48,310 nt of DNA. Origin: Vitreoscilla sp. (GTDB lineage: Bacteria > Pseudomonadota > Gammaproteobacteria > Burkholderiales > Burkholderiaceae_C). The notes under the pieces are model-generated. The model was not told where the DNA came from and did no database searches. It was given only the letters and a program-made list of their open reading frames with translations. Both the position numbers and the translations under genes were made by a program. The stretch lies in NCBI GenBank assembly GCA_018780145.1, contig JADMKA010000237.1, positions 1 to 48,310 of the forward strand. Reading direction: 5' to 3'. Of this stretch, positions 1 to 48,310 are shown piece by piece (positions within the stretch are counted from its first letter, which is position 1; every line of letters starts with the position of its first letter).

Positions 1-618
1 CGCTACAACCCCGAGGGCCTGTCGCGCTACAACATCGTGCCCGGGCTGATCGGCACCATCCTGACGATGACCATGGTCATGCTCACCGGCCTGGCGATGA
101 CCCGTGAGCGCGAACGCGGCACGATGGAGAACCTGCTGGCCACGCCGGTGCGGCCGTTCGAGGTGATGGTGGGCAAGATCCTGCCCTATGTGCTGATCGG
201 CTACCTCCAGCTCGGCGTGATCCTCGGCGCGGCCTGGCTGCTGTTCGAGGTGCCGATGGTCGGCAGCTTCACGCTGCTGATGGCGATGATCGGCGTCTTC
301 ATGCTGGCCAACCTGGCCGTGGGATTCACCTTCTCCACGCTGGCCCGCAACCAGCTGCAGGCGCTGCAGGCGACCTTCTTCTTCTTCCTGCCTTCGATGC
401 TGCTGTCCGGCTTCATGTTCCCGTTCCGCGGCATGCCGGGCTGGGCCCAGGCGATCGGCGAGGTGCTGCCGCTGACGCACTTCCTGCGCATCGTGCGCGG
501 CATCCTGCTGAAGGGCAACGGCCTGGACCAGATGTGGCCGGAGCTCTGGCCGATGCTGGCCTTTCTCACTGTCGCCGGCGCGGTGGCCATGAAGCGCTAC
601 CGGCAGACACTCGATTGA
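1..618 (+). CDS. ABC-2 type transporter permease, 3' part only
   Basis: Reading frame is open from the first base, so the gene starts outside the window; about 205 C-terminal residues are visible. The stretch RERERGTMENLLATPV followed by several hydrophobic helices is typical of ABC-2 permeases of the YhhJ/YbhR class, which form the membrane part of an ATP-driven exporter with a partner ATPase. I see helices at roughly residues 13-33, 63-82, 90-110, 120-140 and 185-200 of the visible part. The partner ATPase and membrane-fusion genes would be expected upstream, outside the window. The substrate cannot be told. The next gene starts 17 bases after the stop, but its function is unrelated, so cotranscription is only possible. 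Confidence 0.88.
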   Translation, partial: RYNPEGLSRYNIVPGLIGTILTMTMVMLTGLAMTRERERGTMENLLATPVRPFEVMVGKILPYVLIGYLQLGVILGAAWLLFEVPMVGSFTLLMAMIGVFMLANLAVGFTFSTLARNQLQALQATFFFFLPSMLLSGFMFPFRGMPGWAQAIGEVLPLTHFLRIVRGILLKGNGLDQMWPELWPMLAFLTVAGAVAMKRYRQTLD

Positions 619-635
619 CGGCATACTCGTCCGCC

Positions 636-1163
636 ATGGACCCCAACGCCCCGGCGCCGGACACCGCGGACGAACTGTTCCGGCTGATGTACCAGGACCT
701 GCGCCGCCTCGCGAGCTCCCGCCTGCGCCGCAGCGAGGACATCACCATGCTGGACACCACGGCGCTGGTCCACGAGTCCTACCTGCGCTTCCAGCACCAG
801 AGCGATCTGGGCGGCATGACCCAGGGCCAGTTCCTGGCCTATGCCGCACGGGTGATGCGATTCGTGGTCATCGACTTCGTGCGCCAGCGACACGCTGATC
901 GGCGCGGCGGTGACCACCTGCATGTCACGCTGAACACCGCAGTGGCCGAATCGGTGGCCGTCAAAGACGACGACGTGATCCGCATCCACGAAGCGCTGGA
1001 GGAGCTGTCCAAGGTGGACGACCGGCTGGCACGCATCGTCGAGATGCGCTGCTTCGCCGGGCTGGACGAGCTGGCCATCGCGCAGGCCCTGGGCATCACC
1101 GACCGCACCGTGCGGCGCGACTGGCAAAAGGCCCGGCTGCTGCTCAAGGCCGTGCTGGCGTAG
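636..1163 (+). CDS. ECF-like RNA polymerase sigma factor with altered DAED motif
   Basis: A 175-residue sigma-70 family protein. Region 2 contains TTALVHESYLRF (residues 41-52) and AYAARVMRFVVIDFVRQRHADRR; region 4 carries a helix-turn-helix in LDELAIAQALGITDRTVRRD. I chose the ATG at 636 because the upstream in-frame extension overlaps the permease gene and has no family resemblance. Standard ECF factors carry acidic DAED just before LVQE to contact the beta-prime clamp of RNA polymerase; here the positions read D40-T41-T42-A43, so two acids are replaced by Thr and Ala. The adjacent Ser/Thr kinase starts 14 bases downstream. By analogy with the Vibrio EcfP/PpkA2 pair, Thr phosphorylation may restore the charge. 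No anti-sigma gene is adjacent. Confidence 0.9.
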   Translation: MDPNAPAPDTADELFRLMYQDLRRLASSRLRRSEDITMLDTTALVHESYLRFQHQSDLGGMTQGQFLAYAARVMRFVVIDFVRQRHADRRGGDHLHVTLNTAVAESVAVKDDDVIRIHEALEELSKVDDRLARIVEMRCFAGLDELAIAQALGITDRTVRRDWQKARLLLKAVLA

Positions 1164-1177
1164 GGGCTGTCAGCGCC

Positions 1178-4060
1178 ATGGCACTCGACCCGGCCGAACT
1201 GGCACGCCTGTCGGAGCTGCTGGACGAGTTGCTGGACCTGCCGGCCGGGCAGCGCGCGGCCTGGCTCGCCGCCCTCGGCCCGGTCGACGAGGGCCTGAGG
1301 CCCCAGCTGACCCGGATGCTGGCCGAGCTGGAGACCGGCGACGCGGCCCCGGGGCTCGTCGGCCTGCTCGACCAGATGCCGCAGATCGCTGAAGCCGCCG
1401 CCGAAGAGCGCCTGGCCAGCGCCGCCCCCGCCGCAGGCACCGCGATGAAGAAGGTGGGCCCGTACTGCCTGCTGCGCCCCTTGGGCCGCGGCGGCATGGG
1501 CACGGTCTGGCTGGCCGAGCGGGTGGACGGCGCCTTCAGCCGCACGGTGGCGCTGAAGCTGCCGCACGTGAACCTGCTGGAGCCGGCGCTGGCCCACCGC
1601 TTCGAGCGCGAGCGCGACATCCTCGCGGCGCTGGAGCACCCGCACATCGCACGCCTCTATGACGCCGGTGTCACCGAGGACGGCCAGCCCTACCTGGCGC
1701 TGGAGCATGTCGAGGGCGTGCCCATCACCACCCACTGCGACCGTGCCGGCCTGGGCCTGCGCCAGCGCATCGGCCTGTTCATCCAGGTGCTGCAGGCGGT
1801 GCAGTACGCGCACGCGCGGCTGGTGGTGCACCGCGACCTGAAGCCCTCCAACATCTTCGTCACGCCCGAGGGCCAGGTGCGGCTGCTCGACTTCGGCATC
1901 GCCACCCTGCTGGACGACGGCGAGCAGCCGCGCGACCAGGCTCCCACCGAGTGGTCCCATGCGCCGATGACGCCGGACTACGCCTCGCCCGAGCAGATCG
2001 CCCGCCAACCGATCGGCACCGCGTCGGATGTCTACTCGCTGGGGGTGGTGTTCTACGAGCTGATCACCGGCCAGCGGCCCTACCGCCTGGCGCGCGACAG
2101 CCGTGGCGCCCTGGAGGACGCCATCCTCGGCACCGACCCGACCAAGCCCAGCCGCATGCCGACCACCGAAGGCGCGGCGGCCGTGCGCGGTGCGCACCTG
2201 TCCGGCCTGCGCCGGCAGCTGCGCGGCGACCTGGACAACATCAGCCTGAAGGCGCTGCGCAAGGAGTCGGTGGACCGCTATGCCTCGGCCGAGGCCTTCG
2301 AGCAGGATCTCATCCGCTGGTTGCGCAACGAGCCGGTGCTGGCCCACCCGGGCCACGCCGCCTACCGGGCGGCCAAGTTCATCCGCCGCAACCGCTGGCA
2401 GGTGGGTGCGGTGGCGGGTGTCGGCCTGGCCCTGATCGGAGGCACCGGCATCGCGCTGCACCAGGCCACGCTGGCCCAGCGCGAGGCGGCCCGCGCGCAG
2501 GCTGTGCAGCAGTTCCTGGTGGGCCTGTTCAACGAGGCCGACCCGGCCCGCGCGCAAGGCCGCGAGCTGACCGTGCGTGACCTGATGGCCCGCGGCGAGC
2601 GCGATCTGGAGGCCAAACTCAGCGGCACACCGGAGTTGAACGCCACCCTCACCGGCGTGCTGGTGCGCCTCTACCTGAAGCTCGGCGAAGGCAAGCGGGC
2701 GCTGCCGCTGGCGCAACGCTGGGTGGATCTGGCCCTCGGAAACCACGGCCCGGACAGCCTGGAGTTGGCCGAAGCGCGGCTGTCGCTGGGTTTCGTGCAG
2801 ACCACCATCGGCCAGCACCAGGCCTCGCTGGCCACGATGGAGCTGGCCCGGCCGACCATCGAGAGGCAGGCCGGCAGGCAACCCGAGATGTGGCTTCGGT
2901 TGCGCAGCGGCATCGCCGACAACCTGTTGGACATGACCCGGTACGCCGAGGGACGCGAGCTGCTCGAATCCATGCTGCCGGACGTGGTCGCGTTCTACGG
3001 TGCCGGCAGCTACGAGGTGGTCAGCGTCCGGACGCGCATTGCCGTCAGCCTGGCCACCGAAGGCCGGCACCAGGAGGCGGTGGCCGCGCTTCGCACCCTG
3101 GAGCCCCTGCTGGAGAACACCTGGCCCGAAGAAGGGCTGGGCGCCGCGATCATCCTCGGCGACGTGGGCTACACCGAATGGCAACTGCGGCGCTGGCCCG
3201 AGGCCGCCCACTCGCTGCGCCGCGCGGCCGCCGAACTCGACCGCCTGGCCGGGCCGAACAACACCCAGTCCATCCAGGTCTCGCGCACGCTGGGCATGGT
3301 GCACATCGATGCCGGGCAGTTCGCGCAGGCCAGCGAGGTCTTCAGCAAGAACCTGGAACGGGCGATCGGCTTCTATGGTCCGCAGGACAGCGAGACCGCG
3401 CTGAACATGTCCTTCCTGGTGATGGCCCTGGCGCGTACTGGCGATCTGGTGAATGCCGAGGCCAAGGCGCGCGAATCCGTGCGGCTGGCCAAGGCCCATA
3501 CCAAGGCCGCACTGTCTGCCTCCGAGATACGCGGCCTGGTGCGCCGCCTGGGCGCGGTGCTGGTGCTGGCCGGCAAGGGTGCCGACGCGCTCGCCGTGCT
3601 GGACCCGCTGCTGGCCGAGGAAGCTGCCGCTGGGCAGCGCGACACACGCCATGCCGCCACGCTGATGTACCGGGCCGGCGCACTGAGCCTGCAGGGCCGC
3701 CACCGTGACGCGGTGGCGGCCGCCGCCGAATCGGCCGAGGTCTGGCGCAAGGCCGGTGCGGCGATGGGCCCGAGTGGCCAGATCGGCCTGGCCAAGGCAC
3801 GGCTCACCGAGGCGCTGGCCTGGTTGGCGTCGAACGAGCCGGCACCAGCCGAGGCCCTGCTGGCCGAAGCCGCCAGCCTGCTGAAGGCAGCTCACGCCAG
3901 CCCGCACCCCGACCACGCCGTGGCCGACCTGGTGAAGGCCCAGTGGCTGCACGCGAGCGGCCAACCCGGCACGGCCGAGACGCTGGCCCGCGAGGCGCGG
4001 GAGCGCTTCCAGAAGCTCAGCGGCAGCCCGGCTCCGGGCCGCCTGGTCGTGCCCTTCTGA
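1178..4060 (+). CDS. Membrane Ser/Thr protein kinase with C-terminal TPR-like region
   Basis: A 960-residue Hanks-type kinase. Order: N-terminal region of about 90 residues; kinase domain about 95-380 with glycine loop GRGGMGTV (103-110), ATP lysine K127, HRDLKPSN with catalytic D220, and DFG D238; one transmembrane helix at about 408-428; then a long alpha-helical repeat region to the C-terminus resembling TPR repeats. All key catalytic residues are present, so it should be active. The topology puts the kinase in the cytoplasm and the repeats in the periplasm, a common sensor layout. It directly follows the sigma-factor gene, and the two probably form an operon in which the kinase phosphorylates the sigma factor. 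The signal sensed by the repeat region is unknown. Confidence 0.92.
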   Translation: MALDPAELARLSELLDELLDLPAGQRAAWLAALGPVDEGLRPQLTRMLAELETGDAAPGLVGLLDQMPQIAEAAAEERLASAAPAAGTAMKKVGPYCLLRPLGRGGMGTVWLAERVDGAFSRTVALKLPHVNLLEPALAHRFERERDILAALEHPHIARLYDAGVTEDGQPYLALEHVEGVPITTHCDRAGLGLRQRIGLFIQVLQAVQYAHARLVVHRDLKPSNIFVTPEGQVRLLDFGIATLLDDGEQPRDQAPTEWSHAPMTPDYASPEQIARQPIGTASDVYSLGVVFYELITGQRPYRLARDSRGALEDAILGTDPTKPSRMPTTEGAAAVRGAHLSGLRRQLRGDLDNISLKALRKESVDRYASAEAFEQDLIRWLRNEPVLAHPGHAAYRAAKFIRRNRWQVGAVAGVGLALIGGTGIALHQATLAQREAARAQAVQQFLVGLFNEADPARAQGRELTVRDLMARGERDLEAKLSGTPELNATLTGVLVRLYLKLGEGKRALPLAQRWVDLALGNHGPDSLELAEARLSLGFVQTTIGQHQASLATMELARPTIERQAGRQPEMWLRLRSGIADNLLDMTRYAEGRELLESMLPDVVAFYGAGSYEVVSVRTRIAVSLATEGRHQEAVAALRTLEPLLENTWPEEGLGAAIILGDVGYTEWQLRRWPEAAHSLRRAAAELDRLAGPNNTQSIQVSRTLGMVHIDAGQFAQASEVFSKNLERAIGFYGPQDSETALNMSFLVMALARTGDLVNAEAKARESVRLAKAHTKAALSASEIRGLVRRLGAVLVLAGKGADALAVLDPLLAEEAAAGQRDTRHAATLMYRAGALSLQGRHRDAVAAAAESAEVWRKAGAAMGPSGQIGLAKARLTEALAWLASNEPAPAEALLAEAASLLKAAHASPHPDHAVADLVKAQWLHASGQPGTAETLAREARERFQKLSGSPAPGRLVVPF

Positions 4061-4061
4061 T

Positions 4062-4078
4062 GCCCCCCGAATGGGGGC
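4062..4078 (+). terminator. Possible terminator hairpin after the kinase gene
   Basis: GCCCCC and GGGGGC form a perfect 6-bp stem around a 5-base loop, starting one base after the kinase stop codon. There is no T-run behind it, so intrinsic termination is uncertain. The remaining sequence to the next gene (4079-4212) is GC-rich and holds no gene that I can support. Confidence 0.4.
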
Positions 4079-4212
4079 CCTAACTTGAGGCGCCGGGCGG
4101 TGTCCGGTTCGGGCCCGCCGGTGCGAATTGATAGGTAGGAGCGTGACAACACGGCGCCCGCCGGGTTGGACAACGGTCCCCCACCTGTCCATTCCAAACA
4201 GCGAGAGAAACC

Positions 4213-6165
4213 ATGAAGACGATTCAGACCACCCGAGCCCTGCGCCTGACCGCCCTGATGGCGGCCGCGCTGGCCCTGTGCGGCATGACCCAGACGGCCC
4301 AGGCCGCGATGAACCAGCCCGAGGCGCTGGACACCACCGCGCTGACCGACGACCACTCGATCAACGTGCCCACTGGCTGGTGGACCTACACCAATGTCAC
4401 CGCGGCGCAGGTCAGCAGCTACCTCAGCGCCAACAGCGCGCGGCTGACCGACCTGGAGGTCTACTCGGTCACCAGCGGCACCCCGCGCTTCACCGTGCGC
4501 ATGGTGCCCAACAGCGGCGCCTACGCGGTGCCTGGATGGTGGTGGTACTACGGCCTCACGGCCGCCGACGTGACCACCCGGCTCAATGCCAACAACGGCC
4601 GCCTGATCGAGGTGGAGCCCTACGACATCGGCGGTGGCGTGATCCGCTACGCCGTGGTGATGGTCTCCAACACCGGCGGTGCGGCGCGCGCCTGGAGCTA
4701 CCTGATGGGCGTCAGCTCGGCGCAGATCAGCAGCCACATCACGTCGTCGGGCCACCGCCTGATCGACCTGGACACCTACACCGAAGGCGGCGTCAAGAAG
4801 TACACCGCCGCGCTGGTGGCCAACACCGGCGCCGACGCCAAGAGCTGGCAGTGGTGGATCAACATGTCGCCCTCGGGCATCGCCAGCAAGGTCAGCTCGT
4901 TCAACGGCCGCATCGTCAAGCTGGAGCGCCAGGCCGACGGCAAGTACAACTTCGTGCAGGTCAAGAACACCGGGTCCGACTCGTCGGCCTGGTGGTACCA
5001 GTACGGCTTCTCCAGCATGGCCGACCTGAACAACTACGGCCTGCAGGTGGCCTCGCGCCCGATCGACATCACCACCTACGTCGACAGCGGTGGCAAGCGC
5101 CGCTACGACGCCAGCTTCATCGACAACGCCAACGACAGCACCCGCCGCATGCGCAGCCTGCTGGGCGCCACCTTCCTGGATGCCAATGGCAACCCGACCA
5201 AGGGCATCTTCGAGTCCTACCTGAAGCAGGTGAGCAGCTCGGTGAAGGTGGATCTGAACGGCGGCCGCCGCGCCGAGACCGCCAGTGCGCTGAAGTCGCT
5301 GCACCTGCTGCACTCGATGCAGCAGGTCGAAGCTGGCGACGACGTCCTGAACTCGTCTTTCACGTACTACGAGTACGACCTCGTGGCCGGCAAGGACGCC
5401 TGCCCGGATCCGTCCAAGGAAACCGCGGCCAACAAGCGCACCAACTACAACTTCGAGAAGGGCCTGGACGAGATGATGCGCATCTCGGACAACCGCACCA
5501 CCCGCGGCACCGTGTTGCGCTACGGCGGCTTCACCCCCTTCAACGCCACGGCCACCGCGTCCGGCATGGGCAGCACCACGATGCGGCACAACATCGGTTG
5601 CGGCTACTGGAACTTCACCACCGGCAAGTACGACCCGGCCGCTCGCCGCAACGACACCAGCGCCGCTGACCTGGCCCGCATCTACGAAGGGGTCTACAAC
5701 CAGTCGCTGCTGACCAACGCCAACTCGGCGCGTGACGAGTTCTTCGAGTCGGCCAACCCGGCCACCGGTGCCAGCGACGCGCTGCAGGCGATCATCAACG
5801 CCGAGGCGGCCGCGGTGGGCAAGAGCGCCATCGCCACGCAGTTCGGCGACCTGGTGAAGACCTGGGGCAAGGGCGGCAGCTACGGCACCTGCCTGGGTGA
5901 CGGCGGCACCGGCTGCGGGCAGAAGGTGATCGTGCGCTCCGGCGCCGGCCTGATCCAGATCCCGATCAAGGGCCGTGGCGGCCTGATCACCTACCGCACC
6001 TACTCGTTCGGCAGGCTGATCTCCGACACCCCGGTGTCCTGCTGGGAGGACTACGACGCCCCGGGCACCAACTGCCAGGAAGACGTGAACTACACCAACG
6101 CCTACAGCGCCGCAGCCAACGAGCTGTACCGCGACGAGATCCGCTCGGCCCTGAAGACCTGGTGA
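4213..6165 (+). CDS. Secreted tandem-repeat protein with beta-lactamase-like serine hydrolase domain
   Basis: A 650-residue exported protein. Residues 1-31 are a signal peptide ending in AQA. Residues about 45-330 hold about five repeats of roughly 50 residues, each with Trp/Tyr-rich openings (GWWTY, GWWWYYG, AWSYLMG, WQWWIN, AWWYQYG) followed by a helix, a GR-L-DLE-type strand and a final strand. This resembles the bacterial tandem repeat domain found beside serine hydrolases and the repeat part of polyglycine hydrolases. The C-terminal half looks like a class A beta-lactamase fold: S358-A-L-K361 fits SxxK and S425-D-N427 fits the SDN loop, 67 residues apart. R575-S-G577 may stand for KTG. 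It is probably an extracytoplasmic peptidase or amidohydrolase rather than a drug-resistance enzyme. Substrate is unknown. Confidence 0.8.
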   Translation: MKTIQTTRALRLTALMAAALALCGMTQTAQAAMNQPEALDTTALTDDHSINVPTGWWTYTNVTAAQVSSYLSANSARLTDLEVYSVTSGTPRFTVRMVPNSGAYAVPGWWWYYGLTAADVTTRLNANNGRLIEVEPYDIGGGVIRYAVVMVSNTGGAARAWSYLMGVSSAQISSHITSSGHRLIDLDTYTEGGVKKYTAALVANTGADAKSWQWWINMSPSGIASKVSSFNGRIVKLERQADGKYNFVQVKNTGSDSSAWWYQYGFSSMADLNNYGLQVASRPIDITTYVDSGGKRRYDASFIDNANDSTRRMRSLLGATFLDANGNPTKGIFESYLKQVSSSVKVDLNGGRRAETASALKSLHLLHSMQQVEAGDDVLNSSFTYYEYDLVAGKDACPDPSKETAANKRTNYNFEKGLDEMMRISDNRTTRGTVLRYGGFTPFNATATASGMGSTTMRHNIGCGYWNFTTGKYDPAARRNDTSAADLARIYEGVYNQSLLTNANSARDEFFESANPATGASDALQAIINAEAAAVGKSAIATQFGDLVKTWGKGGSYGTCLGDGGTGCGQKVIVRSGAGLIQIPIKGRGGLITYRTYSFGRLISDTPVSCWEDYDAPGTNCQEDVNYTNAYSAAANELYRDEIRSALKTW

Positions 6166-6186
6166 TCTCCTGCTGAGAAGCGCCCC

Positions 6187-6224
6187 GGCGCCCGGCTCCG
6201 AGAACTCCCTCGGTGCCGGGCGCC
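6187..6224 (+). terminator. Long stem-loop after the repeat-hydrolase gene
   Basis: GGCGCCCGGC (6187-6196) pairs perfectly with GCCGGGCGCC (6215-6224). Inside a T-T mismatch, CCGAG (6198-6202) pairs with CTCGG (6209-6213) around the loop AACTCC. A 15-bp stem directly behind a stop codon and before an unrelated gene is most simply a transcription terminator or mRNA 3' stabiliser. It lacks a clear T-run. Confidence 0.65.
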
Positions 6225-6282
6225 TCCCCGTTCGGGCTGTGGTATCACCACACCTTCACCACCAACCGGACGGGGAAGCGCC

Positions 6283-7182
6283 ATGGGCTGGTTCGACGGT
6301 TTCAGCTGGGCCGTGCACGAGGTGCAGGGCATTCCCCTTGCCGCCCGCACCGGCGGGAACGCCGCCGGCCCGCCGCTGCTGCTGCTGCACGGCTTTCCGC
6401 AGACGCATGTGCTGTGGCACCGCGTGGCCCGCCTGCTGGCGGACCGATTCTTCCTGGTGCTGCCCGACCTGCGGGGCTACGGCGACTCGCACCTGCCCTC
6501 AGACAGCGCGGACCACGCCGGTTCCAGCAAACGCGCGATGGCTGCGGACATGGTGGCCCTGATGCGCCAGCTGGGGCACCCGCGCTTCGGCCTGGCCGGC
6601 CACGACCGCGGCGCCCGCGTGGCCCACCGCCTGGCCGTGGACCACCCCGGCACGGTGAGCCGGCTGGCCCTGATCGACATCGCCCCCACGCTGGACATGT
6701 ACGCCGCCACCGACATGGCCTTCGCGAGCGCCTACTACCACTGGTTCCACCTGATCCAGCCGGCGCCGCTGCCCGAGCGGATGATCTTGGGCGACGCGAA
6801 AGCCTACCTGCATGCCAAGCTCGGCGGCTGGGGCTCGCGCGGCCTCTCTTACATCGAACCCGAGGCCCTGGCCGAGTACGAGCGCTGCTTCTGCCGCCCG
6901 GAGGCCATCCACGCCGCCTGCGAGGACTACCGCGCCTCCGCTGGCATCGACCTGGACCACGACCGCGCCAGCCGCGCCGCCGGCCAGCAGATCGCCTGCG
7001 ACACCCTGGTGCTCTGGGGCGAGCGCGGCGTGGTGCACAAGCTGTTCAAGCCGCTGGACCTCTGGCAGGCCCAGTGCGCCGGCCAGGTGACCGGCCGCCT
7101 GATGCCGGCGGGGCACTTCATCCCGGAGGAGTGCCCGCAGGAGACGGCGCAGGCGCTGGGCGATTGGTTTTCGACCACCTGA
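6283..7182 (+). CDS. Haloacetate (fluoroacetate) dehalogenase-like alpha/beta hydrolase
   Basis: A 299-residue alpha/beta hydrolase that aligns by eye along its length with fluoroacetate dehalogenases such as Rhodopseudomonas RPA1163. These enzymes hydrolyse the carbon-halogen bond of haloacetates to glycolate through an aspartyl ester. The nucleophile motif is GHDRGAR with D108, R109 and R112; the acid is D132 and the general base H278 in GHFIPEE. The halide pocket residues H153, W154 and Y216 are also present, each two or three positions from their RPA1163 counterparts. Epoxide hydrolases share the fold but use different pocket residues. The ATG at 6283 gives the expected length. Neighbours do not suggest a degradation operon, so the natural substrate may be another halo-acid. 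Confidence 0.85.
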   Translation: MGWFDGFSWAVHEVQGIPLAARTGGNAAGPPLLLLHGFPQTHVLWHRVARLLADRFFLVLPDLRGYGDSHLPSDSADHAGSSKRAMAADMVALMRQLGHPRFGLAGHDRGARVAHRLAVDHPGTVSRLALIDIAPTLDMYAATDMAFASAYYHWFHLIQPAPLPERMILGDAKAYLHAKLGGWGSRGLSYIEPEALAEYERCFCRPEAIHAACEDYRASAGIDLDHDRASRAAGQQIACDTLVLWGERGVVHKLFKPLDLWQAQCAGQVTGRLMPAGHFIPEECPQETAQALGDWFSTT

Positions 7183-7269
7183 GTGCAGCGTCACGTTTGC
7201 TGCAGTGCACAATCGAGCCCAGGGCGCCCTTTGGCGCCACCTCTTCCCTGGCCTCGGAGCGTGCCCACC

Positions 7270-8076
7270 ATGCGTCATGTCGTGTTCAACCAGAAAGGCG
7301 GCGTCGGCAAATCGACGATCACCTGCAACCTCGCCGCCATCGGCGCCAGCCTGGGCCAGCGCACGCTGGTGGTCGATCTGGATCCGCAGGGCAACTCCAC
7401 CCGCTACCTGCTGGGCGCCGGGGCGGACGATGCCGGCGCCGGCGTGGCCGAGTTCTTCGACCAGACGCTGAAGTTCAGCGTGCGCTCACATGCCACCAGC
7501 GAGTACATCGTCGAGAGCCCGTTCGACCACCTGCACGTGATGCCCTCCAGCCCGGCGCTGGAGGAGATGCACAGCAAGCTCGAGTCGCGCTACAAGATCT
7601 ACAAGCTGCGCGACGCGCTGGCCGCGCTGGAAGCCGACTACGACGCGATCTGGATCGACACGCCACCGGCGCTGAACTTCTACACCCGCTCGGCACTGAT
7701 CGCCGCCGAGGGCTGCCTGATCCCCTTCGACTGTGACGATTTCTCCCGCCGCGCGCTCTATGCGCTGCTGGAGAACGTGCAGGAGATCCAGGCCGACCAC
7801 AACCCGGGCCTGAAGGTCGAGGGCATCGTGGTGAACCAGTTCCAGCCGCGCGCCAACCTGCCGCAGCGCACCGTGCAGGAGTTGGTGGACGAGGGCCTGC
7901 CGGTGCTGCAGCCCTACCTGGGCGCCAGCGTCAAGATCAAGGAGTCGCACGAGCGAGCGCTGCCGATGATCCACCTCGATGCACGCCACAAGCTCACGCA
8001 GGAGTTCGTGGCGCTGCACGCGGCGCTGCAGCAGGCATCGGCACCCGCGAAGAAGCGCAGCGCCAAGGCGGCCTGA
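7270..8076 (+). CDS. Orphan ParA-family ATPase
   Basis: A 268-residue P-loop ATPase of the ParA/MinD group. KGGVGKST at residues 8-15 is the deviant Walker A motif with its signature lysine, VVDLDPQGNST is the switch I/Walker A-prime region, and IWIDTPPALNF is Walker B. Such proteins position plasmids, chromosome origins or protein clusters on the nucleoid or membrane. No parB-like gene or parS-like repeat lies nearby, and both neighbours are metabolic hydrolases, so this is more likely an orphan ParA that positions a cellular cargo than a partition locus. The ATG at 7270 is preferred because homologs begin only a few residues before the P-loop. The C-terminus ends in a basic KKRSAKAA tail. 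Confidence 0.9.
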   Translation: MRHVVFNQKGGVGKSTITCNLAAIGASLGQRTLVVDLDPQGNSTRYLLGAGADDAGAGVAEFFDQTLKFSVRSHATSEYIVESPFDHLHVMPSSPALEEMHSKLESRYKIYKLRDALAALEADYDAIWIDTPPALNFYTRSALIAAEGCLIPFDCDDFSRRALYALLENVQEIQADHNPGLKVEGIVVNQFQPRANLPQRTVQELVDEGLPVLQPYLGASVKIKESHERALPMIHLDARHKLTQEFVALHAALQQASAPAKKRSAKAA

Positions 8077-8105
8077 CCAGCCTCCCAGGGCGATAGCATC
8101 GCCCC

Positions 8106-8954
8106 ATGCGCATCGAGATCGAACCCGGGATCCGCCTTTTCGTCGACGTGGACGGCTTCGGCTGCGTGCCGGATGGCCCGCGCATGCGCGACAAGCCCAC
8201 GCTGCTGCTGATGCACGGCGGGCCGGGCTTCGACCACAGCGGCTTCAAGCCCGCCTTCTCCCAGCTGACCGACATCGCGCAGATCGTCACCTGGGACCAC
8301 CGCGGCCATGGCCGCAGCGACCCGCGGCCCGCCAGCGAGTGGCTGCTGGACACCTGGGCAGACGACGTGGTTCGCCTGTGCACCGCGCTGGGCATCGAGC
8401 GGCCGATCGTGCTGGGCCAGTCCTTCGGGGGCTTCGTGGCCCAGCGCTACCTGGCGCGCCACCCGGGGCACCCGGCCAAGCTGATCCTCTCCTCCACGTC
8501 GCCGGCCCTGAACCTGGCGCGCAAGCTGCCGATGTTCGAGCTGCTGGGCGGCCCGGCCGCGCGGGCGCTGGCCGACAGGTTCTGGACCACCCCGGACGAG
8601 GCCACCACGGCCGCCTACCTGCACGAGGTGCTGCCGCTGTACAACACCCAGCCAGCGCCCAATGGCGATGCGCGCACCCGCTCCATCCACCGGCTGGAGA
8701 TCCTGCGCCACTTCGTGTCCGGCGAGATGCAGGCCATGAACCTGCTGCCCGGCCTGGCCGCCGCGCGCTGCCCGGTGCTGGTGATGGCCGGCCGCCACGA
8801 CCCGGTCTGCCCGCTGGCGGATTCGCAGGACATCGCCGCCGCGCTGCCGGCCGGGCTGGGCCAGTTGCTGTGCTTCGACGGCTCGGGCCACGGCGCCTGG
8901 CGGGACGAGCCCGAGGCGGCGTTTGCTGCACTGCGGCATTTCATTCAGGCCTGA
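8106..8954 (+). CDS. Proline-iminopeptidase-like alpha/beta hydrolase
   Basis: A 282-residue alpha/beta hydrolase with HGGPG near residue 37, the oxyanion-loop motif characteristic of proline iminopeptidases and relatives (peptidase family S33). The triad is readable as S106 in GQSFGG, D232 in GRHDP and H262 in GSGHGAW. These enzymes release N-terminal proline or hydrolyse other small amides and esters in the cytoplasm; no signal peptide is present. It follows the ParA gene by 29 bases on the same strand and may be cotranscribed. Substrate cannot be fixed from sequence. Confidence 0.85.
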   Translation: MRIEIEPGIRLFVDVDGFGCVPDGPRMRDKPTLLLMHGGPGFDHSGFKPAFSQLTDIAQIVTWDHRGHGRSDPRPASEWLLDTWADDVVRLCTALGIERPIVLGQSFGGFVAQRYLARHPGHPAKLILSSTSPALNLARKLPMFELLGGPAARALADRFWTTPDEATTAAYLHEVLPLYNTQPAPNGDARTRSIHRLEILRHFVSGEMQAMNLLPGLAAARCPVLVMAGRHDPVCPLADSQDIAAALPAGLGQLLCFDGSGHGAWRDEPEAAFAALRHFIQA

Positions 8955-9005
8955 GCCAAAGTTTGGCGATACTGCGGGTTCCTGTTCCACCCCTTTCCAA
9001 TCGCC

Positions 9006-9416
9006 ATGCATACCAAGTCCTGCCTCGACCATGCCGATGTCGAGAAGATCCTCCACGCCGCTCGCGCCACCGCCTGGACGCACCACTGGCCCGTGTCGAT
9101 CGCCGTCGTCGACGACGGCGGCCACCTGCTGGGCCTGTTCCGGCTCGACGGCGCCCCGGCGATGAGCGCCGAGATGGCCACCGCCAAGGCGCGCACCGCC
9201 GCGCTGGGCAAGCGGGAGTCGAAGCTCTATGAAGAGATGATCAACCAGGGCCGCACGGCGTTCCTGAGTGCCCCGGGGCTGGCCGGCCTGCTCGAGGGCG
9301 GCGTGCCCATCCTGGTGGACGGCCTGCTCGCGGGGGCGGTGGGCGTCAGCGGCGTCAAGTCCAGCGAGGACGCGCAGGTCGCACGCGCCGGCGTGGCCTC
9401 GGTGGCCGGCACCTGA
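9006..9416 (+). CDS. GlcG/HbpS-like heme-degrading domain protein
   Basis: A 136-residue protein of the GlcG/HbpS (DUF336) family. The pattern PVSIAVVDDGGHLLGLFRLDGAP followed by A-K-A-TAALGKRES and the glycine-rich GGVPILVDGLLAGAVGVSG tail is diagnostic. Family members bind heme or act as small cofactor-linked proteins beside glycolate or alcohol oxidation genes; the biochemical role is often unproven. No signal peptide is visible. It begins 51 bases after the preceding hydrolase gene and ends 13 bases before the stop of a convergent gene. Confidence 0.85.
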   Translation: MHTKSCLDHADVEKILHAARATAWTHHWPVSIAVVDDGGHLLGLFRLDGAPAMSAEMATAKARTAALGKRESKLYEEMINQGRTAFLSAPGLAGLLEGGVPILVDGLLAGAVGVSGVKSSEDAQVARAGVASVAGT

Positions 9417-9429
9417 TCCGGCACGGCCC

Positions 9430-11703
9430 TCAGGTCGGCGCGCCGACCAGGGCGGGCTGGCGCGCCAGCCAGTGGCTCGCGTCGGCCACCGCCAGCGGGC
9501 GGCTGAAGAAGTAGCCTTGCAGCTCGTCGCAGCCGGCGTCGCGAGCGGCCTCGGCCTGCGCCTCGGTCTCCACGCCTTCGGCCACCACGCGCAGGTTCAA
9601 GGCCTGCGCCAGCTTGCAGATGGCCCGCACCACGGCCACCGCGTCGGCGGCCGGCATCGGGTCGATCAGCAGGCGGTCGATCTTCACCGTCTGCAGCGGC
9701 AGGCTGCGCAGGATGTTCAGCGACGAGACCCCGGCGCCGAAGTCGTCCAGCGCCACCTGCAGGCCCAGCGCACACATTTCACCCAGGCGCTGGCGGGCCT
9801 GGTCCAGGTGCATGGCCGCCGCGGTCTCGGTGATCTCGATGGTCAGCCAGCGCGCCTCGACGCCATGGCGGGCCATGGTGCGCGCCACCAGCCCGGGGAA
9901 ACCGGGGTCCAGCAGTTGCAGCGGTGACACGTTCACCGCCACCGGCACCAAGCCGGCACCCGCCACCTGCCAGGCGGCGATCTGCGCGCAGGCCTGGTCC
10001 ATGATCAGCGCACCCAGGCTGCCGATCAGGCCGGTGCGCTCCGCCGCGGGGATGAACTCGGCCGGGCTGACCAGGCCGGCGCCCGGGCGCTGCCAACGCA
10101 CCAGTGCCTCGAAACCGACCAGGCTGCCATCCCGGGCATCCACCTTGGGCTGGTAGACCAACAGGAATTCCTCGTTGAGCAGGCCGGTACGCAGGGCCTG
10201 CTCGGCCTCCAGCGAGGCGCCGGAGCCGCGCTCGAAGCGCTCCTCGGCCCGCTGAAGCGACCAGCCCGGCGTGCGCTTGGCCTCGGTCATGGCGGCATGG
10301 GCCGAGCGCAGCAAGGCCTCGGGCTCGCGGCCGCTGTGCGGGTGCAGGGCCAGGCCGATGGAAACGTCGATGTAGAACTCGTGCGAGGGCAGTTGCAGCG
10401 GCTGCTGAAGGCGATCGCGCAGGTGCCCGGCCAGGGCCAGGGAAGCGGCCTCGGCATCGCCCTGCGGCACCGGGAGCAGCAGCGCGAACTCGTCGGCGCC
10501 CAGGCGCATGGCCTCGGCCGGCGCCTCGATGCTCTGCTTGAGCACCTGGGCCAGGGCGCACAGCACCTCGTCACCCATCGACGGCCCGTGCGCTTGGTTG
10601 AAGAGCTTGAAGCGGTCGACGTCCAGCAGCAGCAGGCCAAAGGGGCTGCCGTGGCTGCACAGGTCGCCCAGGCGCTGCAGCAGCGCGCTCCGGTTGGGCA
10701 GGCCGGTCAGGCCGTCGTGCGTGGCCTGATAGAGCAGCGCCGCGGTGGCGTCGTGGTGTTCGGTGTCGTCCATCACCACCACCTGCTCGGCGGGCTGGCC
10801 ATCCCACTCGATGCGCCAGGCGGCAAAGCGCAGGTACATCGGCCGGCCGTCGTGGCGGCTGCGCGGGCCCTCCCATTGCGCCTGCTCCATCTCGCCGCTG
10901 ACGATGGCCCGGTGGCGAGCCAGCGCACGCTCGCGGTCCGCGGGGCCGACATTTCGGCTGAGCCAGGGCAAGGGGAAGTGGCGGCCTGCAGGCAGGTTGT
11001 AGATGCGGTGCGCGGCCCGGTTGGCATAGGGGACCCGGTCGTCCTGGATCACGATGACCCCGAAGTGCAGGTTTTCGGTCATGCGCAGGTACTGGTCGTG
11101 CAGGCGCAGGCTGGTGTCGCCGCTGCGACGCAGGGCCGCATAGAGCAGCGCCAGGCCGAGGGCCGCGCGCAGCACGGTGCCCACACTGGCCTGGAGCGCA
11201 ACGCCCGACTCGCCCAGGAAGACGAACCACAGCCGGTTCAAGGCGATGGCCACCAGCAACACGCCGCTCAGGCGCTCGGCACCACGCTGCGGCCAGAGCC
11301 ACCGGGCTGCCGCCCCGCCGACAGCCAGGTTCAGCACGGTGGTCACGCCGTGGGCCACCTGGATGTTGGTCGGGAGCAGCGCCAGGTAGATCGCCAGCAG
11401 CAACGCCGCCAGCCATTGCAGTTGCCGGCGTGTCAGCGGGCGCCCGGCGAGCCCTGCGGCCCCCATCGCCAACAGCAGCAGGTGGCCCACTGCGGCGGCC
11501 ACCAGCAATGCGCCGGCTGGCACGGCCGCGAGGCCCTGCGTCGCCTGCCACCACAGGTAGCCCGGCGGCGTGGCGACCAGGGCCAGGCAGGAGCCACCCA
11601 GGGCCTTCAGAAAGGCCTGGTCGCGGTGCCGTCGCCACGCCGCCAGCAGTGCCAGCCCGACGATGAGATTGACCAGCGAGTTGGTGAGTAGCGGGTATTC
11701 CAT
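9430..11703 (-). CDS. Membrane GGDEF-EAL protein, probable c-di-GMP phosphodiesterase
   Basis: About 757 residues. The N-terminal 210 residues are hydrophobic with seven or so helices, a membrane sensor region. A PAS-like segment follows, then a GGDEF domain starting at ATHDGLTGLPNR, then an EAL domain. The GGDEF signature reads RLGADEF instead of RxGGDEF, a change expected to weaken or abolish cyclase activity. The EAL domain keeps FEALVRW, ITET, DDFGAG and VAEGVE, so it should hydrolyse c-di-GMP. The protein therefore probably lowers c-di-GMP, perhaps with GTP-binding control by the degenerate domain. ATG at 11703 is preferred; a GTG at 11709 is possible, and an inverted repeat (11713-11730) sits just upstream. 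Confidence 0.88.
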   Translation of the reverse strand: MEYPLLTNSLVNLIVGLALLAAWRRHRDQAFLKALGGSCLALVATPPGYLWWQATQGLAAVPAGALLVAAAVGHLLLLAMGAAGLAGRPLTRRQLQWLAALLLAIYLALLPTNIQVAHGVTTVLNLAVGGAAARWLWPQRGAERLSGVLLVAIALNRLWFVFLGESGVALQASVGTVLRAALGLALLYAALRRSGDTSLRLHDQYLRMTENLHFGVIVIQDDRVPYANRAAHRIYNLPAGRHFPLPWLSRNVGPADRERALARHRAIVSGEMEQAQWEGPRSRHDGRPMYLRFAAWRIEWDGQPAEQVVVMDDTEHHDATAALLYQATHDGLTGLPNRSALLQRLGDLCSHGSPFGLLLLDVDRFKLFNQAHGPSMGDEVLCALAQVLKQSIEAPAEAMRLGADEFALLLPVPQGDAEAASLALAGHLRDRLQQPLQLPSHEFYIDVSIGLALHPHSGREPEALLRSAHAAMTEAKRTPGWSLQRAEERFERGSGASLEAEQALRTGLLNEEFLLVYQPKVDARDGSLVGFEALVRWQRPGAGLVSPAEFIPAAERTGLIGSLGALIMDQACAQIAAWQVAGAGLVPVAVNVSPLQLLDPGFPGLVARTMARHGVEARWLTIEITETAAAMHLDQARQRLGEMCALGLQVALDDFGAGVSSLNILRSLPLQTVKIDRLLIDPMPAADAVAVVRAICKLAQALNLRVVAEGVETEAQAEAARDAGCDELQGYFFSRPLAVADASHWLARQPALVGAPT

Positions 11704-11871
11704 GCGCACGATCCCGCCTGTCCTGGCGGGCTGTGGCTGAACTATCGGCGACAGCCCCCAAAAATCAAGCGAAGCAAGCACCCAACAGGGTTTGTCAGGA
11801 GCCCCCCCTCTTTATCGCCAGCCGGCGCCGCCGATAACCGGAGACTGAGACATGACGGACGAGAGCTCACC

Positions 11872-12756
11872 ATGCCGACCCTGGCCCCCGCACGCCCCCT
11901 TGTCGCCACTGTTCATGCTGAACTCGACCAGGCGGTCAAGCACGGCCCGTTGCGCGCCGTGGTGATCCCGCCCTGCCCGGCTTTGCTGGTGCGCATGCAG
12001 GCGGCACTGGATCAGCCGGAGCCGGATCTGGCCGAGGTCTCGCGCATCGCCTCCTGCGACGTGGCCATGTCCGCCGCGCTGCTGCGCTGCGCCAACTCGG
12101 CGTTGTACGGCAGCGGCATGCCGGTACACACCGTCGGGCAGGCGATGAACCGCCTGGGCCTGGCCCACACCGCGGCCGAGATGACCAGCTACCTGGTGCG
12201 CCGCGCGATCCCGGTCAACAGCCCGCACCTGAGGCGCTTCTGGGAGCGCGGCAGCAAGCGGGCGCGGGCCATGGGTTTCCTGGCGCGCCGGCTGCCGGGC
12301 GTGTCGCCCGACGTGGCCCACACCTGTGGCCTGTTCTCGCACGTGGGCATGCCGGTGATGCTGCAAAGCCTCAAGGGCTACTCGGGCACGCTCGTCGAGG
12401 CCAACGCGCGGCTCGACCGCCCCTTCATCGGCACCGAAAACGCCAACCACCGGACCGACCACGCGGTGGTCGGCGCCCTGGTCGCGCGGGTCTGGAATCT
12501 CGGGCCTACCGTGATGTCGGCGATCCGCCGCCACCACGACCTGGACACCCTGGGCGAGCGGGGCACCGACGCAGACGTGCACAACCTGGTCGCCGCGCTG
12601 CACGTCGCCGAGCACCTGATGCGCCTGAACGAGGGGCTGGAGGCGGATGCGGACTGGACGCGCTTCGGCACCCGCTCGCTCGAATGGCTGGACGCCACCG
12701 AGGACGACCTGGCCGACTGGGAGAACGACGTGAGAGACCTGTTCGACGTGGAATGA
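11872..12756 (+). CDS. HDOD domain protein
   Basis: A 294-residue protein with an HDOD domain over about residues 30-230. It shows the family pattern of an N-terminal helix set (IPPCPALLVRMQAAL), the VSRIASCDVAMSAALLRCANSALYG motif and a later HH pair in IRRHHDLD. HDOD proteins resemble HD phosphohydrolases but usually lack the full metal site, and are associated with two-component and c-di-GMP signalling. It is divergently transcribed from the GGDEF-EAL gene with a shared 168-base spacer, which hints at a common signalling theme. It ends six bases before the stop of the convergent dusC gene. Confidence 0.85.
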   Translation: MPTLAPARPLVATVHAELDQAVKHGPLRAVVIPPCPALLVRMQAALDQPEPDLAEVSRIASCDVAMSAALLRCANSALYGSGMPVHTVGQAMNRLGLAHTAAEMTSYLVRRAIPVNSPHLRRFWERGSKRARAMGFLARRLPGVSPDVAHTCGLFSHVGMPVMLQSLKGYSGTLVEANARLDRPFIGTENANHRTDHAVVGALVARVWNLGPTVMSAIRRHHDLDTLGERGTDADVHNLVAALHVAEHLMRLNEGLEADADWTRFGTRSLEWLDATEDDLADWENDVRDLFDVE

Positions 12757-12762
12757 GCCTGA

Positions 12763-13710
12763 TCAATCCGCCGCGAGCGCACGGCGCACCAGCACCGGGT
12801 CGTTGACGGTGCGCAGGCGCTGGTAGAGCGCCTCGGCCTCGGGAAAGCGGCGGCGCAGGAAGTTGAGCCACTGCTTCACCCGGCCCGCACGGTGGCGCGC
12901 GGCCACATGCCGCTCGGTGCCCTCCCAGAACGAGCGCACCAGGGGATGCAGCCGCGTCCACGGCATCGCTTGTCCGGCGGCTTGCCCGGCACAAGCCTGC
13001 CGCAGCGCCATCGCCAGGCCGGGGTCGGCCACCATGCCACGGCCCAGCATCAGGTCGTCGCAGCCGCTGACGGCCAGACAGCGCAGCGCATCATCCACCG
13101 TCCAGATCTCGCCGTTGGCGACCACCGGCACCTTGACCGCGGCGCGCACGTGCGCCACCCGCTCCCAGTAGGCGGGTGGGCGGTAGCCGTCGCGTTTGGT
13201 GCGGGCGTGGACGACGATCTCGCCGGCGCCGCCCTCGGCCAGGGCGATGGCGCACTCCTCGGCACGGGTGTCGTTGTCGGTGCCCAGCCGCATCTTGGCC
13301 GACACCGGCAGGCCGGCCGGCACCGCCCGGCGCACCGCCGCGAGGATGCGGAACAGCAGCTCCGGGTCGTCCAGCAGGGTGGCGCCGCCGCCGTGGCGGT
13401 TGACCACCTTGGCCGGGCAGCCGAAGTTCAGGTCCACGCCGGTCGGCCCGAGCGACGCCAGGCGCGCCGCGTTGTCGGCCAGGCAGGCCGGGTCGGAGCC
13501 CAGCAGCTGGCCGCGCACCGGCACGCCAGACGGCGTCAGGCCGCCGTTCGCCAGCTCCGGCACGATGCGGCGGAACACCCGCTCGGGCAACAGCATGTCG
13601 GTGACGCGGATGAACTCGCTGACACAACGGTCGATGCCACCAGCGCGGGTGAGCGCGTCGCGCAGCAGGTGGTCCAGGAGGCCCTCCATCGGGGCCAGCA
13701 GCAATCTCAT
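12763..13710 (-). CDS. dusC: tRNA-dihydrouridine(16) synthase
   Basis: A 315-residue FMN enzyme that reduces a uridine in tRNA to dihydrouridine. It begins MRLLLAPMEGLLDHLLRDAL, close to E. coli DusC, and carries VDLNFGCPAKVVNRHGGGA with the catalytic cysteine, ELVVHARTK-like IVVHARTKRDGY, PVVANGEIW and LMLGRGMVADP. VARIKQWL-type ending (AGRVKQWLNFLRR) also matches DusC rather than DusA or DusB. The ATG at 13710 gives the family start; longer upstream reading is a GC-rich artefact. It is divergent from the AlkB gene with about 70 bases between. Confidence 0.93.
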   Translation of the reverse strand: MRLLLAPMEGLLDHLLRDALTRAGGIDRCVSEFIRVTDMLLPERVFRRIVPELANGGLTPSGVPVRGQLLGSDPACLADNAARLASLGPTGVDLNFGCPAKVVNRHGGGATLLDDPELLFRILAAVRRAVPAGLPVSAKMRLGTDNDTRAEECAIALAEGGAGEIVVHARTKRDGYRPPAYWERVAHVRAAVKVPVVANGEIWTVDDALRCLAVSGCDDLMLGRGMVADPGLAMALRQACAGQAAGQAMPWTRLHPLVRSFWEGTERHVAARHRAGRVKQWLNFLRRRFPEAEALYQRLRTVNDPVLVRRALAAD

Positions 13711-13780
13711 GCCCGCACGATACCCGGCCCCGGCGCCGCCCCGGATTGACCCGGCCATGGCCCTGCGCGACGATGGCCCC

Positions 13781-15004
13781 ATGCCCCCGACTGCTTCCGT
13801 CCCGCCCGCCGCAGTCGGCCGCCCGTGGCGCGACCCACGCCGGTACCTCTGGCTGCTGAGCCCGTTCTTCGCGGTCGGCGCGGCCTGGCACCTGGTCAAC
13901 TTCGCGCGCACGGGACACGAGTTCTGGCTCTGGTTGTTGCCGGCGGTGATGTACGGCGTGATCCCGCTGGTCGACGCCGTACTGGGGCCGGACCGCCGCA
14001 ACCCACCCGAAGCCGCGTTGAAGGACCTCGAGGCCGACGGCTACTACCGCGCGGTGGTGGTGGCCTTCGTCCCGTTCCAGTGGGCCGCCACCGTGATCGG
14101 CACCTGGCTGGCGGCGACCCACGACCTGTCGGCCACCGGCTGGGTCGGCCTGGTGCTCACCGTGGGCGGCATCAACGGCGTGGCCATCAACACCGCGCAC
14201 GAGCTGGGCCACAAGCGGCCGGGCTGGGAGCGCTGGCTCTCGCGCGTCACGCTGGCACCGGTGGCCTACGGGCATTTCTACGTGGAACACAACCGCGGCC
14301 ACCACCTGCGGGTGGCGACGCCGGACGACCCGGCCAGTGCCCGGATGGGCGAGAGCTTCTGGGCCTTCCTGCCGCGCACGATGATCGGCAGCGTGCGCTC
14401 GGCCTGGGACATCGAAGCCACCCGCCTGCGAGCACGGGGCTTGCCGGCCTGGCACGGGCGCAACCAGCTGCTGCAGGCCTGGGCGATGACGGTGGTGTTC
14501 TATGCGGCGTTGATGGCGGCCTTCGGCTCCGCCGTCCTGGTGTTCCTGCTGGCGCAGGCGTTCTACGGCGCTTCGCTGCTGGAGGTGGTGAACTACATCG
14601 AGCACTATGGTCTGCTGCGCTCTGTGCGGCCCGACGGCCGGCGCGAGCCCTGCGACCCACGCCACTCGTGGAACTCCAGCCACGTGCTGTCGAATCTGTT
14701 CCTCTACCAGTTGCAGCGCCACAGCGACCACCACGCCCACCCGGGCCGGCGCTACCAGGCGCTGCGGCATTTCGACGAAAGCCCGCAACTGCCCTCGGGC
14801 TACGCGGCGATGCTGCTGCTGGCCTATGTGCCGCCGCTGTGGTTCAGGGTGATGGATCCCAAGGTGTTGGCGCACTACGGCCGCGACGTGCACCGCGCCA
14901 ACCTTCACCCGCCGCGCCGGGAGGCGCTGGTGGCCAGGTACTCAGCCGAGCGCCGGGCCGCTCCCAAGCCGGCTGAGCACCCGCCTGGCGGGTGGGGCCG
15001 GTAG
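13781..15004 (+). CDS. alkB: AlkB-type alkane 1-monooxygenase
   Basis: A 407-residue integral-membrane diiron enzyme. Histidine boxes match AlkB: HELGHK at 140-145, EHNRGHH at 169-175 and LQRHSDHH ending at 318, plus NYIEHYG. AlkB hydroxylates the terminal carbon of medium-chain alkanes with electrons from rubredoxin. No rubredoxin or rubredoxin reductase gene is in the window. The start is either ATG 13757 or ATG 13781; neither has a clear ribosome site, and 13781 is taken as nearer the conserved part. The last 20 residues (from S388) are encoded by a dispersed palindromic repeat rather than by AlkB-like sequence, so the tail is an acquired extension. The fold is shared with xylene monooxygenase, but the motifs favour AlkB. 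Confidence 0.9.
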   Translation: MPPTASVPPAAVGRPWRDPRRYLWLLSPFFAVGAAWHLVNFARTGHEFWLWLLPAVMYGVIPLVDAVLGPDRRNPPEAALKDLEADGYYRAVVVAFVPFQWAATVIGTWLAATHDLSATGWVGLVLTVGGINGVAINTAHELGHKRPGWERWLSRVTLAPVAYGHFYVEHNRGHHLRVATPDDPASARMGESFWAFLPRTMIGSVRSAWDIEATRLRARGLPAWHGRNQLLQAWAMTVVFYAALMAAFGSAVLVFLLAQAFYGASLLEVVNYIEHYGLLRSVRPDGRREPCDPRHSWNSSHVLSNLFLYQLQRHSDHHAHPGRRYQALRHFDESPQLPSGYAAMLLLAYVPPLWFRVMDPKVLAHYGRDVHRANLHPPRREALVARYSAERRAAPKPAEHPPGGWGR

Positions 15005-15024
15005 GCCGGCACCGGGTGCACCAT
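14941..15024 (-). repeat. Palindromic intergenic repeat, copy 1
   Basis: First of six related elements in the window. Read on the minus strand it starts with TGGTGCACCCGGTGCCGG and ends with CTCGGCTGAG. It contains the self-complementary cores CACCCGGTG and ACCCGCCAGGCGGGT, and its far end pairs CTCAGCCG with CGGCTGAG. The left part lies inside the alkB reading frame and encodes its last 20 codons and stop. The right end lies 27 bases from the stop of the convergent small gene. Confidence 0.85.
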
Positions 15025-15051
15025 CTCAGGCGAGCAGGGTGCTGGCCCCGC

Positions 15052-15273
15052 TCAGTGTGAGTAGTCGGTCATGACGGCCGGCTGGGCGTATTCGAAACCG
15101 ATCACTGCGCGGGCGTAGAAGTAGTTCTCGCGGGCGCGCTCGCTCAAGGCATCCAGATCGACATGACCACCCGCATCACAAGGGAAAGCCAGGGCACGGC
15201 CCTGGTTGAACAAGGACTGGAAGCGCAACTCGTAGTGGGGTTGCGTCGTCACGCTCAGGGTACTGGTGCTCAT
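15052..15273 (-). CDS. Small conserved-looking protein of unknown function
   Basis: A 73-residue protein beginning MSTSTLSVTTQPHYELRF. It has a compact helical look with the segments LFNQGRALAFPCDAGGHVDLDALSERARENYFYARAVIGFEY. I do not recognise a named domain, but the pattern resembles small hypothetical proteins I associate with Burkholderiales. No signal peptide or transmembrane helix is present, and a single cysteine follows FP. The ATG at 15273 is chosen because the upstream extension has no protein-like character. Its 3' end faces alkB and repeat copy 1. Function is unknown. Confidence 0.72.
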   Translation of the reverse strand: MSTSTLSVTTQPHYELRFQSLFNQGRALAFPCDAGGHVDLDALSERARENYFYARAVIGFEYAQPAVMTDYSH

Positions 15274-15395
15274 TTCGTCCGACTCCAGGGCACACGCGAC
15301 ATGGCGTGCACACACCCATAACTCTAGGCAGGAGGGGTTCGGTTGACATCGGCGCCGCGCCGTTGCGCGATGTCGGAGGGCAGCGCGAGACGTTG

Positions 15396-16319
15396 TCAGT
15401 GTTTGTCCGACACCGCCGGGGGCCGCCAACGCTGCACCAGGCTCACCCCGCCCAGCACCAGCGCCCCGGCCACCATGCCGGCCAGCGCATTACCCGCCAT
15501 CTCCCACAGCCAACCCGGCAGGACACCTGCGCCGGCCAATGCCTGCACCGCATGGTGCAGGGCGGGCACACCGTGCACCAGGATGCCACCACCCACGAGA
15601 AACATCGCCGCGGTGCCCAGCACCGCCAGCAGCCGCATCAGCCGAGGTGCGGCCAGCAAGAGCAGCGCCCCCACGCGCTGCGAGAGGGCACCGGGCCGGT
15701 GGCTCAGCGCCAGGCCGGCGTCGTCCAGCTTGACGATGCCGGCGACGAAGCCGTAGACCCCCACCGTCATCGCCAGGCTCACCGCCGCCAGCACGGCGGC
15801 CTGGGTCGGCAGCGGCACGGCGGCCACGCTGCCGAGCGTGATCGCGACGATCTCCGCCGACAGGATGAAATCGGTGCGCACGGCGCCCTTGACCTTGTCC
15901 TTCTCGAAGGCCACCAGATCCGCGGCCCCCTGGACGAGAGCCTGGGTCAGCGCGGCATGCTCGGCGTCGACTTCCGCGCGGCTGTGCAGGAAGCGGTGGG
16001 CCAGCTTTTCGGCCCCCTCGAAGCACAGGAAGGCACCGCCAACCATCAGCAAGGGTGTGATCAACCACGGCGCGAAGGCGCTGATGGCCAATGCGCTGGG
16101 CACCAGGATGGCCTTGTTGAGCAACGAGCCCCTGGCCACGGCCCAGACCACCGGCAGCTCGCGCTCGGCACTGACGCCGGCCACCTGCTGCGCGTTCAGG
16201 GCCAGGTCGTCGCCGAGCACGCCGGCGGTCTTGCGGGCCGCCACCTTGGTGAGCACCGCGACATCGTCGAGCACGGTGGCAATGTCGTCGAGCAGGGCAA
16301 GCAGGCTGGCGGCGGCCAT
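15396..16319 (-). CDS. DUF808 (YedI-like) membrane protein
   Basis: A 307-residue inner-membrane protein. It starts [43 protein letters not shown]-like sequence, which together with [19 protein letters not shown] and [18 protein letters not shown] is diagnostic of the DUF808/YedI family. I count several hydrophobic helices in the second half. The family is widespread in proteobacteria and its function is not established. It lies 39 bases downstream of the MFS gene stop on the same strand and may share its transcript. Confidence 0.9.
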
Positions 16320-16358
16320 GGTGGTGTGTGGTCAGGCAAAGACGCGAATGTTAAGAGC

Positions 16359-17636
16359 TCAGCGGAACAGTTCGGGGTGCGTGCGGCCGTAGTGGCCGCT
16401 GGCTTCATCGTGCGGCAGGCTCAGAAAGGCGCGGAAGCCCGGCACCGCGAAGTAACCCAGGCCCACCGTGAACAGGCCCAGACCGAACCAGCCATAGATC
16501 GCATGGACCGACAGGCTGCCAAGTCCCCAGCCGGCGAGCGCCGGCCCGAGCACACCAGCCACCTGGAAGACCATCATGTTCACCGAGGTCATGCGCGAGC
16601 GGTAGTGCGGTGGAATGGCCAGCATGCGGTGGGTCTGCCCCACCAGCGACACCGTGGCGATGCACAGACCGACGACACCGAGCAGCGCCACCAGTGCCAG
16701 CGGCTCGTGCACAAAGCCGATCAGCGCCACGCACACGCCCTCCAGCAGGATCGAGCCCACACTGGCTCGAAAGCGCCCGACGCGCTCGGCCAGCCAGGTC
16801 GAGTAGCCCAGCGAGCCGATCAGCATGCCGGCCGACAGCCCCGCTTCACTGGCCCCCAGCCAGGCGCCTGACAAGCCCAAGGCCTGCACCTTCAGCGGCA
16901 CCAGCATGCCGATCGCCGGGCCGAAGAAGACCATGACGCAAAAGGAGACGAAGGTCCAGCCACGCTCCAGGCGGAGCTGCCACTTGGCGGCCAGCCCGGC
17001 GCGCAGGTCGCGCCACCAGTGCGCCGCGCCGGCCACACCGGGCGCAGGCGCTGCGGTTTCAATGCGCAAGGCGAGAGCGAACGCCAATGCGAGCAGCGCC
17101 GCGTGGCCCCACAGCGCCAACGCGCTGCCGCCCACGGCCAGCAAACCACCCCCCAGCACCGGCCCCAGCAAACGGCCCAGCGCCTGTGCGCTCTTTTGCA
17201 GCGCCAGACCCTCGTTCAACTGCTCCGCCGGCAGCAGCTCGGCCACGACGCTGAAGATGGCCGGCATCAGCGCCGCCGTGGCCACCACGCCGAGCAGCTC
17301 CAGCGCGATGACCAGGCCGAGGTGATAGATGCCAGCCTGCACCAGCGCAGCGAGCGCCAGCGCCTTGGCCAGCGTCAGGGCGACACCGGCGCTGATGAGG
17401 GTGCGCTTGCTGATGCGGTCACCCCATGGGGACATCAGCGGCAAGGCCAGCAGCGAGCCCAGCGCGAGCGCGCCGGCCCACAACGCCAGGTCGTGCGCGC
17501 CGCCTTCGTGCACCACCCACCAGGGAATGGCCACGTGGCCGACCATCAGCGACAGCAAGATCAGCGCGTCGCTGACGATGAGCAACCGGAAAGGCCGGCC
17601 CATCGGCAGCAGTCGCCGCCGCAGCGAGTTCAGCAA
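16359..17636 (-). CDS. MFS transporter, probable exporter
   Basis: A 425-residue major-facilitator protein with about 12 hydrophobic helices. The WGDRISKRTLI loop after helix 2 and the overall pattern match the MFS_3/EntS-like class, which exports siderophores or drugs. The start is taken as TTG at 17636 because AGGGAGAAGG lies just before it at good spacing; the nearest ATG is at 17603 with no ribosome site, and longer upstream reading is not protein-like. The preferred start adds a basic NSLRRRLLP segment before helix 1, typical of MFS N-termini. Substrate is unknown and no siderophore genes are adjacent. Confidence 0.85.
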   Translation of the reverse strand: MLNSLRRRLLPMGRPFRLLIVSDALILLSLMVGHVAIPWWVVHEGGAHDLALWAGALALGSLLALPLMSPWGDRISKRTLISAGVALTLAKALALAALVQAGIYHLGLVIALELLGVVATAALMPAIFSVVAELLPAEQLNEGLALQKSAQALGRLLGPVLGGGLLAVGGSALALWGHAALLALAFALALRIETAAPAPGVAGAAHWWRDLRAGLAAKWQLRLERGWTFVSFCVMVFFGPAIGMLVPLKVQALGLSGAWLGASEAGLSAGMLIGSLGYSTWLAERVGRFRASVGSILLEGVCVALIGFVHEPLALVALLGVVGLCIATVSLVGQTHRMLAIPPHYRSRMTSVNMMVFQVAGVLGPALAGWGLGSLSVHAIYGWFGLGLFTVGLGYFAVPGFRAFLSLPHDEASGHYGRTHPELFR

Positions 17637-17723
17637 CTGTCCTTCTCCCTGAATGGATGATTTGTTTGATGCCCGGTCGTCGCCGGGCTGCAAGCAGTCT
17701 ACGTGCTCGCCTCGCGCACCTGA

Positions 17724-17855
17724 GAATGGCAAAGCGCTCGGCATCCGGACGCACAATGGGCCGGCGCCGAACACGACCGCCATCTGGCCGAGTACGGCAA
17801 GGACGTGAAGGAGGCCGAGGCCCGGCTTCGCCCATCGACCCCGGAGGAACCATGA
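17724..17855 (+). pseudogene. Possible remnant of a short helical protein
   Basis: An open stretch of 43 codons between an in-frame TGA (17721) and the TGA at 17853-17855 reads as a plausible amphipathic helix (AEYGKDVKEAEARLRP) with G/C-rich third positions. It has no ATG or good alternative start. Its stop overlaps the ATG of the next gene as ATGA, the pattern of translational coupling. It may be the decayed 3' end of a lost gene, or chance. Confidence 0.2.
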
Positions 17856-18325
17856 CACACCTGCCTGCACACCGTTGGTTCGCCGCGCTGGGCCTGGCCT
17901 GGGGCAGCCTGGGCATGGTCTCGGCCCAGGGCGCAGCCCCGGATCTGGATCAACTGCGCCAGGCCGTGGAGGCCACCGAGCGGGCCTTCGCCCGGACCAT
18001 GGCCGACCGCGACCACGCCGCGTTCACGAAGTTCCTGTCGGCCGAAGCCACCTTCACCGGCGGCAAGGGGCCTCTGCGCGGTGCCGACGAGGTGGCTACC
18101 GCGTGGAAGCGTTTCTTCGACGGCCCGCAGGCCCCGTTCTCCTGGGAGCCGGATCAGGTCCTGGTGCTGGGCTCCGGTCTGATGGCTCTCAGCAGCGGCC
18201 CGGTGCGCGACCCGCAAGGCAAGCTGGTGGCACGCTTCAACTCGGTCTGGCGGCAGGAGTCTCCAGGCGTCTGGCGCATCGTGCTGGACATGGGCAACGA
18301 CGCCTGCGACTGCCCCAAACCGTGA
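17852..18325 (+). CDS. Exported NTF2-like (DUF4440/SnoaL-type) protein
   Basis: A 157-residue protein with a strong ribosome site (GGAGG) seven bases before the ATG. Residues 1-26 form a signal peptide ending in VSAQG. The rest matches the NTF2-like cone fold: a helix with AVEATERAFARTMADRDHAAFTKFL, the ATFTGGKGPLRGADEV motif and a WKRFFDG helix, then strands ending in WRIVLDMGND. Family members include ketosteroid isomerase-like enzymes and simple ligand-binding proteins. The mature protein ends with a CDCPKP tail containing two cysteines. Substrate is unknown. The peroxiredoxin gene starts 46 bases downstream. Confidence 0.82.
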   Translation: MTHLPAHRWFAALGLAWGSLGMVSAQGAAPDLDQLRQAVEATERAFARTMADRDHAAFTKFLSAEATFTGGKGPLRGADEVATAWKRFFDGPQAPFSWEPDQVLVLGSGLMALSSGPVRDPQGKLVARFNSVWRQESPGVWRIVLDMGNDACDCPKP

Positions 18326-18371
18326 GCGACACAGCAGGGAACTCCGGGCCCGCCCACCTATCCACATCAGG

Positions 18372-18923
18372 ATGACCATGAACCACTTCACCCGCTGGGC
18401 CGCCCTGGGCGCGCTCACCGCAGGCCTCGGCAGCGCCCACGCGGCCCTGGCCATTGGCGCCAACGCGCCGGACTTCAGCGCCGATGCGGCGCTGGGCGGC
18501 AAGCCGTATCGCTTCGCACTGGCCGAGACGCTGAAGAAGGGGCCGGTGGTGCTCTACTTCTACCCCAAGGCCTTCACCAGCGGCTGCACGGTCGAGGCGC
18601 ACCAGTTCGCCGAGGCCACGCCGAAATTCGCCGCGTTGGGCGCCACCGTCGTTGGCATGTCCAACGACGACATCGAGACCCTGAAGAAATTCTCGGTCGA
18701 GGCCTGCCGCAATCAGTTTGCCGTGGCCGCCGACCCGGGCGCGAAGATCATCAAGCAGTACGACGCCGGCCTGGCCATCGTGCCGAACATGGCCGACCGG
18801 ATTTCCTACGTCATCAGCCCGCAGGGCAAGGTGCTGCTGGCCTATTCCAGCATGGACCCTAATGGCCACGTGAACGCCGCGCTGAAGGCGGTGGAGCAGT
18901 GGAAGGCCACCGCCAAGCCGTGA
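18372..18923 (+). CDS. Exported peroxiredoxin (AhpC/TSA, BCP-like)
   Basis: A 183-residue thiol peroxidase with a signal peptide (residues 1-24, ending SAHA), so it works in the periplasm. The peroxidatic cysteine is C72 in FTSGCTVEAHQF, in the usual P-x-x-x-T/S-x-x-C setting (YPKAFTSGC). C112 in EACRNQF is a candidate resolving cysteine. These enzymes reduce hydrogen peroxide and organic peroxides with electrons from thioredoxin-like partners. The ATG at 18372 or the one at 18378 could be used. It is convergent with rsgA, 42 bases apart. Confidence 0.9.
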   Translation: MTMNHFTRWAALGALTAGLGSAHAALAIGANAPDFSADAALGGKPYRFALAETLKKGPVVLYFYPKAFTSGCTVEAHQFAEATPKFAALGATVVGMSNDDIETLKKFSVEACRNQFAVAADPGAKIIKQYDAGLAIVPNMADRISYVISPQGKVLLAYSSMDPNGHVNAALKAVEQWKATAKP

Positions 18924-18965
18924 CCTGACCTGGCGCCGCGTGGCCGCTCCGCAGGCGGGCCCGCA

Positions 18966-20033
18966 TCAGCCGCGCTTCGCACGGCCCACCTCGCGCGCGG
19001 CGCGGCCGCGTGCCTTCCACTCGGCCAACTGCTGGTGGCGCTCCAGGATCGTCATCTCGTGCCGTTGGGCCTCGCGCTGCAGCTTGTGGTAGCTCAGCAG
19101 GCGCGAGGCCGGGACGGCCGGCCGCACGGCGCAGCCGGGCTCGGCCTCGTGGCGGCAATCCCGGAAGCGGCACGCAGGGGCCAGGCGCGAGATGTCGTCG
19201 AACACCGCATCGAGTTGCGCCTCGTCGGCGTCGAGTTGCAGGCCCCGCAGGCCGGGGGTGTCGATGATGCAGGCGCCGCCCGGGCAGCGGTGCAGCGAAC
19301 GCGCGGTGGTGGTGTGGCGGCCGCGCTCGTCGCCGTTGCGCACGCCGCCGGTGGATTGACCACCGGGCAAGCCGGTCAAGGTGTTCGTCAGCGTGCTCTT
19401 GCCGGCGCCGCTGGAGCCCAGCAGCACCAGCGTGCGGCCGGCCCCCAGCCAGGGCTCCAGCGCCTCGGCGGCATGGTGGTCCAGGCCATTGAGTGCCAGC
19501 ACATCGACGCTGCCGCTGACATGGTGGCGCACTGCCTCGACCCGGGCGCCGGGGTCGGCGCACAGGTCGGCCTTGCTGAGCACCACCAGCGGCGTGACAC
19601 CGGCCAGTTGCACCAGGGCCAGGTAACGGTCGAGGCGGCGCAGGTTGAAATCCAGCCCGGCCCCCATGACCAGCAGCGCGGTGTCCACGTTGCTGACCAG
19701 GCCCTGGCGCTGGCCGCTGCTGTCGCGCCGCACCAGCCGGTTGGTCGGCGGCACGCGGGCCACGGCCCAGCAACAGTCGCCGGCATCGCGCGCAGCCACC
19801 CAGTCGCCGACGACCAGCGAGTCGCCCTGCATCTGCAAGCCCAGGCGCAGCGTGGGCCAGACCTGGGCGCCGTGCTCGGCTTGGCCGTCGTGCAGGCGCA
19901 GGCGGTCACGTTGCACCTCGGTGATCCGCATCAGGCGGTCGCCGGGCTCGGTGGAGAGGTTGAACATCTGCGCCACCAGGGCCTGGGTCAGGCCGATGCC
20001 GCGCAGGGCTTCGAAATCGATCGAGTCGAACAT
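18966..20033 (-). CDS. rsgA: Ribosome small-subunit-dependent GTPase A
   Basis: A 355-residue circularly permuted GTPase that helps late 30S subunit maturation. The order is an OB-fold N-terminus, then the permuted G motifs SKADL (G4), GSSGAGKST (G1) and DTPGLR (G3), then a zinc site in CRFRDCRHEAEPGC. All are present, so it should be functional. The ATG at 20033 is chosen because reading farther upstream enters a GC-rich region containing a hairpin and a small reading frame. There is no clear ribosome site before this ATG. Confidence 0.93.
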   Translation of the reverse strand: MFDSIDFEALRGIGLTQALVAQMFNLSTEPGDRLMRITEVQRDRLRLHDGQAEHGAQVWPTLRLGLQMQGDSLVVGDWVAARDAGDCCWAVARVPPTNRLVRRDSSGQRQGLVSNVDTALLVMGAGLDFNLRRLDRYLALVQLAGVTPLVVLSKADLCADPGARVEAVRHHVSGSVDVLALNGLDHHAAEALEPWLGAGRTLVLLGSSGAGKSTLTNTLTGLPGGQSTGGVRNGDERGRHTTTARSLHRCPGGACIIDTPGLRGLQLDADEAQLDAVFDDISRLAPACRFRDCRHEAEPGCAVRPAVPASRLLSYHKLQREAQRHEMTILERHQQLAEWKARGRAAREVGRAKRG

Positions 20034-20143
20034 GATGAAGAGGTTTCCGCGATCCGCAAGGACGGAAGGGGCACGCACCAAGCGGGCGCATGCGGCAGCG
20101 AACCCGGCAAGGCGGGTGCGCATCGAGAGGTGGGGTGCGGATC

Positions 20144-20170
20144 GCCCGGAAGCCGGAGCCGGCTTCGGGC
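20144..20170 (-). terminator. GC-rich hairpin between small ORF and rsgA
   Basis: GCCCGGAAGCCGG (20144-20156) and CCGGCTTCGGGC (20159-20170) pair over about 12 bp with one bulged base and a 2-base loop. It sits 14 bases after the stop of the 19-codon ORF and about 110 bases before rsgA on the minus strand. It could terminate the small transcript or attenuate rsgA. No T-run follows. Confidence 0.5.
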
Positions 20171-20184
20171 CTGGGACAGGACCG

Positions 20185-20244
20185 TCAGCGCAGCGTGGCG
20201 GCGTTCAGGCGACCCGACGAGAGGGCGTTGGTGCAGGTATCCAT
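20185..20244 (-). CDS. Candidate 19-residue peptide ORF
   Basis: ATG at 20244 to TGA at 20185 encodes MDTCTNALSSGRLNAATLR. It is preceded by GAAGGAGCGAGCC, so AAGGAG stands at near-ideal spacing. A TTGACT/CAAAGT pair with a 17-base spacer lies upstream and a strong hairpin lies downstream. The combination looks like an expressed short gene or leader peptide rather than chance, but I recognise no family. It contains one cysteine and no hydrophobic segment. It lies on the same strand as rsgA, and diverges from the S4-domain gene. Confidence 0.5.
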   Translation of the reverse strand: MDTCTNALSSGRLNAATLR

Positions 20245-20281
20245 GGCTCGCTCCTTCGTGGGTGGGTTGAAACTGGGCGCG

Positions 20282-20310
20282 ACTTTGCCGCTGCCGGGCG
20301 CGGAAGTCAA
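20282..20310 (-). promoter_or_regulatory. Sigma-70-like promoter for the 19-codon ORF
   Basis: On the minus strand TTGACT (20305-20310) matches the -35 consensus at five of six positions. CAAAGT (20282-20287) is a weaker -10 box, with a 17-base spacer. Transcription would begin about 30 bases before the ATG at 20244. Confidence 0.4.
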
Positions 20311-20346
20311 CCCATGTGTTGGGGATGCGCTGCGACAATCCGGGCC

Positions 20347-20571
20347 ATGACCTCACCTGTGGACTTCCCGCTGCGCGGCGACTTCATCCCGCTCGATGCC
20401 CTGCTCAAGGCCACCGGCCTGGCCCCCAGCGGCGGCTCGGCACGCATGCTGATCAGCGACGGCCAGGTGCGGGTGGATGGCCAGGTCGAGACCCGCAAGA
20501 CCTGCAAGATCCGCGCGGGCCAGGTGGTGACCTTTGGCGACGAGCGCATCGCGGTGATAGCCGGGGCATAG
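20347..20571 (+). CDS. S4-domain RNA-binding protein (YbcJ-like)
   Basis: A 74-residue protein made almost entirely of an S4 RNA-binding domain. The motif IPLDALLKATGLAPSGGSARMLISDGQVRVDGQVETRKTCKI followed by GQVVTFGDERI is typical of the YbcJ/YaaA group. These small proteins are thought to bind structured RNA; targets are generally not known. The ATG at 20347 gives the family length. It is followed almost at once by repeat copy 2 and faces the convergent TonB receptor gene. Confidence 0.88.
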   Translation: MTSPVDFPLRGDFIPLDALLKATGLAPSGGSARMLISDGQVRVDGQVETRKTCKIRAGQVVTFGDERIAVIAGA

Positions 20572-20572
20572 C

Positions 20573-20653
20573 GCGGCCAGCGCCGGGCCGCCCCAAGCGG
20601 CCGCGCGACCCGCCCGGCGGGTGGGGCCGGTACACCGGCACCGGGTGCCCTAT
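20573..20653 (-). repeat. Palindromic intergenic repeat, copy 2
   Basis: Fills the space between the convergent S4-domain and TonB-receptor genes. Read on the minus strand it starts directly after the receptor stop codon with ATAGGGCACCCGGTGCCGG and contains the cores CACCCGGTG and ACCCGCCGGGCGGGT. Its far end differs from copies 1, 4 and 6, reading GCGGCCAGCGCCGGGCCG on the plus strand, as in copy 3, so two subtypes exist. Confidence 0.85.
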
Positions 20654-22933
20654 CTAGAGCTTGATCTCGACCTGCACGCGCCAGTTGACGAAGGTCGGCG
20701 CGGTGCTGAAGGCCGATTCGTCGGCCACCAGGCTGGTGCTGTCGGCATCCTCCTGCAGCAGGTTGCTGGCGGTCACCCGCACGCGGAACTCGGGGTTGAT
20801 GGTCCACAGAACGTAGGCGTCGACCACCCGCTTGGCCGACTGGACCAGCCACTGGCTCTCGGACAAGCGCGTGGTGTAGCCCGGCGTCAGGTTGACGTTG
20901 CCGCCCATCGTCAGCGGCCACCCTGGCACGCGGTAGTCGGCCCCCATGTTGGCCGTGCCACCGGGCTGCTGGTCCAGCCGGTTGTTCGGTCCGGGCACAC
21001 TGTCGACCATGGAACGGAAGACACTGAGGTTGGCGCGCAGATCCACTGCCGGCGCTTCGTCGATGAGTTCGTTGAGCCGGAACTTGGCCTCCAGCTCCAG
21101 CCCCTGGGTGGTGGCCTTGCCGATGTTCCGCGGCCGGGCCACCCAGCGCGGCAAATCGGACCACGGCACATCTTCCAGGGCGGTCACGGTGCGCATCAGG
21201 TCCTGGATGCGGCGATGGAACAAGTTGGCGCTCAGCAGGCCCCCGTTGGGCAGGTAGCGCTCCACGGCCAGGTCGACGCCGGTGGCCAGTTCGGGCTGCA
21301 GGACCGGGTTGCCGGCGCGGTCCGGGCTGGTCGGCGTGTTTTCGCCGGTCACCGGGTAGCGGGTGGACAACGAGGGCCGGCCGAGCAGATTCTGCAGGGT
21401 GGGTGACCGGTAGCTTCGCGTCAGGCTGATTCGGATCTGGTCGCGGCTCTTCGGGTCGGGCTTCCAGGCGGCGTGCAGCAGCGGCGTCCACACGCTCGAG
21501 CGGTTGCTGTCGGTGCGTGCGTCGTCGCCCTGGCCTTGGGTGGCAATGCCCTCCCAGCGCAGCCCGGCATGGGCCGACCACTCGGGTGTGAGGTTCCACT
21601 CGTCCTGCCCGTACACCGCGTAGCGCCGGGTGCTGGCACGCAAGTTGTCGCCGAAATCGGTGAGCTGCGCCACGTCGTTCTCCAGTGTGCCGCGGGTTTC
21701 GGTGCGCCGGGCCATGTCGATCTCGGCGCCCGTGACCAGGCTGTGGTCGCCCTCCAGCAGCACGCTGTACTTGGCGTTGAGGTGGGCGCTGCGTTCTCGC
21801 GAATCCTGGTCGTCGACCGAGGTGCGCAACAACTGGTCGCCGGCATCGAACTCCCGGCGAACCGTGCTGCCGCGCGACTGCGAGCTGCCGACGCCACCGC
21901 GCATCTCCACGCGCCCGCCGTCGCCCAAGCGATGGCGGAACTGGGCATTCAGGCGGGCCAGCGCGAAACGGCTCTCGTTGTCGCCGGTGCTGTGATCGAA
22001 GGTCTCGATGTCCGGCGGCGGCGGGCGGCGCAGATCGAGCACCGAGCTGCGCCGGCTGCCGCCTTCCGAGAACACCAGCAGCGGCATGACCATCAGCGAG
22101 CTGCCCTCGCCCAGCGGCCATTGCAGGCGCGCGTTGAGGTTGCCACCGTGCCGGTGGTCGGACGAGCGGTTGGTCTCGGTCTGGTCGAACTCGGGCGATA
22201 TCGTGGTGACGCTGCCTGCGTCCTCGCGCCGCCAACGCCAGACGGTGCCCGAGACGTTGTAGCTCATCTCGCCCAGCTTGTCGTCACGCGTCCAGGTCAC
22301 CCCGGGCGCCAGCGCACCGTTCTCCAGCCCGAAGCCGAGCTTCAGGTCGTTCAGGCGCTTGCGAAAGCCTTCGCGGGTGATGATGTTGATGGTGCCGGCG
22401 ATCGCCCGGGCGCCGGTTTCGGCCGTGGGGGCGCGCAGGATCTCGATGCGCTCGACCATCTCGGGATCGATCGAATCCAGCGACAGGCCGCCCTGCACCC
22501 GTTCGCCGTCGAGCAGGATCTGGGTGTAGCCACCGCCCAGGCCGCGCATCCGGATGGCGCCGCCGCGGCCCGGCCGGCCACCGATGGTGACACCCGGCAG
22601 GCGTTTCAGCACATCGCCCAGAGACGCATCGCCGAAGCGCTCGATCTCGTCGCGGCCGACGATGATCTTGGCGGCGGTGGACAGGCGGCGCTTGTCGGTA
22701 TCGCTCTCGCGTTCACCGGTGACCTCGACGCGTTGCGGCGCCGCGCTGTCCGGGCGGGTGGCGGCACTGCTGGCCGCCGGGGCGGCAGGTGCCACCGCTT
22801 GTGCCAGTGCCGGCAGGCTGTGGGCCACCAGTCCCGCCAGGGAGCAGGCGGCGAGCCCATGTCGAAGTGCGGTCGATCGGTTCGCGGACGCTTCAGCGTG
22901 GTCCGCCAGGCACGCAGGGTGTCGGCTCGGCAT
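20654..22933 (-). CDS. TonB-dependent outer-membrane receptor
   Basis: A 759-residue receptor. A signal peptide covers the N-terminus up to about LPALAQA (residue 46). A plug domain follows with SLGDVLKRLPGVTI, RGLGGGYTQILLDGERV and VERIEILRAPTAETGARAIAGTINIIT, then a 22-strand-type barrel rich in alternating aromatic and charged residues. It imports a siderophore, vitamin or other ligand using TonB energy. The last residues VQVEIKL lack the terminal aromatic typical of barrel proteins. The start is placed at ATG 22933; a TTG at 22939 is possible. There is no adjacent transport or regulatory gene to suggest the ligand. Confidence 0.92.
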   Translation of the reverse strand: MPSRHPACLADHAEASANRSTALRHGLAACSLAGLVAHSLPALAQAVAPAAPAASSAATRPDSAAPQRVEVTGERESDTDKRRLSTAAKIIVGRDEIERFGDASLGDVLKRLPGVTIGGRPGRGGAIRMRGLGGGYTQILLDGERVQGGLSLDSIDPEMVERIEILRAPTAETGARAIAGTINIITREGFRKRLNDLKLGFGLENGALAPGVTWTRDDKLGEMSYNVSGTVWRWRREDAGSVTTISPEFDQTETNRSSDHRHGGNLNARLQWPLGEGSSLMVMPLLVFSEGGSRRSSVLDLRRPPPPDIETFDHSTGDNESRFALARLNAQFRHRLGDGGRVEMRGGVGSSQSRGSTVRREFDAGDQLLRTSVDDQDSRERSAHLNAKYSVLLEGDHSLVTGAEIDMARRTETRGTLENDVAQLTDFGDNLRASTRRYAVYGQDEWNLTPEWSAHAGLRWEGIATQGQGDDARTDSNRSSVWTPLLHAAWKPDPKSRDQIRISLTRSYRSPTLQNLLGRPSLSTRYPVTGENTPTSPDRAGNPVLQPELATGVDLAVERYLPNGGLLSANLFHRRIQDLMRTVTALEDVPWSDLPRWVARPRNIGKATTQGLELEAKFRLNELIDEAPAVDLRANLSVFRSMVDSVPGPNNRLDQQPGGTANMGADYRVPGWPLTMGGNVNLTPGYTTRLSESQWLVQSAKRVVDAYVLWTINPEFRVRVTASNLLQEDADSTSLVADESAFSTAPTFVNWRVQVEIKL

Positions 22934-23025
22934 GGGCAATCGGTGTCAGGCCCGGATTCTGAGCCAATCCGATCATCCGGGTTCCGTGCCGGGGCACCGG
23001 TGCGGATCCAAAGAAGGGACGGGGC

Positions 23026-23106
23026 GCGGCCAGCGCTGGGCCGCTCCCGAGCGGCCGCGCACCCTCTCGGAGGGTGGGGCCGGTACCCCGGCACCGGGTG
23101 CCCCAT
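23026..23106 (-). repeat. Palindromic intergenic repeat, copy 3
   Basis: Lies between the TonB-receptor start and the diguanylate cyclase stop. Read on the minus strand it starts one base after the cyclase stop (TGA-G-ATGGGGCACCCGGTGCCGG). The middle palindrome is diverged (ACCCTCCGAGAGGGT) but still self-complementary, so base changes are compensated. That suggests selection for structure. Confidence 0.85.
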
Positions 23107-23107
23107 C

Positions 23108-24265
<1,158 letters not shown>

Positions 24266-24628
24266 GGTGGGGGATGGTGCCGGGCGTGGAGGACGTGTCC
24301 GCCAAGCATGGCGCACAAGGGTCGCGCAGAGTAAGCGATGATCGCGGCACAGTTCACGCGCACACGCTCCGGGTTTACGCTAGAATCCAAGGCTGCACTG
24401 TGGCGCAATGCACAGTGACTCCAGTTCATCCCCTCTGACCTCCCGGTACACCTCACCCGGCAGCCACCGTTCAACCGGATGGCCGCAAAGGTGACATTCT
24501 TGAAGGTCCGCGCCATGCGCCGCACTCGTTGAAGTGCCGGTGCCTCTGGCGGACGCGGTCGGCGGCGATGTGTTTTCACAGCCCCACCGCGCGCCCACGC
24601 CTTCAATGGCCGGCGCCTAGGACTTGTC
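24266..24628. other. Intergenic region with helicase leader
   Basis: A 363-base stretch without a supported gene, between the divergent diguanylate cyclase and DEAD-box helicase genes. If transcription starts just after the -10-like TAGAAT at 24381, the helicase mRNA would carry a leader of about 235 bases with several inverted repeats. No reading frame inside it has protein-like composition. Long structured leaders are common on cold-induced helicase genes. Confidence 0.55.
24381..24417 (+). promoter_or_regulatory. Likely -10 box and leader hairpin of the helicase gene
   Basis: TAGAAT (24381-24386) matches the -10 consensus at five of six positions; no good -35 is seen at standard spacing. 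A perfect 7-bp hairpin CACTGTG (24396-24402) / CACAGTG (24411-24417) would lie at the very 5' end of the transcript. Confidence 0.35.
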
Positions 24629-26245
24629 ATGACTTTTGAATCGCTTGGCCTCGACGAGGCCCTGGTGAGCGCACTGCGCGCCGCCCAATACGAACACCCC
24701 ACCGACGTGCAGGCCCGCGCCATCCCGGCCGCGCTCGCCGGCAAGGATCTGCGCGTGTGCTCCAACACCGGCAGCGGCAAGACCGCCGCCTTCGTGCTGC
24801 CCGCGCTGATGAAGGTGCTGGCCGCCCGCCAGGACCCGACGCAGAAGCCGCAGCGCAATGTGGTGCGCGGCCCGCGCATCCTGGTGCTGGTGCCGACCCG
24901 TGAGCTGGCCATGCAGGTCGCCAAGGCGGCCTCCAACTACGGCCGCAACGTGCCCTTCCTGGCCGTCACCTCGGTGGTCGGCGGCGTGCCCTACCCGGCC
25001 CAGCTGAAGGCCCTGCGCAGCCCGCTGGACATCCTGATCGCCACCCCGGGCCGCCTGATCGACCACCTGGGCAGCGGCAAAGCCATCCTCGACAACGTCG
25101 AGATGCTGGTGCTGGACGAAGCCGACCGCATGCTGGACATGGGCTTCATCGAGGACATCGAGCACATCGCCGCCTCGCTGCCGCAGAACCGCCAGACCCT
25201 GATGGCCAGCGCCACCTTCGACGGCCAGGTCGGCCAGCTGGCCATGCGCCTGCAGAACAAGGATGTGGAGCGTATCGAGATCACCGGCCACACCGCCAAG
25301 CACGAGAACATCAGCCAGGAGCTGATGTGGGCCGACGACCTCGACCACAAGCACCAGCTGCTGGACCACCTGCTGACCGACCGTGATGTCGACCAGGCCG
25401 TGGTATTCACCAGCACCCAGATCGACGCCGACCGCCTGGCCGACCGCCTGTACGAGATGGGCCACGCCGCCGCCGCGCTGCATGGCGGCATGCCGCAAGG
25501 CCGGCGCAACCGCGTGCTGCAGGGCCTGCGCTCGCGCCAGCTGCGCATCCTGGTGGCCACCGACGTGGCCGCCCGCGGCATCGACGTGCCGACCATCAGC
25601 CACGTCATCAACTACGGCCTGCCGTTGAAGGCCGAGGACTACGTGCACCGCATCGGCCGCACCGGCCGCGCCGGCCGCTCGGGCCGCGCCGTCACGCTGG
25701 CCGAGCGCCGCGACGTGCCGATGATCCGTCGCATCCAGCACTACACCACGCAGCCGATCCCGGTCGCCACCGTGCAGGGCCTGGAACCCAGCCGCCCGGC
25801 CCCCGACACCGTTCAGCGCCCGCCCCGTGCCGGCGCCCCGCGCGGCAAGACCGGCGGCTTCTCACGTGGCAACGATTTCGGCCACCGTGGCGCCCCGCGC
25901 AACGACCGCGGCTTCAACGACCGTTTCGCCGGTGGCGAGCGCCGCCCGCCGATGGACCGTGCACCGTTCGAGCGCCACGACCGGCCCGCGTTCCCGCGCG
26001 CCGATCGCCCGGAGTTCCAGCACCAGGAGCGCCCCGCGTTCCAGCGTGGCGAGCGGCCGGACTACCAGCGCCAGGACCGCCCGGACTACCAGCGCAATGA
26101 CGGCCCCGGCTTCATCCGCGCCGACCGCCCGGCCGGCCACGCGCCGGCCCGGCCGGCTCACGCGCCGGGCAAGTTCGCTTCGAGCAAGCCACGCTTTGCC
26201 AGCAGCGGCGCCAACGCCGGCAAGCGGCCGCGGAAGGCGGTGTAA
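24629..26245 (+). CDS. rhlE: DEAD-box RNA helicase, RhlE type
   Basis: A 538-residue ATP-dependent RNA helicase. Motifs in order: Q-motif region near residue 25, SNTGSGKT (motif I), PTREL, TPGR, VLDEADRMLDMGF (motif II), SAT (motif III), ATDVAARGID and HRIGRTGRAG (motif VI). After about residue 390 the tail is low-complexity, with repeats of the type RADRPEFQ, QERPAFQ and QDRPDYQ, ending in a basic GKRPRKAV. Such tails bind RNA. RhlE-like proteins act in ribosome assembly and RNA decay, often under cold stress. The last 88 bases overlap the end of the convergent peptidase gene. RhlE rather than CsdA or DbpA is inferred from overall look. Confidence 0.92.
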   Translation: MTFESLGLDEALVSALRAAQYEHPTDVQARAIPAALAGKDLRVCSNTGSGKTAAFVLPALMKVLAARQDPTQKPQRNVVRGPRILVLVPTRELAMQVAKAASNYGRNVPFLAVTSVVGGVPYPAQLKALRSPLDILIATPGRLIDHLGSGKAILDNVEMLVLDEADRMLDMGFIEDIEHIAASLPQNRQTLMASATFDGQVGQLAMRLQNKDVERIEITGHTAKHENISQELMWADDLDHKHQLLDHLLTDRDVDQAVVFTSTQIDADRLADRLYEMGHAAAALHGGMPQGRRNRVLQGLRSRQLRILVATDVAARGIDVPTISHVINYGLPLKAEDYVHRIGRTGRAGRSGRAVTLAERRDVPMIRRIQHYTTQPIPVATVQGLEPSRPAPDTVQRPPRAGAPRGKTGGFSRGNDFGHRGAPRNDRGFNDRFAGGERRPPMDRAPFERHDRPAFPRADRPEFQHQERPAFQRGERPDYQRQDRPDYQRNDGPGFIRADRPAGHAPARPAHAPGKFASSKPRFASSGANAGKRPRKAV

Positions 26246-28239
26246 GCCGCCTGGGGGGCCACCGTGTCCCCCACCGAATAGATGTGGCGGTGCAAGCGCG
26301 CCGCCACCTCCGCGTCGAACGCATCTCCGGCTTCGACGAACGCATCGAACGCGTCGGCATCCAGCACCTCGGCCCACAGGTACACGTAGTACCCGCTGGC
26401 GTACGCCGAGCCCGCGAACAAGTGCTGGAAGTGCACCAACCGGTGTCGCACGCCGACCGCCTCGGGCATGCCCAGCCGGGCCAGCGCCTGGCGCTCGAAC
26501 TCGCTGATGTCCGCCGGCCCATCCGGGTCGGTCAGCCCGTGCAGTTCGAGGTCGACCAGCGCACTGCCCACGTAGCTCACCGTGTCATAGCCCTGGCCCC
26601 AGCGCTGGGCGGCCTGCAGGCGCTCGATCAGCGCGGCAGGAATCGGCTCGCCGGTCTGCCAATGGCGGGCGTGGCGAGCCAGCACCTCGGGTTGGCTCAG
26701 CCAGTGCTCGAACAGCTGCGACGGCAGCTCGACGAAATCGCGCAGCACCTGCGTGCCCGCCAGGCGGTGATAGGTCACCCGTGACAGCAGGCCGTGCAGG
26801 CCATGGCCGAACTCGTGGAACAGCGTGCGCGCATCGTCGAACGACAGCAGCGTCGGCTCGCCCGGGGCGCCCTTGGCGAAGTTGTTGTTGTTGACGATGA
26901 TGGGCCGCGCCACGCCCCGGTTGCGCGATTGGTAGTTGAAGTCGCTCATCCAGGCACCGGAGCGCTTGGTCTGGCGCGCGAAGTTGTCGTGCAGGAACAG
27001 GCCGGCGCTGGCCCCGCCGGCATCGAACATCTCGTAGACCTTGACGTCCGGGTGGTAGGCCCGAAGCGCCGGGCGCGCCTCGAAGCGCACGCCGAAGAGC
27101 CGCTGCGCGCAGTCGAACAACGCCTCGACCATGCGCTCCAGCGGGAAGTAGGGCTTGACCTCGGATTCGTCGATCTCGTAGCGCGCCTGGCGCACCTTTT
27201 CGGACCAGAAGCGCCAGTCCCAGGCAGCGGGATCCCCCGCCACGTGGTGGCTGCGCATCATCGCGATCAGCGCCTGGCGCTCGCGCTCGACGGCAGGCAA
27301 CGCCCGCGTCCAGACCTCGTCAAGCAGGCCCTTCACCGCCGCCTGGTTGCCGGCCATGGTGTCGACGAGGGCGAAGTCGGCGTAGCAGTCGTGGCCGTGC
27401 GCGCGCGCCTGCTCCTGACGCTGTTGCAGGATCTCGCGGGCCAGCGCCCGGTTGTCCGTCGCGCCGCCGCGCTCGCCGCGGCCCACCCAGGCGCGCCAGG
27501 CGGCCTCGCGCAGGTCGCGCCGCTCGGAGAAAGTCAGGAGCGGCACGATCAGCGAGCGGTTCAGCGTGATCACATGCACGCCATCGCCGAAGCCCCGCTC
27601 GGCGGCCGCCTGTCGCGCGGCAGCGCGCACGAACGCCGGCAACCCAGCCAGCTCGGCCTCGCTGTCGAGCACCATCTGGAACGCGGCTTCGTCGGCCAGC
27701 ACGTTTTGCGCGAAGCGGGTGGTCAGCGTCGCCAGACGCTGCATGGTCTGCGAGTAGCGCGCCTGGGCGTCGGCGCCAAAGCGTGCCCCGGCCCGCACGG
27801 CATCCAGATGCAGGCGCTCCAGCAGCCGCAACGCCTCGGGCGCCAGACCCAGGCTGGTCCGTTCCCGGTGCAGCGCGTCGAGCCGGGCGAACACCGCCGG
27901 GTGCATCTTCACCGCGCTGTCGTGCGCCGCCAGCGGCGCTGCCGTCTCGCGCTGCACCGCCTGCAGGGCCGGCGAGGTCTCGGACGCGGTCAGGTTGCCC
28001 AGCACCGACTCGATCCGGTAGAGCAAGCTGCCTGCACGGTCGAAGGCGGCCACGGTGTTGTCGAAACTGGGCGGCTCGGTCTGGGCCCCGATCAGGTCCA
28101 GCTCGGCCAGGTGCTGGCGCATCGCCTCGGCCAGCGCCGGGCCGAAGTGCTCCGGCCTGATCCGCTCGAAGGGCGGCAGGCCGAAGGGCGAGTCCCAGGC
28201 TTCCAGCAGGGGATTGGTGGTGGTCAGGGTGATGCTCAT
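26158..28239 (-). CDS. prlC: M3-family oligopeptidase A
   Basis: A 693-residue zinc metallopeptidase. The site H475-E476-F-G-H479 in LFHEFGHGLHG is the HExxH motif of thimet oligopeptidases. The start NPLLEAWDSPFGLPPFERIRPEH resembles OpdA/PrlC, a cytoplasmic enzyme that degrades peptides, including cleaved signal peptides. The start is placed at ATG 28239; upstream reading is not family-like. The natural family end is near LLAKRGLLE, and the last few residues plus stop run into the helicase gene on the other strand, giving an 88-base convergent overlap. Confidence 0.92.
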   Translation of the reverse strand: MSITLTTTNPLLEAWDSPFGLPPFERIRPEHFGPALAEAMRQHLAELDLIGAQTEPPSFDNTVAAFDRAGSLLYRIESVLGNLTASETSPALQAVQRETAAPLAAHDSAVKMHPAVFARLDALHRERTSLGLAPEALRLLERLHLDAVRAGARFGADAQARYSQTMQRLATLTTRFAQNVLADEAAFQMVLDSEAELAGLPAFVRAAARQAAAERGFGDGVHVITLNRSLIVPLLTFSERRDLREAAWRAWVGRGERGGATDNRALAREILQQRQEQARAHGHDCYADFALVDTMAGNQAAVKGLLDEVWTRALPAVERERQALIAMMRSHHVAGDPAAWDWRFWSEKVRQARYEIDESEVKPYFPLERMVEALFDCAQRLFGVRFEARPALRAYHPDVKVYEMFDAGGASAGLFLHDNFARQTKRSGAWMSDFNYQSRNRGVARPIIVNNNNFAKGAPGEPTLLSFDDARTLFHEFGHGLHGLLSRVTYHRLAGTQVLRDFVELPSQLFEHWLSQPEVLARHARHWQTGEPIPAALIERLQAAQRWGQGYDTVSYVGSALVDLELHGLTDPDGPADISEFERQALARLGMPEAVGVRHRLVHFQHLFAGSAYASGYYVYLWAEVLDADAFDAFVEAGDAFDAEVAARLHRHIYSVGDTVAPQAAYTAFRGRLPALAPLLAKRGLLEANLPGA

Positions 28240-28379
28240 GCAGAAGGCCTGTTGATCTGTCAGAGAAAAGCATGATGCCATTGGCGCCCGCGGCGCGCAC
28301 TTGCCAATCACCCCAATCGGAACGAGACTTCGCGCCGCGTTGGCTGGGGCCCAGCCCGTAGACCTGGAGAGCAATGCCC

Positions 28380-28910
28380 ATGAAGATCCTGAAGGTGCTG
28401 GCCACCATCGTCGTGCTGGTCGCAGCGGTCCTGTTCGGTGGCGGCCTGTTGCTGTCGCCCAAGTTCCACATCGAACGAAGCATCGTCGTCAATGCACCGG
28501 CCGAGAAGGCCTACGCCCTGGTGGCGGACCCCCACCGCTGGAAGGAGTGGACGGTCTGGAACCGCCGCGACCCGGCGATGCAGATCGAGTACTTCGGTGC
28601 CGCCTCCGGCGCCACATCGGGTTGGGCCTGGAAGAGCGCCAGCGAGGGCGACGGCAAGATGACGCTGACCGCCGTCGAGCCGCCCGCCCGCGTCGCGTAC
28701 GACCTGTACTTCCCGGACTTCGACAGCACCTCGACGGGAGACCTGCGGTTCACCCCCGAGGGCAGCGGCACCCGGGTCACCTGGCGCATGGACGGCGACA
28801 TGGGCGCCAACCCGCTGATGCGCTGGATGGCCTTGATGATGGATGGCATGGCCGGCAAGGATTTCGACGCCGGCCTGGCCAACCTGAAGGCCGTGGCCGA
28901 GACACCTTGA
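28380..28910 (+). CDS. SRPBCC (polyketide-cyclase-like) protein with N-terminal helix
   Basis: A 176-residue protein. One hydrophobic helix at about residues 5-25 anchors it or serves as a signal. The rest is an SRPBCC/START-like lipid or ligand-binding fold, with FHIERSIVVNAPAEKAYALVADPHRWKEW as the diagnostic opening. GGAG lies upstream of two in-frame ATGs (28374 and 28380); 28380 (MKILKV) is preferred as relatives start this way. Its stop overlaps the start of the following oxidoreductase, so the two are translated together. Function is unknown. Confidence 0.85.
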   Translation: MKILKVLATIVVLVAAVLFGGGLLLSPKFHIERSIVVNAPAEKAYALVADPHRWKEWTVWNRRDPAMQIEYFGAASGATSGWAWKSASEGDGKMTLTAVEPPARVAYDLYFPDFDSTSTGDLRFTPEGSGTRVTWRMDGDMGANPLMRWMALMMDGMAGKDFDAGLANLKAVAETP

Positions 28911-29983
28911 ACGCGCCTGGCGCCCGCCCGCCCGTCCGCGTCGGCCTGATCGGCTTCGGCTATGCGGGCCGCACCTTCCACGCGCCGCTGATCGCCGCGA
29001 CACCGGGCCTGGCACTGTGCGCGGCGGCCAGCAGCCAGCCCGATGCGGTGCGGGCAGCGCTCGGAGGCGCGGTGGCCGTCCACGCCGAGCCTGCCGCGCT
29101 GATCGCGCGCGACGACCTCGACCTGATCGTCATCGCCACCCCCAACGACACCCACGCCCCGCTGGCGTCTGCCGCCCTGCAGGCCGGCAAGGCGGTGGTG
29201 GTGGACAAGCCGTTTGCGCTCGACTCGACCCAGGCCGCGGCCCTGGTGGCACTGGCCGAGCGGCAGGGCCGCCTGTTGAGCGTGTTCCACAACCGCCGCT
29301 GGGACGGTGACTTCCTGACGGTTCGCGCCTTGTTGGCCAGCGGCGAACTGGGCCGCGTGACCCAGGCGCGATTCCACTTCGACCGCTACCGCCCGCTGGT
29401 GCGCGCCCGCTGGCGCGAGGCCGACTCGCCGGCCGGCGGGTTGTGGATCGACCTCGGGCCTCACCTGATCGACCAGGCGCTGCAACTCTTCGGCGAGCCC
29501 GTGGCCATCCAGGCCGACATCGCCGCCCAGCGCGACGGTGCCACAGGTGACGACTGGTTCCAGGCCACGCTGCGCCACGCCAGCGGGCTGCGCGTGACCG
29601 TCTCGGCCAGCACCCTAGCCGCCCTGCCCGGCCCGCGCTTCGAGCTGCACGGCACCCGCGGCAGCTATGCCAAGCACGGCCTGGATCCGCAGGAAGACGC
29701 GCTCAAGCGCGGGGACAAGCCGGATGCCCCCGGCTGGGGCCACGGTGACGCCCCGGGCGCGCTCGTCACGGCGGCCGACCCCGCGCGGCACGAGGAGCTT
29801 CAGCACCTGCCCTGGCCCACCATGCCCGGCCGCTACCCGGACTACTACGCCGGCATCCGTGACGCCTTGCAGGGCCGCGGCACCAACCCGGTACCGGCCG
29901 CCGAGGCGCTGGCCGTGATGCACTGGCTGGATCTCGGCCGCCGCAGCGCCGCAGAACGGCGCGAACTCGGCGTGGTCGGCTGA
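28907..29983 (+). CDS. Gfo/Idh/MocA-family oxidoreductase
   Basis: A 358-residue NAD(P)-dependent dehydrogenase. It opens with the Rossmann motif VGLIGFGYAGRTFHAPLI (glycine pattern GxGxxG) and contains VDKPFALDS with the EKP-like lysine (DKP) and the GGLWIDLGPHLIDQAL motif with the catalytic-type aspartate and histidine. Family members oxidise sugars or related polyols. No ATG or GTG occurs before the Rossmann fold; the TTG at 28907 overlaps the previous stop as TTGA and is the best start. Closest in style to YdgJ/IolG-like enzymes; substrate is unknown. Confidence 0.88.
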   Translation: MNAPGARPPVRVGLIGFGYAGRTFHAPLIAATPGLALCAAASSQPDAVRAALGGAVAVHAEPAALIARDDLDLIVIATPNDTHAPLASAALQAGKAVVVDKPFALDSTQAAALVALAERQGRLLSVFHNRRWDGDFLTVRALLASGELGRVTQARFHFDRYRPLVRARWREADSPAGGLWIDLGPHLIDQALQLFGEPVAIQADIAAQRDGATGDDWFQATLRHASGLRVTVSASTLAALPGPRFELHGTRGSYAKHGLDPQEDALKRGDKPDAPGWGHGDAPGALVTAADPARHEELQHLPWPTMPGRYPDYYAGIRDALQGRGTNPVPAAEALAVMHWLDLGRRSAAERRELGVVG

Positions 29984-30031
29984 CACCGCCACGGCAAGGT
30001 ACGCTCGCGGGTTCCGCCCCCCGCATCCACC

Positions 30032-30598
30032 ATGGCTCTCAAATCCACCGTCTTCAAGGCCCAGCTGCAGATCGCCGACATGGACCGCTCGCTCTATGCG
30101 GACCATGCGCTGACGCTGGCGCGCCACCCGTCGGAGACCGACGAACGCATGATGATGCGGCTGCTTGCCTTCGCACTCGCGGTGCCGGTGGACAACGACC
30201 ACGGCGCGCTCGAATTCGCGGGCGGGCTGTCCGATGCCGACGAGCCGGACCTGTGGCAGAAGGACCTGACCGGCGCCCTGGTGCAGTGGATCGAGGTCGG
30301 CCAGCCCGACGACCGCCGCCTGGCCAAGGCCTGCGGTCGCTCGGACCGTGTTCGCCTGTGGACCTACCACCCGGCCACCCCGATCTGGTGGGCCGGCATC
30401 GAGGGCAAGGTGGCCCGCCTGGCCAACCTCGAGGTCTGGCAGATCGACCCGGCCGACAGCCAGGCCCTGGCCAAGCTGGCCGAGCGCAGCATGCAGTTGC
30501 AGGTCACCGTGCAGGAAGGCCACATCTACGTGGGCAACGGGCGAGACTCCGTCGCCCTGGAGCCTCGCCTGCTGAAGGCCTTCAGCACCCGCCGCTGA
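30032..30598 (+). CDS. yaeQ: YaeQ family protein
   Basis: A 188-residue protein recognisable as YaeQ from MALKSTVFKAQLQIADMDRSLYADHALTLARHPSETDERMM, DLWQKDLTGALVQWIEVGQP and WWAGIEGKVARLANLEVW. The fold is a PD-(D/E)XK nuclease-like core and the acidic residues E in SETDER and D/E in QWIEVG remain, but the activity is not established. It sits alone between an oxidoreductase and a peptidase gene. Confidence 0.92.
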   Translation: MALKSTVFKAQLQIADMDRSLYADHALTLARHPSETDERMMMRLLAFALAVPVDNDHGALEFAGGLSDADEPDLWQKDLTGALVQWIEVGQPDDRRLAKACGRSDRVRLWTYHPATPIWWAGIEGKVARLANLEVWQIDPADSQALAKLAERSMQLQVTVQEGHIYVGNGRDSVALEPRLLKAFSTRR

Positions 30599-30691
30599 CC
30601 CTCACGCGACCGGGGCACGCGCAGGCTGGCTATCATTCGCCGCCCGGCTCCACCCCACGGCCGGTTGATTCGCCACCCGCGAAGACCACCG

Positions 30692-32809
30692 ATGACACAC
30701 CACCTCCTCCACCGCCTGGCGGCCGCCCTGATCGGCGCCGCAGGCTCGATCGCCATGGCCCAGACCCCCGCACCCCAAGACCCCTACCTCTGGCTCGAAG
30801 ACGTGCAGGGCGAGCGAGCGTTGGCCTGGGTGCGCGAGCGCAACGCCGCGTCGCGGCCGGTGCTCGAGGCCCACCCCGACTTCCAGGCCAACCGCACCCG
30901 CTTCAAGGAGATCCTGGATTCCAAGGAGCGCATCCCGGCGATCAGCCGGCAGGGCGACTGGCTCTACAACTTCTGGCGCGACGCCACCAACCCGCGCGGC
31001 CTGTGGCGGCGTGCCACATTGGCCGAGTACCGCAAGTCCCAGCCGGCCTGGGAACTGGTGCTGGATCTCGACGCCCTGGCCAAGGCCGAGAACGAGAACT
31101 GGGTCTGGGCCGGCGCCAACTGCCTGGGCGGCGCTTCGACCCGCTGCCTCGTCTCCACCTCTCGCGGCGGCGCAGACGCGACCGTGGTGCGCGAGTTCGA
31201 CCTGGCCACTCGCAAGTTCGTGGAAGGCGGCTTCACGCTGCCCGAGGCCAAGAGCCAGATCGAATGGCTGGACGAGAACACGGTGTTCGTCGGCACCGAT
31301 TTCGGCCCCGGCTCGCTGACCGACTCGGGCTATGCCCGGGTCATCAAGCGGTGGAAGCGCGGTCAGCCATTGAAGGATGCGGTCACGGTCTACGAGGGCC
31401 AGCAGGCCGACGTGGCCGCCTTCGCCTCGATCGACCACACCCCCGGTTTCGAACGCGTGGTGTTCGGGCGTTCGCCGAGCTTCTTCACGACTGACATGGC
31501 GCTGTGGCAGGGCGACAAGGCCGTGCCCATCGCCAAACCGGCCGATGCCCAGCTCGCCTTCTGGCGCGACCAGGTGCTGATCGAGCTGCGCAGCGACTGG
31601 GCCGTGGGCGGCGCCACCTGGCCGCGCGGTTCGCTGCTGATCGCCGACGCCGCCGCCTACCTGCGCGGCGAGCGGCGCTTCACGGCGTTGTTCACACCCA
31701 CTGCCACGCGGTCGTTGGCCAGCCACTCGTTCACCCGCAGCCAGGTGCTGCTGAATGTGCTGGACAACGTGGCCGGCCGCGCCGAGGCCTGGCGCCGGGA
31801 CGCCGCAGGCCGGTGGGTCAAGAAGGACATCGCCGCGCCGTACCCCGGCACCTTGCAGGTCAGCGGCCTGCACGATCCGCTGGTGAAGGACGACGCGCTG
31901 GCCGAGGCCTTCACCGCCACCTATGTCGATTTCCTGACGCCGGACACGCTCTCGCTGGGTTACACCGGCACCGACACGCTGGAGCGGCTGAAGTCGCGCC
32001 CGGCCTTTTTCGAGTCTGCGGGCATGAAGGTCGAGCAGCGCTTCGCCACCTCGAAGGACGCCACCAAGGTGCCCTATTTCATCGTCTGGCCCAAGGGCGC
32101 CAAGGCCGACGGTGCCAACCCCACGCTGCTGTACGGCTACGGCGGCTTCGAGGTGCCGATGAACCCCTGGTACTCCGGCGCCTTCGGGCACGCCTGGTAC
32201 AGCAAGGGCGGCGTGATGGTGGTGGCCAACATCCGGGGCGGTGGCGAGTTCGGGCCGGCCTGGCACCAGGCTGCACTGAAGCAGAACAAGCAGAAGAGCT
32301 ACGACGACTTCATCGCCGTGGCCGAGGACCTGATCGCCACCAAGGTCAGCTCGCCACGCCACCTGGGCATCGAGGGCGGCAGCAACGGCGGCCTGCTGGT
32401 CGGTGCGGTGATGGTGCAGCGCCCCGATCTGTTCAACGCGGTGGTCTGCCAGGTGCCGCTGCTCGACATGCGGCGCTTCAACCAGTTGCTGGCCGGCGCG
32501 AGCTGGATGGCCGAATACGGCAACCCGGACATCCCGGAGGAATGGGCCTGGATCTCGGCCTACAGCCCGTACCAGAACGTGAAGGCCGGTGTCCGCTACC
32601 CGAAGCCGCTGATCATCACCAGCACGCGCGACGACCGCGTGCACCCCGCCCATGCCCGCAAGATGACGGCACGCATGATGGAGCAGGGCCATGCGGTTCT
32701 CTACTACGAGAACATCGAGGGCGGCCATGCCGCGGGCTCGGACAACCTCCAGGTCGCCGACCGACAAGCGCTGGAATTTGCCTACCTGTGGCAGCAGCTG
32801 GCCCGTTGA
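30692..32809 (+). CDS. Exported S9 prolyl oligopeptidase-like peptidase
   Basis: A 705-residue serine peptidase. Residues 1-22 form a signal peptide ending in AMAQ, so it is likely periplasmic. PYLWLEDVQGERALAWVRERN is the typical S9A start, followed by a seven-bladed propeller region, then an alpha/beta hydrolase domain with S564 in GGSNGG, an aspartate in STRDDRVHP and a histidine in EGGHAAG. All three triad residues are present. Such enzymes cut small peptides after proline or basic residues. ATG 30692 is chosen over an in-frame upstream ATG at 30665 because it gives a clean signal peptide. Repeat copy 4 starts directly after the stop. Confidence 0.92.
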   Translation: MTHHLLHRLAAALIGAAGSIAMAQTPAPQDPYLWLEDVQGERALAWVRERNAASRPVLEAHPDFQANRTRFKEILDSKERIPAISRQGDWLYNFWRDATNPRGLWRRATLAEYRKSQPAWELVLDLDALAKAENENWVWAGANCLGGASTRCLVSTSRGGADATVVREFDLATRKFVEGGFTLPEAKSQIEWLDENTVFVGTDFGPGSLTDSGYARVIKRWKRGQPLKDAVTVYEGQQADVAAFASIDHTPGFERVVFGRSPSFFTTDMALWQGDKAVPIAKPADAQLAFWRDQVLIELRSDWAVGGATWPRGSLLIADAAAYLRGERRFTALFTPTATRSLASHSFTRSQVLLNVLDNVAGRAEAWRRDAAGRWVKKDIAAPYPGTLQVSGLHDPLVKDDALAEAFTATYVDFLTPDTLSLGYTGTDTLERLKSRPAFFESAGMKVEQRFATSKDATKVPYFIVWPKGAKADGANPTLLYGYGGFEVPMNPWYSGAFGHAWYSKGGVMVVANIRGGGEFGPAWHQAALKQNKQKSYDDFIAVAEDLIATKVSSPRHLGIEGGSNGGLLVGAVMVQRPDLFNAVVCQVPLLDMRRFNQLLAGASWMAEYGNPDIPEEWAWISAYSPYQNVKAGVRYPKPLIITSTRDDRVHPAHARKMTARMMEQGHAVLYYENIEGGHAAGSDNLQVADRQALEFAYLWQQLAR

Positions 32810-32892
32810 ATGGAGCACCCGGTGTCCGAGTACAGCCACCACCCGCCGAGCGGGTGCTCAGCCGGCTTGGGGCGGCCCGGCGCTCGGCTGAG
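32810..32892 (+). repeat. Palindromic intergenic repeat, copy 4
   Basis: Begins on the base after the peptidase stop with ATGGAGCACCCGGTGTCCG, passes through the palindrome ACCCGCCGAGCGGGT and ends CGCTCGGCTGAGG. It makes up nearly the whole gap between the peptidase and GNAT genes. Its terminal GAGG lies six bases before the GNAT ATG and may serve as that gene's ribosome site. Confidence 0.85.
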
Positions 32893-32898
32893 GCGCGC

Positions 32899-33183
32899 AT
32901 GACCACGGCATTGAACGTCACCCACAACACCGCCGCCTCGCGCTTCGAGGCCGTGGTCGACGGCCACTTGTGCGTGGCCGACTACCGGCTGGCCGGTGGC
33001 GTGATGCAGATGACCCACACCGGCGTGCCGCCGCCGCTGGAAGGGCGCGGCATCGCCGCCCAGCTGGTGGCGGCCGCGCTGTCCCATGCGCGCGAACACG
33101 GCCTCAAGGTGCGCCCCAGCTGCAGCTATGTGGCGGTCTACATGCGGCGACACCCCGAGACGCTGGGCCTGTTGGCCGGCTGA
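32899..33183 (+). CDS. Small GNAT-type acetyltransferase (YjdJ-like)
   Basis: A 94-residue protein of the short YjdJ/Gcn5-related class. The opening NTAASRFEAVVDGHLCVADYRLAGGVMQMTHTGVPPPLEGRGIAAQLVAAAL contains the acetyl-CoA-binding loop (E-G-R-G-I-A). The tail LKVRPSCSYVAVYMRRHPE is also typical. It would transfer acetyl groups from acetyl-CoA to an unknown amine. The start follows repeat copy 4 immediately. The glutaminase gene starts eight bases downstream, so they are probably cotranscribed. Confidence 0.85.
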   Translation: MTTALNVTHNTAASRFEAVVDGHLCVADYRLAGGVMQMTHTGVPPPLEGRGIAAQLVAAALSHAREHGLKVRPSCSYVAVYMRRHPETLGLLAG

Positions 33184-33190
33184 CGACCAG

Positions 33191-34117
33191 ATGCCCCACC
33201 CGGTCGACTACCAGGCCGTGCTCGACCAGATCCATGGCGAGGTCCAGCCGCTGCTGGGCCGCGGCCGGGTGGCCAGCTACATCCCCGAACTGGCCAAGGT
33301 GCCCGGCAACCAGTTCGGCATGGCCGTGGTCACGCTGGACGGCAGCGTCCACAGCTGTGGGGATGCGCGCGAGGCGTTCTCGATCCAGTCGGTTTCCAAG
33401 CTGTTCGCGCTGACGCTGGCCTACCAGTGCGTGGGCGACGCCTTGTGGGAGCGGGTCGGGCGCGAGCCTTCGGGATCGGCCTTCAACTCGCTGGTGCAGC
33501 TGGAGTCCGAGCTGGGCAAGCCGCGCAACCCCTTCATCAACGCCGGCGCGCTGGTCGTCACCGACGTGTTGTGCACGCGCTTCGTGAACCCCGAGACGGC
33601 ACTCGTCGAATTTGTCCGGCGCTTGTCCGGCAACGCCACGCTGCAGTACGACGACCGGGTGGCCCGCAGCGAACTGGCCACCGGCTTTCGCAACCGGGCC
33701 ATGGCCCACTTCATGCGCAGCTTCGGCAACCTGGTGAACCCGGTCGACGACGTGATGGACGCCTACTGCCGGCACTGTGCCATCCGCATGGACGCGGTGG
33801 ATCTGGCCCGTGCGGTGGCCTTCCTCGCGCACGGCGGCGTCAACCCTTGGAGCGGGGAGGTCATCGTCGACGCCAGCTCGGCCAAGCGGCTGTCTGCACT
33901 GATGCTGACCTGTGGCACCTACGACGCCGCGGGCGATTTCGCCTACCGCGTGGGCATCCCGGCCAAGAGCGGCGTGGGCGGTGGCATCGTCGGCCACATC
34001 CCGGGCCGCTTGGGTGTGTGCGTCTGGTCGCCCGAGCTGGAACCCAGCGGCAACTCGCTGGCCGGCAGCGTGGCGCTGGAACGCTTCACCACACTGACCG
34101 GCCAATCGCTGTTCTAG
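33191..34117 (+). CDS. glsA: Glutaminase
   Basis: A 308-residue enzyme that hydrolyses glutamine to glutamate and ammonia. It has the beta-lactamase-like serine site in FSIQSVSKLFALTLA, the loop GREPSGSAFNSL, NPFINAGALV and PAKSGVGGGIVG near the end, all typical of the YbaS/YneH family. Domain length matches bacterial glutaminases. It shares its stop codon bases with the convergent acyl-CoA ligase gene: CTAG at 34114-34117 contains both stops. Confidence 0.93.
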   Translation: MPHPVDYQAVLDQIHGEVQPLLGRGRVASYIPELAKVPGNQFGMAVVTLDGSVHSCGDAREAFSIQSVSKLFALTLAYQCVGDALWERVGREPSGSAFNSLVQLESELGKPRNPFINAGALVVTDVLCTRFVNPETALVEFVRRLSGNATLQYDDRVARSELATGFRNRAMAHFMRSFGNLVNPVDDVMDAYCRHCAIRMDAVDLARAVAFLAHGGVNPWSGEVIVDASSAKRLSALMLTCGTYDAAGDFAYRVGIPAKSGVGGGIVGHIPGRLGVCVWSPELEPSGNSLAGSVALERFTTLTGQSLF

Positions 34118-35811
34118 GAGGCCTTGGCCTCGGCCTCCTGCAGCAGGCGCCACATGACCTTGCCGGATCCCGACTTGGGCAAGGTCTCCGCGAACTGCAC
34201 GATGCGAGGTGCCTTGTAGGCCGCCATGTGCTCATGGGCCCAGGCGATCACGTCCTGCTCGCTGACCGTTCCCTTCGCCTCGGCGCGCAGCACCACGATG
34301 GCCTTCACCGTCTCGCCGCGGTAGGCGTCCTTGGCAGCAATCACGCAGGCCTCGGCGACCGCCGGGTGGCCGTAGAGAAGCAGTTCGACCTCCGAAGGCC
34401 AGACCTTGTAGCCGCTGGCGTTGATCATGCGCTTCAGCCGGTCGGTCAGGAAGAAGTAGCCGTCCTCGTCCATGCGGCCCAGGTCACCGGTGCGGAAGTA
34501 GCGCCGGCCGTTCTTCTCGACGAAGGCCGCCGCGGTGGCCTCCGGGTGCTTCCAGTAGCCGAGGAAGACCATCGGCCCGCTGGTGATGATCTCGCCCGTC
34601 TGGCCGATGGACATCTCGTCCAGCGTCTCCGGATCCACCACCAGCGAGTCGGTGCCGAAGATCGGCATGCCCAGGCACTGCAGCTTGGCCCGCTCAGGCG
34701 GGTTGGCGTGGCTGGGTGCGGCCGTCTCGGTGAGCCCGTAGCCCTCGGCGAAGGCCAGGCCGAATTCGTCCAGCAGGCGCTGGGCCACGGCCTCGGGCAT
34801 GGCCGCGCCGCCGCCCGACAGGTACAGCAGGCTGGACAGGTCGAACTGCTTGTACTGCGGGCTGGCGAACAGGTCGATGATCATGGTCGGGATGCAGGTC
34901 CAGTGCGTCACCCGGTAGTGCGAGATCATCCGCCCGGCCAGCTCGCGGTCCCAGCGCGGCAGCAACACCATCGTCAGGCCAGCCATCACCGAGCCGATGA
35001 CGCCGTACATCATGCCGGTGATGTGGAACATCGGTACCACCGCCAGGCTGGTGGATTCGGCGCTGGCCTGGCCCCACAGTGCACCACCCACCGCATTGGG
35101 CAACAAGGTGCGATGGCTGTGCATGCAGCCCTTGGGCAGCCCGGTGGTGCCCGAGGTATAGGGCAGCAGCGCCAGGTCGTCGGGCCCTGCCTGCGGGGGG
35201 CCGGCGGGAACCGCACCGGCACCCAGCGCCTCCAGCCAGCGGGTGGCGCCATCGGGCAGCGGCGGGTCGGCGCGCAGCCAGGCCTCGACCGCCGGTGCAG
35301 GCCGCAGCTCGGCCGGGATGGCCTCAGGCAGCATGTCGGCATAACGTGTCACCAGCATGGCACGCAAGCGCTGCGCAGCTGGCAAGCGCCCATTGGCTTC
35401 GGCCACGATGGCGGCGCCGTCGGCGCCGCAGATCACCGCCTGGGTCTCGGGGTCGACGATGTAGTGCCCGAACTCGTCGACCCGGTTCATCGGATTGACG
35501 GGCACTACCACCGCGTCGGCCCGCATCACCGCGTAGAAGGCCACCAGGTACTGCGGGCAGTTCTGCATGAACAGAGCCACCCGGTCACCGCGCTTCACGC
35601 CCTGGCCCTGCAGCCAGCCGGCCAGCGACCCGGCCTGTGCCTTCAGATCGGCATAGGACAAGGCACGGCCGAAGAACCATGTCACGGGCTTGTGCGGATA
35701 GCGCGCCGCCGACACCTCCAGGTTGAACCACAGCGAGGTCTCGGGAACGACCAGGTCGCGCGGCAGGTGCCGAGGCCAGTGCTTCAGGTGGGGGCGGTCG
35801 TTGGGGATCAT
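34114..35811 (-). CDS. AMP-dependent acyl-CoA synthetase
   Basis: A 565-residue adenylate-forming ligase that activates a carboxylic acid to its CoA thioester. ATP-binding motif YTSGTTGLPKG, the GYGLTETAA motif and the C-terminal TGDLGRMDEDGYFFLTDRLKRMI are all intact. Overall pattern fits medium- or long-chain fatty acid-CoA ligases. The start is at ATG 35811; upstream reading is GC-rich artefact. With AlkB and the acyl-CoA dehydrogenase pair elsewhere in the window, it fits fatty-acid catabolism, but these genes are not in one operon. Substrate chain length is not determined. Confidence 0.92.
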   Translation of the reverse strand: MIPNDRPHLKHWPRHLPRDLVVPETSLWFNLEVSAARYPHKPVTWFFGRALSYADLKAQAGSLAGWLQGQGVKRGDRVALFMQNCPQYLVAFYAVMRADAVVVPVNPMNRVDEFGHYIVDPETQAVICGADGAAIVAEANGRLPAAQRLRAMLVTRYADMLPEAIPAELRPAPAVEAWLRADPPLPDGATRWLEALGAGAVPAGPPQAGPDDLALLPYTSGTTGLPKGCMHSHRTLLPNAVGGALWGQASAESTSLAVVPMFHITGMMYGVIGSVMAGLTMVLLPRWDRELAGRMISHYRVTHWTCIPTMIIDLFASPQYKQFDLSSLLYLSGGGAAMPEAVAQRLLDEFGLAFAEGYGLTETAAPSHANPPERAKLQCLGMPIFGTDSLVVDPETLDEMSIGQTGEIITSGPMVFLGYWKHPEATAAAFVEKNGRRYFRTGDLGRMDEDGYFFLTDRLKRMINASGYKVWPSEVELLLYGHPAVAEACVIAAKDAYRGETVKAIVVLRAEAKGTVSEQDVIAWAHEHMAAYKAPRIVQFAETLPKSGSGKVMWRLLQEAEAKAS

Positions 35812-35980
35812 GGCGATGCGCGACGGCAGGGGCTGCGGGTACAACGGTATAGCCGCTCGCCCCGTCGGCCGCCAGCGGGGCCACCCGGAGCTGCCCTGTC
35901 CCCGCCGCGACATGCCCTGGCAGCGTTTACATTCGGGGCAACGGGCCCGTTCGTGGTGCCGCACTCCTACCGGGAAACGC

Positions 35981-36472
35981 ATGCCGCTGCCCTGTGTCAT
36001 CGACATCGAGGCCTCCGGGTTCGGCCGGGGCAGCTACCCGATCGAGATCGGATTCGTGCTGGCGGATGGCCGGGCCATGTGCCGCCTGGTGCGGCCGGAC
36101 GAGGGGTGGACGCACTGGGATGGCGAGGCCGAACGCCTGCATGGGCTGACCCGCGATCTGATCGAGCGTCATGGGCAGCCCGCCGCAGTGGTGGCAGCCC
36201 TGCTGAACGACCACCTCCGCGGCGGCACGGTCTACTGCGACAACTGGGCGCACGACTACGCCTGGCTGGCCACACTCTACGAAGTGGCGGGCTGCAGCCC
36301 GAGCTTTCGCCTGCGCCACCTGCGCGAGTTGATGGACGACCGCCAGGCTTCGCTCTGGGACGGTGCCTGCGCCAACGCCCGTGCCCACCAGGGCAACAAC
36401 GGCCGCCACCGTGCCAGCCAGGACGCGCGCCTGCTGCAGCAGGCCTTCGCCAGCCTGTCGGGAGCGACCTAG
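35981..36472 (+). CDS. DEDDh-type 3'-5' exonuclease-like protein
   Basis: A 163-residue protein with the exonuclease fold. VIDIEASGFG carries the DxE motif, CDNWAHDYAWL the second-metal aspartate, and HRASQDA the HxxxxD motif, so the DEDDh set is complete. Related proteins trim RNA or DNA 3' ends. The ATG at 35981 is chosen because the upstream extension crosses a divergent promoter region. It precedes the sulfite-oxidase-fold gene by nine bases. Confidence 0.82.
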   Translation: MPLPCVIDIEASGFGRGSYPIEIGFVLADGRAMCRLVRPDEGWTHWDGEAERLHGLTRDLIERHGQPAAVVAALLNDHLRGGTVYCDNWAHDYAWLATLYEVAGCSPSFRLRHLRELMDDRQASLWDGACANARAHQGNNGRHRASQDARLLQQAFASLSGAT

Positions 36473-36481
36473 AATTCGCGG

Positions 36482-36994
36482 ATGACCTGGATCCCGCCTC
36501 GCCGCCGCACTATGCTGGCCGCCTTCTGCCTGGTGCCCTGGGTCCGCCCGGCCCGCGCCCTGGAGGCACCCCAGGGCAAGGTGGTGTTGACGATCCTGGG
36601 GCAGGTCAGCACCACCAACGCCCCCGGGCGCGCCGAGTTCGACATGGCCATGCTGGCCGCCTTGCCTCAACGCCAGCTGGTGACCCACACCCCGTGGCAC
36701 AAGGGCTTGCAGACCTTCACCGGGCCGTTGCTGCGCGACGTGCTCGCACAAGCCGGTGCGACCGGCCATCGCCTGGTTGCCATGGCCCTCAACGACTACC
36801 GCATCGAGTTGCCGCTGGATGACCTCCAGACCTTCGACGTGGTGCTGGCCCGGCTGCACAACGGCGAGCCGATGCGGGTGCGCGACATGGGCCCGCTGTT
36901 CATCGTCTATCCCTACGACAGCGACGAACGCCTGCGCAACGACCGCTACTACAGCCGCTCGGCCTGGCAGTTGCGCAGCCTGACGGTCCAGTGA
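36482..36994 (+). CDS. Exported sulfite-oxidase-fold protein lacking the Mo cysteine
   Basis: A 170-residue protein. Its N-terminus (basic, then hydrophobic, ending ARALEA) is a likely signal peptide. The rest resembles the molybdopterin-binding SUOX domain: strands with [11 protein letters not shown], the segment [14 protein letters not shown], the [16 protein letters not shown] strand and the [15 protein letters not shown] ending. True SUOX enzymes ligate molybdenum with a cysteine; here the only cysteine is in the signal peptide. It is therefore probably non-enzymatic. Its stop overlaps the GTG start of the hybrid kinase gene (GTGA), suggesting a periplasmic sensor partner. Confidence 0.8.
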
Positions 36995-39291
36995 CGGCCG
37001 CCCCGGAACTGGCGCACGCCCCGCGGCAGGGCGCGTCTCGGCTGCTGTGGGGGGTGGGCGCGGCGTTGTTCGCGGTGCTGGTGGCCACCACCTGGCTGCA
37101 GTCGCGGCTGGACGGCCTGATCGGCCAGGCCACCGCGCTCGCCGACAACAACGTACCGTGGAACTACTTCCAGCTCGAGACCGAATTCCTCGCACTGCGC
37201 GATGGACTGCGACGCCATGCACTGGATCCGGATCCTGGGTTGCTCCAACAGGTGCGCGAACGCTACGAGGTGTTCGTCAGCCGCGTCGCGCTGGTCGACC
37301 CGCAGCGCGTCCAGCCGGTGCTGGCCGGGCATGCCAGCCACCAACCGACGCTGGATCGGCTGAAGGCCTTCGTGGCCCGGGCCGACCCCTTCTTGTCCGA
37401 GCAGGTTCACGGCGCGCTGCCGGAGCGCGATCGACGCGTGCTGCTGGCCGAGCTGGAGGCGCTCGTCGAGCCGGTGCACGGCATGTCGATGATGTCCAGC
37501 CAGGAAATGGTGGAACGTGCCGCGCAGCGTGACGCCGCCCTGCACGAGCATCAGCGCACCAGCCTCACCCTCACCCTGCTGCAGATGCTGGTGGCGCTCG
37601 CCTTCGTGGCGCTGCTGGTGCGCCAGATGCGCGCGGCCTCGCAGCGGCAGGCCGAGCTGGCCTCGCTGGCGGCGGGGCTGGAGGCGGCCCGCGCCTCGGC
37701 CGAGGTGGCCAACCAGTCCAAGGGCATCTTCCTGGCCAACATGAGCCACGAGCTGCGCACCCCGTTCAACGGCCTGCTGGGCATGCTCACACTGCTGGAC
37801 GACACCCCCCTCGACGCACAGCAGCACCGCTATGTGCGCACCGCGCGCGAGTCCACCGAGCACCTGCTGAGCCTGCTCAACGACATCCTCGACCTGTCCC
37901 GGCTGGAGAACGGCCGGCTCGCCCTGCGCCTCGCCCCGGTCGATCTGGTGCGCCTGCTGCAGGACACCGAGACGATGATGGCCCCCGCGGCGCACGCCAA
38001 GGGCCTGGCCCTGACACTGGAGATCCGGCCTGGCCTGCCACGCTGCGCCATGGCCGATGCCACCCGCCTGAAGCAGGTGCTTTTCAACCTGCTGTCCAAC
38101 GCCATCAAGTTCACCGAGGCCGGCAGCGTGCGCCTGGAGCTGTGCCGGGGCAGCGGCCTCGAACCCCAGGCTGCCGGCTGGTCCCAGCTCAGCTTTCGGG
38201 TGGCGGACACCGGCATCGGCATCGACGCCGCCACGCAGGGCCGGTTGTTCCAACGCTTCGTGCAGGGCGACGACAGCATCACGCGCGCCCATGGGGGCAC
38301 CGGGCTGGGCCTGGAGATCTCGCGCGGGCTGGCGCGCCTGATGGGCGGCGAGATCCGCATGCGCAGCGACCCGGGTACCGGCAGCGAGTTCAGCCTGGAA
38401 GTGCCGCTGCTGGTGCTGCCCGACGACGCCGCCGCGGCACCGCCAGAGCCCCCGGCCGCTGCGTCCGTGCCTGCCGGCCGGCCGCTCGACATCCTGGTGG
38501 CCGAGGACCACGTGGTGAACCGCGACTACATCGGCAGCCTTCTCGAGCGGGCCGGCCATCGCGTGCGATTCGCCGACAACGGTGCCACCGCCCTGGCCGA
38601 GGCAGAGCGGCAACTGCCTGACCTGATCCTGATGGACGTCCACATGCCGGTGCAGGACGGGCTCAGCGCCACCCGGGCGTTGCGGTCCCGGCCGGCACCG
38701 TTGGGCCAGGTGAAGGTGGTGGCAATCACAGCCGACGCCTACGACGCCACCCGCCTGCGCATGCGCGAAGCCGGCGTGGACGGCTACCTCATCAAACCTT
38801 TCCGATGGGAGGAGCTGAGCCAAGTGCTGGCACGCCACGGCGGCGGCCTGCCAGTCGGTGTGCCGGCCCACGCGGCACCAACCCCGCAGACCTCGCCACG
38901 GGCGGCCGAAGCACCTCTGCCGAAGCCCATCGCGCCAGGCGACATGAGCCGTCATCTCGATCTGGAGGGCATCGGCGAGTTGTGCGCCCTGCTTGGGGTG
39001 GCCGGTTACCGGCCCCTGGTGGCATCGTTCTTCGACGACTCCAGCGGCGCCGACGCGGCCCTGCGCGGTGCCCTCAACAACGCCGACCTCCGCGCCCTGC
39101 CCGCGCTGGCGCACCGCTGCCGCGGCGCCGCCGAGCTGCTGGGCCTGCGCGCCCTGGCCGGGTTGGCCGAACGCATCGAAAACGAGGCCGGGGCCTGGGA
39201 TGCGGCAACCTGCCGTCAGGCCCTGGCCGACTGGCAGCAGGCCTGGCGCCTGGCCGCGGCCCTGTGCAAGAAGATGGAGTACATCGACTGA
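36991..39291 (+). CDS. Hybrid sensor histidine kinase with REC and HPt domains
   Basis: A 766-residue signalling protein. A transmembrane helix at about residues 18-36 and another at about 190-215 enclose a periplasmic helical domain. Then come HisKA with H253 in NMSHELRTP, a HATPase_c domain with [10 protein letters not shown] and GTGLGLEI, a receiver domain with D549 in LILMDVHMP and K in YLIKP, and a C-terminal HPt domain with H708 in AHRCRG. All phosphorelay residues are present. The GTG start overlaps the stop of the sulfite-oxidase-fold gene. The output regulator is not adjacent. Confidence 0.93.
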
Positions 39292-39308
39292 CCCCGGCCG
39301 TGCGTGGA

Positions 39309-39341
39309 GCACCCGGTGCCGGTACCCCCGGCACCGGGTGC
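39309..39341. repeat. Short repeat copy 5, a perfect palindrome
   Basis: GCACCCGGTGCCGG (39309-39322) and CCGGCACCGGGTGC (39328-39341) form a perfect 14-bp stem with a 5-base loop. It lies between the convergent hybrid-kinase and murB genes and consists of the stop-proximal arm of the larger repeats in both orientations. Read on the minus strand, TGGGGCACCCGG begins two bases after the murB stop. It can serve as a two-way terminator. Confidence 0.85.
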
Positions 39342-39347
39342 CCCACG

Positions 39348-40397
39348 TCAGACGATCACCGGCTCCGGCTCCAGGCGGATGCCGAAGCGGCCGTAGACGC
39401 TCTCCTGGATCGCCCGCGCCAGGGTCACCACCTCCGAGCCGATGGCGCCACCCCGGTTCACCAGCACCAGGGCCTGCCGGTCGTAGACCCCTGCCTGGCC
39501 GATGGCCTTGCCCTTCCAGCCACAGGCGTCGATCATCCAGCCCGCCGCCAGCTTGTAGCCGCCGTCGGGCATGGGGTAATGGACGATGTGCGGATCGCGG
39601 GTGATGATGTCGCGACACTGCTCCGCAGTGACCAGCGGGTTCTTGAAAAAGCTGCCGACGTTGCCGATCAGCGCCGGGTCGGGCAGCTTGGCGCGGCGGA
39701 TGGCGCAGACCCATTCGAAGATCGTCGCCGCGTCCGGGTGGTGGTTGCCGGTCTCGGCCATGCGCCGCTCCAGATCCAGGTAGCCCAGCACTGGCCGCCA
39801 CGGCCTGGGCAGGCGGAACCGCACACGGGTGATCACGCTCTTGCCGGCCAAGGCACCCTTGAAGAGGCTGTGGCGGTAGGCGAACTTGCATTGCAGGGCG
39901 TTCAGCGTGACCGTGCGGCCCGTCACCAGATCCACCGTGTCGAGCGACTCGAATCGGTCGGCCAGCTCCAGCCCGTAGGCCCCGATGTTCTGCACCGGCG
40001 CCGCGCCCACCGTGCCGGGGATCAGCGCCAGATTCTCCAGCCCGGGCCAGCCTTGCTCCAGGGTCCAGGCGACCAGGGCGTGCCAGTTCTCCCCGGCACC
40101 GGCCTCGACGATCCAGGCCGCATCGGTCTGCGCCACGAGACGGCGGCCGGGCACCTCGACCTTCAGCACCAGTTCGGGCATGTCGCGGGTGAGGATGACG
40201 TTGCTGCCGCCACCGAGCACGAACTTGGGCATCCGGCCCAGCTCGGGATGGGCCAGCACGCGCCGCACGTCGGCATCACTGCCGATGCGCACCAGGCGGC
40301 GCGCGGTGGCTGGCAGGCCGAAGCTGTTGTGCTGGCGCAAGGGGGCGTCGTGCTCCACGGGCAGAGGGGAGGCGCTGGCCGGCAAGGATTCATGCAT
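39348..40397 (-). CDS. murB: UDP-N-acetylenolpyruvoylglucosamine reductase
   Basis: A 349-residue FAD enzyme that makes UDP-N-acetylmuramate for peptidoglycan. It shows [11 protein letters not shown] and the FAD site, [21 protein letters not shown], the catalytic serine in NVGSFFKNP and the late glutamate region [25 protein letters not shown]. Length and motifs match the type I (E. coli-like) enzyme. The start is ATG 40397; upstream reading overlaps the yajQ promoter. It is divergent from yajQ, a common neighbourhood in Burkholderiales. Confidence 0.95.
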
Positions 40398-40468
40398 GGC
40401 AGAATTTTGATCGATCCTGCGGTTGCGCCCGCATCCTTCGGATTCGCCGACCCACAATAGGCCCCATC

Positions 40469-40969
40469 ATGCCCAGCTTCGATACCGTCCTCGACCCCAA
40501 CCTGGTGGAACTGCGAAATGCCGTCGAACAGGCCAACAAGGAAATCGGCACCCGCTTCGATTTCAAGGGCTCCGACGCCCGCGTCGAGCTCAGCGACAAG
40601 GGCAAGGACAAGGCCCTCACGCTGTTCGCCGACAGCGACTTCCAGCTCAGCCAGGTGAAGGACGTGCTGCTGGCCAAGCTCAGCAAGCGCAACGTGGACG
40701 TGCGCTTCCTCGACCTGAGCGCCAAGCCTGAAAAGCTCGGCGGCGACAAGATGAAACTCGCGGTGCCGGTGAAGGCCGGCATCGACAGCGACACCGCCAA
40801 GAAGATCCAGACCCTGGTCAAGCAGAGCAAGATGAAGGTGCAGGCCGCCATCCAGGGCGATGCCGTGCGCATCACCGGAGCCAAGAAAGACGACCTGCAG
40901 GCGGCGATGGCCCTGCTGCGCAAGGAGGTGGCCGAGGTGCCGCTGTCCTTCAACAACTTCCGGGACTGA
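40469..40969 (+). CDS. yajQ: YajQ family nucleotide-binding protein
   Basis: A 166-residue protein starting [26 protein letters not shown], diagnostic of Yaj[47 protein letters not shown] is the other conserved segment. YajQ proteins bind RNA or nucleotides, and the Xanthomonas homolog is a c-di-GMP receptor that controls virulence genes. With a cyclase and a phosphodiesterase in this window such a role is possible. Repeat copy 6 starts two bases after the stop. Confidence 0.95.
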
Positions 40970-40970
40970 A

Positions 40971-41053
40971 ATGGGGCACCCGGTGCCGGAGTACCGGCCC
41001 CACCCGCCGGGCGGGTGCTCAGCCGGCTTGGGAGCGGCCCGGCGCTCGGCTGA
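40971..41053 (+). repeat. Palindromic intergenic repeat, copy 6
   Basis: The cleanest copy: ATGGGGCACCCGGTGCCGG, then ACCCGCCGGGCGGGT, then CTCAGCCGG and a closing CGGCTGAGG. It is nearly the exact reverse complement of copy 1. It fills the gap between yajQ and the protease gene, whose ATG follows five bases after its end. Confidence 0.88.
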
Positions 41054-41057
41054 GGCC

Positions 41058-41729
41058 ATGGCATGGCCGCGCCGCCGCGCCTTGTCGTCGCTCGGCGCGC
41101 TGGCGCTCGGCCCCTGGGTGCATGGCCCGGCGGAGGCGCAGAGCGTGCTGCTGTCCGGCACCCTGGGCAACAGCAAGGGCATCCTGCTGATCGACGGCCA
41201 GATGCACACGGTGGCGGTGGGCGCCACGGTCAGGGGCGTCACGCTGCGCCGCCTGGGGGCGGACGAGGCCGTGGTGGAGATCGGCGGCAAGCCGCTGACC
41301 CTTCGCCTGGGTGCGTCGCCGGCCAGTGTGGGCAGCAGCACCGGGCCGGGCCAAGGTGGCGCCACGCAGATTGTGCTGCCCGTGGGCCCGGGCGGGCATT
41401 TCATGGCCCAAGGTGCCATCAATGGCAAGAGCGTGAACTTCATGGTCGACACCGGCGCCACCACCATTGCCATGAGCATGGCCGATGCGCAGCGCCTGGG
41501 CCTGAAGTTCGACGGCGGCCGCCGTGGCCTCGCCAACACCGCGGGCGGCAGCGTGCCGGTCTACGAAGTTCAACTCAACTCGGTGCGCGTCGGCGACGTC
41601 GAGGTCTACAACCTCAGTGCCGGCGTGCTGCAGGCCCAGATGCCCTTCATCCTGCTCGGCAACAACTTCCTGTCGCGCTTCAACATGCGCCGTGAAGGCG
41701 ACACCATGCGGCTCGACAAGAAGCCCTGA
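41058..41729 (+). CDS. Retropepsin-like aspartic protease (clan AA)
   Basis: A 223-residue protein. The first ~28 residues are signal-like (RRRALSSLGALALGPWVHG). A small N-terminal SH3-like strand region follows, then a single retropepsin domain with D131 in MVDTGATTIAMS and the flap-like IPGVSVE-type replacement VPVYEVQLNSV, ending ILLGNNFLSRF. One copy of the domain means it acts as a dimer, in the periplasm or membrane. The ATG at 41058 follows the repeat at once. The next gene is 11 bases downstream. Confidence 0.88.
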   Translation: MAWPRRRALSSLGALALGPWVHGPAEAQSVLLSGTLGNSKGILLIDGQMHTVAVGATVRGVTLRRLGADEAVVEIGGKPLTLRLGASPASVGSSTGPGQGGATQIVLPVGPGGHFMAQGAINGKSVNFMVDTGATTIAMSMADAQRLGLKFDGGRRGLANTAGGSVPVYEVQLNSVRVGDVEVYNLSAGVLQAQMPFILLGNNFLSRFNMRREGDTMRLDKKP

Positions 41730-41740
41730 AAGCCCCTCCC

Positions 41741-42163
41741 ATGCGAACCCCATTGCTTCATCTCCTCCTGCTGGCCTCCACTTCCGTGCTGGCCCAGGAG
41801 CCATCGGCCCTCCAGGCTTGCCGGGGCGTCACCGATGCCGCCAAGCGGCTGGCCTGCTACGACGCCCTGCCCGCTCCCGCGGCGCCCGCATCGGCCGCCG
41901 CCGCCAACTTCGGGCTGGAGGTCAAGGCCATGCAGGCCGCTCCCGGCGAGGTGACCAGCCGGATCGAGGGCCGGTTCGACGGCTGGGGCCCGAAGTCGTT
42001 GATCCGCCTGGCGAACGGCCAGCTCTGGCAGATCGCCGATGACAGCGATGCCGTCCTCAACCTGAGCAATCCGCAGGTGACCATCCGGCGCGGCGCGCTC
42101 GGCGGGTTTCGCATGGAGCTCGACGGCACCAACCGCACGGCACGGGTCAAACGGCTGCAGTAG
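41741..42163 (+). CDS. Small exported protein of unknown function
   Basis: A 140-residue protein with a clear signal peptide (cleavage after VLAQ, near residue 19). The segment CRGVTDAAKRLACYDALP resembles the CxxxxDxxxRLxCYD motif seen in several small periplasmic proteins, including some associated with type VI secretion (TagO/VasI-like), but no other T6SS gene is present. A compact beta-rich domain follows (SRIEGRFDGWGPKSLIRLANGQLWQI). It is probably cotranscribed with the protease gene. Confidence 0.75.
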   Translation: MRTPLLHLLLLASTSVLAQEPSALQACRGVTDAAKRLACYDALPAPAAPASAAAANFGLEVKAMQAAPGEVTSRIEGRFDGWGPKSLIRLANGQLWQIADDSDAVLNLSNPQVTIRRGALGGFRMELDGTNRTARVKRLQ

Positions 42164-42174
42164 CAACCCGGGGT

Positions 42175-42192
42175 TTGTCGCAGCCGCGACAA
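42175..42192. promoter_or_regulatory. Perfect inverted repeat before the acyl-CoA dehydrogenase genes
   Basis: TTGTCGC (42175-42181) and GCGACAA (42186-42192) form a perfect 7-bp inverted repeat with loop AGCC. It begins 12 bases after the upstream stop codon, so it may be a terminator, or an operator for the downstream operon. Confidence 0.4.
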
Positions 42193-42201
42193 GCGAGAAT
42201 C

Positions 42202-42213
42202 GAACGGTCGTGC
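42202..42213 (+). promoter_or_regulatory. TetR-type operator-like palindrome
   Basis: GAACGGTCGTGC is an imperfect palindrome (GAACG-GT-CGTGC, four of five pairs) directly followed by TAAAAC, a possible -10 box. Sites of this shape precede fatty-acid and acyl-CoA genes controlled by TetR-family repressors in proteobacteria. No regulator gene is adjacent. Confidence 0.35.
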
Positions 42214-42247
42214 TAAAACACGCCCAGACCACCGGAGACCGCTCGCC

Positions 42248-43450
42248 ATGGACCTGAACTTCACCCCGGAAGAGTTGGCCTTCCGCCAGGAGATCCACGA
42301 CTGGGTGGCCGCCAACCTGCCTGCTGACCTGAGCCACAAGGTGCTCCATTCGCTGCGCCTGACGCGCGACGACATGCAGCGCTGGGCCCGCATCCTCGGC
42401 GCCAAGGGCTGGCTGGGCTACGGCTGGCCCCAGCAGTTCGGCGGCCCGGGCTGGAACGCGGTGCAGAAGCACCTGTTCGAGGAAGAGTGCGCGCTCGCCG
42501 GCGCACCGCGCATCGTGCCCTTCGGGCCGGTGATGGTGGCGCCGGTGATCATGGCCTTCGGCTCGCCCGAGCAGCAAAAGCGCTTCTTGCCCGGCATCGC
42601 CTCCGGAGAGGTCTGGTGGAGCCAGGGTTACAGCGAGCCCGGCTCGGGCTCCGACCTCGCCTCGGTGAAGACCCGGGCCGAGCGCCAGGGCAACACCTAC
42701 ATCGTCAACGGCCAGAAGACCTGGACCACTCTCGGCCAGTACGGCGAGTGGATCTTCTGCCTGGTGCGAACCAGCACCGAAGGCAAGCCGCAGACCGGCA
42801 TCAGCTTCCTGCTGATCGACATGAAGTCACCCGGTGTCACCGTGCGGCCCATCATCATGCTCGACGGCGAGCACGAGGTGAACGAGGTCTTCTTCGACAA
42901 CGTGGTGGTGCCGGCCGAGAACCTCGTCGGCGAAGAAAACAAGGGCTGGACCTACGCCAAGCACCTGCTGGCCCACGAGCGGACCAACATCGCCGACGTG
43001 AACCGCGCCAAGCGCGAGCTGGAGCGCCTGAAGCGGGTGGCGAAGACCGAAGGCGTCTACGACGACCCGCGCTTCCGCGACCAGATCGCCCTGCTGGAGG
43101 TGGACGTGGTGGCGCTGGAGATGCTGGTGCTGCGGGTTCTCTCGGCCGAGAAGAGCGGCAAGCAGAGCCTGGACATCGCCGGCCTGCTGAAGATCCGCGG
43201 CAGCGAGATCCAGCAACGCTACACCGAGCTGATGATGCAAGCCGCGGGGCCCTACTCCGTGCCCTTCATGCTGGAGGCCATGGAGGCCGGCTGGCAGGGT
43301 GATGCCGCACTGGGCGGCGCGTGGCCAGGGGGTGCCGCGCACTGCGCGCCGCTGGCCGGCACCTACTTCAACTACCGCAAGACCACGATCTACGGCGGCA
43401 GCAACGAAGTGCAGCGCAACATCGTCTCGCAAACCGTGCTGGGGGCCTGA
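42248..43450 (+). CDS. Acyl-CoA dehydrogenase, large subunit (PimC-like)
   Basis: A 400-residue flavin enzyme that introduces the first double bond in beta-oxidation. Motifs WWSQGYSEPGSGSDLASVKTRAE and YGGSNEVQRNIVSQTVLG are the acyl-CoA dehydrogenase signatures. The pair with the next gene, one base apart, matches the two-subunit pimeloyl-CoA dehydrogenase arrangement (PimC/PimD), used for dicarboxylates or benzoate-derived acyl-CoAs. An operator-like palindrome lies upstream. Substrate specificity is inferred only from gene pairing. Confidence 0.9.
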   Translation: MDLNFTPEELAFRQEIHDWVAANLPADLSHKVLHSLRLTRDDMQRWARILGAKGWLGYGWPQQFGGPGWNAVQKHLFEEECALAGAPRIVPFGPVMVAPVIMAFGSPEQQKRFLPGIASGEVWWSQGYSEPGSGSDLASVKTRAERQGNTYIVNGQKTWTTLGQYGEWIFCLVRTSTEGKPQTGISFLLIDMKSPGVTVRPIIMLDGEHEVNEVFFDNVVVPAENLVGEENKGWTYAKHLLAHERTNIADVNRAKRELERLKRVAKTEGVYDDPRFRDQIALLEVDVVALEMLVLRVLSAEKSGKQSLDIAGLLKIRGSEIQQRYTELMMQAAGPYSVPFMLEAMEAGWQGDAALGGAWPGGAAHCAPLAGTYFNYRKTTIYGGSNEVQRNIVSQTVLGA

Positions 43451-43451
43451 A

Positions 43452-44585
43452 ATGGATTTCGACTTCACCGACGACCAGGTCTCGCTGCGCGACGCGGTGT
43501 CCCGCTGGGTCGACAAAGGCTTCGCCTTCGAGCGCCGCCACGCGCTGGCCAAGGCCGGCGGCGCCACGCGCGCCGTCTACGGCGAACTGGCCGAGCTGGG
43601 GCTGGCAGGGTTGGCCGTGCCCGAGGCCCACGGCGGCCTTGGCTTCGGCCCGGTCGAGGCCATGGTGGTGATGGAGGAGCTGGGGCGCGGGCTGGTCAAC
43701 GCCCCCTATGCCCAGGCGGCGCTGGTGGCCCCGCGCCTGCTGGCGAACGCCCCGCAGGCTGTCCAGGAAGCCTGGCTGCCGCGCATCGCCAGCGGTGAAG
43801 CGCTGGTGGTGCTGGCGCATCAGGAGCGCGCCGCCCGCTACCACCTGGACCGTGTCGCCACCCGCGCCAGTGCTTCGGCAGTTGGCCATCGCCTGACCGG
43901 CGTCAAGAGCCTGGTGCCCGCCGGTGACGAGGCGGATGCCTTCATCGTGCCCGCCAACATGGGTGGCGGCGACGACGACGACTCCGGCATCGCGCTGTTC
44001 CTCGTCGAGCGCGCGGCCGCCGGCGTCACGGTGCGTGGCTACCCCACGCAGGACGGCGCCCGCGCCGCCGAACTGACGCTGGCCGCCACCCCCGCCACGC
44101 TGATCTCCACCGACGGCCTGGCCGAGTTGGAGGCCGGCGTCGACACCGCCATTGCTGCCGTCTGCGCCGAGGCCGTGGGCGCGATGGACAAGCTGGTGGC
44201 GATCACCGTCGAGTACATGAACACGCGCAAGCAGTTCGGGTCCACGCTGGCCACCTTCCAGGCCCTGCGCCACCGCATTGCCGACGTCAAGATGCAGCTG
44301 GAGCTGGCTCGTTCGATGAGCTACTACGCCACGCTGCGCCTGGGCGACTCGCCGGCGCGCCGGCGCCAGGCGGTGGCGCAGGCCAAGGTGCAGATCGGCC
44401 AGTCGGCCCGATTCGTCGGCCAGCAGTGCGTGCAACTGCACGGCGGCATCGGTGTCACCGACGAGTACATCGCCAGCCACTATTTCAAGCGGCTGACGAT
44501 GATCGAGATGCAGCATGGCGACACGCTGCACCACCTGGGCGAAGTGTCCACACGCATGCAGGACACCGCCGGCGCGCTGGCCTGA
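43452..44585 (+). CDS. Acyl-CoA dehydrogenase, small subunit (PimD-like)
   Basis: A 377-residue partner of the previous gene, starting [27 protein letters not shown]. It has the N-terminal helical domain, a mid beta region and the C-terminal helical domain with [23 protein letters not shown] and [12 protein letters not shown], but is more diverged around the FAD-binding centre. The short gap of one base indicates translational coupling. It probably forms a heteromer with the large subunit. Confidence 0.9.
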
Positions 44586-44593
44586 AGCCGGGC

Positions 44594-44618
44594 GCGGCGG
44601 CTTTGCCCTTGCCGCCGC
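44594..44618 (+). terminator. Terminator-like hairpin after the acyl-CoA dehydrogenase pair
   Basis: GCGGCGGC (44594-44601) and GCCGCCGC (44611-44618) form a perfect 8-bp stem around a 9-base loop, eight bases after the stop codon. There is no T-run. The rest of the 177-base gap to the next gene shows nothing else I can support. Confidence 0.45.
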
Positions 44619-44762
44619 GGCGGTGAAGGTGTGAAATAGGCGTCTGCCCGGGCCGGCGTCAGCCGCCTTGCCGATTCCGGGGCAGTGGGTTGCCCGCCGC
44701 CCCGCCACCGAAGACGACCGCCACGGTCCGTTCGCCTCATCCTGTTCATTCCGGAGGCCGAG

Positions 44763-45551
44763 ATGGACCATGCATTCGAACACCCGATCGACTCGTTCAC
44801 GCTGCCGCAAGTGCGCCAGGTGCCCGCCGGCCGGGCCCTCGTCTGGCTGCAACGCGGCTGGGCCGACCTGCGGCGACTGGGCCTGACCAGTCTCGGGCAC
44901 GGCATCTTCGTGTCCGGCTTCGGCGTCGTGCTGTTGGCCCTGAGCTGGACGGCACCCTACCTGGTGCCCGCCTTCGCCGGCGGCTTCCTGCTGGTGGCAC
45001 CGTTCGCCGCCATCGGGGTGTATGCGCTGTCGCAACAGATCGAGAACGGCGAGCCGGTGTCGCCGCCCGCGGCCATGTTCGCCTGGCGCCGCAACGCGAA
45101 CTCCATCGCGCTGTTCGGCCTCCTGCTGGCCCTGGCGTTGATCTTCTGGGAGCGCGTCGCGGCCATCCTGTTCGCGATGTTCTATGCGGGCACGGCGCCC
45201 GACGTCAACCACCTGACCCGCGAGATGTTGTCGTCTGCGGATCATTGGCCCTTGCTGGTGGCCTTCTTCGGCACCGGCTTCCTGTTCGCCGCGGCGGTGT
45301 TCTCGTTGTCGGTGGTCACCGTGCCGATGCTGCTGGACAAGCCGGTCGACGTGGTGACGGCGGCCTTGACCAGCCTGCGCTGCTGCACCCTCAACCCCGG
45401 CGCCACGCTGGTCTGGGCGGCGCTGATCGCCGGCCTGTGCCTGCTCGGTTTCGCCACCGCGATGATCGGGATGGTGGTGGTCTTCCCCTGGCTCGGCCAC
45501 GCCACCTGGCATGCCTACCAGGACCTGGTCGGCCAGGTGGATGAGAGCTAG
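44763..45551 (+). CDS. DUF2189 membrane protein
   Basis: A 262-residue inner-membrane protein with about six helices. It has the DUF2189 pattern: a short cytoplasmic start (LPQVRQVPAGRALVWLQRGWADLRR), then SLGHGIFVSGFGVVLLALSW, FAGGFLLVAPFAAIGVYALSQQIE and the later RCCTLNPGATLVWAALIAG. GGAGG lies six bases before the ATG. The family is often found near cytochrome oxidase genes, as here, but its function is not known. It is convergent with cyoE; the stops overlap in CTAG at 45548-45551. Confidence 0.88.
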   Translation: MDHAFEHPIDSFTLPQVRQVPAGRALVWLQRGWADLRRLGLTSLGHGIFVSGFGVVLLALSWTAPYLVPAFAGGFLLVAPFAAIGVYALSQQIENGEPVSPPAAMFAWRRNANSIALFGLLLALALIFWERVAAILFAMFYAGTAPDVNHLTREMLSSADHWPLLVAFFGTGFLFAAAVFSLSVVTVPMLLDKPVDVVTAALTSLRCCTLNPGATLVWAALIAGLCLLGFATAMIGMVVVFPWLGHATWHAYQDLVGQVDES

Positions 45552-46438
45552 TGCACCACCAGCAGCAGCGCGAACAACGCGAACAGGTAGGCGATCGAGT
45601 AGCGGAAGGTCGGCAGCGCCCAGCGGGTGTCCTGGCGCAGCCGCCAGGCCAGCGCGATGAAACGCAGGCCGAGGGCCAAGGCGGCGGCCGCGTAGAGCCA
45701 GGCGCCCGGCCCGCTGACGAGGCCGATCAGCGGCGGCAGCATGGTCACCGGGGCGAGGGCGGCGGCGTACTGCAGCACGCGCAGGGCAGTGAACGGCACG
45801 CCGTGCGTCACCGGCAGCATGGGTACGCCGGCCCGGGCATAGTCGTCCCGCCGGTGGATGGCGAGGGCCCAGAAATGCGGCGGAGTCCACATGAAGATGA
45901 TCAGGAACAGCAGCAAGGCGCCCGGCTCGATGTGGCCGGTCACCGCGACCCAACCCAGCAGGGGTGGTGCCGCACCGGCAGCGCCGCCGATGACGATGTT
46001 CTGCGGGGTTCGGTGCTTCAGCAGCAGGCTGTACACGCCCGCGTAGCCGACCAGTGAACCCACCGTCAGGGCCGTGCACAGCGGGTTGGTGAATGCCAAC
46101 AACAGCGCGACACCGCAGGAACCGAGCAGACACGCGAACATCGCGACCTGCGCCGATCCCAGGGCACCGCGCGGCAAAGGCCGGCCGCGGGTGCGCGCCA
46201 TCATGGCGTCGATGCGTTGGTCCACCAGATGGTTGACTGCGGCGGCGCTGCCCGCCACCAGCGCGATGCCCAGCGAGCCGAAGGCCATCAGTGGCCAGGG
46301 CGGGGCGACCGGACGTGCCAGCAGCATGCCGACCACCACGGTGAACAGCATCAGTCCAACCACCCTCGGCTTGGTCAGCTCGACATAGTGGCGCCAGGCT
46401 GCACGGCGGCCCGCCGGCAGGGTCAGCTGGGTGGTGAT
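45548..46438 (-). CDS. cyoE: Protoheme IX farnesyltransferase (heme O synthase) with ATC start
   Basis: A 296-residue membrane prenyltransferase that converts heme B to heme O for terminal oxidases. It shows NHLVDQRIDAMMARTRGRP with the substrate-binding DxxxD pattern, LLKHRTPQNIVIGGAAGAAPPLLGW and FMWTPPHFWALAI. The conserved N-terminal YVELTKPRVVGL lies upstream of the first GTG (46363), so the true start must be earlier. Between the previous stop at 46460 and the family domain no ATG, GTG or TTG exists in frame; an ATC at 46438 has AAGGAG six bases before it and yields a normal N-terminus (TTQLTLPAGRR). The gene is also called ctaB. Its stop shares CTAG with the convergent DUF2189 gene. 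Confidence 0.9.
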   Translation of the reverse strand: MTTQLTLPAGRRAAWRHYVELTKPRVVGLMLFTVVVGMLLARPVAPPWPLMAFGSLGIALVAGSAAAVNHLVDQRIDAMMARTRGRPLPRGALGSAQVAMFACLLGSCGVALLLAFTNPLCTALTVGSLVGYAGVYSLLLKHRTPQNIVIGGAAGAAPPLLGWVAVTGHIEPGALLLFLIIFMWTPPHFWALAIHRRDDYARAGVPMLPVTHGVPFTALRVLQYAAALAPVTMLPPLIGLVSGPGAWLYAAAALALGLRFIALAWRLRQDTRWALPTFRYSIAYLFALFALLLVVH

Positions 46439-46459
46439 GGCCTTCTCCTTCGCAGGGCG

Positions 46460-46792
46460 CTAACGGAAGAACAGCAGGCGCGTCAGGTGCGTGTAGTGTG
46501 CCTCGGAGGCCATCAGGCCGACCAGCACCAGCAGCGCCGCCGGGGGCAGCAGGATGGCGCAGATCAGGGCCAGGCGCTCCCAGGCCATGTGCATGAAGAC
46601 CGCGACGATCAGCCCCGCCTTCAACATCATGAAGGCCAGAATCAGCCCCCAGCGCAGAGGGCCTTGCAGGTGGTAGTAGTCCACCATGTACGACAGCGTG
46701 CTGAGCACGAACAACAGCGCCCAGACCTTCAGGTACAAGGCGATCGGGTGGGTCTGTGAGTGCGCCGGGCTCGGCGTGGCGGCATGGTCCAT
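46460..46792 (-). CDS. Cytochrome c oxidase subunit IV-like protein
   Basis: A 110-residue protein with three transmembrane helices, beginning after a His/Pro-rich cytoplasmic tail (MDHAATPSPAHSQTHPIALYLKVW). The segment LILAFMMLKAGLIVAVFMHMAWERL is the signature of the prokaryotic COX4 / CyoD-like subunit of heme-copper oxidases. It lies 10 bases after the subunit III gene and 21 bases before cyoE, in one operon. Confidence 0.9.
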   Translation of the reverse strand: MDHAATPSPAHSQTHPIALYLKVWALLFVLSTLSYMVDYYHLQGPLRWGLILAFMMLKAGLIVAVFMHMAWERLALICAILLPPAALLVLVGLMASEAHYTHLTRLLFFR

Positions 46793-46802
46793 TCGGCACC
46801 TC

Positions 46803-47492
46803 TCACCAAAGGTAGAACAACGCGAAGATGAACACCCAGACCAGGTCGACGAAGTGCCAGTACAACCCGGCGATCTCGACGATCTGATAGTTGCCGCGCT
46901 TGTCGTACTTGCCGGCCATCAGGCGCAAGGCGACGACGCACAGGTAGATCACCCCGGCCGTCACATGCAGGCCGTGGAAGCCGGTGATCATGAAGAAGGT
47001 CGACCCGAACTGCGCTGCGCCCATCGGGTTGCCCCAGGGGCGCACGCCCTCGTCGAGGATCAGTTTGCTCCACTCGAACGCCTGCATGCCGACGAAGGTG
47101 GCGCCGAAGGCGGCGGTGACGAACATCAGGCGCGCGGCGTTGACGCGGTCTCGCCGGTAGGCGCAGTTGACCGCCATGGCCATCGTGCCGCTGCTGCTGA
47201 TCAGCACGAAGGTCATGATCGCGATCAGCAGCAGGGGCACCGGCTGGCCGGCAAAATCGAGCGAGAACACCTCGCTCGGGTTGGGCCAGGGCACCGTGGT
47301 CGACGCGCGCACGGTCATGTAGCCGGTCAGGAACGAGCCGAAGATGAAGGTGTCGCTGAGCAGGAAGATCCACATCATCGCCTTGCCCCAGGCGACCTGA
47401 AAGGTCTGCTGGTCACCCGACCAGTCGGCCACCAGCCCGCGCCAACCCGGGGCCGGGCCGGCGTGTGATGCAGACAGCGGGACGTCGGTCAT
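46803..47492 (-). CDS. Heme-copper oxidase subunit III, first paralog
   Basis: A 229-residue membrane protein with five helices. GKAMMWIFLLSDTFIFGSFLTGYMTVR is the conserved opening of the CoxC/CyoC family, and GFHGLHVTAGVIYL and YWHFVDLVWVFIFALFYLW are the conserved late helices. AAGGAG lies before the ATG at 47492. Subunit III does not bind the metals; it stabilises subunit I. A second subunit III-like gene precedes it, as in the Bradyrhizobium CoxMNOP cluster, where this would be CoxO- or CoxP-like. Confidence 0.9.
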   Translation of the reverse strand: MTDVPLSASHAGPAPGWRGLVADWSGDQQTFQVAWGKAMMWIFLLSDTFIFGSFLTGYMTVRASTTVPWPNPSEVFSLDFAGQPVPLLLIAIMTFVLISSSGTMAMAVNCAYRRDRVNAARLMFVTAAFGATFVGMQAFEWSKLILDEGVRPWGNPMGAAQFGSTFFMITGFHGLHVTAGVIYLCVVALRLMAGKYDKRGNYQIVEIAGLYWHFVDLVWVFIFALFYLW

Positions 47493-47502
47493 GGCGGCTC
47501 CT

Positions 47503-48126
47503 TCAGCCTCGTCCACAGATGAATCGCACGATCTCGGGTGTCAGGACAGCGAGCACCGCGAACAGCGCCAGCCACACGGCAAGCAGGAAGTGCCAGTAGC
47601 GCGCACACAGGCGCACCCGCCAGGCGGCGGCAGGCAGTTCGGACGCGGGCAGCGACAACGCCTGAGCCGCCACGCTCCAGGCCACCAGGCCCCCCAGCAC
47701 GTGCAGCCCGTGCAGTGCGGTGAGCACGTAGAAGAAGCTGGCCGCGGGATTGCCAGCCAGCCACACACGCTGGTCGATCAAGTCCTGCCAGGCCCACAGC
47801 TGCGAGCCCAGGAAGGCCGCTGCTGCCACGCCACCGCCAATCAGCCAGCGGCTCGCCGGCGCCCGCCGGCCGGCCTCCGCGGCCGGGCCGGCGCGCTGCA
47901 TCAGCACGCTGCCGGCAAGCAGCAGCGCCGTGCTCAGGCCGAGCTGCCACGGCATGGCCAGCGGCGACCAATCCGGCGCGTCCATGCGCATGCCGTAGGC
48001 CACGACGAAGAGCGAAAAGAACGTGCCCGCCACCCCCATGAACAGCCACAGCGCCGTGGCCACCGCGCGGGCGTGGGTCGTCGCTTCGGCGCCGCCGCCC
48101 AGCGGCGTGAGTGCATGGGTGTTCAT
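47503..48126 (-). CDS. Heme-copper oxidase subunit III, second paralog
   Basis: A 207-residue membrane protein with five or so helices. LWLFMGVAGTFFSLFVVAYGMR and LTALHGLHVLGGLVAW followed by ARYWHFLLAVWLALFAVL place it in the subunit III family, more diverged than its neighbour. Two adjacent subunit III genes are characteristic of CoxMNOP-type alternative oxidases. The ATG at 48126 may overlap the stop of an upstream reading frame as ATGA. Subunits I and II are presumably beyond the window edge. Confidence 0.87.
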   Translation of the reverse strand: MNTHALTPLGGGAEATTHARAVATALWLFMGVAGTFFSLFVVAYGMRMDAPDWSPLAMPWQLGLSTALLLAGSVLMQRAGPAAEAGRRAPASRWLIGGGVAAAAFLGSQLWAWQDLIDQRVWLAGNPAASFFYVLTALHGLHVLGGLVAWSVAAQALSLPASELPAAAWRVRLCARYWHFLLAVWLALFAVLAVLTPEIVRFICGRG

Positions 48127-48310
48127 GCTGACGTCTCGGTTGCTCCACCGCGCTGGACGAACCTCGTGGTGCCGCTGAATGCCGGCACTCGGCCCATTAC
48201 TGCCGTTCGCTTCTGCTCTTGGCGCGCCGATGTCGGAGCGGCAAAGGGGCGTACGGGCAGGCCGCGGCGCTTCGGTTCCGCGGTCGGCGCTGCGCGCCGA
48301 CTCCCCTGCG
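48123..48310 (-). CDS. Possible C-terminal end of an upstream gene, low confidence
   Basis: On the minus strand one frame is open from the window edge to TGA at 48123-48125, overlapping the next ATG as ATGA. The visible 61 residues are basic, Ala/Pro-rich and have no helix, unlike a subunit I core; they could be only its cytoplasmic tail. Third positions are roughly 70% G/C by my count, below neighbouring genes, so this may be intergenic sequence instead. Confidence 0.3.
   Translation of the reverse strand, partial: QGSRRAAPTAEPKRRGLPVRPFAAPTSARQEQKRTAVMGRVPAFSGTTRFVQRGGATETSA

Follow-up and report, generated by a model that had tools for sequence, protein, structure and literature searches.

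The locus raises the question of how a sigma factor might work whose acidic contact motif is partly replaced by threonines, and which gene it would control together with the kinase encoded next to it. Within the window, i.e. the whole stretch of 48,310 nucleotides analysed here (Vitreoscilla sp., contig JADMKA010000237.1), three consecutive genes are concerned:

636 to 1163, plus strand: ECF-type sigma factor P0001, 175 aa, assigned by TIGR02999 and PF07638 profile scores
1178 to 4060, plus strand: transmembrane Ser/Thr kinase P0002, 960 aa, intact open reading frame
4213 to 6165, plus strand: secreted serine hydrolase P0003, 650 aa, with BTRD1 repeats and a class A beta-lactamase-like domain, candidate for the only target of P0001

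We propose, with a probability of roughly two in three, that P0001 is a sigma factor gated by phosphorylation, that P0002 is the kinase acting on it, and that the two drive the downstream hydrolase gene. The TPR region of P0002 would sense a presumed signal outside the inner membrane, and P0002 would phosphorylate P0001, presumably otherwise inactive, on T42 and probably also on T98. The phosphate at T42 would restore the negative charge of the ordinary ECF DAED position and let P0001 bind RNA polymerase, and the active holoenzyme would start the hydrolase gene from the bipartite element TGTCCGGT-N15-CGAATTGA.

P0001 exceeds the cut-offs of both TIGR02999 (Sig-70_X6; 147.2 bits, curated cut-off 126.15) and PF07638 (Sigma70_ECF; 124.1 bits, cut-off 21.1). 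The best match to the PDB by phmmer reached only E 0.23, a profile search of the PDB gave nothing at 1e-4, and Foldseek gave nothing at E 0.001, its best hit being a weak ECF match, Bartonella RpoE (0.048). In the AlphaFold model the sigma2-sigma4 linker is of low confidence. The sigma open reading frame is uninterrupted and lies 14 nt upstream of the likewise intact kinase frame, just as the original prediction had it. Such an adjoining Ser/Thr kinase gene is a trait of ECF43, for which the consensus QTTA has been published (source available in excerpt); T42 and A43 of P0001 fit this motif, and D40 is one acid retained. The likeness to ECF43 is one of kinase neighbour and, in part, of motif; TIGR02999 is not equal to ECF43.

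Two positions in P0001 are central to the proposed switch:

753 to 764, plus strand: codons D40-T41-T42-A43, followed by LVHE; T42 (759 to 761) is the predicted main phosphosite
927 to 929, plus strand: T98 codon of the sigma2-sigma4 linker, candidate for a second phosphosite (position of EcfK T106)

When P0001 is aligned with 12 ordinary ECF sigma factors (EcfP not included), D40-T41-T42-A43 occupy the DxxD/DAED columns, so that the original prediction of this motif, followed by LVxE, is borne out and the DAED-equivalent residues do not lie elsewhere. It had also considered the acidic motif lost; this is correct for position 43, where the acid is replaced, but not for D40, the first acidic position. 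Relatives were compared in 132 aligned rows (134 were retrieved; L147_4133, misaligned, and L123_7556, truncated, were dropped). Another 19 rows, belonging to different families of the class, were kept apart; the class search covered 369 genomes, and 29 new loci from its results (L177–L205) were examined. An acid is present at position 43 in 11 of the 12 ordinary ECFs versus 10 of the 132 relatives (Fisher p 4e-10, an overstated value, the rows being related to each other). Of the relatives, 111 have Thr and 5 have Ser at position 42 (T or S in 116/132), and 16 of the 19 rows kept apart have Thr there as well. The most frequent motif among the relatives is DTTA (22/134 rows); QATE was found in none of the 29 class loci. 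D or E occupies position 40 in 62 of 132 relatives versus 0 of the 19 other rows. It is important to note that one of six retrieval peptides (EDITMLDT) overlaps the motif, so that the 37 rows from those loci are biased to D-T. The 94 family rows fetched otherwise have T42 in 73 cases, S42 in 5, T41 in 48 and D or E at position 40 in 40. By these alignments the DTTA pattern exceeds chance, yet it characterises the family as a whole rather than P0001 in particular.

The original prediction had left the phosphosite as T41 or T42. In EcfP of Vibrio parahaemolyticus, which has the motif STTA, the second Thr is phosphorylated, the sole site reported in the excerpted papers (PMC8999054, PMC13147305). 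There the kinase is PknT, not PpkA2 as originally stated, and the regulon concerns the polymyxin response. EcfK of Xanthomonas citri carries QATE, in which one acid is also present, and its kinase PknS phosphorylates T51 and T106 in vitro (PMC13147305, in excerpt). Since the phospho-residue is the second Thr in STTA and T51 in QATE, the candidate site of P0001 can be narrowed to T42, the predicted main phosphosite; this correspondence rests on the published motifs. That T41 instead is modified in the D-T-T group appears highly improbable: it is less conserved than T42 (84 versus 111 of 132), EcfK has Ala at its place, and in EcfP the phosphate sits on the second Thr. A point in its favour is that, of the 16 relatives lacking both T and S at position 42, 8 retain T41, all eight with D or E at position 40.

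Whereas the EcfP motif is devoid of acids, P0001 retains D40. Because this residue preserves one acid, P0001 is perhaps not fully silent without phosphate. One could go further and suppose that P0001 is active without any phosphate, with the kinase acting on other proteins and both neighbourhood and motif reflecting history. Apart from D40, the data speak against such a scenario, which we regard as very unlikely: the second DxxD acid is missing in most relatives, the kinase usually adjoins the sigma gene, and two members of the kind, EcfK and EcfP, have been tested in print (papers in excerpt). In 126 of 134 relative rows the fetched stretch contains a kinase gene; 108 have it no farther than 400 nt away, as do 76 of the 94 family rows fetched without the peptides. 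Against the proposed switch at T42, 16 relatives carry neither Thr nor Ser at this position, and 14 of them nevertheless have a kinase within 400 nt.

The phospho-switch logic proposed originally agrees with the motif, the adjoining kinase and the PknS-like cytoplasmic part of the latter, but it missed a site in the linker. Like EcfK, P0001 has a Thr at the third DAED position as well as Ser/Thr in the linker; the motifs differ, QATE there and DTTA here (PMC13147305, in excerpt). T98 is probably a second phosphosite of P0001, its match to EcfK T106 resting on spacing (T42 to T98, 56; T51 to T106, 55). In the same excerpt, EcfK T51A alone is still functional, and activity fails only when it is combined with T106A. 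Together with the retained D40, which would already charge the clamp contact, and the T98 column, where 112 of 132 rows have S, T, D or E, this could mean that P0001 is switched mainly via the linker (T98, perhaps T101) and that T42 is minor. We consider a predominantly linker-based switch rather unlikely, as 116 of 132 rows also have T or S at position 42 and the matching Thr is the only EcfP site in the published excerpts.

The predicted architecture of P0002 comprises two further elements:

2402 to 2458, plus strand: predicted transmembrane segment, residues 409-427 (top Kyte-Doolittle 19-residue window, 1.95)
2459 to 4057, plus strand: C-terminal TPR region with four TPR_12 stretches, presumed periplasmic sensor

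Pfam profiles identify a Pkinase domain (138 bits, residues 98-307) and TPR_12 (82.2 bits), and the catalytic motifs are found (GRGGMG, VALK, HRDLKPSN, DFG, SPEQ). The next Kyte-Doolittle window, at 794, reaches 1.54. The best PDB match is PknS(1-364), 9EED (E 3.3e-49, residues 7-382). PknS consists of an 83-residue N-terminal extension, a Hanks kinase domain, one TM and C-terminal TPRs (PMC13147305, in excerpt). P0002 has the same features, namely the catalytic motifs, one TM, C-terminal TPRs and an N-terminal extension, and P0001 is paired with a kinase built similarly to that of EcfK (PMC13147305). The large periplasmic repeat domain of the original prediction is in keeping with TPR_12 behind the hydrophobic stretch 409-427; its periplasmic side is presumed from the published PknS layout.

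As to the target, P0003 has the layout of a polyglycine hydrolase, with a repeat N-domain and a serine beta-lactamase-like domain both over cut-off: Beta-lactamase2 at 46.1 bits (cut-off 22) and BTRD1, named polyglycine hydrolase-like in Pfam, at 29.3 (cut-off 23) for the whole protein, no individual BTRD1 stretch passing 0.01. The active-site motifs S358-A-L-K, SDN (425-427) and KGG (553-555) are retained in all eight aligned rows. The score against the NCBIfam class A beta-lactamase model, 22.7, is far below its cut-off of 200, and phmmer found no PDB chain at E 0.01, solved polyglycine hydrolases included. We describe P0003 as a putative polyglycine-hydrolase-like enzyme, with a substrate suggested by its domains. 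We know of no role of this secreted enzyme family in bacteria. Fvan-cmp (7TPU) and other fungal polyglycine hydrolases likewise join a repeat N-domain to a beta-lactamase-like C-domain; Fvan-cmp, however, is fungal and was aligned with class C enzymes, whereas P0003 is bacterial and matches Pfam Beta-lactamase2 (PMC9912923, in excerpt). The window, L009, L010 and L011 all have the hydrolase gene immediately after the sigma-kinase pair; it was found in none of the other stretches among the 131 compared, a count that includes the window. Across this block, conservation is higher for the hydrolase (73-79%) than for the kinase (47-61%). Of 398 genomes of the phylum only the window's own has it, and a search of plasmids gave none.

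Between kinase and hydrolase genes, two elements were noted:

4062 to 4078, plus strand: G+C-rich inverted repeat after the kinase, read by eye, possible transcription end without a T run
4101 to 4131, plus strand: bipartite footprint TGTCCGGT-N15-CGAATTGA, candidate hydrolase promoter for P0001

C-run/G-run pairs occupy the corresponding place of the repeat in relatives. A scan of 500-4300 for sigma-70 promoters and terminators returned none, and Rfam gave nothing at gathering score on 1-8000. Among 16 genomes of the genus, the exact footprint has a single copy in each of the five with a P0001 orthologue and none in the other 11. Sigma orthologue (at least 71% identity), hydrolase and footprint are all found in the same five, which are not independent, because the footprint is inherited together with all three genes as one block within a single genus. 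The footprint is still single in each of the five when two mismatches are allowed, and TAGG at 4136-4139 is likewise invariant. When the pattern is relaxed to TGTCCGG, 14-18 bases and CGAAT, the window's genome contains one more site, at C15:9837, inside long open frames.

Behind 74 dereplicated kinases the best dyad occurred 7 times, compared with 5 to 8 in ten shuffles, and a family-wide promoter motif was rejected on this count. The search for a shared motif suggested originally has yielded the footprint upstream of 4213 in five genomes, but none family-wide. This missing wider motif and the inheritance of footprint, hydrolase and sigma factor as a single block would allow the footprint to be the promoter or operator of another factor, with the true P0001 regulon elsewhere. 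We hold this to be unlikely, albeit deserving of some weight, since the 11 genomes of the genus that lack the sigma orthologue also lack the exact footprint, two short boxes spaced by 15 nt suit an ECF promoter, and no footprint precedes the hydrolase orthologues of L211, L212 and L213, whose fetched stretches (4,997 bases for L213) hold no such sigma gene. TGTCCGGT-N15-CGAATTGA is the likely target promoter of P0001, and the hydrolase, originally a candidate target, has gained support from the conserved block and the footprint tracking P0001.

P0001-P0002 appears to belong to a switch class already known from two systems; what is new is a probable target promoter, with its exact position. Whereas EcfK-PknS targets a type VI secretion system (PMC13147305, in excerpt), the likely target of P0001 is one secreted hydrolase. 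A private circuit of one kinase, one sigma factor and one promoter, with two-site gating, a single hydrolase target and a D40 group acting as a partly charged switch whose output is set mostly by the linker site, is a tentative extension that we rate as somewhat doubtful. The system looks like the smallest possible regulon and would be suited to asking what each phosphosite and the leftover D40 add to activation; the circuit would connect kinase-sigma signalling of this class with a family of secreted enzymes. The footprint is absent before the sigma gene, where it could have indicated autoregulation; at up to three mismatches the sole site in the window is 4101-4131. Also before the sigma gene, a CATACT hexamer common to four relatives was noticed by eye.

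The window, which is part of contig 257 in a 5.57-Mb assembly, carries the following features:

636-1163, + strand: sigma factor, 175 aa (P0001)
1178-4060, + strand: kinase, 960 aa (P0002)
4101-4131, + strand: footprint TGTCCGGT-N15-CGAATTGA, an exact match and the sole one in the window at ≤3 mismatches
4213-6165, + strand: hydrolase, 650 aa (P0003)

In profile searches, the sigma factor exceeds the curated cut-offs of both TIGR02999 and PF07638, and the kinase shows Pkinase and TPR_12 domains; the latter also carries the catalytic motifs usual for kinases, and a single hydrophobic segment stands out clearly in it. The original prediction, a sigma factor with D40-T41-T42-A43 in place of DAED beside a Ser/Thr kinase, was right in its observation. 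In an alignment, the four columns are those that hold the DxxD/DAED positions in 12 ordinary ECFs obtained in the same searches. These have an acid at position 43 in 11 and at position 40 in 4 of the 12 cases, and none of their 12 fetched stretches (flanks about 1.5 kb) contains a kinase.

Among 132 relatives of the sigma factor, an acid at position 43 occurs in only 10, T42 in 111, S42 in 5 and T41 in 84. The first acid of DAED is retained in the window's protein as D40; D or E occupies this position in 62 of the 132 and is scattered over their tree (19 changes by parsimony). The motif of the window's sigma factor is not special: DTTA is the most frequent single motif (22 of 134 rows). A kinase gene is present within the same fetched stretch in 126 of the 134 rows, within 400 nt of the sigma gene in 108, and on the same strand, at most 400 nt downstream, in 79. 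The sample is biased by 37 rows from loci fetched with a peptide that overlaps the motif, yet the 94 rows obtained without such a peptide still comprise 73 with T42 and 5 with S42. Other families of the class contributed nineteen rows, kept apart from these counts; they have T42 in 16, an acid at position 43 in 4 and D or E at position 40 in none. T41 is kept in 8 of the 16 relatives lacking T or S at position 42, and a kinase lies no more than 400 nt from the sigma gene in 14 of the 16. Two relatives (L090 and L093) carry Glu at position 42 (DTEA), a natural mimic of the phosphorylated state, and a kinase still adjoins both.

According to two papers (PMC13147305, PMC8999054), the second Thr of STTA in EcfP is phosphorylated by PknT and T51 in QATE of EcfK by PknS, and the ECF43 consensus is QTTA, with Thr in 88% of members. 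PknT, and not PpkA2 as originally given, is the name of the EcfP kinase in these papers. The type of phospho-switch proposed was right, and the proposal can be made more precise: of the two candidate phosphosites, T41 and T42, it is by analogy T42 that matches the published sites of EcfP and EcfK. The window's motif has the D40 acid, whereas STTA of EcfP has none. For EcfK, T106, located 55 residues past T51, is described as a functional site besides T51 (PMC13147305). T98 lies 56 residues past T42, a distance shared by 96 of 134 family rows and more frequent than any other; of 132 relatives, 112 have S, T, D or E in its column, compared with the 76.9% reported in that paper for T106. In the AlphaFold model, T41-T42 open helix 41-53 and T98 falls within a low-confidence linker. 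Among solved structures, 9EED, that of PknS(1-364), comes closest to the kinase in sequence; since the alignment begins at residue 7, the two kinases share the N-terminal extension.

Six TIGR02999 sigma genes score above the cut-off in the window's genome (contigs C148, C185, C191, C84 and C257). Five adjoin a kinase; the sixth (C191) has none in a 6-kb stretch that stops at the contig end upstream. In two relatives' stretches (L010, 1166-2969; L210, 10018-13480) a second, divergent sigma-kinase pair with an NTTA motif lies a few kb from the first.

The hydrolase has a signal-like N-terminus (by eye), and a profile search revealed BTRD1 repeats and a beta-lactamase-like domain, whose motifs S358-x-x-K, SDN and KGG are retained in all eight aligned rows. 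PMC9912923 describes fungal polyglycine hydrolases with this layout; by sequence, no solved protein matched at E 0.01.

Upstream of position 4213, TGTCCGGT-N15-CGAATTGA and a TAGG after it are invariant in five genomes, while the rest of the kinase-hydrolase spacer is poorly conserved. At ≤3 mismatches, 0.22 matches were expected in the window, and 19 out of 100 shuffled sequences contained one or more. In the genus, 16 genomes were compared, and five of them carry the sigma orthologue (at least 71% identity; genomes lacking it reach at most 57%); the same five have the hydrolase and the footprint. In one of these, G675, the block is divided between two contigs, the first carrying the sigma gene and the start of the kinase, the second the end of the kinase and the hydrolase. 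A Fisher test of this co-occurrence gives 2e-4, which overstates the evidence, because the block was inherited as a unit and the five genomes are not independent. At ≤2 mismatches, each carrier has one site, and the remaining 11 genomes together yield ten sites, none of them exact; a control with the pattern read backward found four across all 16. A looser pattern added one site in the window's genome, inside long open frames. This distribution is what a dedicated hydrolase promoter should produce, and the footprint is a candidate promoter. The kinase-sigma kind is already known; the new part of the system is this likely single-target promoter. In searches of open-access papers, no report turned up on this pair in Ideonella or on such a hydrolase being under the control of a sigma factor of this kind, which is weak evidence of absence.

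L009, L010 and L011, the closest three relatives whose stretches are full, have the hydrolase right after the sigma-kinase pair, and it was found in no other of the 131 compared stretches. Identity to the window is 73-79% for their hydrolases and 47-61% for their kinases. Beyond the genus, a search of 299 genomes of the family brought three more with orthologues; neither a sigma gene of this sort nor the footprint is present in their fetched stretches. One orthologue (L211, 7348-11607) directly follows a Ser/Thr kinase that is different and shorter, and a membrane-protein-like gene, which suggests that kinase control of the hydrolase may have arisen more than once. Upstream of the orthologues in L211 (about 9550-9600) and L212 (about 9850-9905), with this sigma gene not nearby, a common pattern, GGGCTAGGG ... 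CTAGAGTG, was seen by eye; it is perhaps a different promoter.
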